DNA of 64,000 bases. It comes from Pseudomonas sp. ML96. GTDB taxonomy: Bacteria; Pseudomonadota; Gammaproteobacteria; Pseudomonadales; Pseudomonadaceae. Positions 1 through 64,000 of the stretch are shown one piece after another. The stretch is from positions 186,001 through 250,000 of the forward strand of contig NZ_JPMY01000010.1 in NCBI RefSeq assembly GCF_000761545.1, in the 5' to 3' direction. Under the pieces are notes generated by a model. That model was not told the origin of the DNA and made no database searches. It worked only from the letters and a program-made list of their open reading frames with translations. The position numbers and the translations under genes are program-made. How positions within the stretch are numbered: the first letter of the stretch is position 1; every line of letters starts with the position of its first letter.

Positions 1-401
1 TCAACCTGACCGGCGTGTTCCTCTGCACCCGTGAAGTGGCGGCGAAGATGATCGAGCTGAAGAACACCGGCGCCATCGTCAACATCTCCTCCATCTCCCG
101 CGCCGGCAACATGGGCCAGGCCAACTACTCCGCGGCCAAGGCCGGCGTCGCCGCCGACACCGTGGTGTGGGCCAAGGAACTGGCGCGCTATGGCATCCGT
201 GTCGCGGGCGTCGCGCCGGGCTTCATCGAGACCGAGATGACCGGCGGCATGAAGCCGGAAGCCCTGGAGAAGATGACCGCCGGCATCCCGCTGCGCCGCA
301 TGGGCAAGCCGACCGAGATCGCTCACTCCGTGGCCTACATCATGGAGAACGACTACTACACCGGTCGTATCCTCGAGCTCGACGGCGGCCTGCGCCTCTG
401 A
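1..401 (+). CDS. SDR family NAD(P)-dependent oxidoreductase, 3' part
   Basis: The gene enters from the left edge already in frame (first whole codon at base 3) and ends with TGA at 401, so only the C-terminal ~132 residues are visible. These carry the SDR hallmarks: an NLTGVF segment, the NISSISR strand with the catalytic serine, and the active-site pair in YSAAKAG. The PGFIETEMT stretch and the terminal LELDGGLRL follow. The short-chain dehydrogenase family reduces or oxidises carbonyl/hydroxyl groups with NAD(P)H. The resemblance is to FabG-like 3-ketoacyl reductases, but the substrate cannot be read from this fragment. The N-terminal Rossmann glycine motif is outside the window. Confidence 0.9.
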   Translation, partial: NLTGVFLCTREVAAKMIELKNTGAIVNISSISRAGNMGQANYSAAKAGVAADTVVWAKELARYGIRVAGVAPGFIETEMTGGMKPEALEKMTAGIPLRRMGKPTEIAHSVAYIMENDYYTGRILELDGGLRL

Positions 402-542
402 TTGGGTTTCGATCTGCTGCGCGTCGGCCAGGCGTTGTTGGAGAAGGGCCTCGGGTGCTCATTTACAGCTCGTAAACTCCGCGCCCTCGGCCCTCCTCCG
501 CCTAGCCTGGCGCTAGCTCGCTAGATCGATTCTTCAGCCCGT
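402..542. other. Intergenic stretch with TTTAC/GTAAA inverted repeat
   Basis: No gene is seen between the SDR stop and the terminator at 543. The stretch contains a short inverted repeat, TTTAC at 462-466 and GTAAA at 472-476 around a 5-base spacer. It is flanked by text reading (minus strand) GGAGTTTACGAGCTGTAAAT. This looks like the intergenic spacer motifs scattered through Pseudomonas genomes; no function is inferred. Confidence 0.4.
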
Positions 543-570
543 AAAAAAGCCCCGCATTGCGGGGCTTTTT
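543..570. terminator. Bidirectional intrinsic terminator
   Basis: An 11-bp stem (AAAAGCCCCGC / GCGGGGCTTTT) with loop ATT has an A-run on its left and a T-run on its right, so it can stop transcripts in both directions. It sits between the converging SDR gene and phuW. The same 28 bases recur exactly at 37738-37765. Confidence 0.85.
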
Positions 571-593
571 GTTGTGTGTAGACCGAGGCTATC

Positions 594-1481
594 TCACTTC
601 TTGCGCAGCTTGGCGCAGTGATCCTCAGGCACATTGGCAGCGGTGTACCAGACATAGTCGGCACTGCCGGCAGCCGGTTCTTTACCGACTTCGGCGAGAA
701 CCAGCACGGCATTGCCCTCGCCCGCACCGAGGTCGGCCAGGTGCAGTGGTACGCCCAGGTCCTTGCGTACATGGAAGGCACCGGCAAACAGCATGGCCGG
801 CTGCGGCGCGGCAGCCAGGCGCTCGGCCATGCGCCGGTCACGTTGCTGCTGCACGGCGAGCATCGAAGGGATCTGGCTGTCCGGCAGCAGGCCGCAGTGC
901 GACTCGCGGATGTCTTCGCGCAGCTTGTCCTGCACCGTTTTGGCAGCGGAGGCCTGACCCTGCAGGACCGGCGGCTTGCCATAGATCTGCATGATCTCGG
1001 CACGGTCCAAGTTGGCCGACAGCAACGGATAGGGCTGGCGCAGCTGGTACTGCACCAGCGCGCCGTACAGGCCCCAGTCCCAGTTCGGCAGCCAGGCCAG
1101 CGCGGCGAAGGTGTCAGCCGGCGCCTGCCCGGCGCGGGTCTGCGCCTGTACCTGTTCGACCTTGGCCTGCTGGTTGGGGTTGAGCATTTCCATCAGCACG
1201 CTGCCCTGCGGCCGCTGTGCAGACAGCTCGCGCGACAGCCACAGCTGCAGGGCGTGGTGGTCGGGGTTGTCGTGTTGCTCGCCGACCAGCACGCGCGGCG
1301 CCTTGGCCAGGCGCTCGACCAGTTGTTCCGGCGTGATGCTTTCACCGCTGGCCAGATCGACGATCTGGCCCAGCTCGGCGTGATCACGGCCCTCAGGGGC
1401 GATGGGCGCCGGGGGCGGCAGCACGCCGCGGGACTGGCAGGCGGCCAGCAGCGCAAAACAGCACAGCAGAAGAATACGCAT
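594..1481 (-). CDS. phuW: ChaN-family haem-binding lipoprotein PhuW
   Basis: This 295-residue protein starts with a lipoprotein signal peptide ending in the lipobox LLAAC, so the mature protein should be lipid-anchored at Cys15. The body matches the ChaN fold, with VLVGEQHDNPDHH near residues 65-77 carrying the family's haem/iron-contacting histidines. ChaN-type lipoproteins bind haem as dimers. As the last gene of the phuSTUVW run, 19 bases after phuV, it is placed as the haem-uptake accessory protein PhuW. Its exact role is poorly established in any species, so the functional statement is inference from family and context. Confidence 0.85.
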   Translation of the reverse strand: MRILLLCCFALLAACQSRGVLPPPAPIAPEGRDHAELGQIVDLASGESITPEQLVERLAKAPRVLVGEQHDNPDHHALQLWLSRELSAQRPQGSVLMEMLNPNQQAKVEQVQAQTRAGQAPADTFAALAWLPNWDWGLYGALVQYQLRQPYPLLSANLDRAEIMQIYGKPPVLQGQASAAKTVQDKLREDIRESHCGLLPDSQIPSMLAVQQQRDRRMAERLAAAPQPAMLFAGAFHVRKDLGVPLHLADLGAGEGNAVLVLAEVGKEPAAGSADYVWYTAANVPEDHCAKLRKK

Positions 1482-1500
1482 GAAGAATTCCTGAATGGGT

Positions 1501-2268
1501 TCAGCGCGCCACGATCAACGGGTGGCCGCGCTCCGGATGACGCTGGATCAGTACGTCGAGGCCGAACACCGCGCGCAGCGGTTCGGCCTGCAGTACCTCG
1601 TCGGGGCTGCCGAAGGCATGTGGGCGGCCATCCTGCAACAGCAGGATGCGGTCGCAGTAACGGGCGGCCAGGTTGAGGTCATGCAGGATCACCAGCACCG
1701 CCGCGCCCTGGCCAGCGAAGTCGCGCACGGCCTGCAAGGTGGTGTGCTGATGCAGCGGGTCGAGGGCCGAGGTCGGCTCGTCGAGCAGCAGCACCTGCCC
1801 TTCCCCGCCCGGCCACAGCTGCGCCAGCACCCGCGCCAGGTGCACACGCTGACGCTCGCCACCGGACAAGGCTAGATAGCTGCGCCCACGCAGGTGTTCG
1901 GCATCCGCCGCGCGCAGCGCCGCGTCGATAATCTCGGCATCGCGTACGCGGCCGGTGTCGTGCGGCAGGCGCCCCATGGCGACCACCTCGGCCACCGGGA
2001 AGGCGAAGCTCAGGGTCGAACTCTGCGGTAGTACCGCCAGGCGTCGCGCCCGCTCCTGGCCGGCCCAGGCGCCGAGGGCTTGGCCGTCCAGAGTCACGCT
2101 GCCGTCATCGGCATCCAGCTCGCCGCACAGGGCGCCGAGCAGCGTGCTCTTGCCGGCGCCGTTAGGGCCGAGCACGCCGAGTACCTCGCCGGGCTGCAGG
2201 GCCAGGTCGACGCCTTCCAGCACGGTGGCGCCGCCACGGCGCACACTCAAATCTTGCGCGCGCAACAT
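1501..2268 (-). CDS. phuV: Haem ABC transporter ATP-binding protein PhuV
   Basis: This 255-residue ATPase powers haem import into the cytoplasm with the permease PhuU. Motifs in order are Walker [10 protein letters not shown] (near residue 35), Q-loop region LPQSS, signature LSGGERQRV, Walker B/D-loop [11 protein letters not shown] and the switch histidine in VILHDLN. The reading frame continues upstream, but the start MLRAQDLSV was chosen because its ATG overlaps the phuU stop by one base (TGATG), the usual translational coupling in this operon, and because it gives the normal HmuV/PhuV length. Confidence 0.95.
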
Positions 2269-3305
2269 CAGGCCCGCCCTCGCACCAGCAGATAAAGGAA
2301 GAACGGCGCGCCGATCAGCGCCGTGACGATACCGATCGGCAACTCCGCCGGTGCCAGCACCAGGCGCGCTACCAAGTCGGCTAGCAGCAGCAGGCTGGCA
2401 CCAGCGAGCAAGGACGCCGGCAGCAGCACGCGGTGATCGGGGCCTACCAGCAGGCGCATCAGGTGCGGCACCACCAGGCCGATGAAGCCGATCAGACCGG
2501 CCGCCGCTACTGCGGCGCCGACGCCGAGGGCGGTGCACAGCACCAGCTCCAGCTTGATCCGCTCGACGTTGAAGCCCAGGTGGCGCGCCTCCGACTCGCC
2601 GAGCAGCAGCGCGTTGAGCGCCGAGGCGCGGCGCGGCAACCAGATGGCCACGCCGAGGGTCACCAGCAGCAGCGGCCACAACCGAGGATAACTGGCGCCG
2701 TTGAGGCTGCCGAGGTTCCAGAAGGTCAGGCTGCGCAGCGTGGCGTCGTCGGCCAGGTAGGTGAACAGGCCGACACCGGCACCGGACATGGCGGTCAGCG
2801 CCACGCCGGCGAGGAGCATGGTGGCGACATTGGTCTGCCCGTCACGGCGGCCGAAGCGATAGACCACGGCGGTCACGATCAGGCCGCCGGAGAAGGCGCA
2901 GATCGACAGCAGGTACGGCGCCAGTGCCGGCGGCAAACCGCCGATCATGCTGCCGCCGACGATGGCGATGGCCGCACCCAGCGCCGCACCACCGGCGACA
3001 CCGACCAGGCCGGGGTCGGCCAGCGGATTACGGAACAGGCCCTGCATGGCCACGCCGGACAGCGCCAGCACGATTCCCACACACAGGCCCAACAGGCTGC
3101 GCGGCAGGCGGATCTGCCCGAGGATCAGCTCGGCCTGCTGCAGCCCCTCGCCATCGATGGGCAGGCCCATCAGGCGCAAGGCGGCCAGCAGAGTGTCACC
3201 CAGCGGCAGGCTCACCGGCCCGAGGGCCAGCGACAGCCAGAACGCGAGCAGCAGAAGAACGCCCATTGCCAACAGCAATGGGCGGGGTCGAAAAACAGGA
3301 TTCAT
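2268..3305 (-). CDS. phuU: Haem ABC transporter permease PhuU
   Basis: This 345-residue, strongly hydrophobic FecCD-family permease has about ten predicted membrane segments. The family motif [15 protein letters not shown] lies near residues 90-104, and a cytoplasmic coupling segment near GARHLGFN-like text (ESEARHLGF) contacts the ATPase. It forms the inner-membrane channel for haem handed over by PhuT. Its ATG overlaps the phuT stop (ATGA, 4 bases) and its stop overlaps phuV's start, so the three genes are tightly coupled. Confidence 0.95.
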
Positions 3306-4189
3306 CGATCGAGTTCGGCCGTCAGTGCTTGCTCGGAAGGATAAAAGGCCGCCGACAGCTCGGCCAGCCCTTCAGGCAGACGCGGGCCGAGGCCACCGAC
3401 CAGCAGGGTCGGGTCGAGGGTCAGCAGGCGACCTTCACGCGCGGCACTGGTCTGCTGCAGGACCGGGTTCTGCTGCAGCAGCGCCTGCCGTGCTTCCTCG
3501 CCGTGCAGGCTGCGGTCGGCGAAGATAACCACCTGCGGGTCCATGGCCAGCAGCGCCTCGTTGGAGATCGGCTTGTAGCCATTGTGCTCGGTGCGGCTCT
3601 CGCCACCGGCCCGCTCGATCAACCATACCGCCAGGCTGTCCTTGCCCGCCGCCATGATGTTGTTGCCGGCATGGCCGAGCAGCATCAGCACACGCGGTGC
3701 CTGCTGTTTCTTGCTCACCTGGGCGACCCAGTCGGCCTGGCGCTGCAGACCCTGGCGATAGGCGGCCATCTCCTCGCGAGCGCGCTCGGGCGTACCGAGC
3801 AGTTCGCCCAGACGCAGCACGTTACGCTCCAGGGTATCCAGATCCGGCTTGGCCGACAGGGTCTCGATGCGGATGCCAGCAGCCTTGATCTGCGCGATCA
3901 CCGGCGGCGGGCCCATCTCCTCGCTGCCGATGAGGATGTCCGGGCGCAGCGACAGCACGCCCTCGGCAGACAGCGCGCGCTGGTAACCGACGCTCGGCAG
4001 CTTGCGCAGGGTCTGCGGGTGCAGGCTGGTGGTGTCGACACCGACCAGCTTGCTCTCACCACCCAGGCGCACCACCCACTCGCTCAGCGAGCCACCGGAG
4101 CTGACCCAGCGTTGCGGCAGATCGGCGGCCGCGGCGGCGTGGCTGAACAGCAGACTGCCGCACAGCAACAGATACTTGGACAGGCGCAT
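3302..4189 (-). CDS. phuT: Periplasmic haem-binding protein PhuT
   Basis: This 295-residue substrate-binding protein captures haem in the periplasm and delivers it to PhuUV. The N-terminus MRLSKYLLLCGSLLFSHAAAAA is a Sec signal peptide, with cleavage expected around residue 22. Tyr69 in the SVGYQR segment sits where PhuT/ShuT proteins place their axial haem tyrosine; this equivalence is inferred by position. The frame is open further upstream inside phuS, but the ATG at 4189 was chosen because it gives the signal peptide and lies just after a GGAGG ribosome site overlapping the phuS stop. Confidence 0.93.
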   Translation of the reverse strand: MRLSKYLLLCGSLLFSHAAAAADLPQRWVSSGGSLSEWVVRLGGESKLVGVDTTSLHPQTLRKLPSVGYQRALSAEGVLSLRPDILIGSEEMGPPPVIAQIKAAGIRIETLSAKPDLDTLERNVLRLGELLGTPERAREEMAAYRQGLQRQADWVAQVSKKQQAPRVLMLLGHAGNNIMAAGKDSLAVWLIERAGGESRTEHNGYKPISNEALLAMDPQVVIFADRSLHGEEARQALLQQNPVLQQTSAAREGRLLTLDPTLLVGGLGPRLPEGLAELSAAFYPSEQALTAELDR

Positions 4190-4190
4190 C

Positions 4191-5252
4191 TCAGGCCTCC
4201 AGGGCGGCGATGGATTCGGCCAGCTCGCGCCACTCGACCAGCTCCGGTACGCCCGGCTTGCGCGCACCGAACAGCTGCACGACCAGCTCGCCATCGGCGT
4301 CGAAGGCCTCATAGCTGGTGATGATGCCGTCGCTGCTCGGCTTGCGTACGCGCCACAGCTCGACCACGCCCGGAGTCTTCAGGTGCAGGTTGAATTCGGG
4401 GTCGAGCACGTTGAACCAGTCGCCCATCCAGCGCAGGTTGCTTACGGTACCGGAGTGGATCTGGATGCAGTGCTGGTTGCCGACGAAGACCATGATCGGC
4501 ACCTGACGACTACCGGCTTCTTCCAGCAGTTTGGGCAGCTCAGCGGTGGCCAGCGGCTCGGCCCACTCGCGACCGGCCAGGCGCAGGGCCTGGGTACGGG
4601 CGACGTCGTGGCCCTTGAGCATGGCGAAGAAGTGGTGGGTGTCCTTCAGCTCGGCCCAGTCGGCGCGCAGAGCGGCGGCGTCCACCTCGGCGTCGGCGCG
4701 CGGCGCCTTGCGCTCGGCCAGCGGCTGCAGGTCCAGCTCGGCGCTCTGCTCTGCGACGCGGAAGCGCTCGACCAGCGGCACCCAGGCAGCCTCCTCGCTC
4801 TTGGCGGTCAGGTAGACCTTGTGCACGGCAGTGCCCTGACGGTCGAAGATCTGGATGCTGCGCTGCACGCCGCGCTCGGTGTCTTCGGCGACGGCGAACA
4901 CGCTGGCCCATTGGGTCATGAACAGGCGCAGGTCGATGTCCGGGGAAACCACCAGGCCCATGGCGCCGTTGGCCATCACCGACACCTCGCGGTAGTAGCC
5001 CTTGCGCTCGTGCACGCAATGCTCGTTGCGGGTCAGCGCCATGATGTAACCCAGCTCACCCAGCGCCGGCAGCAGCTCGGCCCACTCGGTGCGCAGGCGC
5101 ACGGCATCCACGCCCAGGCGGCTGGCGGTCAGCTCGGCCTCGCTGACGCCGAGCTTGGCAGCGGCATCACGGGCGCGCAGGCCGGACTGTTCGGCGCGCA
5201 GTTGCTGCCAGCGCTGGTAAAGGGAGGACGTGGGCTGACTGAGATTGCTCAT
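4191..5252 (-). CDS. phuS: Cytoplasmic haem-trafficking protein PhuS (HemS/HmuS family)
   Basis: This 353-residue soluble protein is made of two similar HemS/ChuX-like halves. In pseudomonads PhuS receives haem from the ABC importer and passes it to the haem oxygenase HemO. A DTHHFF motif near residues 204-209 matches the region carrying the known axial histidine, and a second conserved patch GNQHCIQIHSG lies in the C-terminal half. It is the first gene of the minus-strand operon phuSTUVW, divergent from phuR across a 210-base regulatory region. A hemO gene 7 kb away supplies the expected partner enzyme. Confidence 0.94.
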   Translation of the reverse strand: MSNLSQPTSSLYQRWQQLRAEQSGLRARDAAAKLGVSEAELTASRLGVDAVRLRTEWAELLPALGELGYIMALTRNEHCVHERKGYYREVSVMANGAMGLVVSPDIDLRLFMTQWASVFAVAEDTERGVQRSIQIFDRQGTAVHKVYLTAKSEEAAWVPLVERFRVAEQSAELDLQPLAERKAPRADAEVDAAALRADWAELKDTHHFFAMLKGHDVARTQALRLAGREWAEPLATAELPKLLEEAGSRQVPIMVFVGNQHCIQIHSGTVSNLRWMGDWFNVLDPEFNLHLKTPGVVELWRVRKPSSDGIITSYEAFDADGELVVQLFGARKPGVPELVEWRELAESIAALEA

Positions 5253-5462
5253 TGCGTTTCCTTGGGGCAGATACTGCTTATGTATTTATCTATGACGAAT
5301 GACCCGGTGCGGGTCAGGAAAAATAGGCAAAGAAGCCTAACGCGAATGAATTTGAAAATCTAATTCCTTTGAGAATTATTTGCATTTGATATTGACTTTA
5401 ATTACCTTCCCGCCGCCAAAACTAAATACACCGGCCAGAGAGCCACTCGCGGGAGTAATGCT
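5253..5462. promoter_or_regulatory. Divergent phuS/phuR control region
   Basis: This AT-richer region separates the two divergent haem transcription units. It holds the Fur-like box at 5371-5389. A plausible phuR core promoter is also present: TTGAAA at 5352-5357, then a 17-base spacer, then AATTAT near 5375. The 17-base palindrome TGACCCGGTGCGGGTCA (5300-5316) lies on the phuS side and could be an operator or a leader hairpin. Confidence 0.6.
5371..5389. promoter_or_regulatory. Fur-box-like operator upstream of phuR
   Basis: GAGAATTATTTGCATTTGA agrees with the 19-base Fur consensus at 11 positions. It overlaps the proposed -10 region of phuR, where bound Fur would block RNA polymerase under iron-replete conditions. 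Confidence 0.65.
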
Positions 5463-7679
5463 ATGTCCACCCCACCCTTCGCCTTGCGCTCATGGATGGC
5501 GCTGCTGTTGCTCAGCCCTTCGCTGGCATTCGCACAGACCACGGACAGCAACACCGAGCTCGCCCCGACTCAGGTCACCGGTAACGTCGTGCAGGAAGCG
5601 CTGCCGACCACCACCAAGACCGACGCCAAAACCCTCGAAGAGCGCCAGATCCGCAGCTTCGACGACCTCGGCAAGCGCGCCGAACCCGGCGTGAACTACA
5701 GCCGCAGCAGCGAGAGCATCAACATCCGCGGCCTGGATCGCGATCGCGTGCTGATCACCATCGACGGCATCCGCGTGCCGTGGCTGACCGACGGCGCCCG
5801 CAGCCAGGGCCCGACCGGTGGCGCTCAGGGCGGCCTCGATTCGGTCGACTTCAACGGCCTGTCCTCGGTGGACATCGTGCGCGGCTCCAACTCCAGCGTG
5901 GTCGGCTCCGGCGCCCTGGGTGGCGCGGTTCAGCTGCACACCCTCAACCCCGAGGACCTGCTGGGCAGGGACAAGGACTTCGGCAGCCTGATCAAGACCG
6001 ACTACGACAGCGCCGACAACAGCTGGGGCCTGAACGGCGCCCTCGCCGGCCGCTACCAGGACACCTCCTGGCTGCTGCAGGCCGGCCAGCGTCAGGGCCA
6101 TGAGCTGGAAAGCGGTGGCAACGACGATACCTACGGCACCAGCCGCACCGAGGCCAACCCGGCCGATACCGATCAGCAGAGCCTGCTGGTCAAGCTGCAG
6201 CAGCGCTTCGACGGCGGCCACAAGGTCGGCTTCACCGGCGAGCTGTTCCAGCGCGAGAACGACATCGATACCCGCACCGGCCAAGGCACTACCTACCGGA
6301 TCGGTGAAAATGGCACGAATGAACACACCAAGCGCCAACGCCTATCCGCTGACTACTCCTTCCGCGCGGAAGACGGCGAAAGCCTCATCGACAGCGCCAA
6401 CGCCATCGCCTACTGGCAGAAACTACGTCGTAACGATGACCAAGATGGCATCCGCCGGACGACTCCAATCGGGGCCTTTGGCCGTGACAATCAAATAGAA
6501 AAAGAGATGTACGGCATCTCTGGCGATATCGGCAAAAGTCTAGAAATCGCTGGGCTTGCGAACAAACTGACGCTGGGAGCCGAGCTCTACCAGATCAATA
6601 CCGAACAAGTCTCCGAGGGCTATGACAACTGCCCGCCGGTCTACGGCCCATTCCACACTTGCAACTTCCTGCACACCAACCAGGCGGACATGCCGAAGGC
6701 CGAAGGCACCCAGTGGGCAATATATGCCACCGACGAAATCGCTTTCGCTGATGGGCGCATCAAGCTGACCCCTGGCCTGCGCTACGACCACTACAAGCAA
6801 GAGCCAAAGGCAACCAGCGACTTCGACAACAACGTCAATCCGGCCAACGACCAGACCCTGTCGTCGACCAAGGACCACAAACTGTCCGGCAGCTTGCTTG
6901 CCACCTGGCAGGTCGCCGAAGAAGCCATGCTTTATGCGCAGTGGGCCCAGGGCTTCAAAGCTCCGGACGCCACTCAGCTGTACATGAACTACGGCGCCGA
7001 AAGTAGCTACCTGCGCCTGGGTAACACCGATCTCAAGCCAGAGGAAAGCAACGGTTACGAGATTGGCGCACAACTGGGTAACGAAAAGCTGGGCGGGTCG
7101 ATCAGTCTGTTCGACAACCACTACAAGAACTTTATCGACGATGATGTAGCAGTCGATGCGGCGACCCTTGCTGCAATCGGCCTGTCCCTATCAGATTACC
7201 CGATGGGTGTGACCCGTACCGAGAACCGCGCCAAGGTGCAGATCTACGGTGCCGAACTGGCCGCCCACTGGGAGTTCGTGCCGCACTGGAAAGTCTGGGG
7301 TTCCGTGGCCTGGGCCAACGGCGAAGACCTGCAGACCAACCAGCGCCTAAGCTCGGTAGCCCCGATCACCAGCTTGCTGGGCCTGAGCTACGAGCGCGAC
7401 CAGTACGGCGCCGACCTGATGCTGCGCGCCGCTGCGGCACGCAACAAGGTCGAGAACGATAGCGATTTCGAGGCCCCCGGCTACGGCGTGGTCGACATGA
7501 CCGGCTGGTGGCAGCCCGCAGAGCTGAAAGGCGTGAAGCTGCAGGCCGGCCTGTTCAACGCCCTGGGCAAGAAATACTGGAGCGCCCTGAACGTGCCTAC
7601 CGGCAACCTGGCTCAGCCGGACGACTACTACAGCGAGGTCGGCCGCAACTTCCGCGTCTCCGCTTCCTGGCAGTACTGA
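5463..7679 (+). CDS. phuR: TonB-dependent outer-membrane haem receptor PhuR
   Basis: This 738-residue receptor pulls haem or haemoprotein-bound haem through the outer membrane using TonB energy. It has a signal peptide ending near SLAFAQ, then a plug domain (about residues 45-165; NIRGLDRDRVLITIDGIRVPW and the IVRGSNSSVVGSGALGG segment) and a ~570-residue beta-barrel finishing on the aromatic residue of ASWQY. The FRAP/NPNL signature of haem receptors appears here in altered form (FKAPDA and NTDLKPEES). Divergence from phuSTUVW and the Fur-like box fit iron-repressed expression. The start ATG follows GGGAGTAATGCT, giving a good ribosome site. Confidence 0.93.
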   Translation: MSTPPFALRSWMALLLLSPSLAFAQTTDSNTELAPTQVTGNVVQEALPTTTKTDAKTLEERQIRSFDDLGKRAEPGVNYSRSSESINIRGLDRDRVLITIDGIRVPWLTDGARSQGPTGGAQGGLDSVDFNGLSSVDIVRGSNSSVVGSGALGGAVQLHTLNPEDLLGRDKDFGSLIKTDYDSADNSWGLNGALAGRYQDTSWLLQAGQRQGHELESGGNDDTYGTSRTEANPADTDQQSLLVKLQQRFDGGHKVGFTGELFQRENDIDTRTGQGTTYRIGENGTNEHTKRQRLSADYSFRAEDGESLIDSANAIAYWQKLRRNDDQDGIRRTTPIGAFGRDNQIEKEMYGISGDIGKSLEIAGLANKLTLGAELYQINTEQVSEGYDNCPPVYGPFHTCNFLHTNQADMPKAEGTQWAIYATDEIAFADGRIKLTPGLRYDHYKQEPKATSDFDNNVNPANDQTLSSTKDHKLSGSLLATWQVAEEAMLYAQWAQGFKAPDATQLYMNYGAESSYLRLGNTDLKPEESNGYEIGAQLGNEKLGGSISLFDNHYKNFIDDDVAVDAATLAAIGLSLSDYPMGVTRTENRAKVQIYGAELAAHWEFVPHWKVWGSVAWANGEDLQTNQRLSSVAPITSLLGLSYERDQYGADLMLRAAAARNKVENDSDFEAPGYGVVDMTGWWQPAELKGVKLQAGLFNALGKKYWSALNVPTGNLAQPDDYYSEVGRNFRVSASWQY

Positions 7680-7712
7680 GTTCCACTTCGCGCAGGGACG
7701 CGCGCCCTCTTC

Positions 7713-7758
7713 AACGCCTCGGATGCATCGGTCGAAAGACCGGGCTCCGGGGCGTTTT
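7713..7758 (+). terminator. Intrinsic terminator after phuR
   Basis: The outer stem is AACGCCTCGG / CCGGGGCGTT, with an inner CGGTC-GAAA-GACCG hairpin and a T-run at 7755-7758. Confidence 0.75.
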
Positions 7759-7849
7759 CGTCTGCGCCCGAATCATTCCATGGCAATCCAGCCGTAGCTC
7801 AGCACATTACCAAGCCAGTTCGGCCTTGTGCCCAGCCCTCGAACTCAAC

Positions 7850-7868
7850 AATAATAATTATCATTTGA
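7850..7868. promoter_or_regulatory. Fur-box-like operator upstream of the ECF sigma gene
   Basis: AATAATAATTATCATTTGA matches the Fur consensus at 13 of 19 positions. It lies 20 bases before the sigma-factor start and overlaps a possible -10 (AATAAT), with a weak TTGTGC -35 at 7826-7831. Iron would therefore control the signalling cassette through its sigma gene. Confidence 0.75.
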
Positions 7869-7887
7869 TTCAGAGAATGGATATCCA

Positions 7888-8409
7888 GTGAGCAGTTCCA
7901 ATCTCGACGCCGTCTTTGTCGCTCAGCGCACCAGCCTGCTGCGCACCCTGGCGAGAATGGTGAAGAACCCCAGCATCGCCGAAGAGCTGGTCCAGGAGAC
8001 CTACCTGCGAGTAGCGCGCACCTTGCTACAGCGTCCGGTGGAACATCTGGAACCCTTCCTTTTCCAGACCGGTCGCAACCTCGCCCTCGATCACCTGCGG
8101 CGCCTGCGCATGCAATCGCGCACGCTGATGGAGGATGTCTCCGACGAGGAACTGCAGGCCGTGCCCTCCAGCGCTCCTACGGTCGAAGAAGGCCTGCATG
8201 CAGAGCAACTGCTCGAGCGCCTGGGTTCCACGATCGAGCGTCTGACCCCACGCCAGCAGCAGATCTTCATCCTCAGCCGCCTGCATGGCTGTGGCTATGC
8301 CGAGATCGCCGAGCAGCTCGGCGTGTCGTCGAGCACCGTGCAGAAAGAGCTGAAACTGATTATGGCCATCTGCTTTGACCTGCTGGCCCGCCTGGACCAG
8401 CCAACGTGA
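7888..8409 (+). CDS. ECF sigma factor of FecI/HasI/HxuI type
   Basis: This 173-residue sigma-70 family protein has only regions 2 and 4. Region 2 spans about residues 8-75 (LVQETYLRVART, then FLFQTGRNLALDHLRR) and region 4 about 105-165 (LTPRQQQIFILSRLHGCGYAEIAEQLGVS, helix-turn-helix). FecI-type sigmas are released when an outer-membrane receptor senses its ligand and they then transcribe the receptor gene. Here a FecR-type anti-sigma and an STN-containing haem receptor follow directly, so haem is the probable signal. The start is GTG at 7888; an in-frame ATG is not available nearby, and the ribosome site is weak. Close to HxuI or HasI, but which orthologue cannot be settled here. Confidence 0.9.
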   Translation: MSSSNLDAVFVAQRTSLLRTLARMVKNPSIAEELVQETYLRVARTLLQRPVEHLEPFLFQTGRNLALDHLRRLRMQSRTLMEDVSDEELQAVPSSAPTVEEGLHAEQLLERLGSTIERLTPRQQQIFILSRLHGCGYAEIAEQLGVSSSTVQKELKLIMAICFDLLARLDQPT

Positions 8410-8470
8410 CAGGCTACCCATCCGCTATCCCCTGGACGACAATAGCCATCCCCGTCCCGAGGATTCCGGC

Positions 8471-9427
8471 GTGACCGTCCCATCCCAGCAACCCGCAGCC
8501 GATCACGAGTGCCTATCCCAGGCGCTGGACTGGTTGATTCGCCTGGACGATGCCGACGAGACCACCCGCGCCGAGTTCGACGCCTGGCTGCAAGCCAGCG
8601 AAGAAAATGCTCGCGCCTACCGGCAAGCCAGCCAGATGTGGGGTTCGCCGCTGCTCGGCGCAGCCGCCTCCGGGCTGAATCAAATCAACCAGCAGCGCCA
8701 ACGCCGTCGTCGCCGCGTGACCCGGCGCGCCGCAGCGTCTGCCGCCGCTCTACTGCTGAGCATCGCCGGCGTGCTGCAGAGTGATCTGCCACAGCGCCTG
8801 CAGGCCGACCATGTCACAGCCGTGGGCCAGCGCCAGCAATTGCAACTGGCCGACGGCTCACGTGTGTTACTCAACACCGATACCGCGCTAGCCAGCCAGA
8901 TGGATGACTACCGCCGCAGCACTCGGCTGCTGTACGGCGAGGCCTACTTCAACGTGGCCCATGACCATAGCCGCCCGTTCGAAGTGGAGGCCGGGCCGGT
9001 GCAGGTCAGCGTGCGCGGCACTGCATTCGCTGTGCGCTACCTGGATGACGAAGCCGAAGTCAGCGTAGAGCGCGGCGAAGTCGACCTGCGCACTCCGCGT
9101 GGTGACACCAGCATCAGCCTCGGCGCCGGCGATAGCATCCGCATCGGCCCAAACGGCTTCGGCCCGCGTCGGCACAAGCCGCAGGAGCAGTCGCCGCTGG
9201 CCTGGGTGCAGGGCCGCCTGGTGTTCGAGAACTGCCCTCTGCATGAAGTGCTCGCCGAACTACGGCGCTACTACCCCGGCTGGATCGTCAACACCGACGA
9301 ACGCCTGGCCAACCTCAGTGTCACCGGCAACTACCGTCTGGATGATCCCGTTGGCGCCATGCGCTCGTTGGCCCTCGTCACTTCGGCCCACCTGCATGAA
9401 CTGCCCCGCGTACTGATCCTCGACTGA
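8471..9427 (+). CDS. FecR-family anti-sigma factor, haem-receptor cassette
   Basis: About 318 residues. The N-terminal cytoplasmic domain (DUF4880-like: ALDWLIRLDDADETTRAEFDAWL) would hold the sigma factor. A single membrane segment follows an RRRRR-type stop (around residues 85-105), then the periplasmic FecR domain (VGQRQQLQLADGSRVLLNTDTAL) and a C-terminal STN-like part that touches the receptor's signalling domain. The frame is open upstream to 8375, but GTG at 8471 was chosen because GAGGA lies 7 bases before it and the domain begins immediately. It sits between its sigma factor and receptor, the usual order for such cassettes. Confidence 0.9.
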   Translation: MTVPSQQPAADHECLSQALDWLIRLDDADETTRAEFDAWLQASEENARAYRQASQMWGSPLLGAAASGLNQINQQRQRRRRRVTRRAAASAAALLLSIAGVLQSDLPQRLQADHVTAVGQRQQLQLADGSRVLLNTDTALASQMDDYRRSTRLLYGEAYFNVAHDHSRPFEVEAGPVQVSVRGTAFAVRYLDDEAEVSVERGEVDLRTPRGDTSISLGAGDSIRIGPNGFGPRRHKPQEQSPLAWVQGRLVFENCPLHEVLAELRRYYPGWIVNTDERLANLSVTGNYRLDDPVGAMRSLALVTSAHLHELPRVLILD

Positions 9428-9463
9428 CCCGTTCACCATCGCCGCAAAGATTTCCGAAGTTTT

Positions 9464-9494
9464 TTTACGCGCTTCGCTGCACTCGTTCGTTTCG
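9464..9494 (+). promoter_or_regulatory. Candidate ECF-sigma promoter of the haem receptor gene
   Basis: The block begins TTTACGCGCTT and ends in a TTCGT-containing element. It matches the block upstream of hemO (12232-12262) at 22 of 31 positions without gaps. The conserved halves are spaced like the -35 and -10 elements of an ECF promoter, about 60 bases before the receptor start. Assignment to the neighbouring sigma factor is inference. Confidence 0.5.
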
Positions 9495-9554
9495 TTAAAT
9501 GCCAATGCTATTAATTCGCATTAATAGACAAATAACGACCAGAAGAGAGCTCCG

Positions 9555-12167
9555 ATGCCCGCCCCCTCCCGACGCTCCACCCTCGATCGCCTGCGCGCAC
9601 CGACTGCCCTGTCGCTGCTGACTCTGTCCATCGCCGTGGCATTCGTACCGGCCACCCAGGCCGTGGCCGCCGAGACCAACGCCCAGGCCGAAGCCGGTTT
9701 CCGCTTCGATATCCAGCGCCAGCCGCTGAACAGCGCGCTCAACGCCTTCAGTGCGGTCACCGGCTGGCAGGTGGGCCTGCAGGCGGATCTGGCCGAGAAC
9801 GTCACCTCGCCGGGCGTCAACGGCACTCTTCCAGCCGAACAGGCCCTGCATCGCCTACTCGCCGGCAGCGACCTGGATTTCGTCCAGGTTGGACCGAACA
9901 ACGTCGTACTGCAGCGCATCCCGCGTAGTGAGGCGTTTGAGCTGCAACCGCAGACCATCACGGCCACCCTGCACGCCCGTGACCTCGACGATGTACCGGT
10001 CACCGTCAGCGTTCAGGATCGCGCCAGCCTCGACCGCAACAACGTCAACGACATCAAGGAATTGGTGCGCTACGAGCCTGGCGTGTCGGTCGGCGGCACC
10101 GGCCAGCGCTCCGGGATCACCGGCTACAACATCCGCGGTATCGATGGTAACCGCGTGTTGACCCAGGTCGATGGCGTCGAAATCCCAGCCAGCTTCTACT
10201 ACGGCCCCTACGCCAACACGCAGCGCAACTATGTCGACCCGGAGATCATCAAGCGCGTAGAAGTCCTCCGCGGCCCGGCCTCAGCCCTGTATGGCAGCAA
10301 CGCCATCGGCGGCGCGGTGAGTTACTTCACCCTGGATGCCAGCGACATCATCAAGGACGGCAGCGACGTCGGCGCCCGCCTGAAGACCGGCTACAGCTCC
10401 GCCGACGACAGCTGGCTGAAATCGGCCACCGTTGCCGGCCGCCAGGGACAGTTCGACGCCCTGTTGCATCTGTCCCGTCGTGACGGTCATGAGACCGAGT
10501 CTTACGGTAATGACGGCGGCATCGGTCTGGCCCGCACCGAAGCCAACCCCGAAGACGTTCGCACGACCAACGTCCTGGCCAAACTGGGCTGGAACTACAA
10601 CGACAGTGACCGCCTGCAGTTGACGTACGAAAAATACAAGGACGACCGCGACAGTAATCAACTCAGCGCCGTCGGCGGGCCATTCAACGCCCCGACCATA
10701 GGTGCGGGACAGAATTACTACGCAGGTCGCAGCGGCAATGACACCATCACCCGCGAGCGCTTCGGCCTGGCGCACAGCCTGGCTCTGGACAGCCTGCTGG
10801 CCGACAGCCTGGAGTGGAGCCTGAACTACCAGATTGCCAAGACTGACCAGAGCACCCAAGAGCACTACACCGCCAGGAACTTCTTTACGCAGGCCATCAC
10901 CCGCGACGTGATGCGCTATCGCAGCACCGACTACAAAGATCGCCAGTGGGTACTCAACGCCCAGCTGGACAAGGCCTTCACTCTGGGTGAGACCGATCAC
11001 CTGCTGACCTACGGCCTCAGCCTCAAACGCCAGGATGTCACCGGCCAACGCAGCGGCTACGGCGTGTGCCTGCGCGCCCTGAGCGTCAACTGTCCCACCG
11101 CTGGCGCGATCAGCAACAATACGGCCGATACCCTCACCACCCAGAGCGACTTCCCGGATCCGACCGTGGATGTCTACGGCGTATTTCTGCAAGACGAAAT
11201 CCGCTGGAACCAGTGGACCTTCCTGCCAGGCCTGCGCTACGACCGCACCAAGCTCAAACCCGAGCTGACCGACGAGTACCTTGCCAGTGCTGTAGCAGGC
11301 AGCACCTTCGAGGCCACTGAAGAGAGCAAGACCTGGCAACGTGTTTCACCCAAGCTCGGTGTCACCTACGCTTTCGATGAAAGCTACACCGGCTTCGCCC
11401 AGTACGCAGAAGGCTTCCGCACACCTACGGCCAAGGAGATGTATGGCCGCTTCCGAAACAGCAACCCGCCCTACATCGTGGAGCCCAACCCGAACCTCGA
11501 CCCGGAAACCAGCCGCAGCCTGGAAGCCGGTCTGCGCGGCAATTTCGATGGTGGCAACTTCAGCCTGGCCGTGTTCTACAACCGTTATCGTGACTTCATC
11601 GACGAGGATGCCGTGGGTGCAACTGGCGGCCTAACCGTGTTCCAGAGCCGCAATATCAGCCGCGCCAGCATTCGCGGGGCGGAAGCCAAGGGCCGCCTGA
11701 ACCTGGACAACTTCGGCGCCCTGCCAGGGCTGTACACCCAAGGTTCTATCGCCTATGCCCGTGGTCGCGACGAGGAAACCGGCGAACCGCTAAACAGCGT
11801 GAATCCGCTGACCGGCGTTTTCGGCCTGGGCTACGAGCAGGAGCGTTTCGGCGGCCTGCTGAACTGGACATTGGTCAAACACAAGAGCCGCATCGACCAC
11901 AGCGGCTTCAACTCCCCGACCGGCGACGGCAGCCAGTTCGCCACGCCCGGCTACGGCATCCTCGACCTGAGTGGCTACTACAAGCTGAGCGACGACCTGA
12001 CTGTCAACGCCGGCCTGTACAACCTGACCGACAAGAAGTACTGGCTGTGGGATGACGTGCGCGGCTACGACGGTAACGGCGAGGCTGGCGTAACGGCCCC
12101 CGCCAACCTCGACCGCCTGACCCAGCCGGGCCGCAACTTCTCCATCAACCTGGTGTGGGACATCTGA
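9555..12167 (+). CDS. TonB-dependent haem receptor with signalling (STN) domain, HxuA/HasR-like
   Basis: An 870-residue transducer-type receptor. A long signal sequence ends around AVAAE (residue ~40). The STN domain that contacts the FecR protein spans about residues 50-115 (FDIQRQPLNSALNAFSAVTG). The plug follows from about 135 to 260 (NIRGIDGNRVLTQVDGVEIP, VEVLRGPASALYGSNAIGG), then a ~600-residue barrel ending NLVWDI. The haem-receptor signature is clear: FRTPTAKEMY followed by PNPNLDPETS, the FRAP/NPNL pair. It should both import haem and signal its presence to the sigma/anti-sigma pair upstream. No hemophore gene (hasA) is adjacent, which argues for an Hxu-type rather than a complete Has system. 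Confidence 0.9.
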   Translation: MPAPSRRSTLDRLRAPTALSLLTLSIAVAFVPATQAVAAETNAQAEAGFRFDIQRQPLNSALNAFSAVTGWQVGLQADLAENVTSPGVNGTLPAEQALHRLLAGSDLDFVQVGPNNVVLQRIPRSEAFELQPQTITATLHARDLDDVPVTVSVQDRASLDRNNVNDIKELVRYEPGVSVGGTGQRSGITGYNIRGIDGNRVLTQVDGVEIPASFYYGPYANTQRNYVDPEIIKRVEVLRGPASALYGSNAIGGAVSYFTLDASDIIKDGSDVGARLKTGYSSADDSWLKSATVAGRQGQFDALLHLSRRDGHETESYGNDGGIGLARTEANPEDVRTTNVLAKLGWNYNDSDRLQLTYEKYKDDRDSNQLSAVGGPFNAPTIGAGQNYYAGRSGNDTITRERFGLAHSLALDSLLADSLEWSLNYQIAKTDQSTQEHYTARNFFTQAITRDVMRYRSTDYKDRQWVLNAQLDKAFTLGETDHLLTYGLSLKRQDVTGQRSGYGVCLRALSVNCPTAGAISNNTADTLTTQSDFPDPTVDVYGVFLQDEIRWNQWTFLPGLRYDRTKLKPELTDEYLASAVAGSTFEATEESKTWQRVSPKLGVTYAFDESYTGFAQYAEGFRTPTAKEMYGRFRNSNPPYIVEPNPNLDPETSRSLEAGLRGNFDGGNFSLAVFYNRYRDFIDEDAVGATGGLTVFQSRNISRASIRGAEAKGRLNLDNFGALPGLYTQGSIAYARGRDEETGEPLNSVNPLTGVFGLGYEQERFGGLLNWTLVKHKSRIDHSGFNSPTGDGSQFATPGYGILDLSGYYKLSDDLTVNAGLYNLTDKKYWLWDDVRGYDGNGEAGVTAPANLDRLTQPGRNFSINLVWDI

Positions 12168-12177
12168 CCCACGCCTG

Positions 12178-12234
12178 AACGCCCCGTCCCGGCCGTTGCC
12201 CACACGCAGCGAACGGGACGGGGCGTTGTCGTTT
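12178..12234 (+). terminator. Hairpin terminator after the haem receptor
   Basis: The stem is a perfect 14 bp (AACGCCCCGTCCCG / CGGGACGGGGCGTT) with a 22-base loop, but only a broken T-tract (TTGTCGTTT) follows. It lies 11 bases past the receptor stop. Confidence 0.6.
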
Positions 12235-12262
12235 ACGCGCTTTGCCCACCTTATTCGTCACG
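12232..12262 (+). promoter_or_regulatory. Candidate ECF-sigma promoter of hemO
   Basis: It repeats the TTTACGCGCTT start and the TTCGT element seen before the receptor gene at 9464-9494, at the same spacing. It ends 35 bases before the hemO ATG. No Fur-like box is seen between the receptor and hemO, so control through the sigma factor would be the route to iron and haem regulation. Confidence 0.5.
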
Positions 12263-12297
12263 TCTTCTGACATCCCTATTGCAAGGACCCGGTTCCG

Positions 12298-12879
12298 ATG
12301 AGCACCCTGCGTTCCCAGCGTCTAAATCAGGCCACCCACGCCCCTCATGCGCGCCTCGACAGCACCGTCAAGGCGCAAGACCCGTTCTCCAGTCGCGAGA
12401 ACTTCAGCCCCTTCGTTCAGGCCCAATACCTGTTCCAGTCCGAACTGCAGGCGCTGTATCAGAACGCCGAACTGATCGCCACCTTCCCCGACCTCGCCGC
12501 CCGCTGCCGCGCCCGCCAGGCCGAGGCCGACCTCGCTGACCTCGGCGCCGCCGTACCGGCTGCAGTAGAGGGTGCTCCTGCCAACCTGTCGCGCGCCGAA
12601 GCCCTGGGTTGGCTGTTCGTCTCCGAGGGCTCCAAGCTGGGCGCCGCCTTCCTGATCAAGCGCGTCGCCGCGCTGGGCCTGACCGAGACCTTCGGCGCTC
12701 GCCACTTGGCCGAGCCGGAAGGCGGTCGCGCCGCGGGCTGGAAGCTGTTCACCCACACCCTCGACGCCCTGGAGCTCAGCGAAGAAGAAGACCGCGCGGC
12801 AGAGGCCGGCGCCCTGGCGGCCTTCGAGCGCTTCGCCGACCTGCTGCAACACAGCTACGCCCAGGCCAAGGCTGCTTGA
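12298..12879 (+). CDS. hemO: Haem oxygenase HemO/PigA family
   Basis: This 193-residue protein should open the haem ring to biliverdin, CO and Fe2+ with electrons from a reductase partner. The fold match is extensive: SQRLNQATHAPHARLD at the start, QAQYLF, GWLFVSEGSKLGAAFL, GARHLAEPEGGRA. His17 corresponds to the proximal haem ligand of P. aeruginosa HemO, and Asn10 and Lys25 line up with residues linked there to cutting at the beta/delta rather than alpha position; this residue mapping is by eye. It lies behind its own candidate promoter, downstream of the haem receptor, and overlaps the next gene by 4 bases. PhuS upstream is the expected haem donor. Confidence 0.93.
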   Translation: MSTLRSQRLNQATHAPHARLDSTVKAQDPFSSRENFSPFVQAQYLFQSELQALYQNAELIATFPDLAARCRARQAEADLADLGAAVPAAVEGAPANLSRAEALGWLFVSEGSKLGAAFLIKRVAALGLTETFGARHLAEPEGGRAAGWKLFTHTLDALELSEEEDRAAEAGALAAFERFADLLQHSYAQAKAA

Positions 12880-13307
12880 ACCACGCCCCACGCTCGCGCC
12901 TGGTGCGCCTGCTCTATGCCCTGCTGGCCTACACCTCCCTCGGTGTCGGCCTGGTGGGGCTGGTGCTGCCCGGCCTGCCGACTACCGAGTTCGTGCTGCT
13001 CGCCGCCTGGGCCGCCTCACGCAGCTCGCCACGGCTCAGCCAGTGGCTGGAGAATCACCGCCTGTTCGGCCCGATCCTGGCCAACTGGCGTAACGGCCGG
13101 GCCATCGCCCGCCGCGCCAAGCTCGCCGCCAGCGCCTCGATGCTGATGGCCCTGGCGATCATGCTGCTCACTCTGCCCCACGGTTACTGGCTGTATGCAG
13201 TGATCGCCGGCATGGCTGTCGGCAACCTGTGGATCTGGTCGCGTCCCGACCGCAATGCCGAACCCTCCCCGCTCCTGCCGCCAGTTAGCGTGCATCCCGA
13301 CGCCTGA
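12876..13307 (+). CDS. YbaN-family (DUF454) inner-membrane protein
   Basis: About 143 residues with the DUF454 signature LGVVLPGLPTTEFVLLAAW-like text (GLVLPGLPTTEFVLLAAWAA). Membrane segments lie around residues 12-35 and two lie near 85-125. The start is uncertain: TTG at 12876 overlaps the hemO stop (TTGA) and has AAGG upstream, whereas GTG at 12903 gives an N-terminus (MRLLYALLAY) closer to E. coli YbaN. The family's function is unknown. In several bacteria it sits beside haem-utilisation genes, and here the overlap with hemO suggests co-translation. Confidence 0.8.
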   Translation: MNHAPRSRLVRLLYALLAYTSLGVGLVGLVLPGLPTTEFVLLAAWAASRSSPRLSQWLENHRLFGPILANWRNGRAIARRAKLAASASMLMALAIMLLTLPHGYWLYAVIAGMAVGNLWIWSRPDRNAEPSPLLPPVSVHPDA

Positions 13308-13363
13308 GCGCGACAGGCCGGCCACGCCTGCGGGATAATCCCGGCTCTGGCGTGGAGAGACTC

Positions 13364-13681
13364 ATGATTCATCTGTGCGCCCCGCATGAGCTGGCCGAGG
13401 GCCAGAGCCGGGGCTTTATCGTTGCCGGGCGCAAACTGCTGGCGGTACGCCGCGACGGCCGTGCCTACGTCTACCTGAACAGCTGTCCGCACCGCGGCCT
13501 GACCCTGGAGTGGCGCGCCGACGACTTCCTCGACGCCAGCGGCAGCCTGCTGCAGTGCGCCCACCACGGCGCGCTGTTCCTCATCGAGAATGGCGAATGC
13601 GTGACCGGCCCCTGCGCCGGCCAGTCGCTGCAGGCGCTTGCCTGCCGGGAAAACGCCGCCGGCCTGTGGGTCGAGGCCTAG
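13364..13681 (+). CDS. Small stand-alone Rieske [2Fe-2S] protein
   Basis: A 105-residue single-domain protein with both cluster-binding motifs, CPHRG (Cys/His) near residue 43 and CAHHG near residue 65, and no transmembrane segment. This pattern matches Rieske ferredoxins that pass electrons to oxygenases or other enzymes, so a redox partner is expected but not identifiable. The ATG at 13364 was preferred to GTG at 13352 because GGAGA lies just upstream. Its TAG stop and the sfsA stop on the other strand share the palindrome CTAG at 13678-13681. Placement after hemO makes an electron-transfer link to haem oxidation conceivable but unproven. Confidence 0.85.
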
Positions 13682-14385
13682 GCCAGCACTTCGAGGCACC
13701 GCACCAGGCGCACTTCCTGCGGGTCGATATCGACGCCGTAGGCCAACACCTCTACTCCCGCCGCACGCGCCTCGCGCAGGCCCGCGGCATAGGCCGGGTC
13801 GATCTCCTCGGCGGCGCGCACCGCGTCGATGCCGGCCAGGTTCACGCAATACAGCAGCACCGCACGCACACCCTGGCGCGCCAGGGCGGCCAGCTCGCGC
13901 AGATGCTTGGCGCCACGCTCGGTCACCGCATCGGGAAAGGCGGCGACAGTGGAATCGGCGAAGCCCAGGGTCACACTCTTCACCTCAAGGAACAGCGAGC
14001 CGCTCAGGTAGTCCAGGCGAAAGTCCGCACGGCTGCCTTCGCTGCCGTAAGCCACCTCGCGCTTGAGACCGGTGAAGCCGGCCAGCTCGGTGATGATGCC
14101 GGCGCGCAGCGCCTCCTCCACCAGCGCATTGGCCCGCCCGGTATTCAGGCAGGCCAGCCGCCCGTGCGGCGTCTCACCCAGCTCCCAGGTGCCCGGCAGC
14201 TTGCGCTTGGGGTCGTTGGAGCGGCTGAACCAGACCCGCCCGCCCTCGCTCAGGCAATTGAGCATGGAGCCGGTATTGGGGCAGTGGATGGTCAACGCCT
14301 CACCGCCGCTCGTCTCGATGTCGGCGAGGAAGCGCTTGTAGCGGCGCAGCAGGCGCCCCTCTTCCAGCGGCGGATCAAAGCGCAT
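13678..14385 (-). CDS. sfsA: SfsA, sugar fermentation stimulation protein homologue
   Basis: A 235-residue SfsA-family protein of normal length. Recognisable segments are [18 protein letters not shown], the HCPNTGSM patch near residue 35, and [21 protein letters not shown], which contains the nuclease-like D...E-K signature typical of the family. SfsA was named for an E. coli overexpression phenotype and contains an OB-fold plus a nuclease-like domain; its real function is unsettled. Its start overlaps the aminotransferase gene by 11 bases, so the two are probably co-transcribed. Confidence 0.93.
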
Positions 14386-15556
14386 CGGGATTCCAGGTCT
14401 TCAGGCCGCGGGCGATACGCTCGACCGCCTGCTGCAGGCGCTCGACGTTCTGCGTGTAGGCGAAACGCACATGGTGGCCGGCCAGGTGGCGACCGAAGTC
14501 CAGCCCTGGGGTGAAGGCCACGTGCTCGGTCTCGATGAAGTGCCGGCAGAAGGCGAAGGCATCGCCGCCGAAGGCCGAGATGTCCGCATATAAATAGAAG
14601 GCGCCTTCCGGTTCCACGGCGATGCGGAAGCCCAGCTCGCGCAGGGCTGGCAACAGGTAGTCGCGGCGGCGCTGGAACTCGTGGCGGCGCTCCTCGAAGA
14701 TCGCCAGGGTCTGCGGTTCGAAACAGGCCAGAGCGGCATGCTGGGCCATGGAGGGAGCGCTGATGTAGAGGTTCTGCGCCAGCTTCTCCAGCTCCGGCAC
14801 CGCCTGTTGCGGCGCCACCAGCCAACCCAGACGCCAGCCGGTCATACCGAAATATTTGGAGAAACTGTTGAGGACGAAGGCGTCGTCGTCCACCTCCAGC
14901 ACGCTGGCTGCATCGCAGCCGTAGGTCAGGCCGTGGTAGATCTCGTCCACCACCAGGTGGCCACCGCGCTGCTTGAGGGTGCTCGCCAGTGCCGCCAGCT
15001 CATCCTTGTGCAGCAGGGTGCCGGTCGGGTTGGCCGGCGAGGCGACCAAGGCGCCGACGCTGTCGCCGTCCCAGTGCCGCTCGACCAGCTGCGGGGTGAG
15101 TTGGTAACGGCTCTCGGGACCAACCGGCACCAGCTGCGCGGCGCCTTCGACCAGGCGCAGGAAGTGGCGATTGCAGGGGTAGCCCGGATCGGCCAGCAGC
15201 CAGTGCTTGCCTGGATCGACCAGCAGGCTGGAGGCCAGCAACAGGGCGCCGGAACCACCGGGAGTAATCAGCACGCGCTCGGGGTCGATATCCACACCGT
15301 AGCGACTGGCGTAGAAACCGGCGATGGCCTGGCGCAACTGTGGAATGCCGCGCGCCGCGGTGTAGCGGGTGTGCCCGGCGGCCAGCGCGGCCTGACCAGC
15401 GCGCACGATGGGTTCGGCGGTAGTGAAGTCCGGCTCGCCGATCTCCAGATGGATCACATCATGGCCGGCGGCCTGCAGCTCGTTGGCACGGGCCAGCAGG
15501 GCCATGACGTGGAAAGGTTCGATGGCGCGACTGCGCGCACTGAAGGGCTGGGCCAT
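14375..15556 (-). CDS. PLP-dependent class I/II aminotransferase
   Basis: A 393-residue fold-type I aminotransferase. Visible features are EIGEPDF near residue 40, [13 protein letters not shown] (PLP phosphate-binding), the SPANPTGT motif, VDEIYHGL, and the PLP lysine in [16 protein letters not shown] (around residue 230). The C-terminal [10 protein letters not shown] carries the carboxylate-binding arginine in HVRFAYT. Substrates are probably aspartate or aromatic/branched amino acids; specificity cannot be assigned. The frame continues upstream, but ATG at 15556 has a strong AAGGAAGG ribosome site. Confidence 0.9.
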
Positions 15557-15753
15557 TGGCCTTCCTTTATCCAGGAAAAGGGGGGATTCTAACCAACTGA
15601 CCTGCAACCCCGTAACAAGCGAGACAACCGGGAGTAGCATCGCCGGAATCGATCTGGTAAGTTCGCCCGCTTGCAGCCGCAGGCCCGGTGCACTTGCCCG
15701 GCAAAGGAACAGATCCTGCGCAATGGATCAGAGAAAGTGAGAGGCGGTCATCC

Positions 15754-16197
15754 ATGCCCACCAAAGCAAAACAGAACGGCAACCAGCTGATTCGTGGCTT
15801 CGAACCCTATAAAGAGAAGAAGGGTGAGGAGTACATGAGCGATCCGATGCGTGCTCACTTCACCAGCATCCTCAACAAGTGGAAGCTGGAGCTGATGCAG
15901 GAAGTGGATCGCACCGTGCACCACATGCAGGACGAAGCTGCCAACTTCCCGGACCCGGCCGACCGTGCCAGCCAGGAAGAAGAGTTCAGCCTGGAACTGC
16001 GCGCCCGCGATCGCGAGCGCAAGCTGATCAAGAAAATCGACGAGACGCTGCAGCTGATCGAAGACAACGAGTACGGCTGGTGCGACTCGTGTGGCGTGGA
16101 AATCGGCATCCGCCGTCTGGAAGCCCGCCCCACTGCGACCCTGTGCATCGATTGCAAGACCCTCGCGGAAATCAAAGAGAAGCAGCTCGGTTCCTGA
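15754..16197 (+). CDS. dksA: RNA polymerase-binding transcription factor DksA
   Basis: This 147-residue protein inserts a coiled coil into the polymerase secondary channel and works with ppGpp to reset rRNA and amino-acid promoters. The coiled coil spans about residues 33-110, with the tip DPADRAS carrying the acidic residues needed for activity. The four-cysteine zinc site CDSC...CIDC lies near residues 114-138. The ATG at 15754 gives the normal Pseudomonas length; longer in-frame starts are not needed. A 197-base leader precedes it with no other gene. dksA followed by gluQ is a widely conserved pair. Confidence 0.97.
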   Translation: MPTKAKQNGNQLIRGFEPYKEKKGEEYMSDPMRAHFTSILNKWKLELMQEVDRTVHHMQDEAANFPDPADRASQEEEFSLELRARDRERKLIKKIDETLQLIEDNEYGWCDSCGVEIGIRRLEARPTATLCIDCKTLAEIKEKQLGS

Positions 16198-16204
16198 GTT
16201 GCAC

Positions 16205-16234
16205 ACGGGGCGCCAAGGCGCCCCGTTTCATTTT
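16205..16234 (+). terminator. Intrinsic terminator after dksA
   Basis: The arms ACGGGGCGCC / GGCGCCCCGT are followed by TTCATTTT, 8 bases past the stop codon. Confidence 0.75.
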
Positions 16235-16289
16235 CGGCGACCGATAAGCGGACTGGCGCCGCACGCGCCCAGCCGATAGCCTCGCTGCA

Positions 16290-17177
16290 ATGAACGATTC
16301 CCCCTACATCGGGCGCTTCGCCCCCACCCCCAGTGGCTACCTGCACTTAGGCTCGCTGGTGGCCGCGCTCGCCTCCTATCTGGACGCACGCAGTGTCGGT
16401 GGCCAGTGGCTGCTGCGCATGGAAGACCTCGACCCGCCACGCGAGATGCCTGGCGCCCAGGACGCCATCCTGCACAGCCTGGAAACCTACGGCTTCGAGT
16501 GGGACGGCACGCTGGTGCGCCAGAGCGAGCGCCACGATGAATATGCTGCGCTGATCCGCCGCCTGTTCGAGCAGGGCCTGGCCTACGCCTGCACCTGCTC
16601 GCGCAAGCAGCTGGAGGGGGGGGGCGGCATCTATCCGGGCACCTGCCGCAACGCCGGGCATCCTGACCACGACGCGGCCATCCGCCTGCGTGTGCCTGAG
16701 TTGGAGTACCGCTTCACTGATCGCGTGCAGGGCGAATTCCGCCAGCACCTGGGTCGCGAGGTCGGCGATTTCGTCATCCGCCGCCGCGATGGCCTGTTCG
16801 CCTACCAACTGGCCGTGGTGCTGGATGACGCCTGGCAGGGCGTCACCGACGTGGTGCGCGGTGCCGACCTGCTCGACTCCACGCCACGCCAGCTCTACCT
16901 GCAGGAGCTGCTCGGCCTGTCGCAGCCGCGCTACCTGCACGTGCCGCTGATCATTCAGCCGGACGGCCACAAGCTGGGTAAAAGCTACCGCTCGCCACCG
17001 CTGCCGACCGACCAGGCGCCACCGCTGCTGATCCGCGCCCTGCGCGCCCTCGGCCAGCGTCCGCCGGCCGAGCTGGCCGGAGCCACCCCGCGCGAAGTGC
17101 TGACCTGGGGTGTGGCGCACTGGGACGCCAACAACATTCCGCACAGCCGCACCCTGGCCGAAGCCCAGTTGCGCTGA
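16290..17177 (+). CDS. gluQ: Glutamyl-Q tRNA(Asp) synthetase
   Basis: A 295-residue paralogue of the glutamyl-tRNA synthetase catalytic domain that lacks the anticodon-binding part. It attaches glutamate to the queuosine base of tRNA-Asp. The ATP-binding motifs appear as HLGS (residues 17-20) and KLGKS near 230, and the zinc site as CTCSRKQ...YPGTCR (residues ~100-120). A run of nine G bases at 16616-16624, encoding Glu-Gly-Gly-Gly-Gly just inside the zinc loop, is an obvious slippage site; the frame as given is intact. It follows dksA, as in enterobacteria. Confidence 0.95.
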   Translation: MNDSPYIGRFAPTPSGYLHLGSLVAALASYLDARSVGGQWLLRMEDLDPPREMPGAQDAILHSLETYGFEWDGTLVRQSERHDEYAALIRRLFEQGLAYACTCSRKQLEGGGGIYPGTCRNAGHPDHDAAIRLRVPELEYRFTDRVQGEFRQHLGREVGDFVIRRRDGLFAYQLAVVLDDAWQGVTDVVRGADLLDSTPRQLYLQELLGLSQPRYLHVPLIIQPDGHKLGKSYRSPPLPTDQAPPLLIRALRALGQRPPAELAGATPREVLTWGVAHWDANNIPHSRTLAEAQLR

Positions 17178-17286
17178 ACAACGCCACGACAGCGAAAACG
17201 GCCAGCCGCACTCACCGATGGAGCCAGCGGCTTCCCCGCCATCGTGCGCTCCCGTACCATCCGGCCATCCCGTACGGACCCGAACT

Positions 17287-17463
17287 ATGTACATCTACCG
17301 ACTGGTACTGATCCTGGTGGTGGGCATCTACCTGTTCTCCCCCGCCATCATGGACTGGTGGATCGACCCCGATGGCGCCTGGTACAGGCCCTACCTGCTG
17401 TGGCTGATCCTCATCGTCGTCACCCTGATACTGCAGAGCCAGCGCGATGCCGACGAGCTTTGA
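17287..17463 (+). CDS. cbrX: CbrX-like small membrane protein
   Basis: A 58-residue protein with two hydrophobic helices (about residues 4-22 and 37-52) separated by a tryptophan-rich loop (DWWIDPDGAW). It is encoded directly before cbrA and overlaps it by 17 bases in another frame. Pseudomonads conserve a gene of this size here, described as cbrX, and link its translation to that of cbrA. The overlap seen here fits such coupling. No enzymatic function is suggested by the sequence. Confidence 0.8.
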   Translation: MYIYRLVLILVVGIYLFSPAIMDWWIDPDGAWYRPYLLWLILIVVTLILQSQRDADEL

Positions 17464-20401
17464 TCTCAGCCAGCTGATCCTGATCAGCTGCGCCTACCTA
17501 CTGTTGCTGTTCGGCGTGGCCTGGGTCAGCGAGAAGGGCCTGATCCCGCGTTGGGTGATCCGCCATCCGCTGACCTACACCCTGTCGCTCGGTGTCTACG
17601 CCAGTGCCTGGGCCTTCTATGGCACGGTCGGCCTGGCCTACCAGTACGGCTTCGGCTTCCTTGCCAGTTACCTGGGGGTGACCGGCGCCTTCCTCCTGGC
17701 GCCGGTGCTGCTCTACCCGATCCTGCGTATCACCCGCACCTATCAGCTGTCGTCGCTGGCCGACCTGTTCGCCTTCCGCTTCCGCAGCACCTGGGCCGGC
17801 GTGCTCACCACACTGTTCATGCTGGTCGGCGTGCTGCCGCTGCTGGCCCTGCAGATCCAGGCGGTGGCCGACTCCATCGGCATCCTCACCCGCGAGCCGC
17901 TGCAGTACCGCTTCGCCCTCGGCTACTGTGCGCTGATCACCCTGTTCACCATCCTCTTTGGCGCCCGCCATATCGCCACCCGCGAGAAGCACGAGGGCCT
18001 GGTGTTCGCCATCGCCTTCGAGTCGGTGGTCAAGCTGCTGGCCCTCGGCGGCATCGGCCTGTACGCCCTGTACCAGGTGTTCGGCGGCCCCAGCGAACTG
18101 GAGCAGTGGCTGCTGCAGAACCAGCACGCGCTGAACGAGCTGCACACGCCGCTGCAGGAAGGCCCCTGGCGCACCCTGCTGCTGGTGTTCTTCGCCTCGG
18201 CCATCGTCATGCCGCACATGTACCACATGACCTTCACCGAGAACCTCAACCCGCGCGCCATCGTCAGCGCCAGCTGGGGCCTGCCGCTACTCCTGCTGTT
18301 GATGAGCCTGTCGGTGCCGCTGATCCTCTGGGCCAGCCTGAAGATCGGCGCCACCACCAACCCGGAATACTTCACCCTGGGCCTGGGCCTGGCCATGGGC
18401 AATCGCGAGCTGGCGCTGCTGGCCTATGTCGGCGGCCTGTCGGCGTCTAGCGGACTGATCATCGTCAGCACCCTGGCACTGTCCGGCATGGCCCTCAACC
18501 ACCTGGTGCTGCCGCTCTATCAACCTCCCGCGGAAGGCAATATCTACCGCTGGCTGAAGTGGACCCGCCGCGGCCTGATCCTCGCCATCATCGCCGCCGC
18601 CTACGGCTTCTACCTGCTGCTCGGCGCCGAGCAGGACCTGGCCAACCTCGGCATCGTCGCCTTCGTCGCCACCCTGCAGTTCCTCCCCGGCGTGCTCTCG
18701 GTGCTGTACTGGCCCACCGCCAACCACCGCGGCTTCATCGCCGGTCTGCTCGCCGGCATCGCGGTCTGGGCGCTGAGCATGCTGGTACCGCTGGTCAGCA
18801 ACCTGCAGGGCGTGCACCTGCCATGGTTCGACATCGTCTACGTGCTCGACGAGAACAGCTGGCACCTGGCCGCCGTCGGCTCGCTGGCGGCCAACGTACT
18901 GGTGTTCACCCTGGTCTCGCTGTTCACCGAAGCCAGCGACGAAGAGAAGAGCGCGGCCGAGGCCTGCACCGTGGACAACGTACGCCGTCCGCAGCGCCGC
19001 GAGCTGCTGGCCGGCTCGCCGCAGGAGTTCGCTGCAGAGCTGGCCAAGCCGCTCGGCGCGGTCACCGCACAGAAGGAAGTGGAACGCGCCCTGCGCGATC
19101 TGCACCTGCCGTTCGACGAGCGCCGTCCCTATGCCCTGCGCCGTCTGCGCGACCGCCTCGAGGCCAACCTCTCAGGCCTGATGGGCCCCAGCGTGGCGCA
19201 GGACATCGTCGAGACCTTCCTGCCCTACAAGTCCGGCAGCGCGGCCTATGTCAGCGAGGACATCCACTTCATCGAGAGCCGCCTGGAGGACTACCAGTCG
19301 CGCCTCACTGGCCTGGCCGCCGAGCTCGACGCCCTGCGCCGTTTCCACCGCCAGACCCTGCAGGAGCTGCCGATGGGCGTGTGCTCCCTGGCCAAGGACC
19401 AGGAAGTACTGATGTGGAACCGCGCCATGGAAGAGCTCACCGGCATCAGCGCGCAGCGCGTGGTCGGCTCGCGCCTGCAGAGCATCGAGGAACCCTGGCA
19501 TAGCCTGTTGCAGGAGTTCATCGCCCAGGACGGCGAGCACCTGCACAAACAGCATCTGCAGCTGGATGGCGAAGTGCGCTGGCTCAACCTGCACAAGGCC
19601 GCCATCGAGGAGCCGCTGGCCCCGGGTAACAGTGGCCTGGTGTTACTGGTCGAGGACGTTACCGAGACTCGCGTGCTGGAAGACCAACTGGTGCACTCCG
19701 AGCGCCTGGCCAGCATCGGCCGCCTGGCCGCCGGGGTAGCCCACGAGATCGGCAACCCGGTCACCGGCATTGCCTGCCTGGCGCAGAACCTGCGCGAAGA
19801 GCGCGAGGGCGACGAAGAGGTCGACGAGATCAGCAACCAGATTCTCGACCAGACCAAGCGCATCTCGCGCATCGTCCAGTCGCTGATGAACTTCGCCCAT
19901 GCCGGCCAGCAGGAACGCGCCGAATATCCGGTGAGCCTGGCCGACGTGGCGCAGGACGCCATCGGCCTGCTGTCGTTGAACCGCAACAGCACCGAGGTGC
20001 AGTTCTTCAACCTGTGCGATCCGGAACACCTGGCCAAGGGCGACCCCCAGCGCCTGGCCCAGGTACTGATCAACCTGCTGTCGAACGCGCGCGATGCCTC
20101 GCCGGTCGGCGGCGCCATCCGCGTGCGCAGCGAAATGGCGGAACACAGCGTCGAACTGATAGTCGAGGATGAAGGCACAGGCATACCGCAGGCGATCATG
20201 GACCGCCTGTTCGAACCCTTCTTCACCACCAAGGACCCGGGCAAAGGCACCGGTTTGGGGCTCGCACTGGTCTATTCGATCGTGGAAGAGCATTATGGAC
20301 AGATCACCATCGACAGCCCGGCCGATCCGGAACGCCAACGCGGGACCCGATTCCGCGTTACTCTGCCGCGCTATGTCGAAGCGACGTCCGTAGCGACCTG
20401 A
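17447..20401 (+). CDS. cbrA: CbrA, sensor kinase with transporter-like domain
   Basis: A 984-residue hybrid of a sodium/solute-symporter-like membrane domain (about residues 1-495, ~13 hydrophobic helices) and a cytoplasmic histidine kinase. Between them are a STAC-like linker and a PAS domain (around 635-745, LQELPMGVCSLAKDQEVLMWNRAMEELTG). The phosphorylated histidine is His766 in GVAHEIGNPVTG; N box NLLSNARDA and G boxes DEGTGIP and GKGTGLGLALV follow. With CbrB it controls use of amino acids and other carbon sources and drives crcZ. The signal and any transport activity are not evident from sequence. The start overlaps cbrX by 17 bases. Confidence 0.97.
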   Translation: MPTSFDLSQLILISCAYLLLLFGVAWVSEKGLIPRWVIRHPLTYTLSLGVYASAWAFYGTVGLAYQYGFGFLASYLGVTGAFLLAPVLLYPILRITRTYQLSSLADLFAFRFRSTWAGVLTTLFMLVGVLPLLALQIQAVADSIGILTREPLQYRFALGYCALITLFTILFGARHIATREKHEGLVFAIAFESVVKLLALGGIGLYALYQVFGGPSELEQWLLQNQHALNELHTPLQEGPWRTLLLVFFASAIVMPHMYHMTFTENLNPRAIVSASWGLPLLLLLMSLSVPLILWASLKIGATTNPEYFTLGLGLAMGNRELALLAYVGGLSASSGLIIVSTLALSGMALNHLVLPLYQPPAEGNIYRWLKWTRRGLILAIIAAAYGFYLLLGAEQDLANLGIVAFVATLQFLPGVLSVLYWPTANHRGFIAGLLAGIAVWALSMLVPLVSNLQGVHLPWFDIVYVLDENSWHLAAVGSLAANVLVFTLVSLFTEASDEEKSAAEACTVDNVRRPQRRELLAGSPQEFAAELAKPLGAVTAQKEVERALRDLHLPFDERRPYALRRLRDRLEANLSGLMGPSVAQDIVETFLPYKSGSAAYVSEDIHFIESRLEDYQSRLTGLAAELDALRRFHRQTLQELPMGVCSLAKDQEVLMWNRAMEELTGISAQRVVGSRLQSIEEPWHSLLQEFIAQDGEHLHKQHLQLDGEVRWLNLHKAAIEEPLAPGNSGLVLLVEDVTETRVLEDQLVHSERLASIGRLAAGVAHEIGNPVTGIACLAQNLREEREGDEEVDEISNQILDQTKRISRIVQSLMNFAHAGQQERAEYPVSLADVAQDAIGLLSLNRNSTEVQFFNLCDPEHLAKGDPQRLAQVLINLLSNARDASPVGGAIRVRSEMAEHSVELIVEDEGTGIPQAIMDRLFEPFFTTKDPGKGTGLGLALVYSIVEEHYGQITIDSPADPERQRGTRFRVTLPRYVEATSVAT

Positions 20402-20456
20402 GTAGTGACCTAGAACCGCCCCAGGGGCAGGTTCGGAGACCGTCGAGAGAGAATCA

Positions 20457-21872
<1,416 letters not shown>

Positions 21873-21918
21873 AACGAGGCGGCGGGGTGACACTCGCACG
21901 CAAGGCGAGTTCCCCCAC

Positions 21919-21947
21919 TGTTACCTCCAGACAAACATCGCGTAACA
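21919..21947. promoter_or_regulatory. Candidate CbrB enhancer site for crcZ
   Basis: The inverted repeat TGTTAC (21919-21924) and GTAACA (21942-21947) lies about 100 bases upstream of the crcZ -24 element, a normal enhancer distance. TGTTAC half-sites are known CbrB targets in Pseudomonas; the 17-base gap seen here is what the sequence shows. Confidence 0.65.
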
Positions 21948-21984
21948 AAGCCGGGTTCATCGGTAACGAGAACCCGGCTTTTTT
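21948..21984 (+). terminator. Intrinsic terminator after cbrB
   Basis: The stem AAGCCGGGTTC / GAACCCGGCTT is followed by six T bases. It separates cbrB from crcZ. Confidence 0.88.
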
Positions 21985-22043
21985 CTGCCCGCAAGCAATG
22001 CACGAAAACGCTAAACCATTGAAAACAAAGGAATCATAAAAAC

Positions 22044-22059
22044 TGGCACGGGTTCTGCT
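22044..22059 (+). promoter_or_regulatory. Sigma-54 promoter of crcZ
   Basis: TGGCACGGGTTCTGCT matches the -24/-12 consensus except for C in place of T in the -12 TTGC. GG and GC are exactly 10 bases apart. Predicted transcription start is 22069-22070. Confidence 0.88.
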
Positions 22060-22068
22060 TTATCTCTG

Positions 22069-22416
22069 GCACAACAACAATAAGAACGCTTGACCTCAAC
22101 AATAAAAACAATACAGAACGACTCCAGCACAACAAAAACAACAACGCGGAGGCGCAGCTAACTGATTCTTTTGGAGAGGATTTGCCTTTGGGGTTCGCCC
22201 CACGACCAGGCCGAGAACAATAAAAACTGCACTAAAGCAGTGCCTGCACTGGTTGGATCACGGAATGATCTTGGCAGCATCAGCATCCAAAGCAATCCGT
22301 TTGCTACTGGTACCCGGTTTGGGATACCTAAAACGGGCCTACAACAAGAACAACAGGCCCGCTATAACAATAAAAACAAAGCACGCACCAATTTGGGGGG
22401 GAGCTTCGGCTCCCCC
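22069..22416 (+). ncRNA. crcZ: CrcZ, Hfq/Crc-titrating small RNA
   Basis: A ~348-base non-coding RNA between cbrB and pcnB, in the conserved location. Its 5' end GCACAACAACAATAAGAACG resembles known CrcZ starts. Six A-rich CA motifs of the AANAANAA kind occur near 22072-22086, 22098-22112, 22131-22145, 22215-22227, 22342-22355 and 22365-22380. In pseudomonads these bind Hfq with Crc and so free catabolic mRNAs from repression when CbrAB is active. The 3' end is placed at the UUCG-capped hairpin GGGGGAGC-TTCG-GCTCCCCC (22397-22416). Unusually, no U-tract follows it, so the true 3' end is uncertain. Confidence 0.92.
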
Positions 22417-22544
22417 AGTAGCTTCAGTCCCCTCGTCATCCCCAGCCTGCCTTTACCATCCTTCCTGCTCCCGATGCTAGAATCCGCGCCAATCGTGCGG
22501 TTACCGGTATTTCCGGCCGCTTATCCCTGCAAACAGTGCCTCCC

Positions 22545-23960
22545 ATGCTGAAAAAGCTGTTCAAGTCCCTCCGTTCGCCGCTTTCGCTCAAGCGCCAAGC
22601 TCGTCATCGCAGCACGCCGGAAGTGCTCGGCCCGCGCCAGCACTCGCTGCAACGCGGCCAGTTCAGCCGCAACGCGGTGGGCGTGGTCGACCGCCTGCAG
22701 AAGGCTGGCTACCAGGCCTACCTGGTCGGCGGTTGCGTCCGTGACCTGCTGATCGGCGTGCAGCCCAAGGACTTCGACGTGGCTACCAGTGCCACCCCCG
22801 AGCAGGTCCGCGCCGAGTTCCGCAATGCTCGGGTGATCGGCCGCCGCTTCAAGCTGGCCCACGTGCACTTCGGCCGCGAGATCATCGAGGTCGCCACTTT
22901 CCGCAGCAACCACCCGCAGGGCGACGACGAGGAAGACAGCCACCTGTCCTCGCGCAACGAGAGCGGGCGCATCCTGCGCGACAACGTCTATGGCACCCAG
23001 GAGAGCGACGCCCAGCGCCGCGACTTCACCATCAATGCCCTGTACTTCGATATCAGTGGCGAGCGCGTGCTGGACTACGCGCATGGCGTGCACGACATCC
23101 GCAACCGCCTGATCCGCCTGATCGGCGATCCCGAGCAGCGCTACCTGGAAGACCCGGTGCGCATGCTCCGTGCCGTGCGTTTCGCCGCCAAGCTGGACTT
23201 CGAGATCGAGAAGCACAGCGCCGCGCCGATCCGCCGTCTGGCGCCGATGCTGCGCGACATCCCCGCCGCCCGCCTGTTCGAGGAAGTGCTCAAGCTGTTC
23301 CTCTCCGGCTACGCCGAACGCACCTTCGAGCTGCTGGTCGAGTACGACCTGTTCGCCCCGCTGTTCCCGGCCAGTGCCAAGGCGCTGGAACGTGATCCCG
23401 ACTACACCGGTGACCTGATCCGTCAGGCCCTGGCCAACACCGACGAGCGCATCGCCCTGGGCAAGCCGGTGACTCCAGCCTTCCTCTTCGCCGCCCTGCT
23501 CTGGCCAGCCATTCCAGCTCGCGCGGCGCAGCTGCAGGCGCGCGGCATGCCGCCGATCCCGGCCATGCAGGAAGCGGCGCACGACCTGATCGTCGAGCAG
23601 TGCAAGCGCATCGCCATTCCCAAGCGCTTCACCATCCCGATCCGCGAGATCTGGGACATGCAGGAACGCCTGCCACGCCGCAGTGGCAAGCGTGCCGACC
23701 TGCTGCTGGAGAACCCGCGTTTCCGCGCTGGCTACGACTTCCTGCTGCTGCGCGAAGACGCCGGCGAGCAGACCGACGGCCTCGGCGACTGGTGGACCGA
23801 CTACCAGGACGCCACCGATAGCGAGCGCCGCAGCATGATCCGCGACCTCGGCAATCGCCAGGAAGAAGACGGCGAAGGCAGTGCGCCTGCACGCAAGCGT
23901 CGTCGCGGTGGGCGCAATCGCCGTCGCGGCCCGCGTAGCGACGCCCCCGCCAGCGAATAA
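22545..23960 (+). CDS. pcnB: Poly(A) polymerase I
   Basis: A 471-residue class II nucleotidyltransferase that adds A tails to RNA 3' ends and so marks RNA for decay. The catalytic signature LVGGCVRDLLIGVQPKDFDVATSA lies near residues 58-81, and the third acidic region RRDFTINALYFD near 160. RNA- and head-binding text EDPVRMLRAVRFAAKL follows. The C-terminus is a basic tail (RKRRRGGRNRRRGPR) typical of PcnB. ATG at 22545 was preferred to GTG at 22536. A possible -10 (TAGAAT, 22478-22483) lies after CrcZ. Its stop overlaps the folK start (TAATG). Confidence 0.95.
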   Translation: MLKKLFKSLRSPLSLKRQARHRSTPEVLGPRQHSLQRGQFSRNAVGVVDRLQKAGYQAYLVGGCVRDLLIGVQPKDFDVATSATPEQVRAEFRNARVIGRRFKLAHVHFGREIIEVATFRSNHPQGDDEEDSHLSSRNESGRILRDNVYGTQESDAQRRDFTINALYFDISGERVLDYAHGVHDIRNRLIRLIGDPEQRYLEDPVRMLRAVRFAAKLDFEIEKHSAAPIRRLAPMLRDIPAARLFEEVLKLFLSGYAERTFELLVEYDLFAPLFPASAKALERDPDYTGDLIRQALANTDERIALGKPVTPAFLFAALLWPAIPARAAQLQARGMPPIPAMQEAAHDLIVEQCKRIAIPKRFTIPIREIWDMQERLPRRSGKRADLLLENPRFRAGYDFLLLREDAGEQTDGLGDWWTDYQDATDSERRSMIRDLGNRQEEDGEGSAPARKRRRGGRNRRRGPRSDAPASE

Positions 23961-24448
23961 TGGAAAGGGTCTACATCGGTCTCGGCAGCAACCTGGCCGA
24001 GCCGCGCCAGCAGCTCGAGGCGGCACTTGCCGCCATCGCCGCGCTGCCCAGCAGCCAGCTGGCCGCTACCTCCTCCCTGTATGCCAGCGACCCGCTGGGC
24101 CCACCCGACCAGCCCCGCTACGTCAACGCCGTGGCGGCCCTGGACACCGAGCTTGCGCCGCTGCAGCTACTCGATGCCCTGCAGCGCATCGAGCTGGAAC
24201 AGGGCCGCGTGCGCAAGGCCGAGCGCTGGGGCCCACGCACGCTTGACCTGGACATCCTACTGTTCGGCGACCGCCTGCTCAGCGAGGAACGCCTGACGGT
24301 GCCGCACTACCATATGCACGCCCGCGCCTTCGTGCTGTATCCGCTGGCGGAGATCGCTCCCGCAGATCTGCAACTGGCCGACGGGCGCAACCTGCCTGCG
24401 CTGCTCGCAGTCTGCCCCTACCTCGGGCTGGAGCGCCTGCCGCGCTGA
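23960..24448 (+). CDS. folK: HPPK, 6-hydroxymethyl-dihydropterin pyrophosphokinase
   Basis: A 162-residue enzyme that moves pyrophosphate from ATP to 6-hydroxymethyl-7,8-dihydropterin, the step before FolP in folate synthesis. Typical elements are the YIGLGSNL start, YASDPLGPPDQPRYVNAV, and the signature RWGPRTLDLDILLFGD that binds ATP and two magnesium ions. It overlaps pcnB by one base. folP lies 26 kb away in this window. Confidence 0.96.
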   Translation: MERVYIGLGSNLAEPRQQLEAALAAIAALPSSQLAATSSLYASDPLGPPDQPRYVNAVAALDTELAPLQLLDALQRIELEQGRVRKAERWGPRTLDLDILLFGDRLLSEERLTVPHYHMHARAFVLYPLAEIAPADLQLADGRNLPALLAVCPYLGLERLPR

Positions 24449-24462
24449 TTCGCGGACTGCCG

Positions 24463-24526
24463 GTAACGCCGTAACAGCGCGGTAACACCCGTGATTGACT
24501 TCACGCCCCCCCATCTGGACTATAGG
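24463..24526 (+). promoter_or_regulatory. panB promoter region with GTAAC repeats
   Basis: Three GTAAC elements (24463, 24471, 24482) precede a sigma-70-like promoter with TTGACT at 24495-24500 and GACTAT at 24518-24523 (17-base spacer). The GTAACA sequence equals the CbrB half-site, but here the copies are direct, not inverted. Confidence 0.45.
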
Positions 24527-24624
24527 CGTCCCGTTGCCCCGAGGCGGTGCAGAGAGCGCCGCCCAAGAGGCCGAGAGCAGGCGCCACAAGCGCCGGAATC
24601 CGGCCCGCTGATGAGGAATCTCCC

Positions 24625-25425
24625 ATGCCTGATGTAACCGTAAGCACCCTGCTGGGCCTGAAGCAAAAGGGCGAGAAGATCGCCATGCTGACCGCCTATG
24701 ACGCCACCTTCGCCCAGGCAGCCTGCCAGGCCGGCGTGGAAGTGCTGCTGGTAGGAGACTCCCTGGGCATGGTCCTGCAGGGCCACGACAGCACTCTGCC
24801 GGTGTCGCTGGCCGACATGGCCTATCACACCGCCGCCGTGAAACGCGGCAACCAGGGCGCGCTGATCCTCGCCGATCTGCCGTTCATGGCCTACGCCACC
24901 CTCGAACAGACCTTCGCCAGCGCCGCCACCCTGATGCAGGCCGGCGCCCATATGATCAAGCTGGAAGGTGCCGCCTGGCTGGCCGAGCCGATCCGCCAGC
25001 TGGCCGAGCGCGGCGTGCCGGTGTGCGCCCACCTGGGCCTGACCCCACAGGCGGTCAATGTCTTCGGTGGCTACAAGGTACAAGGCCGTGGCGATGCTGC
25101 CGCGCGCCAGCTGCGCGCCGATGCCATGGCCCTGGAGCAGGCCGGCGCCGCCATGCTGCTGCTCGAATGCGTGCCCAGCGAGCTGGCCGCCGAGATCAGC
25201 CAGTCGGTGAAGATCCCGGTGATCGGCATCGGCGCCGGCCCGGCCACCGACGGCCAGGTGCTGGTGATGCACGACATGCTCGGCCTTTCCCTGACTGGCC
25301 GCGCGCCGAAGTTCGTGAAGAATTTCATGGAAGGCCAGCTGAACATCCAGGCGGCCTTCGCCGCCTACGTGAGTGCGGTGAAAGACGTCAGCTTCCCCGC
25401 CGAGGAGCACGGTTTCTCCGCATGA
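24625..25425 (+). CDS. panB: Ketopantoate hydroxymethyltransferase
   Basis: A 266-residue TIM-barrel enzyme making ketopantoate from 2-oxoisovalerate and methylene-tetrahydrofolate, the first pantothenate step. Metal- and substrate-site segments are visible: [36 protein letters not shown] and the catalytic glutamate in [11 protein letters not shown], then [17 protein letters not shown] at 24625 follows GAGGA at the right distance. It is translationally coupled to panC by a 4-base ATGA overlap. Confidence 0.97.
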
Positions 25426-26270
25426 ATACCGTCAAGACCGTACTGGAATTGCGCGCCGCCGTGGCGCGCGCGCGCGGCGAGGGCAAGCGCATCGCCTTCG
25501 TGCCGACCATGGGCAACCTGCACGAGGGCCACGTCGCTCTGGTGGAGAAGGCCGGCCAGCGCGCTGACTTCGTGGTCGCCAGCATCTTCGTCAATCCGCT
25601 GCAGTTCGGCCCCAACGAAGACCTGGCCAAGTACCCGCGCACCCTGGTCGCCGACCAGGACAAGCTGGTTGCCGCCGGTTGCCACCTGCTGTTCCACCCG
25701 GACGTGGAAGAGATGTACCCGCATGGTCAGGCCGGGCAGACCCGCGTCAGCGTGCCCGGCGTCTCCGAGGGCCTGTGTGGCGCCAGCCGCCCCGGCCACT
25801 TCGAGGGCGTCGCCACGGTGGTCAACAAGCTGTTCAACATGGTCCAGCCGGACCTCGCCATCTTCGGCGAGAAGGACTTCCAGCAACTGGCGGTGATCCG
25901 CACCCTGGTCCGCGACCTGAACATGCCGATCCAGATCATCGGCGAGCCGACCGTGCGCGCCGACGACGGCCTGGCGCTGTCCTCGCGCAACGGCTACCTG
26001 AGCGAGGAACAGCGCGCCCAGGCCCCGGCCCTGTATCGCACCCTGCAGCAACTGGCCGAGGCTGTACGCGAGGGTGAGCGCAACTTCGTCCAGCTGGCCG
26101 AGACCGGCAAGGCCAGCCTGCTGAGCGCCGGCCTGCGCCCGGACTATCTGGAAGTCCGCGAAGCCCTGAGCCTGCGTCCGGCTACCGCCGAGGATCGCGA
26201 ACTGGTCATCCTGGCCGCGGCCTATCTCGGCACCACGCGCCTGATCGACAACCTCGCCTTCGCGCTGTAA
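25422..26270 (+). CDS. panC: Pantothenate synthetase
   Basis: A 282-residue enzyme joining pantoate and beta-alanine at the cost of ATP. The nucleotidyltransferase HIGH-like motif appears as MGNLHEGH (residues 28-35), followed by [21 protein letters not shown], and the KMSKS-like ALSSRNGYL. Its start is fixed by the ATGA overlap with panB. PanD, next gene, supplies the beta-alanine. Confidence 0.97.
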
Positions 26271-26341
26271 GCCCCGCCAATCTTGAAGCCCCCAGGGGCT
26301 TCGGGCACACTCTGCCGCCCATTTTCCCAGGAGCCTCCGCC

Positions 26342-26722
26342 ATGCACGCCATCATGCTCAAGGCCAAGCTGCACCGCGCCATCGTCACCCATGCGGTGCT
26401 CGACTACGAAGGCTCCTGCGCCATCGACGGCGAGTGGCTGGATCTGTCCGGCATCCGCGAATACGAGCAGATCCAGATCTACAACGTGGACAATGGCGAG
26501 CGCTTCACCACCTATGCCATCCGCGGCGAGGAGGGCTCGAAGATCATCTCGGTCAACGGCGCCGCCGCGCACAAGGCCGGCGTCGGCCACCGCGTGATCA
26601 TCTGTGCCTACGCCCACTACAGCGAAGCCGAGCTGGCCAACTTCCAGCCACGCGTGCTGTACATGGGCGCCGATGGCGAGCTGAGCCACACCAGCAACGC
26701 GATTCCGGTGCAGGTCGCCTGA
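26342..26722 (+). CDS. panD: Aspartate 1-decarboxylase
   Basis: A 126-residue pyruvoyl enzyme making beta-alanine from aspartate. The self-cleavage site is Gly24-Ser25 in DYEGSCAID, and Lys9 and Tyr58-region residues of the active site are in place ([19 protein letters not shown]). Cleavage produces the pyruvoyl group at Ser25. It lies 71 bases after panC and ahead of a terminator, completing panBCD. Confidence 0.97.
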
Positions 26723-26746
26723 CCCAGGCCTGTACCGCTAAACTCC

Positions 26747-26771
26747 AAGCCCGGAACCCTCCGGGCTTTTT
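26747..26771 (+). terminator. Intrinsic terminator after panD
   Basis: The stem AAGCCCGGA / TCCGGGCTT with loop ACCC is followed by TTT. Confidence 0.85.
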
Positions 26772-26809
26772 AATGCCCGAAACGCCGTACAACAAGGAAA
26801 TCTCCGCCC

Positions 26810-28474
26810 ATGGCGTACTACCAGCATCCGCTCGACGTCACCACCCTGAAAGCCTGGCAGGACCTGCGCCAGCATCGCCAGGCCATGCAGGGCTTCAGCA
26901 TGCGCGAGGCCTTCGCCAGCAATGCGCAGCGCTTCGAGCACTTCTCCATGAGCACCAGCGGCATCTTCCTCGACTACTCGAAGAACCTGCTCAGCGAAGA
27001 AACCCGTGCTCTGCTGGTCGCCCTGGCGCGCGAAGCCGGCCTGCAGGATGCCATCGAGGCGCTGTTCAACGGCGAGCAGCTGAATGCCTCGGAGGGCCGC
27101 CCTGCCCTGCACACCGCGCTGCGTCGGCCGATCGGCGACTGCGTCAAGGTCAACGGCGTCAACGTGATGCCGGAAGTGCACCGCGTGCTCAACCAGATGA
27201 CCGACATCGTCGGCCGCATCCACAGCAACCAGTGGCGCGGCTACAGCGAGAAGACCATCACCGACGTGGTCAACATCGGCATCGGCGGCTCCTTCCTCGG
27301 CCCGCAGCTGGTCTCCGAGGCCCTGCTGCCGTTCACCCAGAACGGCGTGCGCTGCCACTACCTGGCCAATATCGACGGCAGCGAATTCCACGACGTGACG
27401 GCCAAGCTGAACGCCGAGACCACCCTGTTCATCGTCTCCAGCAAGTCGTTCGGCACCCTGGAAACCCTGAAGAACGCCCAGGCCGCGCGCTCCTGGTACC
27501 TGGCCCGTGGCGGCACCGAGGAGAAGCTGTACCGCCACTTCATCGCGGTCACCAGCAACAACAAAGCGGCCATCGAGTTCGGCATCCGCGAGAAGAACAT
27601 CTTCCCGATGTGGGACTGGGTCGGCGGGCGCTACTCGCTGTGGTCGGCCATCGGCCTGCCGATCGCCCTGGCCGTGGGCATGTCCAACTTCAAGGAGCTG
27701 CTGTCCGGCGCCTACAGCATGGACACCCACTTCCGCACCGCACCGTTCGAGAAGAACATGCCGGTGCTGCTGGCCCTGCTCGGCGTCTGGTACGGCAACT
27801 TCTGGGGTGCGCAGAGCCACGCGATCCTGCCCTACGACCACTACCTGCGGAACATCACCAAGCACCTGCAACAGCTGGACATGGAGTCCAACGGCAAGAG
27901 CGTGCGCCAGGACGGCAGCCCGGTGAGCACCGAGACCGGTCCGGTGATCTGGGGCGGCGTCGGCTGCAATGGCCAGCACGCCTACCATCAGCTGCTGCAC
28001 CAGGGCACCCCGCTGATTCCGGCGGACTTCATCGTGCCGGTGGTCAGCTACAACCCGGTGGCCGACCACCACCAGTGGCTGTACGCCAACTGCCTGTCGC
28101 AGAGCCAGGCACTGATGCTCGGCAAGTGCCGCCAGGAGGCCGAGGCGGAGCTGCGCGGCATGGGCCTGGGCGAAGACGAAGTGCAGCGCCTGGCGCCGCA
28201 CAAGGTCATCCCCGGCAACCGCCCGAGCAACACCCTGGTGCTCGAACGCATCAGCCCGCGCCGCCTCGGCGCGCTGGTGGCGATGTACGAGCACAAGGTG
28301 TTCGTGCAGAGCGTGATCTGGGGCATCAACGCCTTCGACCAGTGGGGTGTGGAGCTGGGCAAGGAGCTCGGCAAGGGCGTCTACCAGCGCCTGACCGGCT
28401 GGGACCAGCCGCCAGCCGAGGATGCCTCGACCCAGGGCCTGATCGACTTCTTCCGCGGCCGTCACCGCGGCTGA
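26810..28474 (+). CDS. pgi: Glucose-6-phosphate isomerase
   Basis: A 554-residue cytosolic enzyme interconverting glucose-6-P and fructose-6-P. In Pseudomonas, which lacks phosphofructokinase, it serves mainly gluconeogenesis and cycling through the Entner-Doudoroff route. Signatures are [14 protein letters not shown] (phosphate site), [11 protein letters not shown], the catalytic Glu in [13 protein letters not shown] and FGAQSH-like [12 protein letters not shown], and GVELGKELG near the C-terminus. A ribosome site AAGGAAA precedes the ATG. Confidence 0.97.
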
Positions 28475-28491
28475 GCCATCGGCGCTCCCCC

Positions 28492-28514
28492 AAACCCGGC
28501 CCAGTGCCGGGTTT
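28492..28514 (+). terminator. Probable weak terminator after pgi
   Basis: The hairpin AAACCCGGC / GCCGGGTTT ends without a longer T-tract. Confidence 0.5.
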
Positions 28515-28562
28515 GTGCATTCTGGGCCACGGCGAGGTCGGATATTGCATAGACAGGCTTGA

Positions 28563-28614
28563 ACCAAGCAGGTGCTTGGTCCACCCTGATGCCACTTCGA
28601 ACCCACAATAACAA
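28563..28614 (+). promoter_or_regulatory. acsA leader: palindrome and Hfq/Crc CA motif
   Basis: The palindrome ACCAAGCAGGTGCTTGGT (28563-28580) could be an operator. Farther on, AATAACAA (28607-28614) is a perfect AANAANAA motif ending 10 bases before the acsA ATG and touching the ribosome-binding region. That is where Hfq/Crc blocks translation of catabolic mRNAs. Confidence 0.55.
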
Positions 28615-28624
28615 AGGCCCCGCC

Positions 28625-30562
28625 ATGTTCGAGATCACCCGCCATGCCGTGCCCGCCGCCGTACGCAAGCGTGCCCACCTGGATAACGAGGGCTATCAGC
28701 GCCTCTACCAGCAATCCATTGAGCAGCCAGAGGCGTTCTGGAGCGAGCAGGCGAAAGCCTTCCTGCACTGGTTCAAGCCCTGGGACGAGCTGCACCACAG
28801 CGACCTGGCCAAGGGCGAGGCGCGCTGGTTCAAGGGCGGCCAGCTCAACGTCGCCTACAACTGCATCGACCGCCATCTAGAGAAGCGCGGCGAACAGATC
28901 GCCATCATCTGGGAAGGCGACAACCCGGCCGAGTCGGCGCACATCACCTACAACAAGCTGCACCACAACGTCAGCCGCCTGGCCAACGTGCTGAAGAGCC
29001 GCGGCGTGAAGAAGGGCGACCGGGTGTGCATCTACATGCCCATGGTGCCGGAGGCGGCCTACGCCATGCTGGCCTGCACGCGCATCGGCGCCATCCACTC
29101 GGTGGTGTTCGGCGGCTTCTCCCCGGACGCCCTGCGCGACCGCATCCTCGATGCCGACTGCCGCACGGTGATCACCGCCGACGAGGGCGTGCGCGGCGGC
29201 AAGTACATCCCGCTGAAGAACAACGTCGACAAGGCCCTGCAGAGCTGCTCGAACGTCAGCACCGTACTGGTGGTCGAGCGCACCCAGGGCGAGATCGCCT
29301 GGGTGGAAGGCCGCGACCTCTGGTACCACCAGGCGCTCAAGGAGGTCAGCGCCGACTGCCCGGCCGAGCCGATGGACGCCGAGGACCCGCTGTTCATCCT
29401 CTACACCTCGGGCAGCACCGGCAAACCCAAGGGCGTGCTGCACACCACCGGCGGCTATCTGCTGGGCGCGGCGCTGACTCACAAGTACGTGTTCGACTAC
29501 CACGAGGGCGACATCTACTGGTGCACCGCCGACGTCGGCTGGGTCACCGGGCACAGCTACATCGTCTACGGCCCGCTGGCCAACGGCGCCATCACCCTGA
29601 TGTTCGAGGGCGTACCCAACTACCCGGACGCATCGCGCTTCTGGCAGGTGATCGACAAGCACCAGGTCAACATCTTCTACACCGCACCGACCGCCCTGCG
29701 CGCGCTGATGCGCGAAGGCGAGGCCGCGGTGAAGGCCACCGACCGCAGCAGCCTGCGCCTGCTCGGCTCGGTGGGCGAGCCGATCAACCCCGAAGCCTGG
29801 GAGTGGTACTACAACGTGGTCGGCGAGCAGCGCTGCCCGATCGTCGACACCTGGTGGCAGACCGAAACCGGCTCGATCCTGATCACGCCCCTGCCCGGCG
29901 CCACCGACCTGAAACCCGGCTCGGCCACTCGCCCGTTCTTCGGCGTGCAGCCGGTGCTGCTCGACGAGCAGGGCAAGGAGATCAGCGGCCCCGGCGCCGG
30001 CGTGCTGGCGATCAAGGCCAGCTGGCCGAGCCAGATCCGCAGCGTCTACGGCGACCATCAGCGCATGATCGACACCTACTTCAAGCCCTACCCCGGCTAC
30101 TACTTCACCGGCGACGGCGCGCGCCGCGACGAGGACGGCTATTGGTGGATCACCGGCCGCGTGGACGACGTGATCAACGTCTCCGGCCACCGTATCGGCA
30201 CCGCCGAGGTGGAAAGCGCCCTGGTGCTGCACGACGCGGTGGCCGAGGCCGCCGTGGTCGGCTATCCGCACGATCTCAAGGGCCAGGGCATCTACGCCTT
30301 CGTCACCACCATGAAGGGCCTGGAGCCTTCCGACGAGCTGAAGAAGGAACTACTGGCCCTGGTCGGCAAGGAGATCGGCAGCTTCGCCAAGCCGGAAATG
30401 ATCCAGTGGGCGCCAGGCCTGCCCAAGACCCGCTCGGGCAAGATCATGCGCCGTATCCTGCGCAAGATCGCCTGCAACGAGCTGGACAACATGGGCGACA
30501 CCTCGACCCTGGCCGATCCGTCGGTAGTGGACAGCCTGATCGAGCAGCGCCTGAACCAGTAG
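28625..30562 (+). CDS. acsA: Acetyl-CoA synthetase
   Basis: A 645-residue AMP-forming enzyme that activates acetate to acetyl-CoA through acetyl-AMP. The core motif [20 protein letters not shown] lies near residue 262, followed by [48 protein letters not shown], and the C-terminal [11 protein letters not shown]. The lysine in this last motif is the acetylation-controlled residue of the family. The start is ATG at 28625. Its leader carries a CA motif for Hfq/Crc control (see 28563-28614), placing it downstream of CrcZ, encoded 6 kb away. Confidence 0.97.
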
Positions 30563-30619
30563 AATTGCGGCACAGTGCGGGAGCCGCCCGGCTCCCGCCC
30601 CTTCGCCGAGCCGTACCCC

Positions 30620-31498
30620 ATGGAATTCCTCCGCCAGCGCATCGAGCAGCAGGTCCTCAGCCTCAGCGGCATCGCCCTCGGGCAGATCGACTTCAGCCAG
30701 CCCCAGGGCGACCCCGGCCTGTTCGGCCCCGATGCAGTGTGCTGGCGCGTGCATGGCGACTTCACCAGCATGATGGTCGGCGGCATCAGCGCCCTGCTGC
30801 TGCAGGCCCTGCACCCTCTCGCGCTGGCCGGCGTGTGGGACCACTCGAATTTTCGCGAAGACCTGATCGGCCGCCTGCGCCGTACTGGCCAGTTCATCTC
30901 CGGTACCACCTTCGGCTCGCGCCGCGATGCCGAGTGGCTGATCGACAAGGTGCGCACCATCCACCTCAAGGTGGTCGGCACCGCGCCGGATGGCCGCCCC
31001 TACGCAGCCAGCGACCCGGCATTGCTGACCTGGGTGCATGTGGCCGAGGTCTCCAGCTTCCTCGCCGCCCACCTGCGCTACCGCAACCCGCAGCTCAGCG
31101 AGGCCGACCAGGACCGCTACTACGCCGAGGTGGCGCTGATCGCCGAGCGCCTCGGCGCCGAGAACGTGCCACGCTCGCGCGCCGAAGTCGCCGCCTACCT
31201 CGCCGCCGTGCGCCCGCAGTTGCTGTGTGATGAGCGCTCGCGGGAGATCCTGCGCATCCTGCAGGGCGCGCCGGCCCCGAGCGCCCTGGCCGTGCCAGTG
31301 GGCAAGCTGCTGATGCAGGCCGGCTTCGATCTGCTGCCGGAGTGGGCCCAGGCCATGCTCGGCACGCCGCTGGGTTCGGCCCGCAGCCGCGCCATTCGCG
31401 CCGGGGTGAACAGCCTGGCACCGACGCTGCGCTGGGCCGTGCGCGGCGGTGCAGTACATCGCGCGCGCCAGCGCATGGGCCTGCCGCCGCGCGACTGA
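30620..31498 (+). CDS. MpaB-like oxygenase-family protein (DUF2236)
   Basis: A 292-residue DUF2236 protein. Recognisable parts are the FGPDAVCWRVHGDFTSMMVGGISALLLQALHPLA region with the conserved His and the WVHVAEVSSFLAAHLRY helix, which hold the family's likely haem or metal ligands. Members include MpaB of fungi and latex-clearing protein Lcp relatives, both b-type haem oxygenases, but the substrate here cannot be guessed. ATG at 30620 was preferred to GTG at 30575 because the latter lies in a region that looks like leader. It follows acsA by 57 bases, and co-transcription is possible. Confidence 0.8.
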   Translation: MEFLRQRIEQQVLSLSGIALGQIDFSQPQGDPGLFGPDAVCWRVHGDFTSMMVGGISALLLQALHPLALAGVWDHSNFREDLIGRLRRTGQFISGTTFGSRRDAEWLIDKVRTIHLKVVGTAPDGRPYAASDPALLTWVHVAEVSSFLAAHLRYRNPQLSEADQDRYYAEVALIAERLGAENVPRSRAEVAAYLAAVRPQLLCDERSREILRILQGAPAPSALAVPVGKLLMQAGFDLLPEWAQAMLGTPLGSARSRAIRAGVNSLAPTLRWAVRGGAVHRARQRMGLPPRD

Positions 31499-31595
31499 GC
31501 GGTCGCACCCTGCACTGGCCGGGTTCCAAACGGCTATGCCAACATAATGCCCCCGTCGCGCCCACCGTGCGCGCCCCGATTTCGAGGAGCCCGTC

Positions 31596-32777
31596 ATGCA
31601 AGAAGTCGTCATCGTCGCCGCCACCCGCACCGCCATCGGCAGCTTCCAGGGCTCCCTGGCCAGCGTCCCCGCCGTCGAGCTGGGCGCCGCCGTGATCAAG
31701 CGCCTGCTGGAACAGACCGGCCTCAACGGCAGCGAAGTGGACGAGGTGATCCTCGGCCACGTGCTCACCGCCGGCGCCGGGCAGAACACCGCGCGCCAGG
31801 CCTCGATCAAGGCCGGCCTGCCGAATGCCGTGCCGGCACTGACCCTGAACAAGGTCTGCGGCTCCGGCCTCAAGGCCCTGCACCTGGGCGCCCAGGCGAT
31901 TCGCTGCGGCGATGCCGACGTCATCATCGCCGGCGGCATGGAGAACATGAGCCTGGCGCCCTACGTCATGCCCGCTGCCCGCACCGGCCAGCGCATGGGC
32001 CACGGCAAGCTGGTCGACACCATGATCCAGGACGGCCTGTGGGACGCCTTCAACGACTACCACATGGGCATCACCGCCGAGAACCTGGTGGAGAAATACG
32101 GCATCAGCCGCGAGCAGCAGGACGCCTTCGCCGCCGCCTCGCAGCAGAAAGCCGTGGCCGCCATCGAGGCCGGCCGCTTCAATGACGAGATCACGCCGAT
32201 CCTGATCCCGTCGCGCAAGGGCGACCCGGTCAGCTTCGCCAAGGACGAGCAGCCGCGCGCCGGCACCACCGCAGAAAGCCTGGCTGGCCTCAAGCCGGCG
32301 TTCAAGAAGGACGGCAGCGTCACCGCCGGCAACGCCTCCAGCCTCAACGACGGCGCCGCTGCCGTGTTGCTGACGAGCGCCGAGAAAGCTAAGTCCCTGG
32401 GTCTGCCGGTACTGGCCAAGATCGCCGCCTACGCCAACGCCGGCGTCGATCCGGCGATCATGGGCATCGGCCCGGTCTCGGCGACCAAGCGCTGCCTGGA
32501 GAAAGCTGGCTGGCAGCTGGCCGACCTCGACCTGATCGAGGCCAACGAAGCCTTCGCCGCCCAGGCCCTGTCGGTGGGCAAGGAGCTGGGCTGGGATGCG
32601 GCCAAGGTCAACGTCAACGGCGGCGCCATCGCCCTCGGCCACCCCATCGGCGCCTCCGGTTGCCGCGTGCTGGTGACCCTGCTGCACGAGATGATCAAGC
32701 GTGACGCCAAGAAGGGCCTGGCCACCCTGTGCATCGGCGGCGGTCAAGGTGTGGCGCTGGCGATCGAACGCACCTGA
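31596..32777 (+). CDS. atoB: Acetyl-CoA acetyltransferase (biosynthetic thiolase)
   Basis: A 393-residue thiolase condensing or cleaving acetoacetyl-CoA. The nucleophile Cys88 is in NKVCGSG; His349 in [10 protein letters not shown] and Cys379 in CIGGGQG complete the active site, and EANEAFAAQ is the family signature. Length and motifs fit AtoB/PhaA rather than the longer FadA fatty-acid thiolases. GAGGAG precedes the ATG. Confidence 0.93.
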
Positions 32778-32796
32778 TCCGACTCGCGACGAGACT

Positions 32797-32822
32797 AACG
32801 CCGGCCTAGAGCCGGCGTTTTT
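32797..32822 (+). terminator. Intrinsic terminator after atoB
   Basis: The stem AACGCCGGC / GCCGGCGTT with loop CTAGA is followed by a T-tract that begins immediately. Confidence 0.87.
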
Positions 32823-32862
32823 CTTGGTAAACTGCGCGCCCTCCCGCTCCGAGACGCCGCGC

Positions 32863-33876
32863 ATGTCCTCTCTCGACCAGGCGCTCCGTGCCGCCCTCGA
32901 TGCCCGCCAGCCACTGTTGGCCGAACTGCACCAGCAGCAGACCGACTGCTACCGGCTGTTCCATGGCAGCCAGGAAGGCGCACCCGGCCTCACCGCCGAC
33001 CGCTACGGCCCGCAGCTGATGGTGCAGAGCTTCCATCAGACGCTGGAAACCGATGCCCTACTCGCCCTGCACGCGACCATCAACCAGCACCTCGGCCTCG
33101 GCCTGCAGCTGGTCTACAACGACCGCTCCGGCGGCAACTCTCGCGTCGACCGCCGCGATGCGGTGTACCAACCTGCGCCAGAAGCGCTGGTGGATATGAT
33201 CGGCCAGGAGTGGGGCCTCAACTACCGGGTCCGCGGGCGCCATCCGGGCCAGGACCCGCTGCTGTTCCTCGACCTGCGCAACGCCCGCGGCTGGGTCAAG
33301 GCCAACAGCGCCGGCAAGAGCGTACTCAACCTGTTCGCCTACACCTGCGGCGTCGGCCTTTGCGCTGCGGCGGGCGGCGCGCGCGAGGTACTCAACCTGG
33401 ACTTCGCCGAGGGCAACCTGGCGGTAGGCCGCGAAAACGTGGCGCTCAACCCGGGCCTGGCGATGGACTTCGTGCAGTCCGACTACTTCCCTGCCATCCG
33501 CCAGCTGGCCGGGCTGCCCATCGCCTCTCGCCGCGGACAGAAGCTGCCGAGCTACCCGCGCCTGGAACAGCGCCAGTTCGACCTGGTGCTGCTCGACCCG
33601 CCGGCCTGGGCCAAGAGCGCCTTCGGCACCGTCGACCTGCTGCGCGACTACCAGAGCCTGCTCAAGCCAGCGATCCTCGCCACCGCCGAGGATGGCGTGC
33701 TGATCTGCTGCAACAACCTGGCGAAGGTCGAGCTGGAGAAGTGGCGCAGCCAGGTGCTGCGCTGCGCCGAGAAACTCGGCCGACCAGTGCGTGACTGCGA
33801 GCAATTGCTGCCGGCTGCCGACTTCCCCTCGCGTGATGGCAAGCCGCCGCTGAAGACGCTGATCCTGCGCTTCTGA
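32863..33876 (+). CDS. Class I SAM-dependent methyltransferase, RlmI-like
   Basis: A 337-residue Rossmann-fold methyltransferase. The SAM-binding region is LNLFAYTCGVGLCAAAGGAREVLNLDFAEG (near residue 150), and the catalytic motif is LLDPPAWAKS near 242. N-terminal text (LTADRYGPQLMVQSFH) resembles the family of 23S rRNA m5C methyltransferases such as RlmI/YccW and related RlmK-like domains. Target RNA and position are not determinable here. The start ATG at 32863 was chosen over a longer frame because GAGACG lies upstream and the frame before it overlaps atoB. Confidence 0.8.
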   Translation: MSSLDQALRAALDARQPLLAELHQQQTDCYRLFHGSQEGAPGLTADRYGPQLMVQSFHQTLETDALLALHATINQHLGLGLQLVYNDRSGGNSRVDRRDAVYQPAPEALVDMIGQEWGLNYRVRGRHPGQDPLLFLDLRNARGWVKANSAGKSVLNLFAYTCGVGLCAAAGGAREVLNLDFAEGNLAVGRENVALNPGLAMDFVQSDYFPAIRQLAGLPIASRRGQKLPSYPRLEQRQFDLVLLDPPAWAKSAFGTVDLLRDYQSLLKPAILATAEDGVLICCNNLAKVELEKWRSQVLRCAEKLGRPVRDCEQLLPAADFPSRDGKPPLKTLILRF

Positions 33877-33960
33877 TCCCACTGCAAGCGGGCGCAGGCT
33901 CTGCGGCGCGTCACAGCGCCGCCCTGATGGCCCACAAAGCGGCGAGGCCCATGCCATACT

Positions 33961-33978
33961 CCAGACTCCTCAGTCTGG
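33961..33978. other. Perfect hairpin just before the DUF748 gene
   Basis: CCAGACT-CCTC-AGTCTGG (7-bp arms) ends 16 bases before the ATG and abuts the ribosome-binding GGAAGAAG. It could be an operator or a translation-modulating stem. Confidence 0.4.
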
Positions 33979-33994
33979 AAGAAGACGCTGCCTC

Positions 33995-36900
33995 ATGCTC
34001 AAAGGATTGCAACGCATCGCCTACGCCGTCGCGATCGTACTCGGCCTCTACGCCCTGCTCGGTTTCCTGATCCTGCCCGGTATCGGCCAGCGCGTGGCCA
34101 ACCAGCAGCTGAGCCAATTGGCCACCGTGCCGGCGCGCCTGGAGCGCGTTGAGCTGAACCCCTTCAGCCTGGAGCTGCAGCTCTGGGGCCTGCATATCGG
34201 CGAGGCAGACAAGCCGCAGGTGGCCTTCCAGCGCCTGTACGCCAACCTGCAGCTGGACAGCTTGTGGAGCGGCGCCCTGCATCTGGCCGACGTGGAGCTG
34301 GAGAAGGCGCATACCGAGGTGCTGTTCGCCAAGGACGGCAAGCTCAACCTGACCGGCCTGTTCAAGCTGCCGCCCAGCGAGCCGAAGCCAGCCCAGGAAG
34401 AGCCGAGCGAGCCCTTCCCCCTGCGTATCACCCGTATCGCCCTGATCGAGAACGGCCTGCACTTCGAGGACCTGCGCCCGAGCGAGCCGGTCGAGTTCGT
34501 CTACGACTCGCTGAACCTGGAACTGAAGAACCTCAGCACTCTGCCCGACGACAGCGCCGACATGCAGCTGGTCGCCACCGGCCCCTATGGCGGGCGCATC
34601 GACTGGCATGGCCAGGTCGGCCTCACCCCGATCACCTCCAAGGGCCAACTGAAGGTCACCGACGGCCGTCTCAAGGGCGTGTGGCCCTATGTCCGCGACG
34701 CCGTGCCGCTGGTACTGGAAGACGGCGTGCTCGACCTCAGCGCCGACTACTCGCTGAACCTGGCCAAGGGCACCGAGCTGCAGCTGAGCAACGTCAGCGC
34801 TGACCTCAGCAAGTTCGCCATCAAGAGCCCCGAGGACAAGCCGCTGGTGCGCCTGGAGCGCCTGGAGGTCGGCGAGACCAGCCTGGACCTGGCCAAGCAG
34901 CAGGTGGTGATCGGAACGATCCGCAGCCACAAGCTGGAAACCTGGGCCGCCCGCGAGAAAGATGGCCAGCTCGACTGGCAGAAGCTGTTCGCCAGCCATA
35001 GCAAACCGACGCCGGCAGCCATGCCTGCCGTAGAGCCGGCGCCCGATACCGCTCCCGAAGCTCCGGCTCCGACAGCAAACGAAGGTGGCACTGGCTCCAC
35101 GCCCACACCAGCGTCTGCGGAGAAAACCGAACCCGCGCCTACGGATGCACCGCAGCAAACCGCCAGCACCACGACATCAGCAGAGCCGGCAAAACCGGAA
35201 GAGCCAGCCAAGCCCTGGCAGGTGCTGCTGCGCGATGTACAGCTGCGCGAATACCAGATCCACCTAGCCGACCGCGCCGCAGGCAGCCAGGAGGTCAAGC
35301 TCGACCTGGCGCCACTCAACCTCGACATCAAGGACTTCGACAGCCTCGGCACCTCGCCCTTCGGCCTCAAGCTGGAGACGGGAGTGAACAAGCGCGGCCA
35401 GCTCAAGGCCGAGGGCCAGGTCCAGCTGCAGCCGACCACCGCCAAGCTGCAACTGGTCACCCGCGACATCGACCTGCGCCTGGCGCAGTCCTACATCAGT
35501 CCCTTCGTGCGCCTGGAGCTACGCAGCGGCCAGCTCGGCAGCGACCTGGCGGTGGACCTGAAGAGCGTCGAGCCGCTGGCCTTCAGCATTGGCGGGCGCG
35601 CCGAGGTCAACCAGCTGCACACCCTGGACACCATCAAGGACCGCGACTTCCTCAAGTGGCAGCAACTGGTGGTCGAGGGCCTGGACTATCGCCACGGCGA
35701 AGGCCTGGCGATCAAGCAGATCAACCTGCAGCAGCCCTATGCGCGCTTCATCATCAACGAAGACCTGACCACCAACGTCAACGACCTGATGATCCCGCAG
35801 CCGGCGCAGCCCAATGCCAAGGCCGAACCGGCGGGCAAGCCGCTGCCGATCCGCATCGGCGGCGTCGCCATCAAGGACGGCTCGGCCAACTTCGCCGACT
35901 TCAGCCTGACACCCGACTTCGCCACCGCGATCCAGCAGCTCAATGGCCAGATCGGCACCCTGGACAACCAGAGCCCGCAGGCCGCCAGCGTCAATATCAC
36001 CGGCAAGGTCGACAAGTACGCGCCGGTCAGCATCAAGGGCAAGCTGACCCCCTTCGACCCGATGAACAGCCTGGATATCGCCACCAGCTTCAAGAACGTC
36101 GAGCTGACCACCCTCACCCCCTACTCCGGCAAGTTCGCCGGCTACCGCATCAAGAAGGGCCGCCTCAATCTCGACCTGCGCTACCAGATCGAGAAGGGCC
36201 AGTTGAACGCCGAGAACAAGCTGCTGCTGGAAGACCTGCAGCTGGGCGAGAAGGTCGACAGCAAGGACGCCGTGGACTTGCCGATCCGCCTGGCCGTGGC
36301 CCTGCTCAAGGACACCAAGGGCAACATCGATATCCAGCTGCCGCTGCAGGGCAACCTCAACGACCCGCAGTTCAGCGTCATGCCCATCGTCTGGCAGACC
36401 CTGCGCAACCTGGTACTGCGCGCCGCCCAGGCACCGTTCAAGTTCATCGCCGGCCTGGTCGGCGGCAGCAACGACGACCTCAGCCAGGTGCAGTTCGCCG
36501 CCGGCAGCAGCGAGCTAGACGGCGCTGCGCAGAAGTCCCTGGATACCCTCGCAGCAGCACTCAAGGAACGCCCGGTGCTGCGTCTGGAGGTGGAAGGCGG
36601 CAGCGCCCAGGCCAGCGATGGCCCCCTGGTCGCCGCACAGCGCCTGGAGCGCGAGTACCAGACCACCCAGTACAAGATCATGCAGCGCAATGGCGATACG
36701 GTGCCCGCCGCGCCCGAACAACTGGTGGTGGACGAGGACGACAAGCAGGTGCTGCTGGAAGGCATCTACCGCGCACGCCTGAAGCAGCAGCCCCCGGCCG
36801 AGTGGAAAGAACTGTCAAACGACGAGCGCACAGCGAAGATGCGCGACGCCGTGCTGCAATCCTGGAGCAGCAACGAAGTACTGCTGCGCCGGCTCGGCCA

Positions 36901-37042
36901 GGCCAGGGCCGCCAGCATCAAGGATTACCTGGTAGAACGCGGCGGCCTGGAAGACCAGCGCATCCACCTGCTCGATGTCAGCCTGAGCCAGAGCCCAGCC
37001 GCCGCTCAAGTGCCCACCGTACTGCATCTGGGAAGCATGTAA
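33995..37042 (+). CDS. Large DUF748 (AsmA-like) envelope protein
   Basis: A 1015-residue protein with an N-terminal membrane anchor (about residues 10-32), followed by a periplasmic body rich in beta-strands, as in AsmA/TamB-type bridge proteins. Two DUF748-like repeats flank a proline-, threonine- and alanine-rich linker (about 343-410, PAAMPAVEPAPDTAPEAPAP-type text). The family resembles lipid-transport bridging proteins between the membranes; a role in envelope lipid or protein homeostasis is inference. The stop overlaps the next gene (TAATG). Confidence 0.85.
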   Translation: MLKGLQRIAYAVAIVLGLYALLGFLILPGIGQRVANQQLSQLATVPARLERVELNPFSLELQLWGLHIGEADKPQVAFQRLYANLQLDSLWSGALHLADVELEKAHTEVLFAKDGKLNLTGLFKLPPSEPKPAQEEPSEPFPLRITRIALIENGLHFEDLRPSEPVEFVYDSLNLELKNLSTLPDDSADMQLVATGPYGGRIDWHGQVGLTPITSKGQLKVTDGRLKGVWPYVRDAVPLVLEDGVLDLSADYSLNLAKGTELQLSNVSADLSKFAIKSPEDKPLVRLERLEVGETSLDLAKQQVVIGTIRSHKLETWAAREKDGQLDWQKLFASHSKPTPAAMPAVEPAPDTAPEAPAPTANEGGTGSTPTPASAEKTEPAPTDAPQQTASTTTSAEPAKPEEPAKPWQVLLRDVQLREYQIHLADRAAGSQEVKLDLAPLNLDIKDFDSLGTSPFGLKLETGVNKRGQLKAEGQVQLQPTTAKLQLVTRDIDLRLAQSYISPFVRLELRSGQLGSDLAVDLKSVEPLAFSIGGRAEVNQLHTLDTIKDRDFLKWQQLVVEGLDYRHGEGLAIKQINLQQPYARFIINEDLTTNVNDLMIPQPAQPNAKAEPAGKPLPIRIGGVAIKDGSANFADFSLTPDFATAIQQLNGQIGTLDNQSPQAASVNITGKVDKYAPVSIKGKLTPFDPMNSLDIATSFKNVELTTLTPYSGKFAGYRIKKGRLNLDLRYQIEKGQLNAENKLLLEDLQLGEKVDSKDAVDLPIRLAVALLKDTKGNIDIQLPLQGNLNDPQFSVMPIVWQTLRNLVLRAAQAPFKFIAGLVGGSNDDLSQVQFAAGSSELDGAAQKSLDTLAAALKERPVLRLEVEGGSAQASDGPLVAAQRLEREYQTTQYKIMQRNGDTVPAAPEQLVVDEDDKQVLLEGIYRARLKQQPPAEWKELSNDERTAKMRDAVLQSWSSNEVLLRRLGQARAASIKDYLVERGGLEDQRIHLLDVSLSQSPAAAQVPTVLHLGSM

Positions 37043-37332
37043 TGAGCCGCAGTCTCCAAGCTCTCTCCCTGCTGCTGGCCTGCGGCCTGGCCGAGGCCGG
37101 CACGCTGCGTTGCGGCAGCAAGCTAGTCAACGAAGGTGATCGTGCCTTCGAGGTCGAGCGCAAGTGCGGCCCACCCGCCCATCGTGATCTCGTTGGCTAT
37201 ACCGGCGGCTACTACGGTGGACGGGAAATGGTGATCGAGGAATGGGTATACGGCCCCACCAACGGCATGCTCAGCATCCTCACCTTCCAGGGCAATCGCC
37301 TGACCCGCATCGAAACCAAACGCGCCGACTGA
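37042..37332 (+). CDS. DUF2845 small secreted protein, copy A
   Basis: A 96-residue protein with a signal peptide (cleavage probably after AEA, residue ~19) and the DUF2845 pattern: TLRCGSKLVNEGD, ERKCGPPAHRD, EEWVYGPTNGMLSILTFQGNRLTRIETKR. Two cysteines (in LRCG and RKCG) could form a disulfide in the periplasm. It is translationally coupled to the DUF748 gene by a one-base overlap. No function is known for the family. Confidence 0.85.
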   Translation: MSRSLQALSLLLACGLAEAGTLRCGSKLVNEGDRAFEVERKCGPPAHRDLVGYTGGYYGGREMVIEEWVYGPTNGMLSILTFQGNRLTRIETKRAD

Positions 37333-37387
37333 CAGGCAGCCGATCATGGATGTAGGCTGCTAGAAACACTCTGAGCAGCCGCCCAAG

Positions 37388-37687
37388 ATGTACAAGCTAT
37401 TCCTTCTCGCCTCCCTGCTACTGACCGGCATCGCCGAAGCCGGCTCTACCCTGCGCTGCGGCAATCGATTGATCAGTACCCAGGACCTGGCCAGTGAGAT
37501 CGAAAGCAAATGCGGAGAACCGAGCAGCCGCTCGTTCCTCGGCTATCGAGAAGTGGTGGACTACTACGGAATCGTCTCGGAGATACCAATCGAAGAGTGG
37601 AGCTACGGCCCGAAGAACGGCATGTATTACTTTCTCCGTCTAGAGGGCAATCGCCTGATCAAGATTGAGAGTAAACGCGGCGACTAA
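37388..37687 (+). CDS. DUF2845 small secreted protein, copy B
   Basis: A 99-residue paralogue of the preceding gene, 55 bases downstream in the same direction. It has its own signal peptide and the same motifs (STLRCGNRLIS, ESKCGEPSSRSF, EEWSYGPKNGMYYFLRLEGNRLIKIESKRGD). The two cysteines are kept. The pair arose by tandem duplication and has diverged mainly in the middle section. Function unknown. Confidence 0.85.
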   Translation: MYKLFLLASLLLTGIAEAGSTLRCGNRLISTQDLASEIESKCGEPSSRSFLGYREVVDYYGIVSEIPIEEWSYGPKNGMYYFLRLEGNRLIKIESKRGD

Positions 37688-37737
37688 AGCGCACGCCAAT
37701 CAACCTTTCATCCACCATCGATGTGCAGGGCGACCAC

Positions 37738-37765
37738 AAAAAAGCCCCGCATTGCGGGGCTTTTT
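37738..37765. terminator. Bidirectional intrinsic terminator, identical to 543-570
   Basis: It has the same 28 bases as at 543-570. It separates the converging DUF2845 and CsbD genes. Confidence 0.87.
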
Positions 37766-37777
37766 CAAATCAGGCAG

Positions 37778-37975
37778 CTACAGCTTGCTGCTGAAATCGC
37801 GCACTTCCTGTTGCGCCCGCTCCTTGGTCCAGCCGTAGCGCTCCTGGAGTTTGCCTTCCAGATATTCGCTATGGCCTTCGACGATATCCAGATCGTCGTT
37901 GGTCAGGTTGCCCCAGCGCTCCTGGATACGACCGGAGAGCTGCTTCCACTTACCTTTGATCACATCGGAATTCAT
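37778..37975 (-). CDS. CsbD-family stress protein
   Basis: A 65-residue CsbD protein: [46 protein letters not shown] is the full family pattern. These small acidic-basic helical proteins accumulate in general stress response; their molecular activity is unknown. The ATG at 37975 has an AAGGAG ribosome site, and the longer frame upstream was not used. It follows the BON gene by 52 bases and probably shares its transcript and its sigma-54 promoter. Confidence 0.9.
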
Positions 37976-38027
37976 GAGTCTGACTCCTTCTGAGGAGCCG
38001 CCGGCATCAAGCCGGCAGCTCATTGGG

Positions 38028-38405
38028 TCATTCGGTGGATTTCAGGCCGTCGGCAGACACTGCGGTCACACCCTTGATGGCCTTGGCCTTCTCTACAGCC
38101 AGGTCACGCTCGGCATCGGTCGGCACCACACCGGACAGGGCTACCACGCCCTGGTTGGTTTCCACCTTGATATCCAGGCCGCTGATACTGTCATCAGCCA
38201 GGAAGCTGGCCTTCACCTTGCTGGTAATCCAGGTATCGCTGACAGCCTCTTCTGCGTTGTCGACGGTTTCGCTGGCAGCCAGCTGCATCGATTGCACGGA
38301 GGCCGGAGCAGTGAGCTCATCGGCAAAGGCCGCATTGCTCAGCGGCAGGCTCAGGGCGGCGGCAGTGAGGGCGGCAAGGGTCCACTTATTGAACTGCTGT
38401 TTCAT
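38028..38405 (-). CDS. BON-domain periplasmic protein (OsmY-like)
   Basis: A 125-residue protein with a signal peptide cleaved near AAFAD (residue ~29) and one BON domain: [45 protein letters not shown] domains bind phospholipid surfaces and are found in osmotic-stress proteins such as OsmY. A 60-base leader separates it from a sigma-54 promoter at 38476-38490. It heads the BON-CsbD pair. Confidence 0.9.
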
Positions 38406-38475
38406 GGCGATCTACTCCTGATTGCTTCTGACGTATCGGCAGCCAACTCCTGGCTGCGCTTGCACTAGGGATATC

Positions 38476-38490
38476 GCAAGCGCTGTGCCA
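38476..38490 (-). promoter_or_regulatory. Sigma-54 promoter of the BON/CsbD pair
   Basis: Minus-strand TGGCACAGCGCTTGC has the full -24 and -12 elements with GG and GC 10 bases apart. The predicted start is near 38464, giving a ~60-base leader to the BON gene. Upstream lies an AT-rich tract (38500-38540) and an inverted repeat at 38552-38570. Confidence 0.75.
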
Positions 38491-38551
38491 GACCGCAATC
38501 AAAAATAAATTCATTTAAATTCAATTAGTTATAAATATACGCCGCTAGGCT

Positions 38552-38570
38552 TCGGCATGCAGAATGCCGA
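38552..38570. promoter_or_regulatory. Palindrome at enhancer distance from the sigma-54 promoter
   Basis: TCGGCAT-N5-ATGCCGA is a perfect 7-bp inverted repeat, centred about 97 bases upstream of the predicted start. That is where an NtrC-type activator would bind; the activator is unknown. Confidence 0.5.
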
Positions 38571-38662
38571 GATGCGCAAAACTTGTCGTGCATATTGCAA
38601 TATCTACCGACCACGATGCTCGGCCACCCCGGTCCTCTAGCAGCCCAGAAAGTCCGGACAAA

Positions 38663-38690
38663 AAAAGAGGGCCCCGAAGGGCCCTCTTTT
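38663..38690 (-). terminator. Intrinsic terminator after pnp
   Basis: On the minus strand the stem AGAGGGCCC / GGGCCCTCT has a UUCG loop and is followed by a run of U. It can also act in the other direction. Confidence 0.88.
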
Positions 38691-38709
38691 CTTACTGCGC
38701 GGATACGAC

Positions 38710-40815
38710 TTAGACGCCGGAAGCCTTGGCAGCGGCAACGTCCTTGATCGACAGCTTGATGCGGCCGCGGTTGTCCACGTCCAGTACCAGCACTTCGACT
38801 TCCTGACCCTCCTTCAGCACGTCGGTCACTTTCTCTACGCGAGCGTCGCTCAGCATGGAGATGTGTACCAGACCGTCCTTGCCCGGCAGGATATTGACGA
38901 AGGCGCCGAAGTCGACGATGCGCTCGACCTTGCCGACGTAGATCTTGCCGATCTCGGCTTCCGCGGTGATCGCCAGTACGCGCTGTTTGGCAGCGTCAGC
39001 GGCTTCCTTGGTTTCGCCGAAGATCTTGATCGAGCCGTCGTCTTCGATGTCGATCGAGGCCTTGGTCTCTTCGCAGATGGCGCGGATGGTGGCGCCACCC
39101 TTGCCGATGACGTCGCGGATCTTGTCCTGGTCGATCTTCATCGCCAGCATGGTCGGGGCGTTGGCCGACAGCTCGCTGCGCGATTGGGCGATGACCTGGT
39201 TCATCTGGCCGAGGATGTTCAGACGGGCTTCCAGAGCCTGACCCAGGGCGATCTCCATGATCTCCTCGGTGATGCCTTGGATCTTGATGTCCATCTGCAG
39301 CGCGGTGACGCCATTGGCGGTACCGGCCACTTTGAAGTCCATGTCGCCCAGGTGGTCTTCGTCACCGAGGATGTCGGTCAGTACAGCGAACTTGTCGCCT
39401 TCCTTGACCAGACCCATGGCGATACCGGCAACCGGCGCCTTCATCGGCACACCAGCGTCCATCAGGGCCAGGGAAGCGCCGCACACGGAAGCCATGGAGG
39501 ACGAACCGTTGGACTCGGTGATTTCCGAGACGATACGGATGGTGTACGGGAAGTCGTCATTGCTCGGCAGCATGGCAGCAACGCCACGACGAGCCAGGCG
39601 GCCGTGGCCGATTTCGCGGCGGCCGGTAGCGCCCATGCGACCACACTCGCCCACCGAGTACGGCGGGAAGTTGTAGTGCAGCATGAAGGGGTCACGCTTC
39701 TCGCCTTCCAGGGTGTCCAGCAGTTGGGCATCGCGGGCGGTGCCGAGGGTGGCAACGACCAGGGCCTGGGTTTCGCCACGGGTGAACAGGGCCGAACCGT
39801 GGGTCTTGTCGAGTACACCGACTTCGATGTTCAGACCACGCACGGTGCGGGTGTCACGACCGTCGATACGCGGCTTGCCGTCGACGATGTTCTGGCGCAC
39901 GGTGCGGTATTCGATCAGACCGAAAGCGTCTTTGACTTCACCGGAGGACGGCTGGCCTTCTTCGCCGGAGAACTTGGCAACGACCTGGTCGCGCAGCTCG
40001 TCCAGACGGTTGTAGCGGTCCTGCTTGATGGTGATGGTGTAGGCCTGGGAGATGGCCTCGCCGAACTCGGCCTTGATGGCGCTGAGCAGAGCGGTGTTCT
40101 CGGCCGGGGCGGTCCAGTTCCAGCGCGGCTTGCCGGCTTCGGCAGCCAGCTCGCCAACGGCCTTGATCACGGCCTGGAACTCGTCATGGGCAAACAGTAC
40201 GGCACCCAGCATCTGGTCTTCGGTCAGCTCTTTGGCTTCGGATTCGACCATGAGCACGGCGTCTTTGGTACCGGCCACGACCATGTCCAGGCTGGAAGCC
40301 TTGAGCTGCTCGTAGGTCGGGTTCAGCAGATAGCCGGTTTCCGGATGGTAGGCCACGCGAGCGGCACCGATCGGGCCGTCGAACGGGATACCGGAGATGG
40401 CCAGGGCGGCCGAGGTACCGATCATGGCGGCGATGTCCGGGTCGGTCTTCTTACTGGTGGAGACCACGGTGCAGATGACCTGCACTTCGTTGAGGAAGCC
40501 TTCCGGGAACAGCGGACGGATCGGACGGTCGATCAGGCGCGAAGTCAGGGTCTCTTTCTCAGAAGGGCGCGCTTCACGCTTGAAGAAGCCGCCGGGGATC
40601 TTGCCGGCGGCGTAGGTTTTTTCCTGGTAGTGCACGGACAGCGGGAAGAAGCCCTTGCCCGGATCGGCTTGCTTGGCACCGACCACGGTGACCAGCACGC
40701 TGACGTCGTTGTCGACGGTGACCAGCACGGCGCCGGAGGCCTGACGGGCAATGCGCCCGGTTTCCAGGGTGACGGTCGACTGACCGAACTTGAATTGCTT
40801 GATTACCGGATTCAC
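38710..40815 (-). CDS. pnp: Polynucleotide phosphorylase
   Basis: A 701-residue 3'-to-5' phosphorolytic exoribonuclease and degradosome component. Order: RNase PH domain 1 (about 10-140, with [25 protein letters not shown]), linker helix, RNase PH domain 2 (about 320-545, [36 protein letters not shown]), KH domain near 555-615 ([15 protein letters not shown]) and S1 domain from about 622 ([31 protein letters not shown]). GTG at 40815 was chosen because AAGGA precedes it and it gives MNPVIKQF; the frame reads on upstream to 40881. It follows rpsO, as in most bacteria. Confidence 0.97.
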
Positions 40816-40898
40816 GGAGTTTTCCTTCTCTTTGTTGCCTTGGGGAAATCGGTGGAAGGTACGGGAGTCGGCCCGTGACATTCCTGCAGATAGCTAAA

Positions 40899-40946
40899 AG
40901 CTGAAAGCCCGAAGCCGAAAGTGGGAGGGTATCCCGACTTTCAGCT
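40899..40946. repeat. Imperfect AGCTGAAAG inverted repeats between rpsO and pnp
   Basis: AGCTGAAAG (40899-40907) pairs with CTTTCAGCT (40938-40946), with a further internal stem (AAAGT..GGGA against TCCC..ACTTT). In enterobacteria the rpsO-pnp spacer holds an RNase III hairpin controlling pnp; this is a candidate equivalent. Confidence 0.45.
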
Positions 40947-40983
40947 CCGAGCTTCCAGCTTCAAGCGTGCGGCTCGCGCGCTA

Positions 40984-41253
40984 TTAGCGACGCAGACCCA
41001 GGCGACCGATCAGGGCGCTGTAACGACTGGTGTCCTTACCCTTCAGGTAGTCCAGCAGCTTGCGGCGCTGGTTAACCATGCGGATCAGACCACGACGGGA
41101 GTGGTGGTCTTTGCCGTTGGCCTTGAAGTGGTCTTGCAGCTTGTTGATGTTGGCGGTCAGCAGGGCAACCTGCACTTCCGGAGAACCGGTATCGCCTTCA
41201 GCTTGCTTGTAGTCGGTTACGATCTGGGCTTTTTCTTCAACGCTCAGTGCCAT
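40984..41253 (-). CDS. rpsO: Ribosomal protein S15
   Basis: An 89-residue small-subunit protein binding 16S rRNA helices 20-22. Typical text: [47 protein letters not shown] and the C-terminal LIGRLGLRR. It lies between truB and pnp in the conserved order. The 143-base leader upstream has a short hairpin, CGGTC-GCAG-GACCG, which could serve repression by S15 itself. Confidence 0.98.
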
Positions 41254-41396
41254 GGTAATGGGCTCCTTGAGTGAACAGGCCGGGAACCAGTCCCGTGTTT
41301 TAAAAAGAGGTATGACCGTGCCTGCTGACAGCCACCCTCGTTTCGGTCCTGCGACCGAATTCTGGTCCCGGAGCCTCGCTCCAGGGCCTACCCGCG

Positions 41397-42317
41397 TCAG
41401 GCGCCGGTAGAGATCAATCGTTTCGGCGCTATGCGCCCGTCTTCGCTCATTTCACCGATACCGATGAAACGGCCAGTATGGTCGGTCACCCGCACCATGC
41501 CGAATTTCGGTGCCTCCGGCGCGCGTACCGGCTGGCCGTGCAGCCAGTAGTAGGCGCTGTGCTCGGACAGCTGCAGCAGTGGCCAGTGCTCAAGGCCGCT
41601 GTCTACCGGCAGGAGGAACTGGTCCAGCGCCTCGTTGCCGCCATCGGCGTGAGCCTTCTCCAGCGCCTCCAGACTCACGGTCTGGGCCAGCACGAAGGGC
41701 CCTGCCTGAGTTCGGCGCAGCTCGGCGACGTGGCCACCGCAACCCAACTCACGCCCCAGGTCCTCGACCAGGGTGCGGATATAGGTGCCTTTGCTGCAGG
41801 CCACCGACAGACGCAGCTGCGCGTCGTCCAGGGCCAGCAATTCCAGGCGCGCGATAGTAACAGATCGCGCCTCGCGCTCCACTACTTCGCCGGCACGGGC
41901 CAGCTTGTACAGCGGCTGGCCATCCTTCTTCAGGGCCGAGTACATTGGCGGTATCTGCTTGATTTCACCGCGAAAACGCGGCAGCAGCGCCTCAATGGCC
42001 TCCCGACCGACGGTAACCTCGCGGCGCTCGACGACTTCACCCTCGGCATCGCCAGTGGTGGTAGTCACGCCCAGCTGGGCGACGGTCTCGTAGCCCTTGT
42101 CGGCATCCAGCAGGTACTGGGAGAACTTGGTAGCCTCACCGAAGCACAGCGGCAGCACGCCGGTGGCCAGCGGGTCGAGGCTGCCGGTGTGGCCGGCCTT
42201 CTCGGCATTGAGCAGCCAGCGCACCTTCTGCAGGGCCTGGTTGGAGCTCATACCGCGCGGCTTGTCGAGAATCAGGATGCCGCTGACATTGCGACGAATG
42301 CGTTTAACCTGCGCCAC
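41397..42317 (-). CDS. truB: tRNA pseudouridine(55) synthase
   Basis: A 306-residue enzyme making pseudouridine at tRNA position 55 in the T loop. The catalytic aspartate is in [23 protein letters not shown] near residue 48, and the second motif is [16 protein letters not shown]. The PUA-type C-terminus is present. It starts 2 bases after rbfA in the minus-strand operon. Confidence 0.97.
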
Positions 42318-42319
42318 TG

Positions 42320-42697
42320 TCAGTCTTCCTGGTGCTTGCTGTCTTCGGACACTGCACGGTCAATCAAGGCCGACAAGTGGGTACCGCGCGAGACGCTCTC
42401 GTCATAGTGGAAGTGCAACTGCGGCACGCTGCGCAGCTTCATCGCCTTGCCCAGCAGCATGCGCAGATAGCCAGCAGCATCATTCAGCACACGCACGTTC
42501 TGAGTGATTTTCTCGGCATCGTTCTCGCCCATCACGGTGATGAACACCTTGGCGTGACCGACATCGCGACTGACATCCACGGCAGTGACGGTAACGAAGC
42601 CGAGGCGCGGGTCCTTGACCTCACGCGGGATCATCTGCGCCAGCTCACGCTGGATCTGGTCGCCAATGCGCTGAGTACGACTATAAATTTTTGCCAT
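42320..42697 (-). CDS. rbfA: Ribosome-binding factor A
   Basis: A 125-residue KH-fold protein that matures the 16S rRNA 5' end and helps cold growth. Recognisable are [43 protein letters not shown] and the C-terminal [13 protein letters not shown]. It is separated from infB by 102 bases that contain a GC-rich hairpin (42748-42779). Confidence 0.97.
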
Positions 42698-42747
42698 TTT
42701 TTCCTACCTCAACCCACCGCCAACAGCAGCGGGCTCACAAGCGGCAA

Positions 42748-42779
42748 ACGCCCGGCCGCGCTGATGCGGGGCCGGGCGT
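42748..42779 (-). terminator. Intra-operon hairpin between infB and rbfA
   Basis: ACGCCCGGCC / GGCCGGGCGT form a 10-bp GC-rich stem, with only TTT after it on the minus strand. Perhaps it is a leaky attenuator or a processing site. Confidence 0.35.
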
Positions 42780-42799
42780 CCGGTGTTGCGGGCCGTCCC

Positions 42800-45295
42800 T
42801 TACAGGGTACGAGCCACCTGGACCTTCTCGAACACTTCGATCTTGTCCCCGACCTTGACGTCGTTGTAGCTCTTCACCGCGATACCGCACTCCATGCCGT
42901 TACGCACTTCGCCGACGTCGTCCTTGAAGCGACGCAGGGATTCCAGCTCACCTTCGAAGATCACCACGTCGTCGCGCAGTACGCGGATCGGACGGTTACG
43001 GTGAACGGTACCCTCGATGACCATACAGCCAGCGACAGCGCCGAACTTCGGCGAACGGAACACGTCACGCACTTCGGCGGTGCCGAGGATGTTCTCGCGA
43101 ACATCGCTGCCGAGCATACCGGTGAGCGCCTTCTTGACGTCTTCGATGATGTCGTAGATGACGTTGTAGTAACGCATGTCGATGCCTTCAGCCTCGACGA
43201 TCTTGCGCGCACCGGCATCGGCACGCACGTTGAAGCCGAACAGCACGGCGTTGGAGGCCAGCGCCAGGTTGGCATCGGACTCGGTGATACCACCGACGCC
43301 GCCGCCGACCACGCGAACCTGCACTTCGTCGTTGCCCAGGCCACTGAGCGAGCCTTGCAGAGCTTCCAGGGAGCCACGGACGTCGGATTTGAGGACGATG
43401 TTGAGCGTCTTCTTCTCTTCCTGGCCCATGTTCTCGAAGATGTTTTCCAGCTTGCCGGCGTGAGCACGGGCCAGCTTGACCTCGCGGAACTTGCCTTGAC
43501 GGAACAGGGCCACTTCGCGGGCCTTCTTCTCGTCGGCAACCACGGTCATGTCGTCGCCGGCATCCGGGGTGCCGTCCAGGCCGAGGATCTCGACCGGAAT
43601 CGACGGACCGGCTTCCTTGATCGGCTTGCCGTTCTCGTCGAGCATGGCGCGCACGCGGCCATAGTTGACGCCGACCAGGACCATGTCGCCCTGACGCAGG
43701 GTACCGTCCTGAACCAGCACGGTGGCTACCGGGCCACGGCCCTTGTCCAGGCGGGACTCGACCACTACGCCGCGGCCAGGAGCCGACGGGGTGGCTTTCA
43801 GCTCGAGAACCTCGGCCTGCAGCAGCACGGCCTCCAGCAGTTCGTCGACGCCGGTACCGGCCTTGGCCGAAACACCTACGAACGGAGCATCGCCGCCCCA
43901 CTCTTCCGGGATCACATCTAGCGCGGCCAGGCCGTTCTTGATGTTGTCCGGGTTGGCGTCCGGCTTGTCCATCTTGTTGATCGCGACCACGATCGGCACG
44001 CCAGCCGCTTTCGCGTGCTGCACGGCTTCCTGGGTCTGCGGCATAACGCCGTCGTCGGCCGCCACTACCAGGATGACGATGTCGGTGGCCTTGGCACCGC
44101 GAGCACGCATCTGGGTAAACGCAGCGTGGCCCGGGGTATCGAGGAAGGTGACCATGCCGCGGTCGGTTTCCACGTGGTAGGCACCAATGTGCTGGGTGAT
44201 ACCACCGGCTTCGCCAGCGGCTACCTTGGCACGACGGATGTAGTCGAGCAGCGAGGTCTTACCGTGGTCGACGTGACCCATGACGGTCACTACCGGCGCG
44301 CGGTGGAAGGCTTCACCTTCGAACTTCAGCGATTCGGCCAGTTGCTCTTCCAGGGCGTTGTCGCTGACCAGCTTGACCTTGTGGCCAAACTCTTCGGCGA
44401 TCAGCTGGGCAGTTTCCTGGTCCAGTACCTGGTTGATGGTCACCGGAGTGCCCATCTTGAACATGAACTTGACCACTTCGGCACCCTTGACCGCCATCTG
44501 GGCAGCCAGGTCACCAACGGTAATGGTCTCGCCGATTGCTACATCGCGCACAATAGGTCCTGTCGGGCTCTGGAACCCGTGCTGGTTACGCTTCTTCGGC
44601 TTCATCCGGCCGCCGCGACCGCGGTAACCATCAACTTCTTCGTCGGTACTACGTGGAGCGACGCGCGGAGTCGGCGCCTTGTCCTTCGGAGCAGGACGAT
44701 GCTGGGCATGCTTGCGATCGCGACGCTCGTCGTCATCGCTGCGAGCCGGCTTCTCTTTTTCCTTCTCGACGCGGCGCGGCTCTTCCTTCTTGCGCTCGAC
44801 GGCAGCCGGCGCGACTTCGGCAGCCACAGCGGCTGGAGTCTCGTCGGCGGCTGGAGCCACAACGGCCAGAACGGCGGCGTCCTGTTGCTTGCGGGCTTCG
44901 ACCTCAGCCTGCTTGCGCGCTTCTTCCTCGGCCTTCAGGCGTGCGGCCTCTTCGACAGCACGCTGCTCTTCCAGCTCGCGCTGCTTCTCGGCTTCGATCT
45001 CGTCCGGGCTGCGCTTGACGTAGGTTTTCTTCTTGCGCACTTCCACGCTGATGGTCTTGCTACCGGCAACCTTCAGGGTGGTGGTGGTCTTGCGCTGCAG
45101 GGTGATCTTGCGCGGCTCTTCTACCTTCTCGCCGTGGCTACCTTTCAGGTGCGCGAGCAGGGCCTGCTTTTCATTGTCAGTTACCACTTGCTCGGCACTG
45201 GTGTGAGGCAAACCTGCCTCACGCATCTGCTGCAGCAGGCGCTCCACTGGTGTATCGACCACTTGGGCCAGTTCTTTCACCGTGACTTGCGTCAT
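42800..45295 (-). CDS. infB: Translation initiation factor IF-2
   Basis: An 831-residue GTPase that brings initiator tRNA to the 30S subunit. The N-terminal IF2_N domain (1-50) is followed by a long charged linker (about 70-260, [14 protein letters not shown] and later [17 protein letters not shown]). The GTPase motifs are [12 protein letters not shown] (G1), DTPGHAAF (G3) and [10 protein letters not shown] (G4), then domains II, III and IV ([32 protein letters not shown]). It lies 27 bases after nusA. Confidence 0.97.
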
Positions 45296-45322
45296 GCATC
45301 TCTCTCCTCAGGCCGCAACCGC

Positions 45323-46804
45323 TTACTCGAACCAGTGGGCTCGGGCGGCCATGATCAGCTTGCCGGCACGCTCTTCGTCGATGCCGTCGATGTCGAGCAG
45401 GTCGTCAATCGACTGCTCGGCCAGATCTTCGCGGGTAACTACGCCACGCACTGCCAGTTCCTGAGCCAGGCCCTTGTCCATACCGTCCAGCGACAGCAGG
45501 TCTTCGGCAGGCTGGGCGTCGGCCAGCTTCTCTTCAGTGGCAATGGCTTTGGTCAGCAGACGGTCCTTGGCACGAGCACGCAGCTCGTTGACGATGTCCT
45601 CGTCGAAACCGTCGATGCTGAGCATCTCTTCCATCGGTACGTAGGCGATCTCTTCCAGGCTGGTGAAGCCCTCCTCGACCAGTACCTGAGCCAGCTCTTC
45701 GTCCACATCGAGCTCGTCGACGAAGTTCTGCAGGATGTCGCCGGTCTCGGCTTGCTGCTTGGCCTGGATGTCGGCCTCGGTCATCACGTTCAGGGTCCAG
45801 CCGGTCAGCTGGCTGGCCAGACGCACGTTCTGACCACCGCGGCCAATGGCCTGAGCCAGGTTGTCTTCACCGACCGCGATGTCCATGGCATGGGTATCTT
45901 CGTCGACGATGATCGCCGCCACTTCGGCCGGAGCCATGGCGTTGATCACGAACTGAGCGACGTTCTCGTCCCACAGCACGATGTCCACACGCTCGCCACC
46001 GATCTCACCGGAAACGGCCTGTACGCGCGAGCCGCGCATACCGATGCACGCGCCCTGCGGGTCGATGCGCTTGTCTTTGGAGCGCACGGCGATCTTGGCG
46101 CGCGAACCCGGATCACGGGAGGCAGCCATCACTTCGATCAGGCCTTCGGCGATTTCCGGCACTTCGATGGTGAACAGCTCGATCAACATCTGCGGCGCGG
46201 TACGCGACAGGATCAGCTGCGGACCGCGGTTCTCGGTGCGGATTTCCTTGAGCAGGGCACGCATGCGGGCACCTACACGGAAGGTTTCGCGCGGGATGAT
46301 GTCTTCGCGAGCCAGCAGCGCTTCGGCGTTATTGCCGAGGTCGACGATCACGCTGTCACGGGTGACCTTCTTCACGGTGCCGGAGATGATCTCACCGACG
46401 CGCTCGCGATAAGCATCGACCACCTGGGCGCGCTCGGCCTCACGGACCTTCTGCACGATCACCTGTTTGGCGGTCTGCGCGGCGATACGACCGAACTCGA
46501 TCGACTCGACCGGCTCCTCGACGAAATCACCGACCTTGGCGCCGGGCTCACGCTCTTGAGCTTCTTCGACGCTCAGCTGAGCGGACGGGTTTTCCAGATC
46601 GTCTTCAGCGACCACTTCCCAGCGACGGAAAGTCTCGTAGTTGCCGCTCTGGCGATTGATCGCCACGCGCAGCTCGACTTCGTCGTCAAAACGCTTCTTG
46701 GTCGCCGTCGCCAGAGCCAGCTCCAGCGCTTCGAAAATGACAGCTGCCGGTACACCCTTCTCGTTGGATACCGACTCTACAACCAGCAGTACTTCTTTAC
46801 TCAT
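45323..46804 (-). CDS. nusA: Transcription termination/antitermination protein NusA
   Basis: A 493-residue elongation factor. Order: N-terminal polymerase-binding domain (1-130), S1 domain (about 135-200, [23 protein letters not shown]), KH1 and KH2 (about 200-345, [42 protein letters not shown]), and two acidic C-terminal repeats from 365. ATG at 46804 was chosen over an upstream in-frame start. Autogenous control of the operon by NusA is known in E. coli; here a leader terminator sits before rimP. Confidence 0.97.
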
Positions 46805-46851
46805 CGTACGCCTCGCCTTTCGCAATCCATTGGATCCGCGGGATCCGCGTC

Positions 46852-47310
46852 TCAGTCAAAACGGGGAATAATGTTGGCCTTGTCGATCAGATCGATCGGC
46901 AACAGGAATTCGTGGTCATCCACCAGCACCACCACGTCCTGCTCCTCCACACCGCGAAGGAAGCCCTGGAAATTGCGCCGCCCGTCGAAGGGCGAACGCA
47001 GCTTGATCTTCACCTGCTCACCGACATGGGCAGCGAACTGCTCGAGGGTGAACAACGGCCGATCCATGCCAGGCGACGACACCTCGAGGGTGTATTCGCT
47101 GGTGATCGGATCCTCGACATCCAGTACCGCGCTGACCTGACGGCTCACCGCCTCGCAGTCCTCGACCAGGATGCCGTTGGCATGATCGATATACACGCGC
47201 AGCAGGGAATGCCGCCCCTGGGAGATGAACTCGATTCCCCAGCATTGGTAGCCGAGCGACTCGACTACCGGGGCCAACATGGCCTGCAACTGTTCCAGCT
47301 TGCTCGACAC
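46852..47310 (-). CDS. rimP: Ribosome maturation factor RimP
   Basis: A 152-residue factor for 30S assembly with an N-terminal alpha/beta domain and a C-terminal SH3-like domain ([40 protein letters not shown]). The start was set at GTG 47310 (SSKLEQLQ) because GGAGGG precedes it by 7 bases and it gives the normal length. It heads the rimP-nusA-infB run, downstream of two tRNA genes. Confidence 0.95.
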
Positions 47311-47338
47311 CCGAAGCCCTCCGCGCATGTCGTAGAAA

Positions 47339-47361
47339 TAAAAAATGGGCGAAACGCCCAT
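47339..47361 (-). terminator. Terminator-like hairpin in the rimP leader
   Basis: On the minus strand ATGGGCG-TTT-CGCCCAT is followed by a T-rich run, about 30 bases before the rimP GTG. It looks like a leader attenuator. Confidence 0.6.
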
Positions 47362-47410
47362 CCATCGTGCCACCCGACTACAAATGCCGGTGGCGGACTT
47401 GTCCAGCTAA

Positions 47411-47433
47411 CAAAAAGCCCCTGAAAAGGGGCT
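47411..47433 (-). terminator. Intrinsic terminator after the tRNA-fMet relic
   Basis: On the minus strand AGCCCCT-TTTC-AGGGGCT is followed by TTTTT. Confidence 0.8.
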
Positions 47434-47444
47434 CTTACATCCGG

Positions 47445-47518
47445 TTGCGGGGGCTGGATGAACCAACGACCTTCGGGTTTTATGGGCCCGACGAGCTACC
47501 AGACTACTCCACCCCGCA
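47445..47518 (-). pseudogene. Degenerate initiator tRNA (fMet) at the metY position
   Basis: On the minus strand the sequence follows initiator tRNA closely: TGCGGGG acceptor, D arm GAGT...GCTC, anticodon stem TCGGG/CCCGA with three G-C pairs, and T stem GTTGG/CCAGC. But the anticodon loop has nine bases (CCCATAAAA) instead of seven, the T loop has five (TTCAT) instead of seven, the CCA end reads CCG, and base 1 is T, which pairs with A72 and removes the unpaired end that marks initiators. Total length is unchanged (+2 and -2). The site upstream of rimP is where metY lies in many gamma-proteobacteria. It is probably non-functional, though sequencing error is not excluded. Confidence 0.75.
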
Positions 47519-47580
47519 CCAAAGCTGGGCCAAGAGTATACGGACCTAACCCAGGAGGGTCAACCAAACACCAGGAAACG

Positions 47581-47607
47581 ACAAGGCCCGCAAACTGCGG
47601 GCCTTGT
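47581..47607 (-). terminator. Hairpin between tRNA-Leu and the tRNA-fMet relic
   Basis: ACAAGGCCCGC / GCGGGCCTTGT with a 5-base loop forms an 11-bp stem; the T-tract is weak (TCGTTTCC). It may act in processing or partial termination. Confidence 0.5.
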
Positions 47608-47614
47608 CGAGATA

Positions 47615-47700
47615 TGGTACCGAGGAGGGGACTCGAACCCCTACAGCCTATGGCCACTACCACCTCAAGGTAGCGTGTCTACCAATTCCACCACCTCGGC
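47615..47700 (-). tRNA. tRNA-Leu(GAG)
   Basis: An 86-base gene including encoded CCA. It has the leucine pattern with GCCGAGG/CCTCGGT acceptor arms and the D-loop AATTGGTAGACACG. The anticodon GAG sits within CTACC-TTGAGGT-GGTAG. The variable arm GGCC-ATA-GGCT is long, and the T arm is AGGGG-TTCGAGT-CCCCT. It ends 10 bases before the secG stop (47711) on the other side, so it lies in the secG transcript region. Confidence 0.95.
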
Positions 47701-47710
47701 AAAGAGGGTA

Positions 47711-48091
47711 TTACTTTTGCTCCGGAGCTGCCGGGACGTCGGATTTCTCCACCCCCGAACCTTGCTCTTGAAGCACCGGAACGTCTTCGACGGCCGGCTT
47801 CTGCTGCACTTCAAGTACTGCCGGATCCGGCAAACCTGCCTGCGTCAGATTATCAGCTTTTTCTTTAGCAAAGAAGGCTAAACCCAAGCTGGTAATGAAA
47901 AAAATCGCTGCGAGTATAGCAGTGAAGCGACTCAGGAAGGTAGCAGAACCTTGGCTACCGAAGACGGTCGCCGAGGCACCAGCACCAAAGGAAGCACCCG
48001 CATCGGCACCCTTGCCCTGCTGCAGCAGAACCAGACCGACAACACCGATGGCGCCCAGCAGATGTACGACGATTACGACTGTTTCCAGCAT
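47711..48091 (-). CDS. secG: Protein-export subunit SecG
   Basis: A 126-residue inner-membrane subunit of the SecYEG translocase. Two hydrophobic helices (about residues 3-22 and 54-73, [35 protein letters not shown] and [27 protein letters not shown]) are joined by the family-defining glycine-rich loop. The C-terminal tail is acidic and proline-rich. It follows tpiA by 3 bases. Confidence 0.96.
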
Positions 48092-48094
48092 TTA

Positions 48095-48850
48095 TCAGTT
48101 TCCTGCGGCGCGACAGATCGCACCAAACTCATCTGCATTCAAGGAGGCTCCACCAATGAGCCCCCCATCGATATCCTGCATGCCGAACAACTCGGCAGCA
48201 TTGGCAGCCTTGACACTGCCGCCGTACAGAATTCTTACACCGCGCGCCACTTCTGCATTCTCTGCATCCAGTTGCGCACGAATGGCTGCGTGAACCTCTT
48301 GCGCCTGCTGAGGCGAAGCAGTCAGCCCAGTACCAATGGCCCAGACCGGCTCATACGCCACAACAGCCCTGGAGAAGGCACCTACACCCAACTCCTCGAT
48401 CACACTACCCAACTGAGCAGACACCACTTCGAGCGTCTTGCCCGCCTGACGCTGCTCAAGGGTCTCACCGATGCACAGCACCGGAATCAGACCACAGGAT
48501 TGCGCAGCGGCAAACTTACGACTGATCTGCTCGTCACGCTCACCCAGAATCAGGCGACGCTCAGAGTGCCCCACCAGCACCATGCTGCAACCAGCATCAG
48601 CAAGCTGACTTGGTGCAATCTCGCCAGTCAGAGCACCCTGCATGGGCTCCACAGCACAGTTCTGCGAACCTACTGCAATCGCCTTGCCTTCGAGACCAAC
48701 CAGCACCTGATTGATGTACAGACAAGGCGGCATGACTGCCACTTCAACGCCGCTAGGCAGCGCCAACTGACGAAGCCCCTTGATCAGCTCTGCGACGCTG
48801 GCGCGGGTACCGTGCATTTTCCAGTTACCAGCTACCAGGGGGCGACGCAT
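48095..48850 (-). CDS. tpiA: Triosephosphate isomerase
   Basis: A 251-residue TIM-barrel enzyme interconverting dihydroxyacetone-P and glyceraldehyde-3-P. Lys11 in GNWKMHG, the His of VLVGHSERR near residue 95 and the catalytic Glu of [12 protein letters not shown] (near 167) are all present, as is the phosphate loop GGSVKAAN. It lies between glmM and secG. Confidence 0.97.
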
Positions 48851-48916
48851 GCCTGACCTCGTCGTTCAAAGTGGGCGCAGATGTTACCCAAGAGCACATG
48901 CACTAGCAAGCCGAAA

Positions 48917-50254
48917 TCAGGCACAGACTTCAGTAACGACCTTGGCCAGCTCCTCGGCATAGCCGCGCACCTGAGCCTCGTCGTCGCCTTCCACCATGAC
49001 CCGCACCAGCGGCTCGGTACCCGACTTACGCAGCAGTACGCGACCGCGCCCCGCCATCAGGTCCGTGACACGTGCGCAAGCATCCTTGACCGCCACATGC
49101 TCGACCGGATCGACATCACCAGAGAAACGCACATTGATCAGGACCTGCGGGCACTTGCGTAATGCCAGCCGCGCCTCCGCCAACGCCTTGTCGGCACGCT
49201 TGAGCGCCATCAGCACCTGCAACGCGGCGATGACCGCATCACCCGTGGTGGTGTGCTGACAGCACAATAGATGCCCGGAGTTCTCGCCACCCAGCAACCA
49301 GCCGCGCTCCTGCAGCTCAGCCACTACATAGCGATCGCCGACCTTGGCACGCACAAACGGAATGCCTAGCTCACCCAGGGCCAACTCGAGCCCCAGATTA
49401 CTCATCAGCGTCCCCACCACTCCGCCCTGCAACTTGCCACGCTCGTGCAGATCACGCGCCATGATGTACAGCAGCTCATCGCCATCGACCATCGCCCCCG
49501 TGTGGTCGACCATCAGCACCCGATCACCATCGCCATCGAAAGCGATCCCGAGATCAGCCTGCTGCGCCAGCACTTCAGCCTGCAGCACCTCGACATGGGT
49601 CGAGCCACAGTTGTCGTTGATGTTCAAGCCATTAGGCTGAGCAGCAATCACCGAGACCTGCGCACCCAGCTCACGGAACACGCTGGGAGCCACTTTATAG
49701 GTGGCGCCGTGGGCGCAATCGAGCACTACCTTAAGGCCGGCGAAGCTGGTGTGGTTAGGCACACTGGCCTTGCAGAATTCGATGTAGCGACCGGCAGCAT
49801 CATTGATCCGAGTGACCTTGCCGAGCTGCTCGGACTCCACCACCGTCATGGGTTGATCCAGCAATTCCTCGATCATCAGCTCGATCTCATCCGGCAGCTT
49901 GGTGCCCAGACCGGAAAAGAACTTGAAGCCATTGTCATGATGCGGATTGTGCGAGGCGCTGATGACGATGCCCGCTTCGGCCTGGAAGGTACGCGTGAGG
50001 TAGGCGATCGCTGGGGTCGGCATAGGACCGAGCAGCATCACGTCCGCGCCCGCCGCCAACAAGCCGGACTCCAGCGCGGATTCGAACATATAGCCCGAAA
50101 TACGCGTGTCCTTACCGATCAGAATTCGGCATTTACCCTGCTTGCGGAAGGCCATGCCGGCCGCCCAGCCCAGCTTGAGAATGAACTCGGGAGTGATAGG
50201 GAACTGGCCAACACGGCCGCGGATACCATCGGTACCGAAATACTTTCTGCTCAT
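48917..50254 (-). CDS. glmM: Phosphoglucosamine mutase
   Basis: A 445-residue enzyme turning glucosamine-6-P into glucosamine-1-P for UDP-GlcNAc and cell-wall synthesis. The phosphorylated serine is in [12 protein letters not shown] (Ser101), the metal loop is DGDGDR, and the substrate loop GGENSGHLL follows; [15 protein letters not shown] closes the fold. ATG at 50254 was chosen over the longer frame because GTGGT-type spacing precedes it and it gives the standard [13 protein letters not shown] start. Confidence 0.97.
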
Positions 50255-50270
50255 AACCACTCCAATTTTC

Positions 50271-51122
50271 TTATTCGGCAGCCTGTACGGCAGCGACCAT
50301 GCGTACCGCATCAACCGTCTCGGCAACATCATGGACGCGCAGAATGCACGCGCCCTTCGCCACAGCCAAAGCGGCCAGCGCCAAACCGCCGGGAAGGCGC
50401 TCATGCACCTCGCGCCCCAGGACCTGGCCAATCATGCTCTTGCGCGACACGCCGACCAATAGCGGTCGCCCGAAAGCATGCAACGCTTCCAGATCCTTGA
50501 ACAGGCTCAGGTTGTGGGCAAGCGTCTTGGCGAAACCGAAGCCCGGATCAAGGATAATCCGCTCGGAGACGATACCCGCTTCCACACATGCGTCGATGCG
50601 CTGCGACAGAAACTCGCACACCTCACCCACTACATCGACGTAGTGAGGGTCATGCTGCATGGTGCCGGGCTCGCCGAGCATGTGCATCAAACACACGGGA
50701 AGACCGCTATCGGCTGCCGCCTCCAGCGCACCTTCACGACGCAGCGAACGCACGTCATTGATCAGGCCAGCCCCCAGGCGCGCGCCCTCGCGCATGACCG
50801 CCGGGGTCGAGGTATCCAGAGAGATGACCACATCCAGCTCGGACGCAATCGCCTCCACAACGGGCGCGACGCGCTCCAGCTCCTCCACGGGCGATACCGA
50901 ACGGGCGCCCGGCCGAGTCGACTCGCCACCGACATCGATCAGCGTCGCGCCAGCGGCAACCATTTCAGCCGCGTGACGCAATGCTGCGTCATGTGCAGCG
51001 AAGCGGCCGCCGTCGGAAAAAGAGTCGGGAGTTACGTTGAGAATGCCCATGACATGCGGGGCGGAAAGATCAAGAACCCGACTGCCGCAAGGCAGTCGGG
51101 TCGGGTACTGCGGAAACGTCAT
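50271..51122 (-). CDS. folP: Dihydropteroate synthase
   Basis: A 283-residue TIM-barrel enzyme joining the pterin pyrophosphate made by FolK to p-aminobenzoate; it is the sulfonamide target. Signatures are [15 protein letters not shown] and the TRPGARSVS region, then [10 protein letters not shown] near residue 190 and GVSRKSMIG near 225. It follows ftsH by 9 bases in the minus-strand run and precedes glmM, as in many bacteria. Confidence 0.97.
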
Positions 51123-51131
51123 GAGTGGACC

Positions 51132-53045
<1,914 letters not shown>

Positions 53046-53622
53046 TTCGCTACCCTCTGAAGCCAGCCTCGTCCTGAAACGCGCTTCGCATGACGGCTGG
53101 TGGATTACCAGCCTAACTTACTACACAACCCCTACCCCAGGCAGGAGCCGTCTGTAACCCTTTATGAGACTCGGACATCCGACTCGGCCGTGCCTCACCG
53201 GTTCCAGTCTAGGTGCCTCGACATCCCCGGGCCAGCGGACACCGGACATTCGGCGCAAGAGGCCGACATGCCCTTGCCTCTCCGAGGATCACTCAGCCTA
53301 GAGCCCATCGTCACTCATTTGGGGGCCAAATCTGAAATCACAAGGCCTGGCCGATAATCAGTGAGCGCAACGCCATGAAATAGCCGTCAGGCAGCGCCAG
53401 AGGGTGAAAGAGTGCCAAGGCCTCAAAATGCTGTTTCCGCCACTCCGGACTAGTCTTGCAGCGAGCCGGGCGGCTACCCGTCGGAAATAGAAAAGGGGCG
53501 CGCCCGAGCCGGGTCAGGTAGACTACGCCGTTTTTGCCGCCGGCATACCGGCAACGGAATGGGTAGAGGCCAAGGCCGACCCACCGTGCGGTGGCCGACT
53601 TTCACAGCAGCAGGGTCAGATT
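53046..53622. other. 577-base non-coding gap where rlmE is usually found
   Basis: In most pseudomonads rlmE (ftsJ), a 23S rRNA 2'-O-methyltransferase gene, lies between ftsH and yhbY. Here neither strand has a credible reading frame, and no SAM-binding signature remains. The gap contains hairpins GGCTGGT-GGATT-ACCAGCC (53095-53113) and ATTTGG-GGG-CCAAAT (53317-53331), a 7-base direct repeat GACTCGG (53168, 53181), and the short palindrome CCACCGTGCGGTGG (53581-53594) before yhbY. It must contain the divergent promoters of ftsH and yhbY. Confidence 0.6.
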
Positions 53623-53934
53623 ATGGCGCTTACCAACGAACAGAAGAAACACTTCAAATCTATCGGCCACCACCTGAAACCGGTATTGATCGTGGCCGAG
53701 AACGGCCTGACCGAAGGCGTACTGGCCGAACTGGAGCGCGCGCTCAACGACCATGAGCTGATCAAAGTGCAGTTCCGCCTGACCGAGCGTGACGATCGCC
53801 GCGCCCTGATCGACGAGCTGGCCGCCGCCGGGCGCTGCGAGCTGGTTCAGGTGATCGGCAAGATGGCCCTGATCTATCGCAAGAACCCCAAGCCGAACAA
53901 GAACCTGTCCAACATCCATCGCTATCAGGCCTGA
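53623..53934 (+). CDS. yhbY: CRM-domain ribosome assembly protein YhbY
   Basis: A 103-residue protein made of a single CRM (KhpA-like) RNA-binding domain with the LKPVLIVAENGLTEGVLAELERALNDHELIKVQ and GxxG-like IGK-AL segments. YhbY associates with pre-50S particles and helps 23S assembly. It is transcribed away from the ftsH run. Its gene is convergent with the small membrane protein at 53951. Confidence 0.9.
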   Translation: MALTNEQKKHFKSIGHHLKPVLIVAENGLTEGVLAELERALNDHELIKVQFRLTERDDRRALIDELAAAGRCELVQVIGKMALIYRKNPKPNKNLSNIHRYQA

Positions 53935-53950
53935 TAGCGATCCTGCCGCG

Positions 53951-54382
53951 CTAGCGCCGCTGCCCAGGCAGCGGCTGCATCACCAGCACCAGCCCGCACA
54001 GGGCCAGCACCAAGTAGTTGAACAGCAGCCAACGCTCGGCGCCTGGCAACCAGTGACGCACGGCGAAAAACGCCAGCGCCATGACCAGCACCATCAACAG
54101 CAGTTGACCGCGCAGATCGCTCCACAGGCTGCGCAGGCCCTCGACCTGGACCAGCACCATCCCCTGCAACAGCACACAGAACGCGGCAAAGCCCACCAGC
54201 AGCGGACTGAGCGCCGCCTTGACCTCTTCGATCAGCAGCGGCGCCAGGCCCATCTTCTCCAGCACCGGCAGCATGACGAAGTGCAGCAGCCACAGGCCGC
54301 CGACCCAGAAGGTCTGAGCCAGCTGCCAGCTGATGGCACCCGCCCGCAGCGATTGGCGCTTAAATATGGCGGACTTCGACAA
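53951..54382 (-). CDS. Small integral membrane protein (DUF4149-like)
   Basis: About 143 residues with four predicted membrane helices (around 18-38, 55-78, 90-108, 115-136), including the patterns [25 protein letters not shown] and [13 protein letters not shown]. The likely TTG start at 54382 makes it overlap the end of greA by 23 bases; no ATG gives a better start. No function is known. It is the last gene of the greA run. Confidence 0.65.
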
Positions 54383-54832
54383 TCTCGTACTCGACCAGAC
54401 CGCTGGGGGTCTTCACCGCCACCACGTCACCCTCTTCCTTGCCCACCAGGGCACGGGCGATGGGCGAGCTGACCGACAGCTTACCGATCTTGATATCGGC
54501 CTCGTCCTCACCAACGATTTGGTAGGTCACGGTCTCGTCGGTCTCGCAGTTGGCGATATCCACGGTAGTGCCGAAGATCACCTTGCCGGTGTGGGCGATG
54601 CTGGTGACGTCGATGACCACTGCATGTTGCAGGCGGCCCTCGATGTCACGGATACGCGCCTCGACCATGCCCTGCTGTTCGCGGGCAGCATGGTATTCGG
54701 CGTTTTCCTTGAGGTCGCCCAGTTCGCGCGCCTCGCCGATGTCCTGGCTGAGCTTGGGACGCACCACCTTGGTCAGGTGAGCCAGCTCGTCCTCCAGGGC
54801 GCGAGCGCCCTGGACGGTCATGGGGTACTTGT

Positions 54833-54836
<4 letters not shown>
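54360..54836 (-). CDS. greA: Transcription elongation factor GreA
   Basis: A 158-residue factor that rescues backtracked polymerase by cleaving the transcript 3' end. The N-terminal coiled coil ends in the acidic tip DIGEAREL ([14 protein letters not shown], near residues 40-53), and the C-terminal FKBP-like domain has [15 protein letters not shown] near 123. It is preceded by carB with a 4-base ATGA overlap, as in other pseudomonads. Confidence 0.97.
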
Positions 54837-58054
<3,218 letters not shown>

Positions 58055-58090
58055 GGTTCTTACTCGAATCCTTGGGTCAGTCGGCGTGGC

Positions 58091-59227
58091 TTAGCGGCGC
58101 TTGGCCATGGCTTCGATGAAGCGGTCGAACAGCGGGGCGACGTCGTGCGGGCCTGGGCTGGCTTCCGGGTGACCCTGGAAGCTGAAGGCGTCCTTGTCGG
58201 TACGCTCGATACCCTGCAGGGTGCCGTCGAACAGCGACTTGTGGGTAGCGCGCAGGTTGGCCGGCAGGCTCGGCTCGTCCACGGCGAAACCGTGGTTCTG
58301 ACTGGTGATCATCACCACGCCGGAATCCAGATCCTGAACCGGGTGGTTGGCGCCGTGGTGACCGGTGCCCATCTTCACGGTCTTGGCGCCGGAGGCCAGG
58401 GCCAGCAGCTGGTGGCCGAGGCAGATGCCGAAGACCGGAATCTCGGTCTGCAGCACTTCCTTGATCGCAGCGATGGCGTAGTCGCACGGCTCGGGGTCAC
58501 CAGGGCCGTTGGAGAGGAACACGCCGTCCGGGTTCAGCGCCAGCACGTCCTTGGCCGGAGTCTGCGCCGGCACCACGGTCAGGCGGCAGCCGCGCTCGAC
58601 CAGCATGCGCAGGATGTTGGTCTTGACCCCGTAGTCGTAGGCGACCACGTGGTAAGGCAGCTCGCTGGCAGCGATTTCCGGGTGGCTGTCGCTCTTCAGG
58701 TTCCACACGCTGGTGCGCCACTCGTAGCGCTCGGTGCAGCTGACCACCTTGGCCAGGTCCATGCCTTTCAGGCCGGGGAAGCTGCGCGCCAGTTCCAGGG
58801 CTTTCTCCTCGGTGGCGTCTTCGCCGGCCAGGATGCAGCCGTTCTGCGAACCCTTCTCACGCAGGATGCGGGTCAGGCGACGGGTGTCGATGCCGGCGAT
58901 GGCGACGGTACCGTTCTCTTTCAGGTACTCGTCCAGCGGCTGCTTGTCGCGCCAGTTGCTGGAGATCAGCGGCAGGTCGCGAATGATCAGGCCGGCGGCC
59001 CACACGCGGTTGGATTCGGCGTCTTCCGGCGTGGTGCCGGTGTTGCCGATGTGCGGGTAGGTCAGGGTAACAATCTGCTGGGCATAGGAAGGATCGGTGA
59101 GGATTTCCTGATAGCCGGTCATGGCGGTGTTGAACACCACCTCACCAATGGTATGGCCATCGGCACCAATGGCTTCGCCGCGAAAAATGCTGCCGTCGGC
59201 GAGTGCGAGTATGGCTGGCTTAGTCAA
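58091..59227 (-). CDS. carA: Carbamoyl-phosphate synthase small chain
   Basis: A 378-residue glutaminase subunit that channels ammonia to CarB. The triad cysteine is in [15 protein letters not shown] (near residue 270), and the His/Glu pair is in [15 protein letters not shown] near 350. The N-terminal half has [18 protein letters not shown]. Two hairpins lie in the leader region (59271-59307 and 59374-59408). Confidence 0.97.
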
Positions 59228-59270
59228 GAAGACCTCCCTTAGATCTGCTGCTTGTTCAAACGCAGGTTGT

Positions 59271-59307
59271 AAAAAAGCGGGATGACGTATTGACCGTCAC
59301 CCCGCTT
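59271..59307 (-). terminator. Terminator-like hairpin in the carA leader
   Basis: On the minus strand the arms AAGCGGGG..TGACG / CGTCA..CCCGCTT end in TTTTTT, about 45 bases before the carA ATG. It could be a second dapB terminator or a carA attenuator. Confidence 0.65.
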
Positions 59308-59373
59308 CTTTATCTGATTCATTCTGCGTTACTTTTAGTGGACACACTAAAGCGGGCAGCTTACAGGAAAAGC

Positions 59374-59408
59374 CCTTTTCGGTCCAGCAATTGCATGGAC
59401 CGAAAAGG
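59374..59408 (-). terminator. Terminator after dapB
   Basis: CCTTTTCGGTCC / GGACCGAAAAGG form a 12-bp stem around an 11-base loop, immediately after the dapB stop (59413). On the minus strand TTTT follows a short GGGC stretch. Confidence 0.7.
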
Positions 59409-59412
59409 TATT

Positions 59413-61357
<1,945 letters not shown>

Positions 61358-61471
61358 AAATCCTCAATACCTCTGATTCACAGGCTCCAGACACGCCAAC
61401 GCGGGAGCAAGCCCCCGCGCGGAGAATCGCCAGCCGCATGGGCGGCTGGCTGGCACCTCAGTAAGCGGGGC

Positions 61472-63388
<1,917 letters not shown>

Positions 63389-63488
63389 ATTCTTTCTCCC
63401 GAAACTTTGGATTCTCCGCAGCCCTGCTTCAGTGGCTGCGGCAGCAAATAAACGCTTGATCTAACAGATGGGGCTGATCGCCCGGATT

Positions 63489-64000
63489 TCAAGCCTGCTC
63501 GTCGATGGACGGCGGCGGCGCGATCGGCGCCTTGCTCACCACGACCATGGCCGGGCGCAGCAGACGGCCGCTGAGCAGATAGCCCTTCTGGAACACCTTG
63601 AGCACGGTATTCGGCTCGACGTGGGTGCTCTCTTCCATGGCCATGGCCTGGTGGTGCTCCGGATTGAACGGCGTGCCGTGCGGATCGACCGCCTCCAGCT
63701 GGTAACGCTTGAGGGTGTCGTGGAACAGCTTGAGGGTCAGTTCCATGCCTTCGCGGATCGCCTTGCTCGATTCGTCGCTGGCACTGGTCAGTTCCAGGCC
63801 GCGCTCCAGGCTGTCGACTACCGGCAGCAGGTCGTTGGCGAATTTTTCCAGGGCGAACTTGTGCGCCTTTTCCACATCCTGCTCGGCGCGGCGGCGCACG
63901 TTCTGCAGGTCGGCGGCCATGCGCAGGGATTGATCCTGGGCGGCGGCCAGCTGCTCTTCGAGGGTCTGCACACGGGCAGCCAGCTCGTCGCCAGCGGGCG
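63489..64000 (-). CDS. grpE: GrpE nucleotide exchange factor, 3' part
   Basis: The C-terminal ~169 residues are in the window; the start lies beyond its right edge. The long coiled-coil helix ([38 protein letters not shown], in frame from the edge) leads to the beta domain with the GrpE signature [25 protein letters not shown]. It exchanges ADP for ATP on DnaK, whose gene follows after 100 bases. Confidence 0.95.

Follow-up and report, generated by a model that had tools for sequence, protein, structure and literature searches.

We analysed a stretch of 64,000 nucleotides from Pseudomonas sp. ML96, referred to here as the window. On its plus strand lie a gene for a FecI-type ECF sigma factor (7888-8409; Pfam Sigma70_r2 and Sigma70_r4_2, i.e., regions 2 and 4), an adjoining gene for a FecR-type anti-sigma factor or sigma regulator (8411-9427; Pfam FecR, DUF4880, and FecR_C), a gene for a TonB-dependent haem receptor with a PhuR-like barrel (9555-12167; Pfam STN, Plug, and barrel), and hemO, which encodes a haem oxygenase (12298-12879; Pfam Heme_oxygenase). 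The start of the FecR-type gene at 8411 was chosen inside an open frame that spans 8375-9427. The N-terminal STN signalling domain of the receptor (PF07660) covers residues 73-121, and HemO matches P. aeruginosa pa-HO (PDB 1sk7) with an E value of 1e-66. The parts of a FecI/FecR/FecA-type system are present: the ECF sigma factor, the adjacent FecR-type regulator, the STN receptor, and a predicted Fur box before the sigma gene. Downstream of hemO are a gene for a DUF454 membrane protein and then one for a Rieske protein. The DUF454 gene (12876-13307) overlaps the hemO stop, and it still adjoins hemO in three other genomes (G009, G178, and G114) in which the receptor gene is not upstream of hemO.

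The window also carries a phuS-type haem-binding protein gene (4191-5252, minus strand; Pfam HemS). This is the first gene of an ABC haem-transport operon that reaches to about position 1504, with Peripla_BP_2, FecCD, and ABC_tran following HemS. Another haem receptor, only distantly PhuR-like, is encoded at 5463-7679. The earlier note on this DNA had labelled that gene phuR. This label is doubtful because the sigma-linked receptor at 9555 is closer to the solved PhuR structure (8the), with a match of 1030 bits, compared with 228 bits for the receptor encoded at 5463-7679.

The earlier note had described two blocks, one before the sigma-linked receptor gene (9464-9494) and one before hemO (12232-12262), as agreeing without gaps at 22 of 31 positions. 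The described match is confirmed. In dinucleotide-shuffled pairs of the two intergenic regions, a 22/31 match was seen in 2 of 2000 cases and a common word of at least 11 bases in 7 of 2000; the longest word common to the two real intergenic regions is TTTACGCGCTT. Both the window and the whole 4.8-Mb genome contain exactly two copies of the pattern TTTACGCGCTT-N11-TTCGT, which is thus unique to the two blocks. Even with up to 2 mismatches allowed, no further match was found genome-wide.

Of 200 sampled genomes of the genus, 158 had a HemO relative, and for 60 of the 158 we took the 5 kb upstream. The order sigma, fecR, receptor, hemO was found in nearly all of the 60 genomes. Receptor upstream regions contained TTTAC-N19-CGT(C/T) in 53 of 59 cases and a form with an 18-base spacer in 2 of 59; the corresponding counts for hemO upstream regions were 45 and 6 of 60. 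In named Pseudomonas loci (n = 80), the motif stood before the receptor gene in 80 of 80 and before hemO in 73 of 80, and shuffled upstream regions carried it in 0.3 to 1% of cases. None of 75 named loci had it before the sigma gene. The core motif also occurs in other genera of Pseudomonadaceae. Seven named relatives have the sigma factor and a linked hemO with no hemO site, and several of these are of the P. corrugata type (P. corrugata, P. thivervalensis, and P. kilonensis). Most of the seven gaps (L199, L200, L205, L208, L212, L213, and L218) hold long repeat-like inverted repeats, which stand in place of the terminator and promoter.

The functional core is narrower than had been drawn, consisting of a T-run with TTTAC, a 19-base spacer, and CGT(C/T). 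The 11-base left element named in the earlier note is indeed present in both blocks, but its conservation across species is limited to TTTAC, and the GCGCTT portion is largely local. The predicted ECF promoter of the receptor gene spans 9460-9491 on the plus strand, with a -35 T-run and TTTAC at 9460-9468, N19, and a -10 CGTT at 9488-9491. The predicted hemO promoter spans 12232-12259 on the plus strand, with a -35 TTTAC at 12232-12236, N19, and a -10 CGTC at 12256-12259.

A strong hairpin, the probable terminator of the receptor transcript, lies at 12178-12227 on the plus strand (MFE of -44.1 kcal/mol for 12168-12240; z score, -4.85). Among named loci, 45 of 73 hemO upstream regions had a strong hairpin ending immediately ahead of the T-run, versus 0 of 80 receptor upstream regions. 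Because the hairpin abuts the T-run in these 45 regions, the T-tract of the receptor terminator doubles as the -35 T-run of hemO in most relatives. At hemO in the window, the strong hairpin goes with a short T-run of three T residues. We rejected the idea that the T-run is a mere terminator tract, since none of the 80 receptor sites follows a hairpin and since the -10 element of hemO (CGTC), along with its spacing, shows conservation as tight as that of the T-run.

These features bear on an alternative in which read-through from the receptor promoter is the sole source of hemO transcripts and the second block is a relic, either of duplication or of the terminator T-tract. In favour of read-through, the receptor gene and hemO have the same strand and order, and the corrugata-type species do without a separate hemO site. 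So do two genomes with very short receptor-hemO gaps (G147 and G162), which suggests that the receptor gene and hemO are co-transcribed there. Against read-through in general stand the strong hairpin that ends the receptor transcript, the equally tight conservation of the -10 element and spacing, and the persistence of the site where no receptor gene lies upstream of hemO. In G178, hemO is divergent from, and adjoins, the sigma gene, and the site is retained, facing hemO. In G009, hemO does not share a contig with the sigma and receptor genes, and it too retains the site. We consider it very unlikely that hemO depends on read-through only.

We built a receptor-only model on 29 receptor promoters taken from other genomes, excluding window sequence and all hemO promoters. 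Applied to the whole genome, this model found only two sites, those of the receptor gene (30.6 bits; E = 1.6e-6) and hemO (13.7 bits; E = 0.38). The E value for hemO is modest alone; its weight comes from being the second and last match. We also merged 50 sites of receptor genes and hemO, all from outside the window's clade, into a combined matrix. With this matrix, the receptor promoter scored 40.2 bits and the hemO promoter scored 17.7 bits, and no position on either strand of 5 Mb of simulated sequence reached 11.6 bits. Across the 972 kb of named loci, only the receptor and hemO promoters scored at least 8.

The receptor model was run on 25 genomes. All 14 genomes with the sigma factor had a match (12 of the 14 at an E value of 2.1e-5 or better), whereas the 11 genomes without it had no match better than an E value of 0.33. 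G114 has HemO, with no sigma orthologue at an E value of 1e-25 and no site. In G319, whose HemO is 98% identical to pa-HO, the window sigma factor has no orthologue at an E value of 1e-40, and hemO is not preceded by a site. The PhuR-like receptor of G319 aligns only from residue 126 onward; i.e., the STN part is absent.

That the site tracks the presence of the window sigma factor across genomes argues against a second alternative, in which another sigma factor reads the block, or a different regulator binds it, and the adjacent ECF factor is uninvolved. The query has 12 additional sigma-factor matches in the genome, and hemO is also lowered 7- to 8-fold in ecf5 and ecf6 mutants of P. syringae B728a; however, the effect of deleting ecf7 is the largest by far, at 220-fold (PMC3597554). 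The probability of this second alternative is slighter still than that of read-through. A chance likeness of two T-rich intergenic stretches might be entertained from this genome alone, where 2 of 2000 shuffles do as well, but it is already refuted by the conservation of both sites in well over 100 genomes.

The earlier note had expected the ECF sigma factor to read the receptor promoter and suggested that it also controls hemO. Several findings support its reading both promoters: the conservation of the sites throughout the family, the two sites returned by the receptor-only model, the retention of the hemO site after relocation of the gene, the lack of the site where there is no sigma factor, and the P. 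syringae mutant data and cited ChIP-seq work (PMC3597554). We conclude that the adjacent sigma gene almost certainly encodes the factor that reads both promoters.

A Fur-box-like site lies before the sigma gene (7850-7868, minus strand). It matches the Fur consensus at 14 of 19 positions, a level that 0 of 500 shuffles reached, and the predicted box matches at 14 to 16 of 19 positions in 75 relatives. A weak Fur-like block is found just downstream of the receptor promoter (9501-9519, plus strand; 12 of 19 positions), and 73 of 80 relatives also have 12 of 19 there. Upstream of hemO, the best Fur match was 8 of 19, no better than shuffles, in agreement with the earlier statement that no Fur-like box precedes this gene. 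Lacking such a box, hemO would follow iron indirectly, with iron acting through the sigma gene. For the receptor gene, the predicted sites point to iron control that is perhaps exerted both through the sigma gene and through its own weak Fur block.

Taken together, the two blocks are very probably promoters for one Fur-controlled FecI-type sigma factor (7888-8409) that is switched on via STN and FecR and drives both the receptor gene and hemO. At low iron, Fur would leave the sigma/fecR operon. The receptor STN domain and FecR would activate the sigma factor, presumably upon binding of haem to the receptor. The sigma factor would then transcribe the receptor gene from the 9460-9491 promoter and hemO from its own promoter just past the receptor terminator, with the DUF454 gene behind hemO probably in the same transcript. 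The STN signalling domain and FecR suggest that external haem is the activating signal, and we infer the transcript starts in Pseudomonas sp. ML96.

According to the earlier note, nothing similar to the blocks precedes phuR or the sigma gene. This is correct for these two genes, but a weaker possible site with the same 19-base spacing (TTTCC-N19-CGTC) is present on the minus strand at 5325-5294, ~41 bases before the divergent phuS-type gene. A hemO-derived model, for which 18 hemO promoters were taken from other genomes, found the receptor site, the hemO site, and this third site (13.3 bits). With the combined matrix, the third site scored 11.6 bits, and the next best site in the window scored -0.6. 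The third site deviates at a base that is invariant elsewhere, the receptor model run at full length misses it, and the two nearest phuS-bearing relatives lack this site. Among nine other phuS upstream regions, a site facing phuS was found in G249 only, so that the phuS site was not upheld as a conserved regulon member. The G249 match (19.8 bits; L282 2724-2685, minus strand) lies between a Rieske gene and phuS; in this distant genome, hemO is not beside its receptor gene. A 22-bit match in G301 (L279:3736) falls, by alignment, inside a receptor coding region, and isolated scores of that size can therefore be accidental. The phuS match in G167 (L281) has one in-frame TAA, and phuS may be broken there. 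The site before phuS is thus a possible, not an established, target of the sigma factor. Tentatively, and with the balance tilting against it, the sigma factor of Pseudomonas sp. ML96 might also drive the phuS operon via 5325-5294; the result would be a three-promoter switch for capture, inner-membrane transport, and degradation of haem. In most relatives, the shared T-tract between the receptor gene and hemO would likewise build termination and re-initiation into one sequence.

The locus shares its three-part cell-surface signalling design with FecI-FecR-FecA of E. coli, for which the ligand is ferric citrate. The window proteins do not reach the FecI/FecR equivalog cut-offs. In P. aeruginosa, HxuI-HxuR-HxuA represents FecI-type haem signalling with the receptor gene beside the sigma gene, as in the window. 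The published HxuI motif is MTGAAWRACDWKKTTTWKCADTCGCRWWT (PMC8768829). We rejected the possibility that the window promoters correspond to this motif, since the window sites, compared by eye, are without the TGAA element of the published consensus. HurI-HurR-BhuR of Bordetella includes a haem-responsive, Fur-controlled ECF factor that drives the haem receptor operon bhuRSTUV (PMC3792355). By description, its design resembles that of the window system; it differs in its described target, the bhuRSTUV operon.

Ecf7/PSPTO_1286 of P. syringae is like the window system in gene order and in its two target genes, and we found no difference in kind. In strain B728a, the order is ecf7 (Psyr_1107), fecR (Psyr_1106), receptor (Psyr_1105), and hemO (Psyr_1104), and deletion of ecf7 lowers hemO 220-fold and the receptor gene 166-fold (PMC3597554). 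The regulon determined by ChIP-seq of PSPTO_1286 includes hemO and the receptor gene, as cited in the same paper. At low iron, hemO of B728a is up 427-fold, in a medium whose description has added FeCl3 and no haem (PMC3597554); hence, strong sigma-dependent expression in P. syringae may be possible without added haem. P. viridiflava and P. maioricensis, which belong to the P. syringae group, carry both the receptor site and the hemO site. Judged by gene order and family, the window sigma factor is an apparent orthologue of Ecf7.

The link between the sigma factor, hemO, and the receptor is already proven experimentally in P. syringae; it is real, and it is not a new kind of system. What our analysis gains over the P. 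syringae work is refinement and generality. A P. aeruginosa-like genome (G319), which lacks both the sigma orthologue and the site, provides a contrast. The predicted arrangement accounts for iron control of hemO without a Fur box of its own, and the promoter is now defined precisely, as T-run and TTTAC, N19, and CGTC, across the genus for a sigma factor that is probably haem responsive.

Follow-up and report, generated by a model that had tools for sequence, protein, structure and literature searches.

A disabled initiator-tRNA gene at the metY site of Pseudomonas sp. ML96 and the repeated loss of this gene copy across the genus

The closest described counterpart of the locus analyzed here is metY of Escherichia coli, which codes for tRNA-f2Met and is arranged as metY-rimP-nusA-infB; both loci share the gene, its site, the gene order and the presence of upstream promoters. 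A 1992 study by Kenri reportedly bears, by its title, on the dispensability of metY in E. coli. According to the accessible part of another report (PMC6511841), the E. coli gene is functional, RNase III frees its tRNA from the transcript, and the gene is dispensable when other fMet genes remain. The E. coli gene and the Pseudomonas copy differ in their state: metY is functional, whereas the copy described here is inactivated and its site has been lost repeatedly across Pseudomonas.

Prokaryotic genomes also contain tRNA pseudogenes and fragments, non-functional copies that are mislabelled by tRNA finders (PMC9897764, in the portion of that paper available). The copy studied here is similar to them, in that it is non-functional and receives a wrong label from a tRNA finder, although the erroneous predictions treated in that portion trace back to CRISPR activity or to integrating elements, whereas in this case an original gene is decaying in place, in parallel lineages and often with its fold kept. 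A third point of comparison is the generation of hairpins by template switching (PMC8794818, as far as its accessible sections go), because stems repaired or extended from the opposite arm would resemble part of the pattern found here, although the genes considered there code for functional RNAs and here the tRNA function is gone. The rimP leader family of Rfam (RF01770) is also relevant, since the hairpin that follows the copy lies in a match to it that is weak, scoring 29 bits against a gathering score of 47, but the structured portion of this family does not correspond to the element derived from the tRNA. Both tRNA pseudogenes and a dispensable metY were already known, and the apparently new part is the parallel decay of one initiator gene throughout a genus with its fold kept, a pattern for which no earlier report was found among titles and abstract openings of the open-licence PMC literature.

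The window, by which we mean the whole stretch of 64,000 nucleotides that was analyzed, belongs to a host placed in the Pseudomonas alcaligenes/subflava group by a RimP neighbour search, in which the closest protein was that of Pseudomonas sp. Gutcm_11s (97%). The copy (Table 1) has tpiA, secG (both named from their translations) and a tRNA-Leu(GAG) gene as upstream neighbours, and it sits between tRNA-Leu and rimP, as intact metY does in the loci compared. All 118 loci compared carry the terminator-like hairpin and 116 of them the promoter pattern, whether the site is damaged or intact.

Table 1. Features of the damaged tRNA-fMet copy and its surroundings, in window coordinates
Feature	Position	Strand	Basis or remark
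Intact tRNA-Leu(GAG), upstream of the copy	47615..47700	(-)	ARAGORN, Rfam
Promoter-like TTGACC-17-TATACT, just upstream of the copy	47535..47563	(-)	Pattern search; mean 0.1 in shuffles
Damaged copy of tRNA-fMet (metY site), base 1 through CCG	47442..47518	(-)	Read directly, ARAGORN, alignment to intact relatives
Acceptor stem, 5' side	47512..47518	(-)	Pairs with 47452-47446; U1 now paired with A72 (47446)
D stem	47509-47506 with 47496-47493	(-)	Direct reading
Anticodon stem, TCGGG/CCCGA	47491-47487 with 47477-47473	(-)	Direct reading
Anticodon loop, 9 bases, C replaces T33	47478..47486	(-)	Intact relatives: 7
T stem	47467-47463 with 47457-47453	(-)	Direct reading
T loop, 5 bases, TTCAT	47458..47462	(-)	Intact relatives: 7; equal shortening in 10 other loci
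Discriminator A	47445	(-)	Direct reading
3' end, CCG for CCA	47442..47444	(-)	Direct reading
Terminator-like hairpin and T run, after the copy	47412..47433	(-)	First hairpin of the weak RF01770 match
Second terminator-like hairpin, before rimP	47343..47363	(-)	Downstream of the first hairpin
rimP, followed by nusA and infB downstream	46852..47310	(-)	Gene names read from translations

A sequence-only reading of this DNA had suggested that the tRNA-fMet gene present at the metY site is a broken copy. Direct reading of arms and loops on the minus strand confirmed it, including the four defects it had listed (an anticodon loop of nine bases, a T loop of five, pairing of bases 1 and 72 and a CCG end). 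Relative to the allele of intact relatives, the copy has four substitutions, an insertion of two bases in the anticodon loop and a deletion of two in the T loop. All arms could be aligned, again as proposed: four stems were read, with 20 of 20 canonical pairs formed, one of them now G-U, and the 1-72 pair has been gained. Among the features of a functional initiator tRNA, the three consecutive G-C pairs of the anticodon stem are kept, whereas the C1xA72 mismatch (U1-A72 instead), the seven-base anticodon loop with T33 and the CAT anticodon (now nine bases, CCCATAAAA) and the seven-base T loop are absent; the CCA encoded by intact relatives reads CCG. The copy matches two intact genomic copies with 89.7 bits and 87% identity, which, together with the conserved synteny, indicates that its similarity to tRNA-fMet is not due to chance. 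ARAGORN labels it tRNA-Tyr(ata), and it is missing both from the matches of the Rfam tRNA model (RF00005) in the region and from the 44 tRNAs of the genome. It is a disabled initiator-tRNA gene for which pseudogene is the most fitting name, and it would stand near the beginning of a proposed path toward a hairpin leader.

Two details of the earlier description had to be revised. The U-A pair in the T stem, taken there for a compensated change, is what close relatives with an intact site ordinarily carry, and is therefore ancestral. The combination of +2 and -2, which leaves the overall length unchanged and had been considered a signal, is probably a coincidence, because many other damaged copies have also lost two bases from the T loop, whereas the insertion was seen only here; a linked, length-keeping event was rejected for the same reason.

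The dependence of the cell on another fMet gene, also anticipated in that reading, was borne out by a whole-genome count: contig C41 of this genome (G000) carries two further fMet sequences, both exact and intact, at 91945-92021 and 154358-154434, which make the window copy dispensable. The second is bordered by an N gap, and this gap and the flanks of the two sequences suggest that the assembly collapsed a tandem pair like the one seen in relatives; the idea of a 62 kb island between them was rejected since, on our reading, the flanks and gap fit the collapsed pair. At least one exact intact fMet copy was found in 30 of 32 genomes with a damaged site. One of the other two, G311, has two fMet copies that are both cut by contig ends, so that a complete lack of fMet genes in this genome was rejected; in the other, the fragmented and 91% complete G350, an exact intact copy was not found. 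The 26 genomes with an intact site that were compared usually carry two or three more fMet copies, similar to those with a damaged site, and gain of an extra fMet gene as the cause of the loss was consequently rejected. A plasmid search led nowhere, its matches lying in other genera.

The site upstream of rimP-nusA-infB is conserved in the genus, as had been stated: 360 of 398 Pseudomonas genomes contain the intact sequence with matching upstream context somewhere in the genome, the site itself having been inspected in part of them and at least three (G401, G208, G090) matching elsewhere while their rimP-side copy is damaged. The 38 genomes without this pattern comprise, by our own count, 29 with a damaged site (a single-base change in one of them), six near-intact variants with upstream or single-base differences, and three others (G097, a poor assembly, and G244 and G261, with contig ends). 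A comparison of 118 rimP-region loci (80 from the RimP neighbour search, minus two without the tRNA-Leu anchor, plus 40 further ones, with some genomes shared) yielded 73 intact and 45 damaged sites, with just a single base affected in two of the damaged ones; this proportion is not a frequency, because damaged sites were deliberately enriched in the sample. Comparison of the locus in relatives thus shows that most are intact and that the site has been damaged independently in many other loci.

On a FastTree phylogeny of tpiA, secG, rimP and nusA (112 different rows, some forks being unresolved), the damage has to be explained by 14 changes, of which well-supported branches force 12, and without the two single-base cases the number is 13; when regain is disallowed, on the midpoint-rooted tree, 15 all-damaged clades are obtained. 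The window locus (L231) has L094 as its nearest row and sister (support 95). This sister is also damaged and shares with it zero changes from the intact allele, implying that each lineage lost the gene separately and that the damage in the window is its own and recent. Several lineages have shrunken sites that are beyond recognition (L100, L102, L130-L133), and hence no hairpin at this position is essential. At the other extreme, the only damage in L221 (from G287, a one-contig genome) is a substitution at base 4 of the copy that disrupts one pair of the acceptor stem, and this locus may represent the first step of loss.

The loops change recurrently. The T loop, whose length was assigned by eye, went from seven to five bases in 11 loci, representing at least nine changes among 91 scored rows, or ten without regain, and the shortened loops differ in their letters (TTCAT, TTTAT, TTAAT and others), so it is the length that recurs and not one mutation. 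In alignment A2, an extra 32-38 pair closes the anticodon loop in 9 of 17 rows (eight C-G and one U-A), one of the 17 being an intact reference. The window copy is unlike these at this point, since its anticodon loop grew to nine bases.

Whether folding is kept beyond chance bears on one rival, plain neutral decay of a redundant gene with only the promoter and terminator of rimP retained, which we regard as a possible but unlikely explanation. The window copy alone falls within the range of random decay: P was 0.27 for the pairs kept, the fold energy gave P 0.31 (z -0.44) against a composition-matched null, and z was -0.23 against dinucleotide shuffles, so full stem survival in this copy is not by itself significant. 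The almost complete loss of the element in several lineages also agrees with neutral decay, and so does the finding that genomes with an intact site and genomes lacking one carry about as many fMet genes at other places. Against it stand the damaged copies as a group. In 21 damaged rows, chosen to represent separate losses and including shrunken sites (L100 and L131 align to part of the tRNA only), 18 were more stable than the mean of the composition-matched decay null, with a Stouffer z of -5.41, or -6.36 under a looser null; L094, L145 and L221 went in the opposite direction under the stricter one. These tests superseded a first one on 11 hand-picked cloverleaf-like rows (-5.69). Scores against dinucleotide shuffles were weak for most damaged copies. 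The proposal that the decay is not random therefore holds for the group and is not demonstrable from the window copy alone. The repeated shortening of the T loop to exactly five bases also argues against neutral decay, as does the divergence of the element, which was below fourfold divergence in all eight damaged groups (about 0.2 to 0.7 of its value), although the adjoining leader is about as conserved, so that low divergence is not special to the element.

A further departure from neutral decay was found in a clade of nine sequences (L144, L148, L149, L212-L215, L217 and L220, the T arm of L149 being imperfectly aligned), in which stem columns change more slowly: the difference was 0.105 in stem columns and 0.293 in unpaired ones, and the flanking genes differed by 0.341 at their fourfold sites. 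An imposed cloverleaf is paired in 97% of the cells of this alignment, compared to 34-50% when it is slid, with the acceptor helix 100% paired, and RNAalifold gives the cloverleaf unprompted. Covariation is modest, with three pairs changed on both sides and a score reached by 35 of 500 shuffles. In this clade the cloverleaf outlasts much of the tRNA sequence. Its acceptor helix has also been lengthened, the leader pairing with sequence after base 73. In L103, L106, L107 and L108 the remnant has been remade as a single long hairpin, and three of these four beat dinucleotide shuffles (z -2.3 to -3.6), L106 being the one that does not.

Folding could also be kept in another way, by template-switch (quasi-palindrome) mutation that maintains or perfects hairpins with no selection on the RNA, a mechanism described for RNA genes in the accessible sections of PMC8794818. 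We consider it a tentative alternative, with odds clearly against it. It agrees with hairpins that are locally more perfect, in the anticodon arm of L109 and L116 and in the T arm of L144 and L149. On the other hand, it acts on hairpins with short loops and would not easily keep an acceptor helix whose two strands enclose some 60 bases, and the change from AA to GG in the anticodon loop of L218 and L219 is, on our own reading, not a simple copy of the opposite arm.

The explanation that we favour, and hold to be probable, is a recurrent tRNA pseudogene: other fMet genes make the copy dispensable, its loops break first, and its hairpins are retained in the operon leader. With spare fMet genes present, the copy became dispensable, and it probably continues to be transcribed as the 5' leader of the rimP-nusA-infB mRNA. 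Changes in the T and anticodon loops that destroy tRNA function would then be tolerated or even favoured, and an early loss of the T loop could be favoured if a half-working tRNA were harmful. Once release as a tRNA ends, the folded 5' end may protect the mRNA, regulate it or aid its processing; alternatively, the persistence of the hairpins could be due to hairpin-templated mutation that keeps repairing them. A stronger proposal, which we put forward as speculative and think more likely wrong than right, is that separate lineages have, time and again, turned this tRNA gene into a cloverleaf or hairpin element that sits at the 5' end of this mRNA and is no longer a tRNA, with selection stripping the initiator features (T loop from seven to five bases, anticodon loop closed, ends paired) and keeping or strengthening the fold, since this would stabilize or regulate an operon that encodes IF2, the partner of the initiator tRNA.

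Two other rivals survive much less well. That the copy still yields a working or specialised tRNA is very improbable: all its stems pair, ARAGORN still calls a tRNA at the window copy and at some other damaged sites, and L109 lies above the Rfam tRNA gathering score, but the copy is without the seven-base T and anticodon loops, T33, CCA and an RF00005 listing, and the predicted anticodons vary among lineages with no pattern. A sequencing or assembly error is scarcely credible, since the draft nature of the assembly (47 contigs, with the tandem fMet genes on C41 apparently collapsed) is outweighed by the unique flanks, the six separate changes, a version that is no mosaic of intact copies and the independent damaged versions in many assemblies, including the single-contig G185, G340, G402 and G414.

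The repeated loss of one initiator gene in a well-sampled genus amounts to a natural experiment on the number of initiator genes needed and on the fate of an RNA whose main job has ended while its transcript probably continues. If the fold is kept by selection, the site would clearly illustrate how a tRNA gene becomes part of an mRNA leader, and early, intermediate and late stages of this change could be compared; if it is kept by template switching, the site would be a good place to watch this mutation process without selection for a tRNA. There is also a practical side, as ARAGORN wrongly assigns such copies to Tyr, Val, Thr or Asn. Across the window copy and the other damaged sites at which it calls a tRNA, the labels are Tyr, Val, Thr, Asn or Met, and Rfam searches of ten other damaged loci and the window locus returned tRNA matches only. 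In Pseudomonas alcaligenes MB-090714 (L109:2799-2885), the anticodon stem has been re-paired, ARAGORN predicts the anticodon CAC and the copy passes the Rfam tRNA gathering score; this anticodon would read GUG, yet the T loop has five bases.
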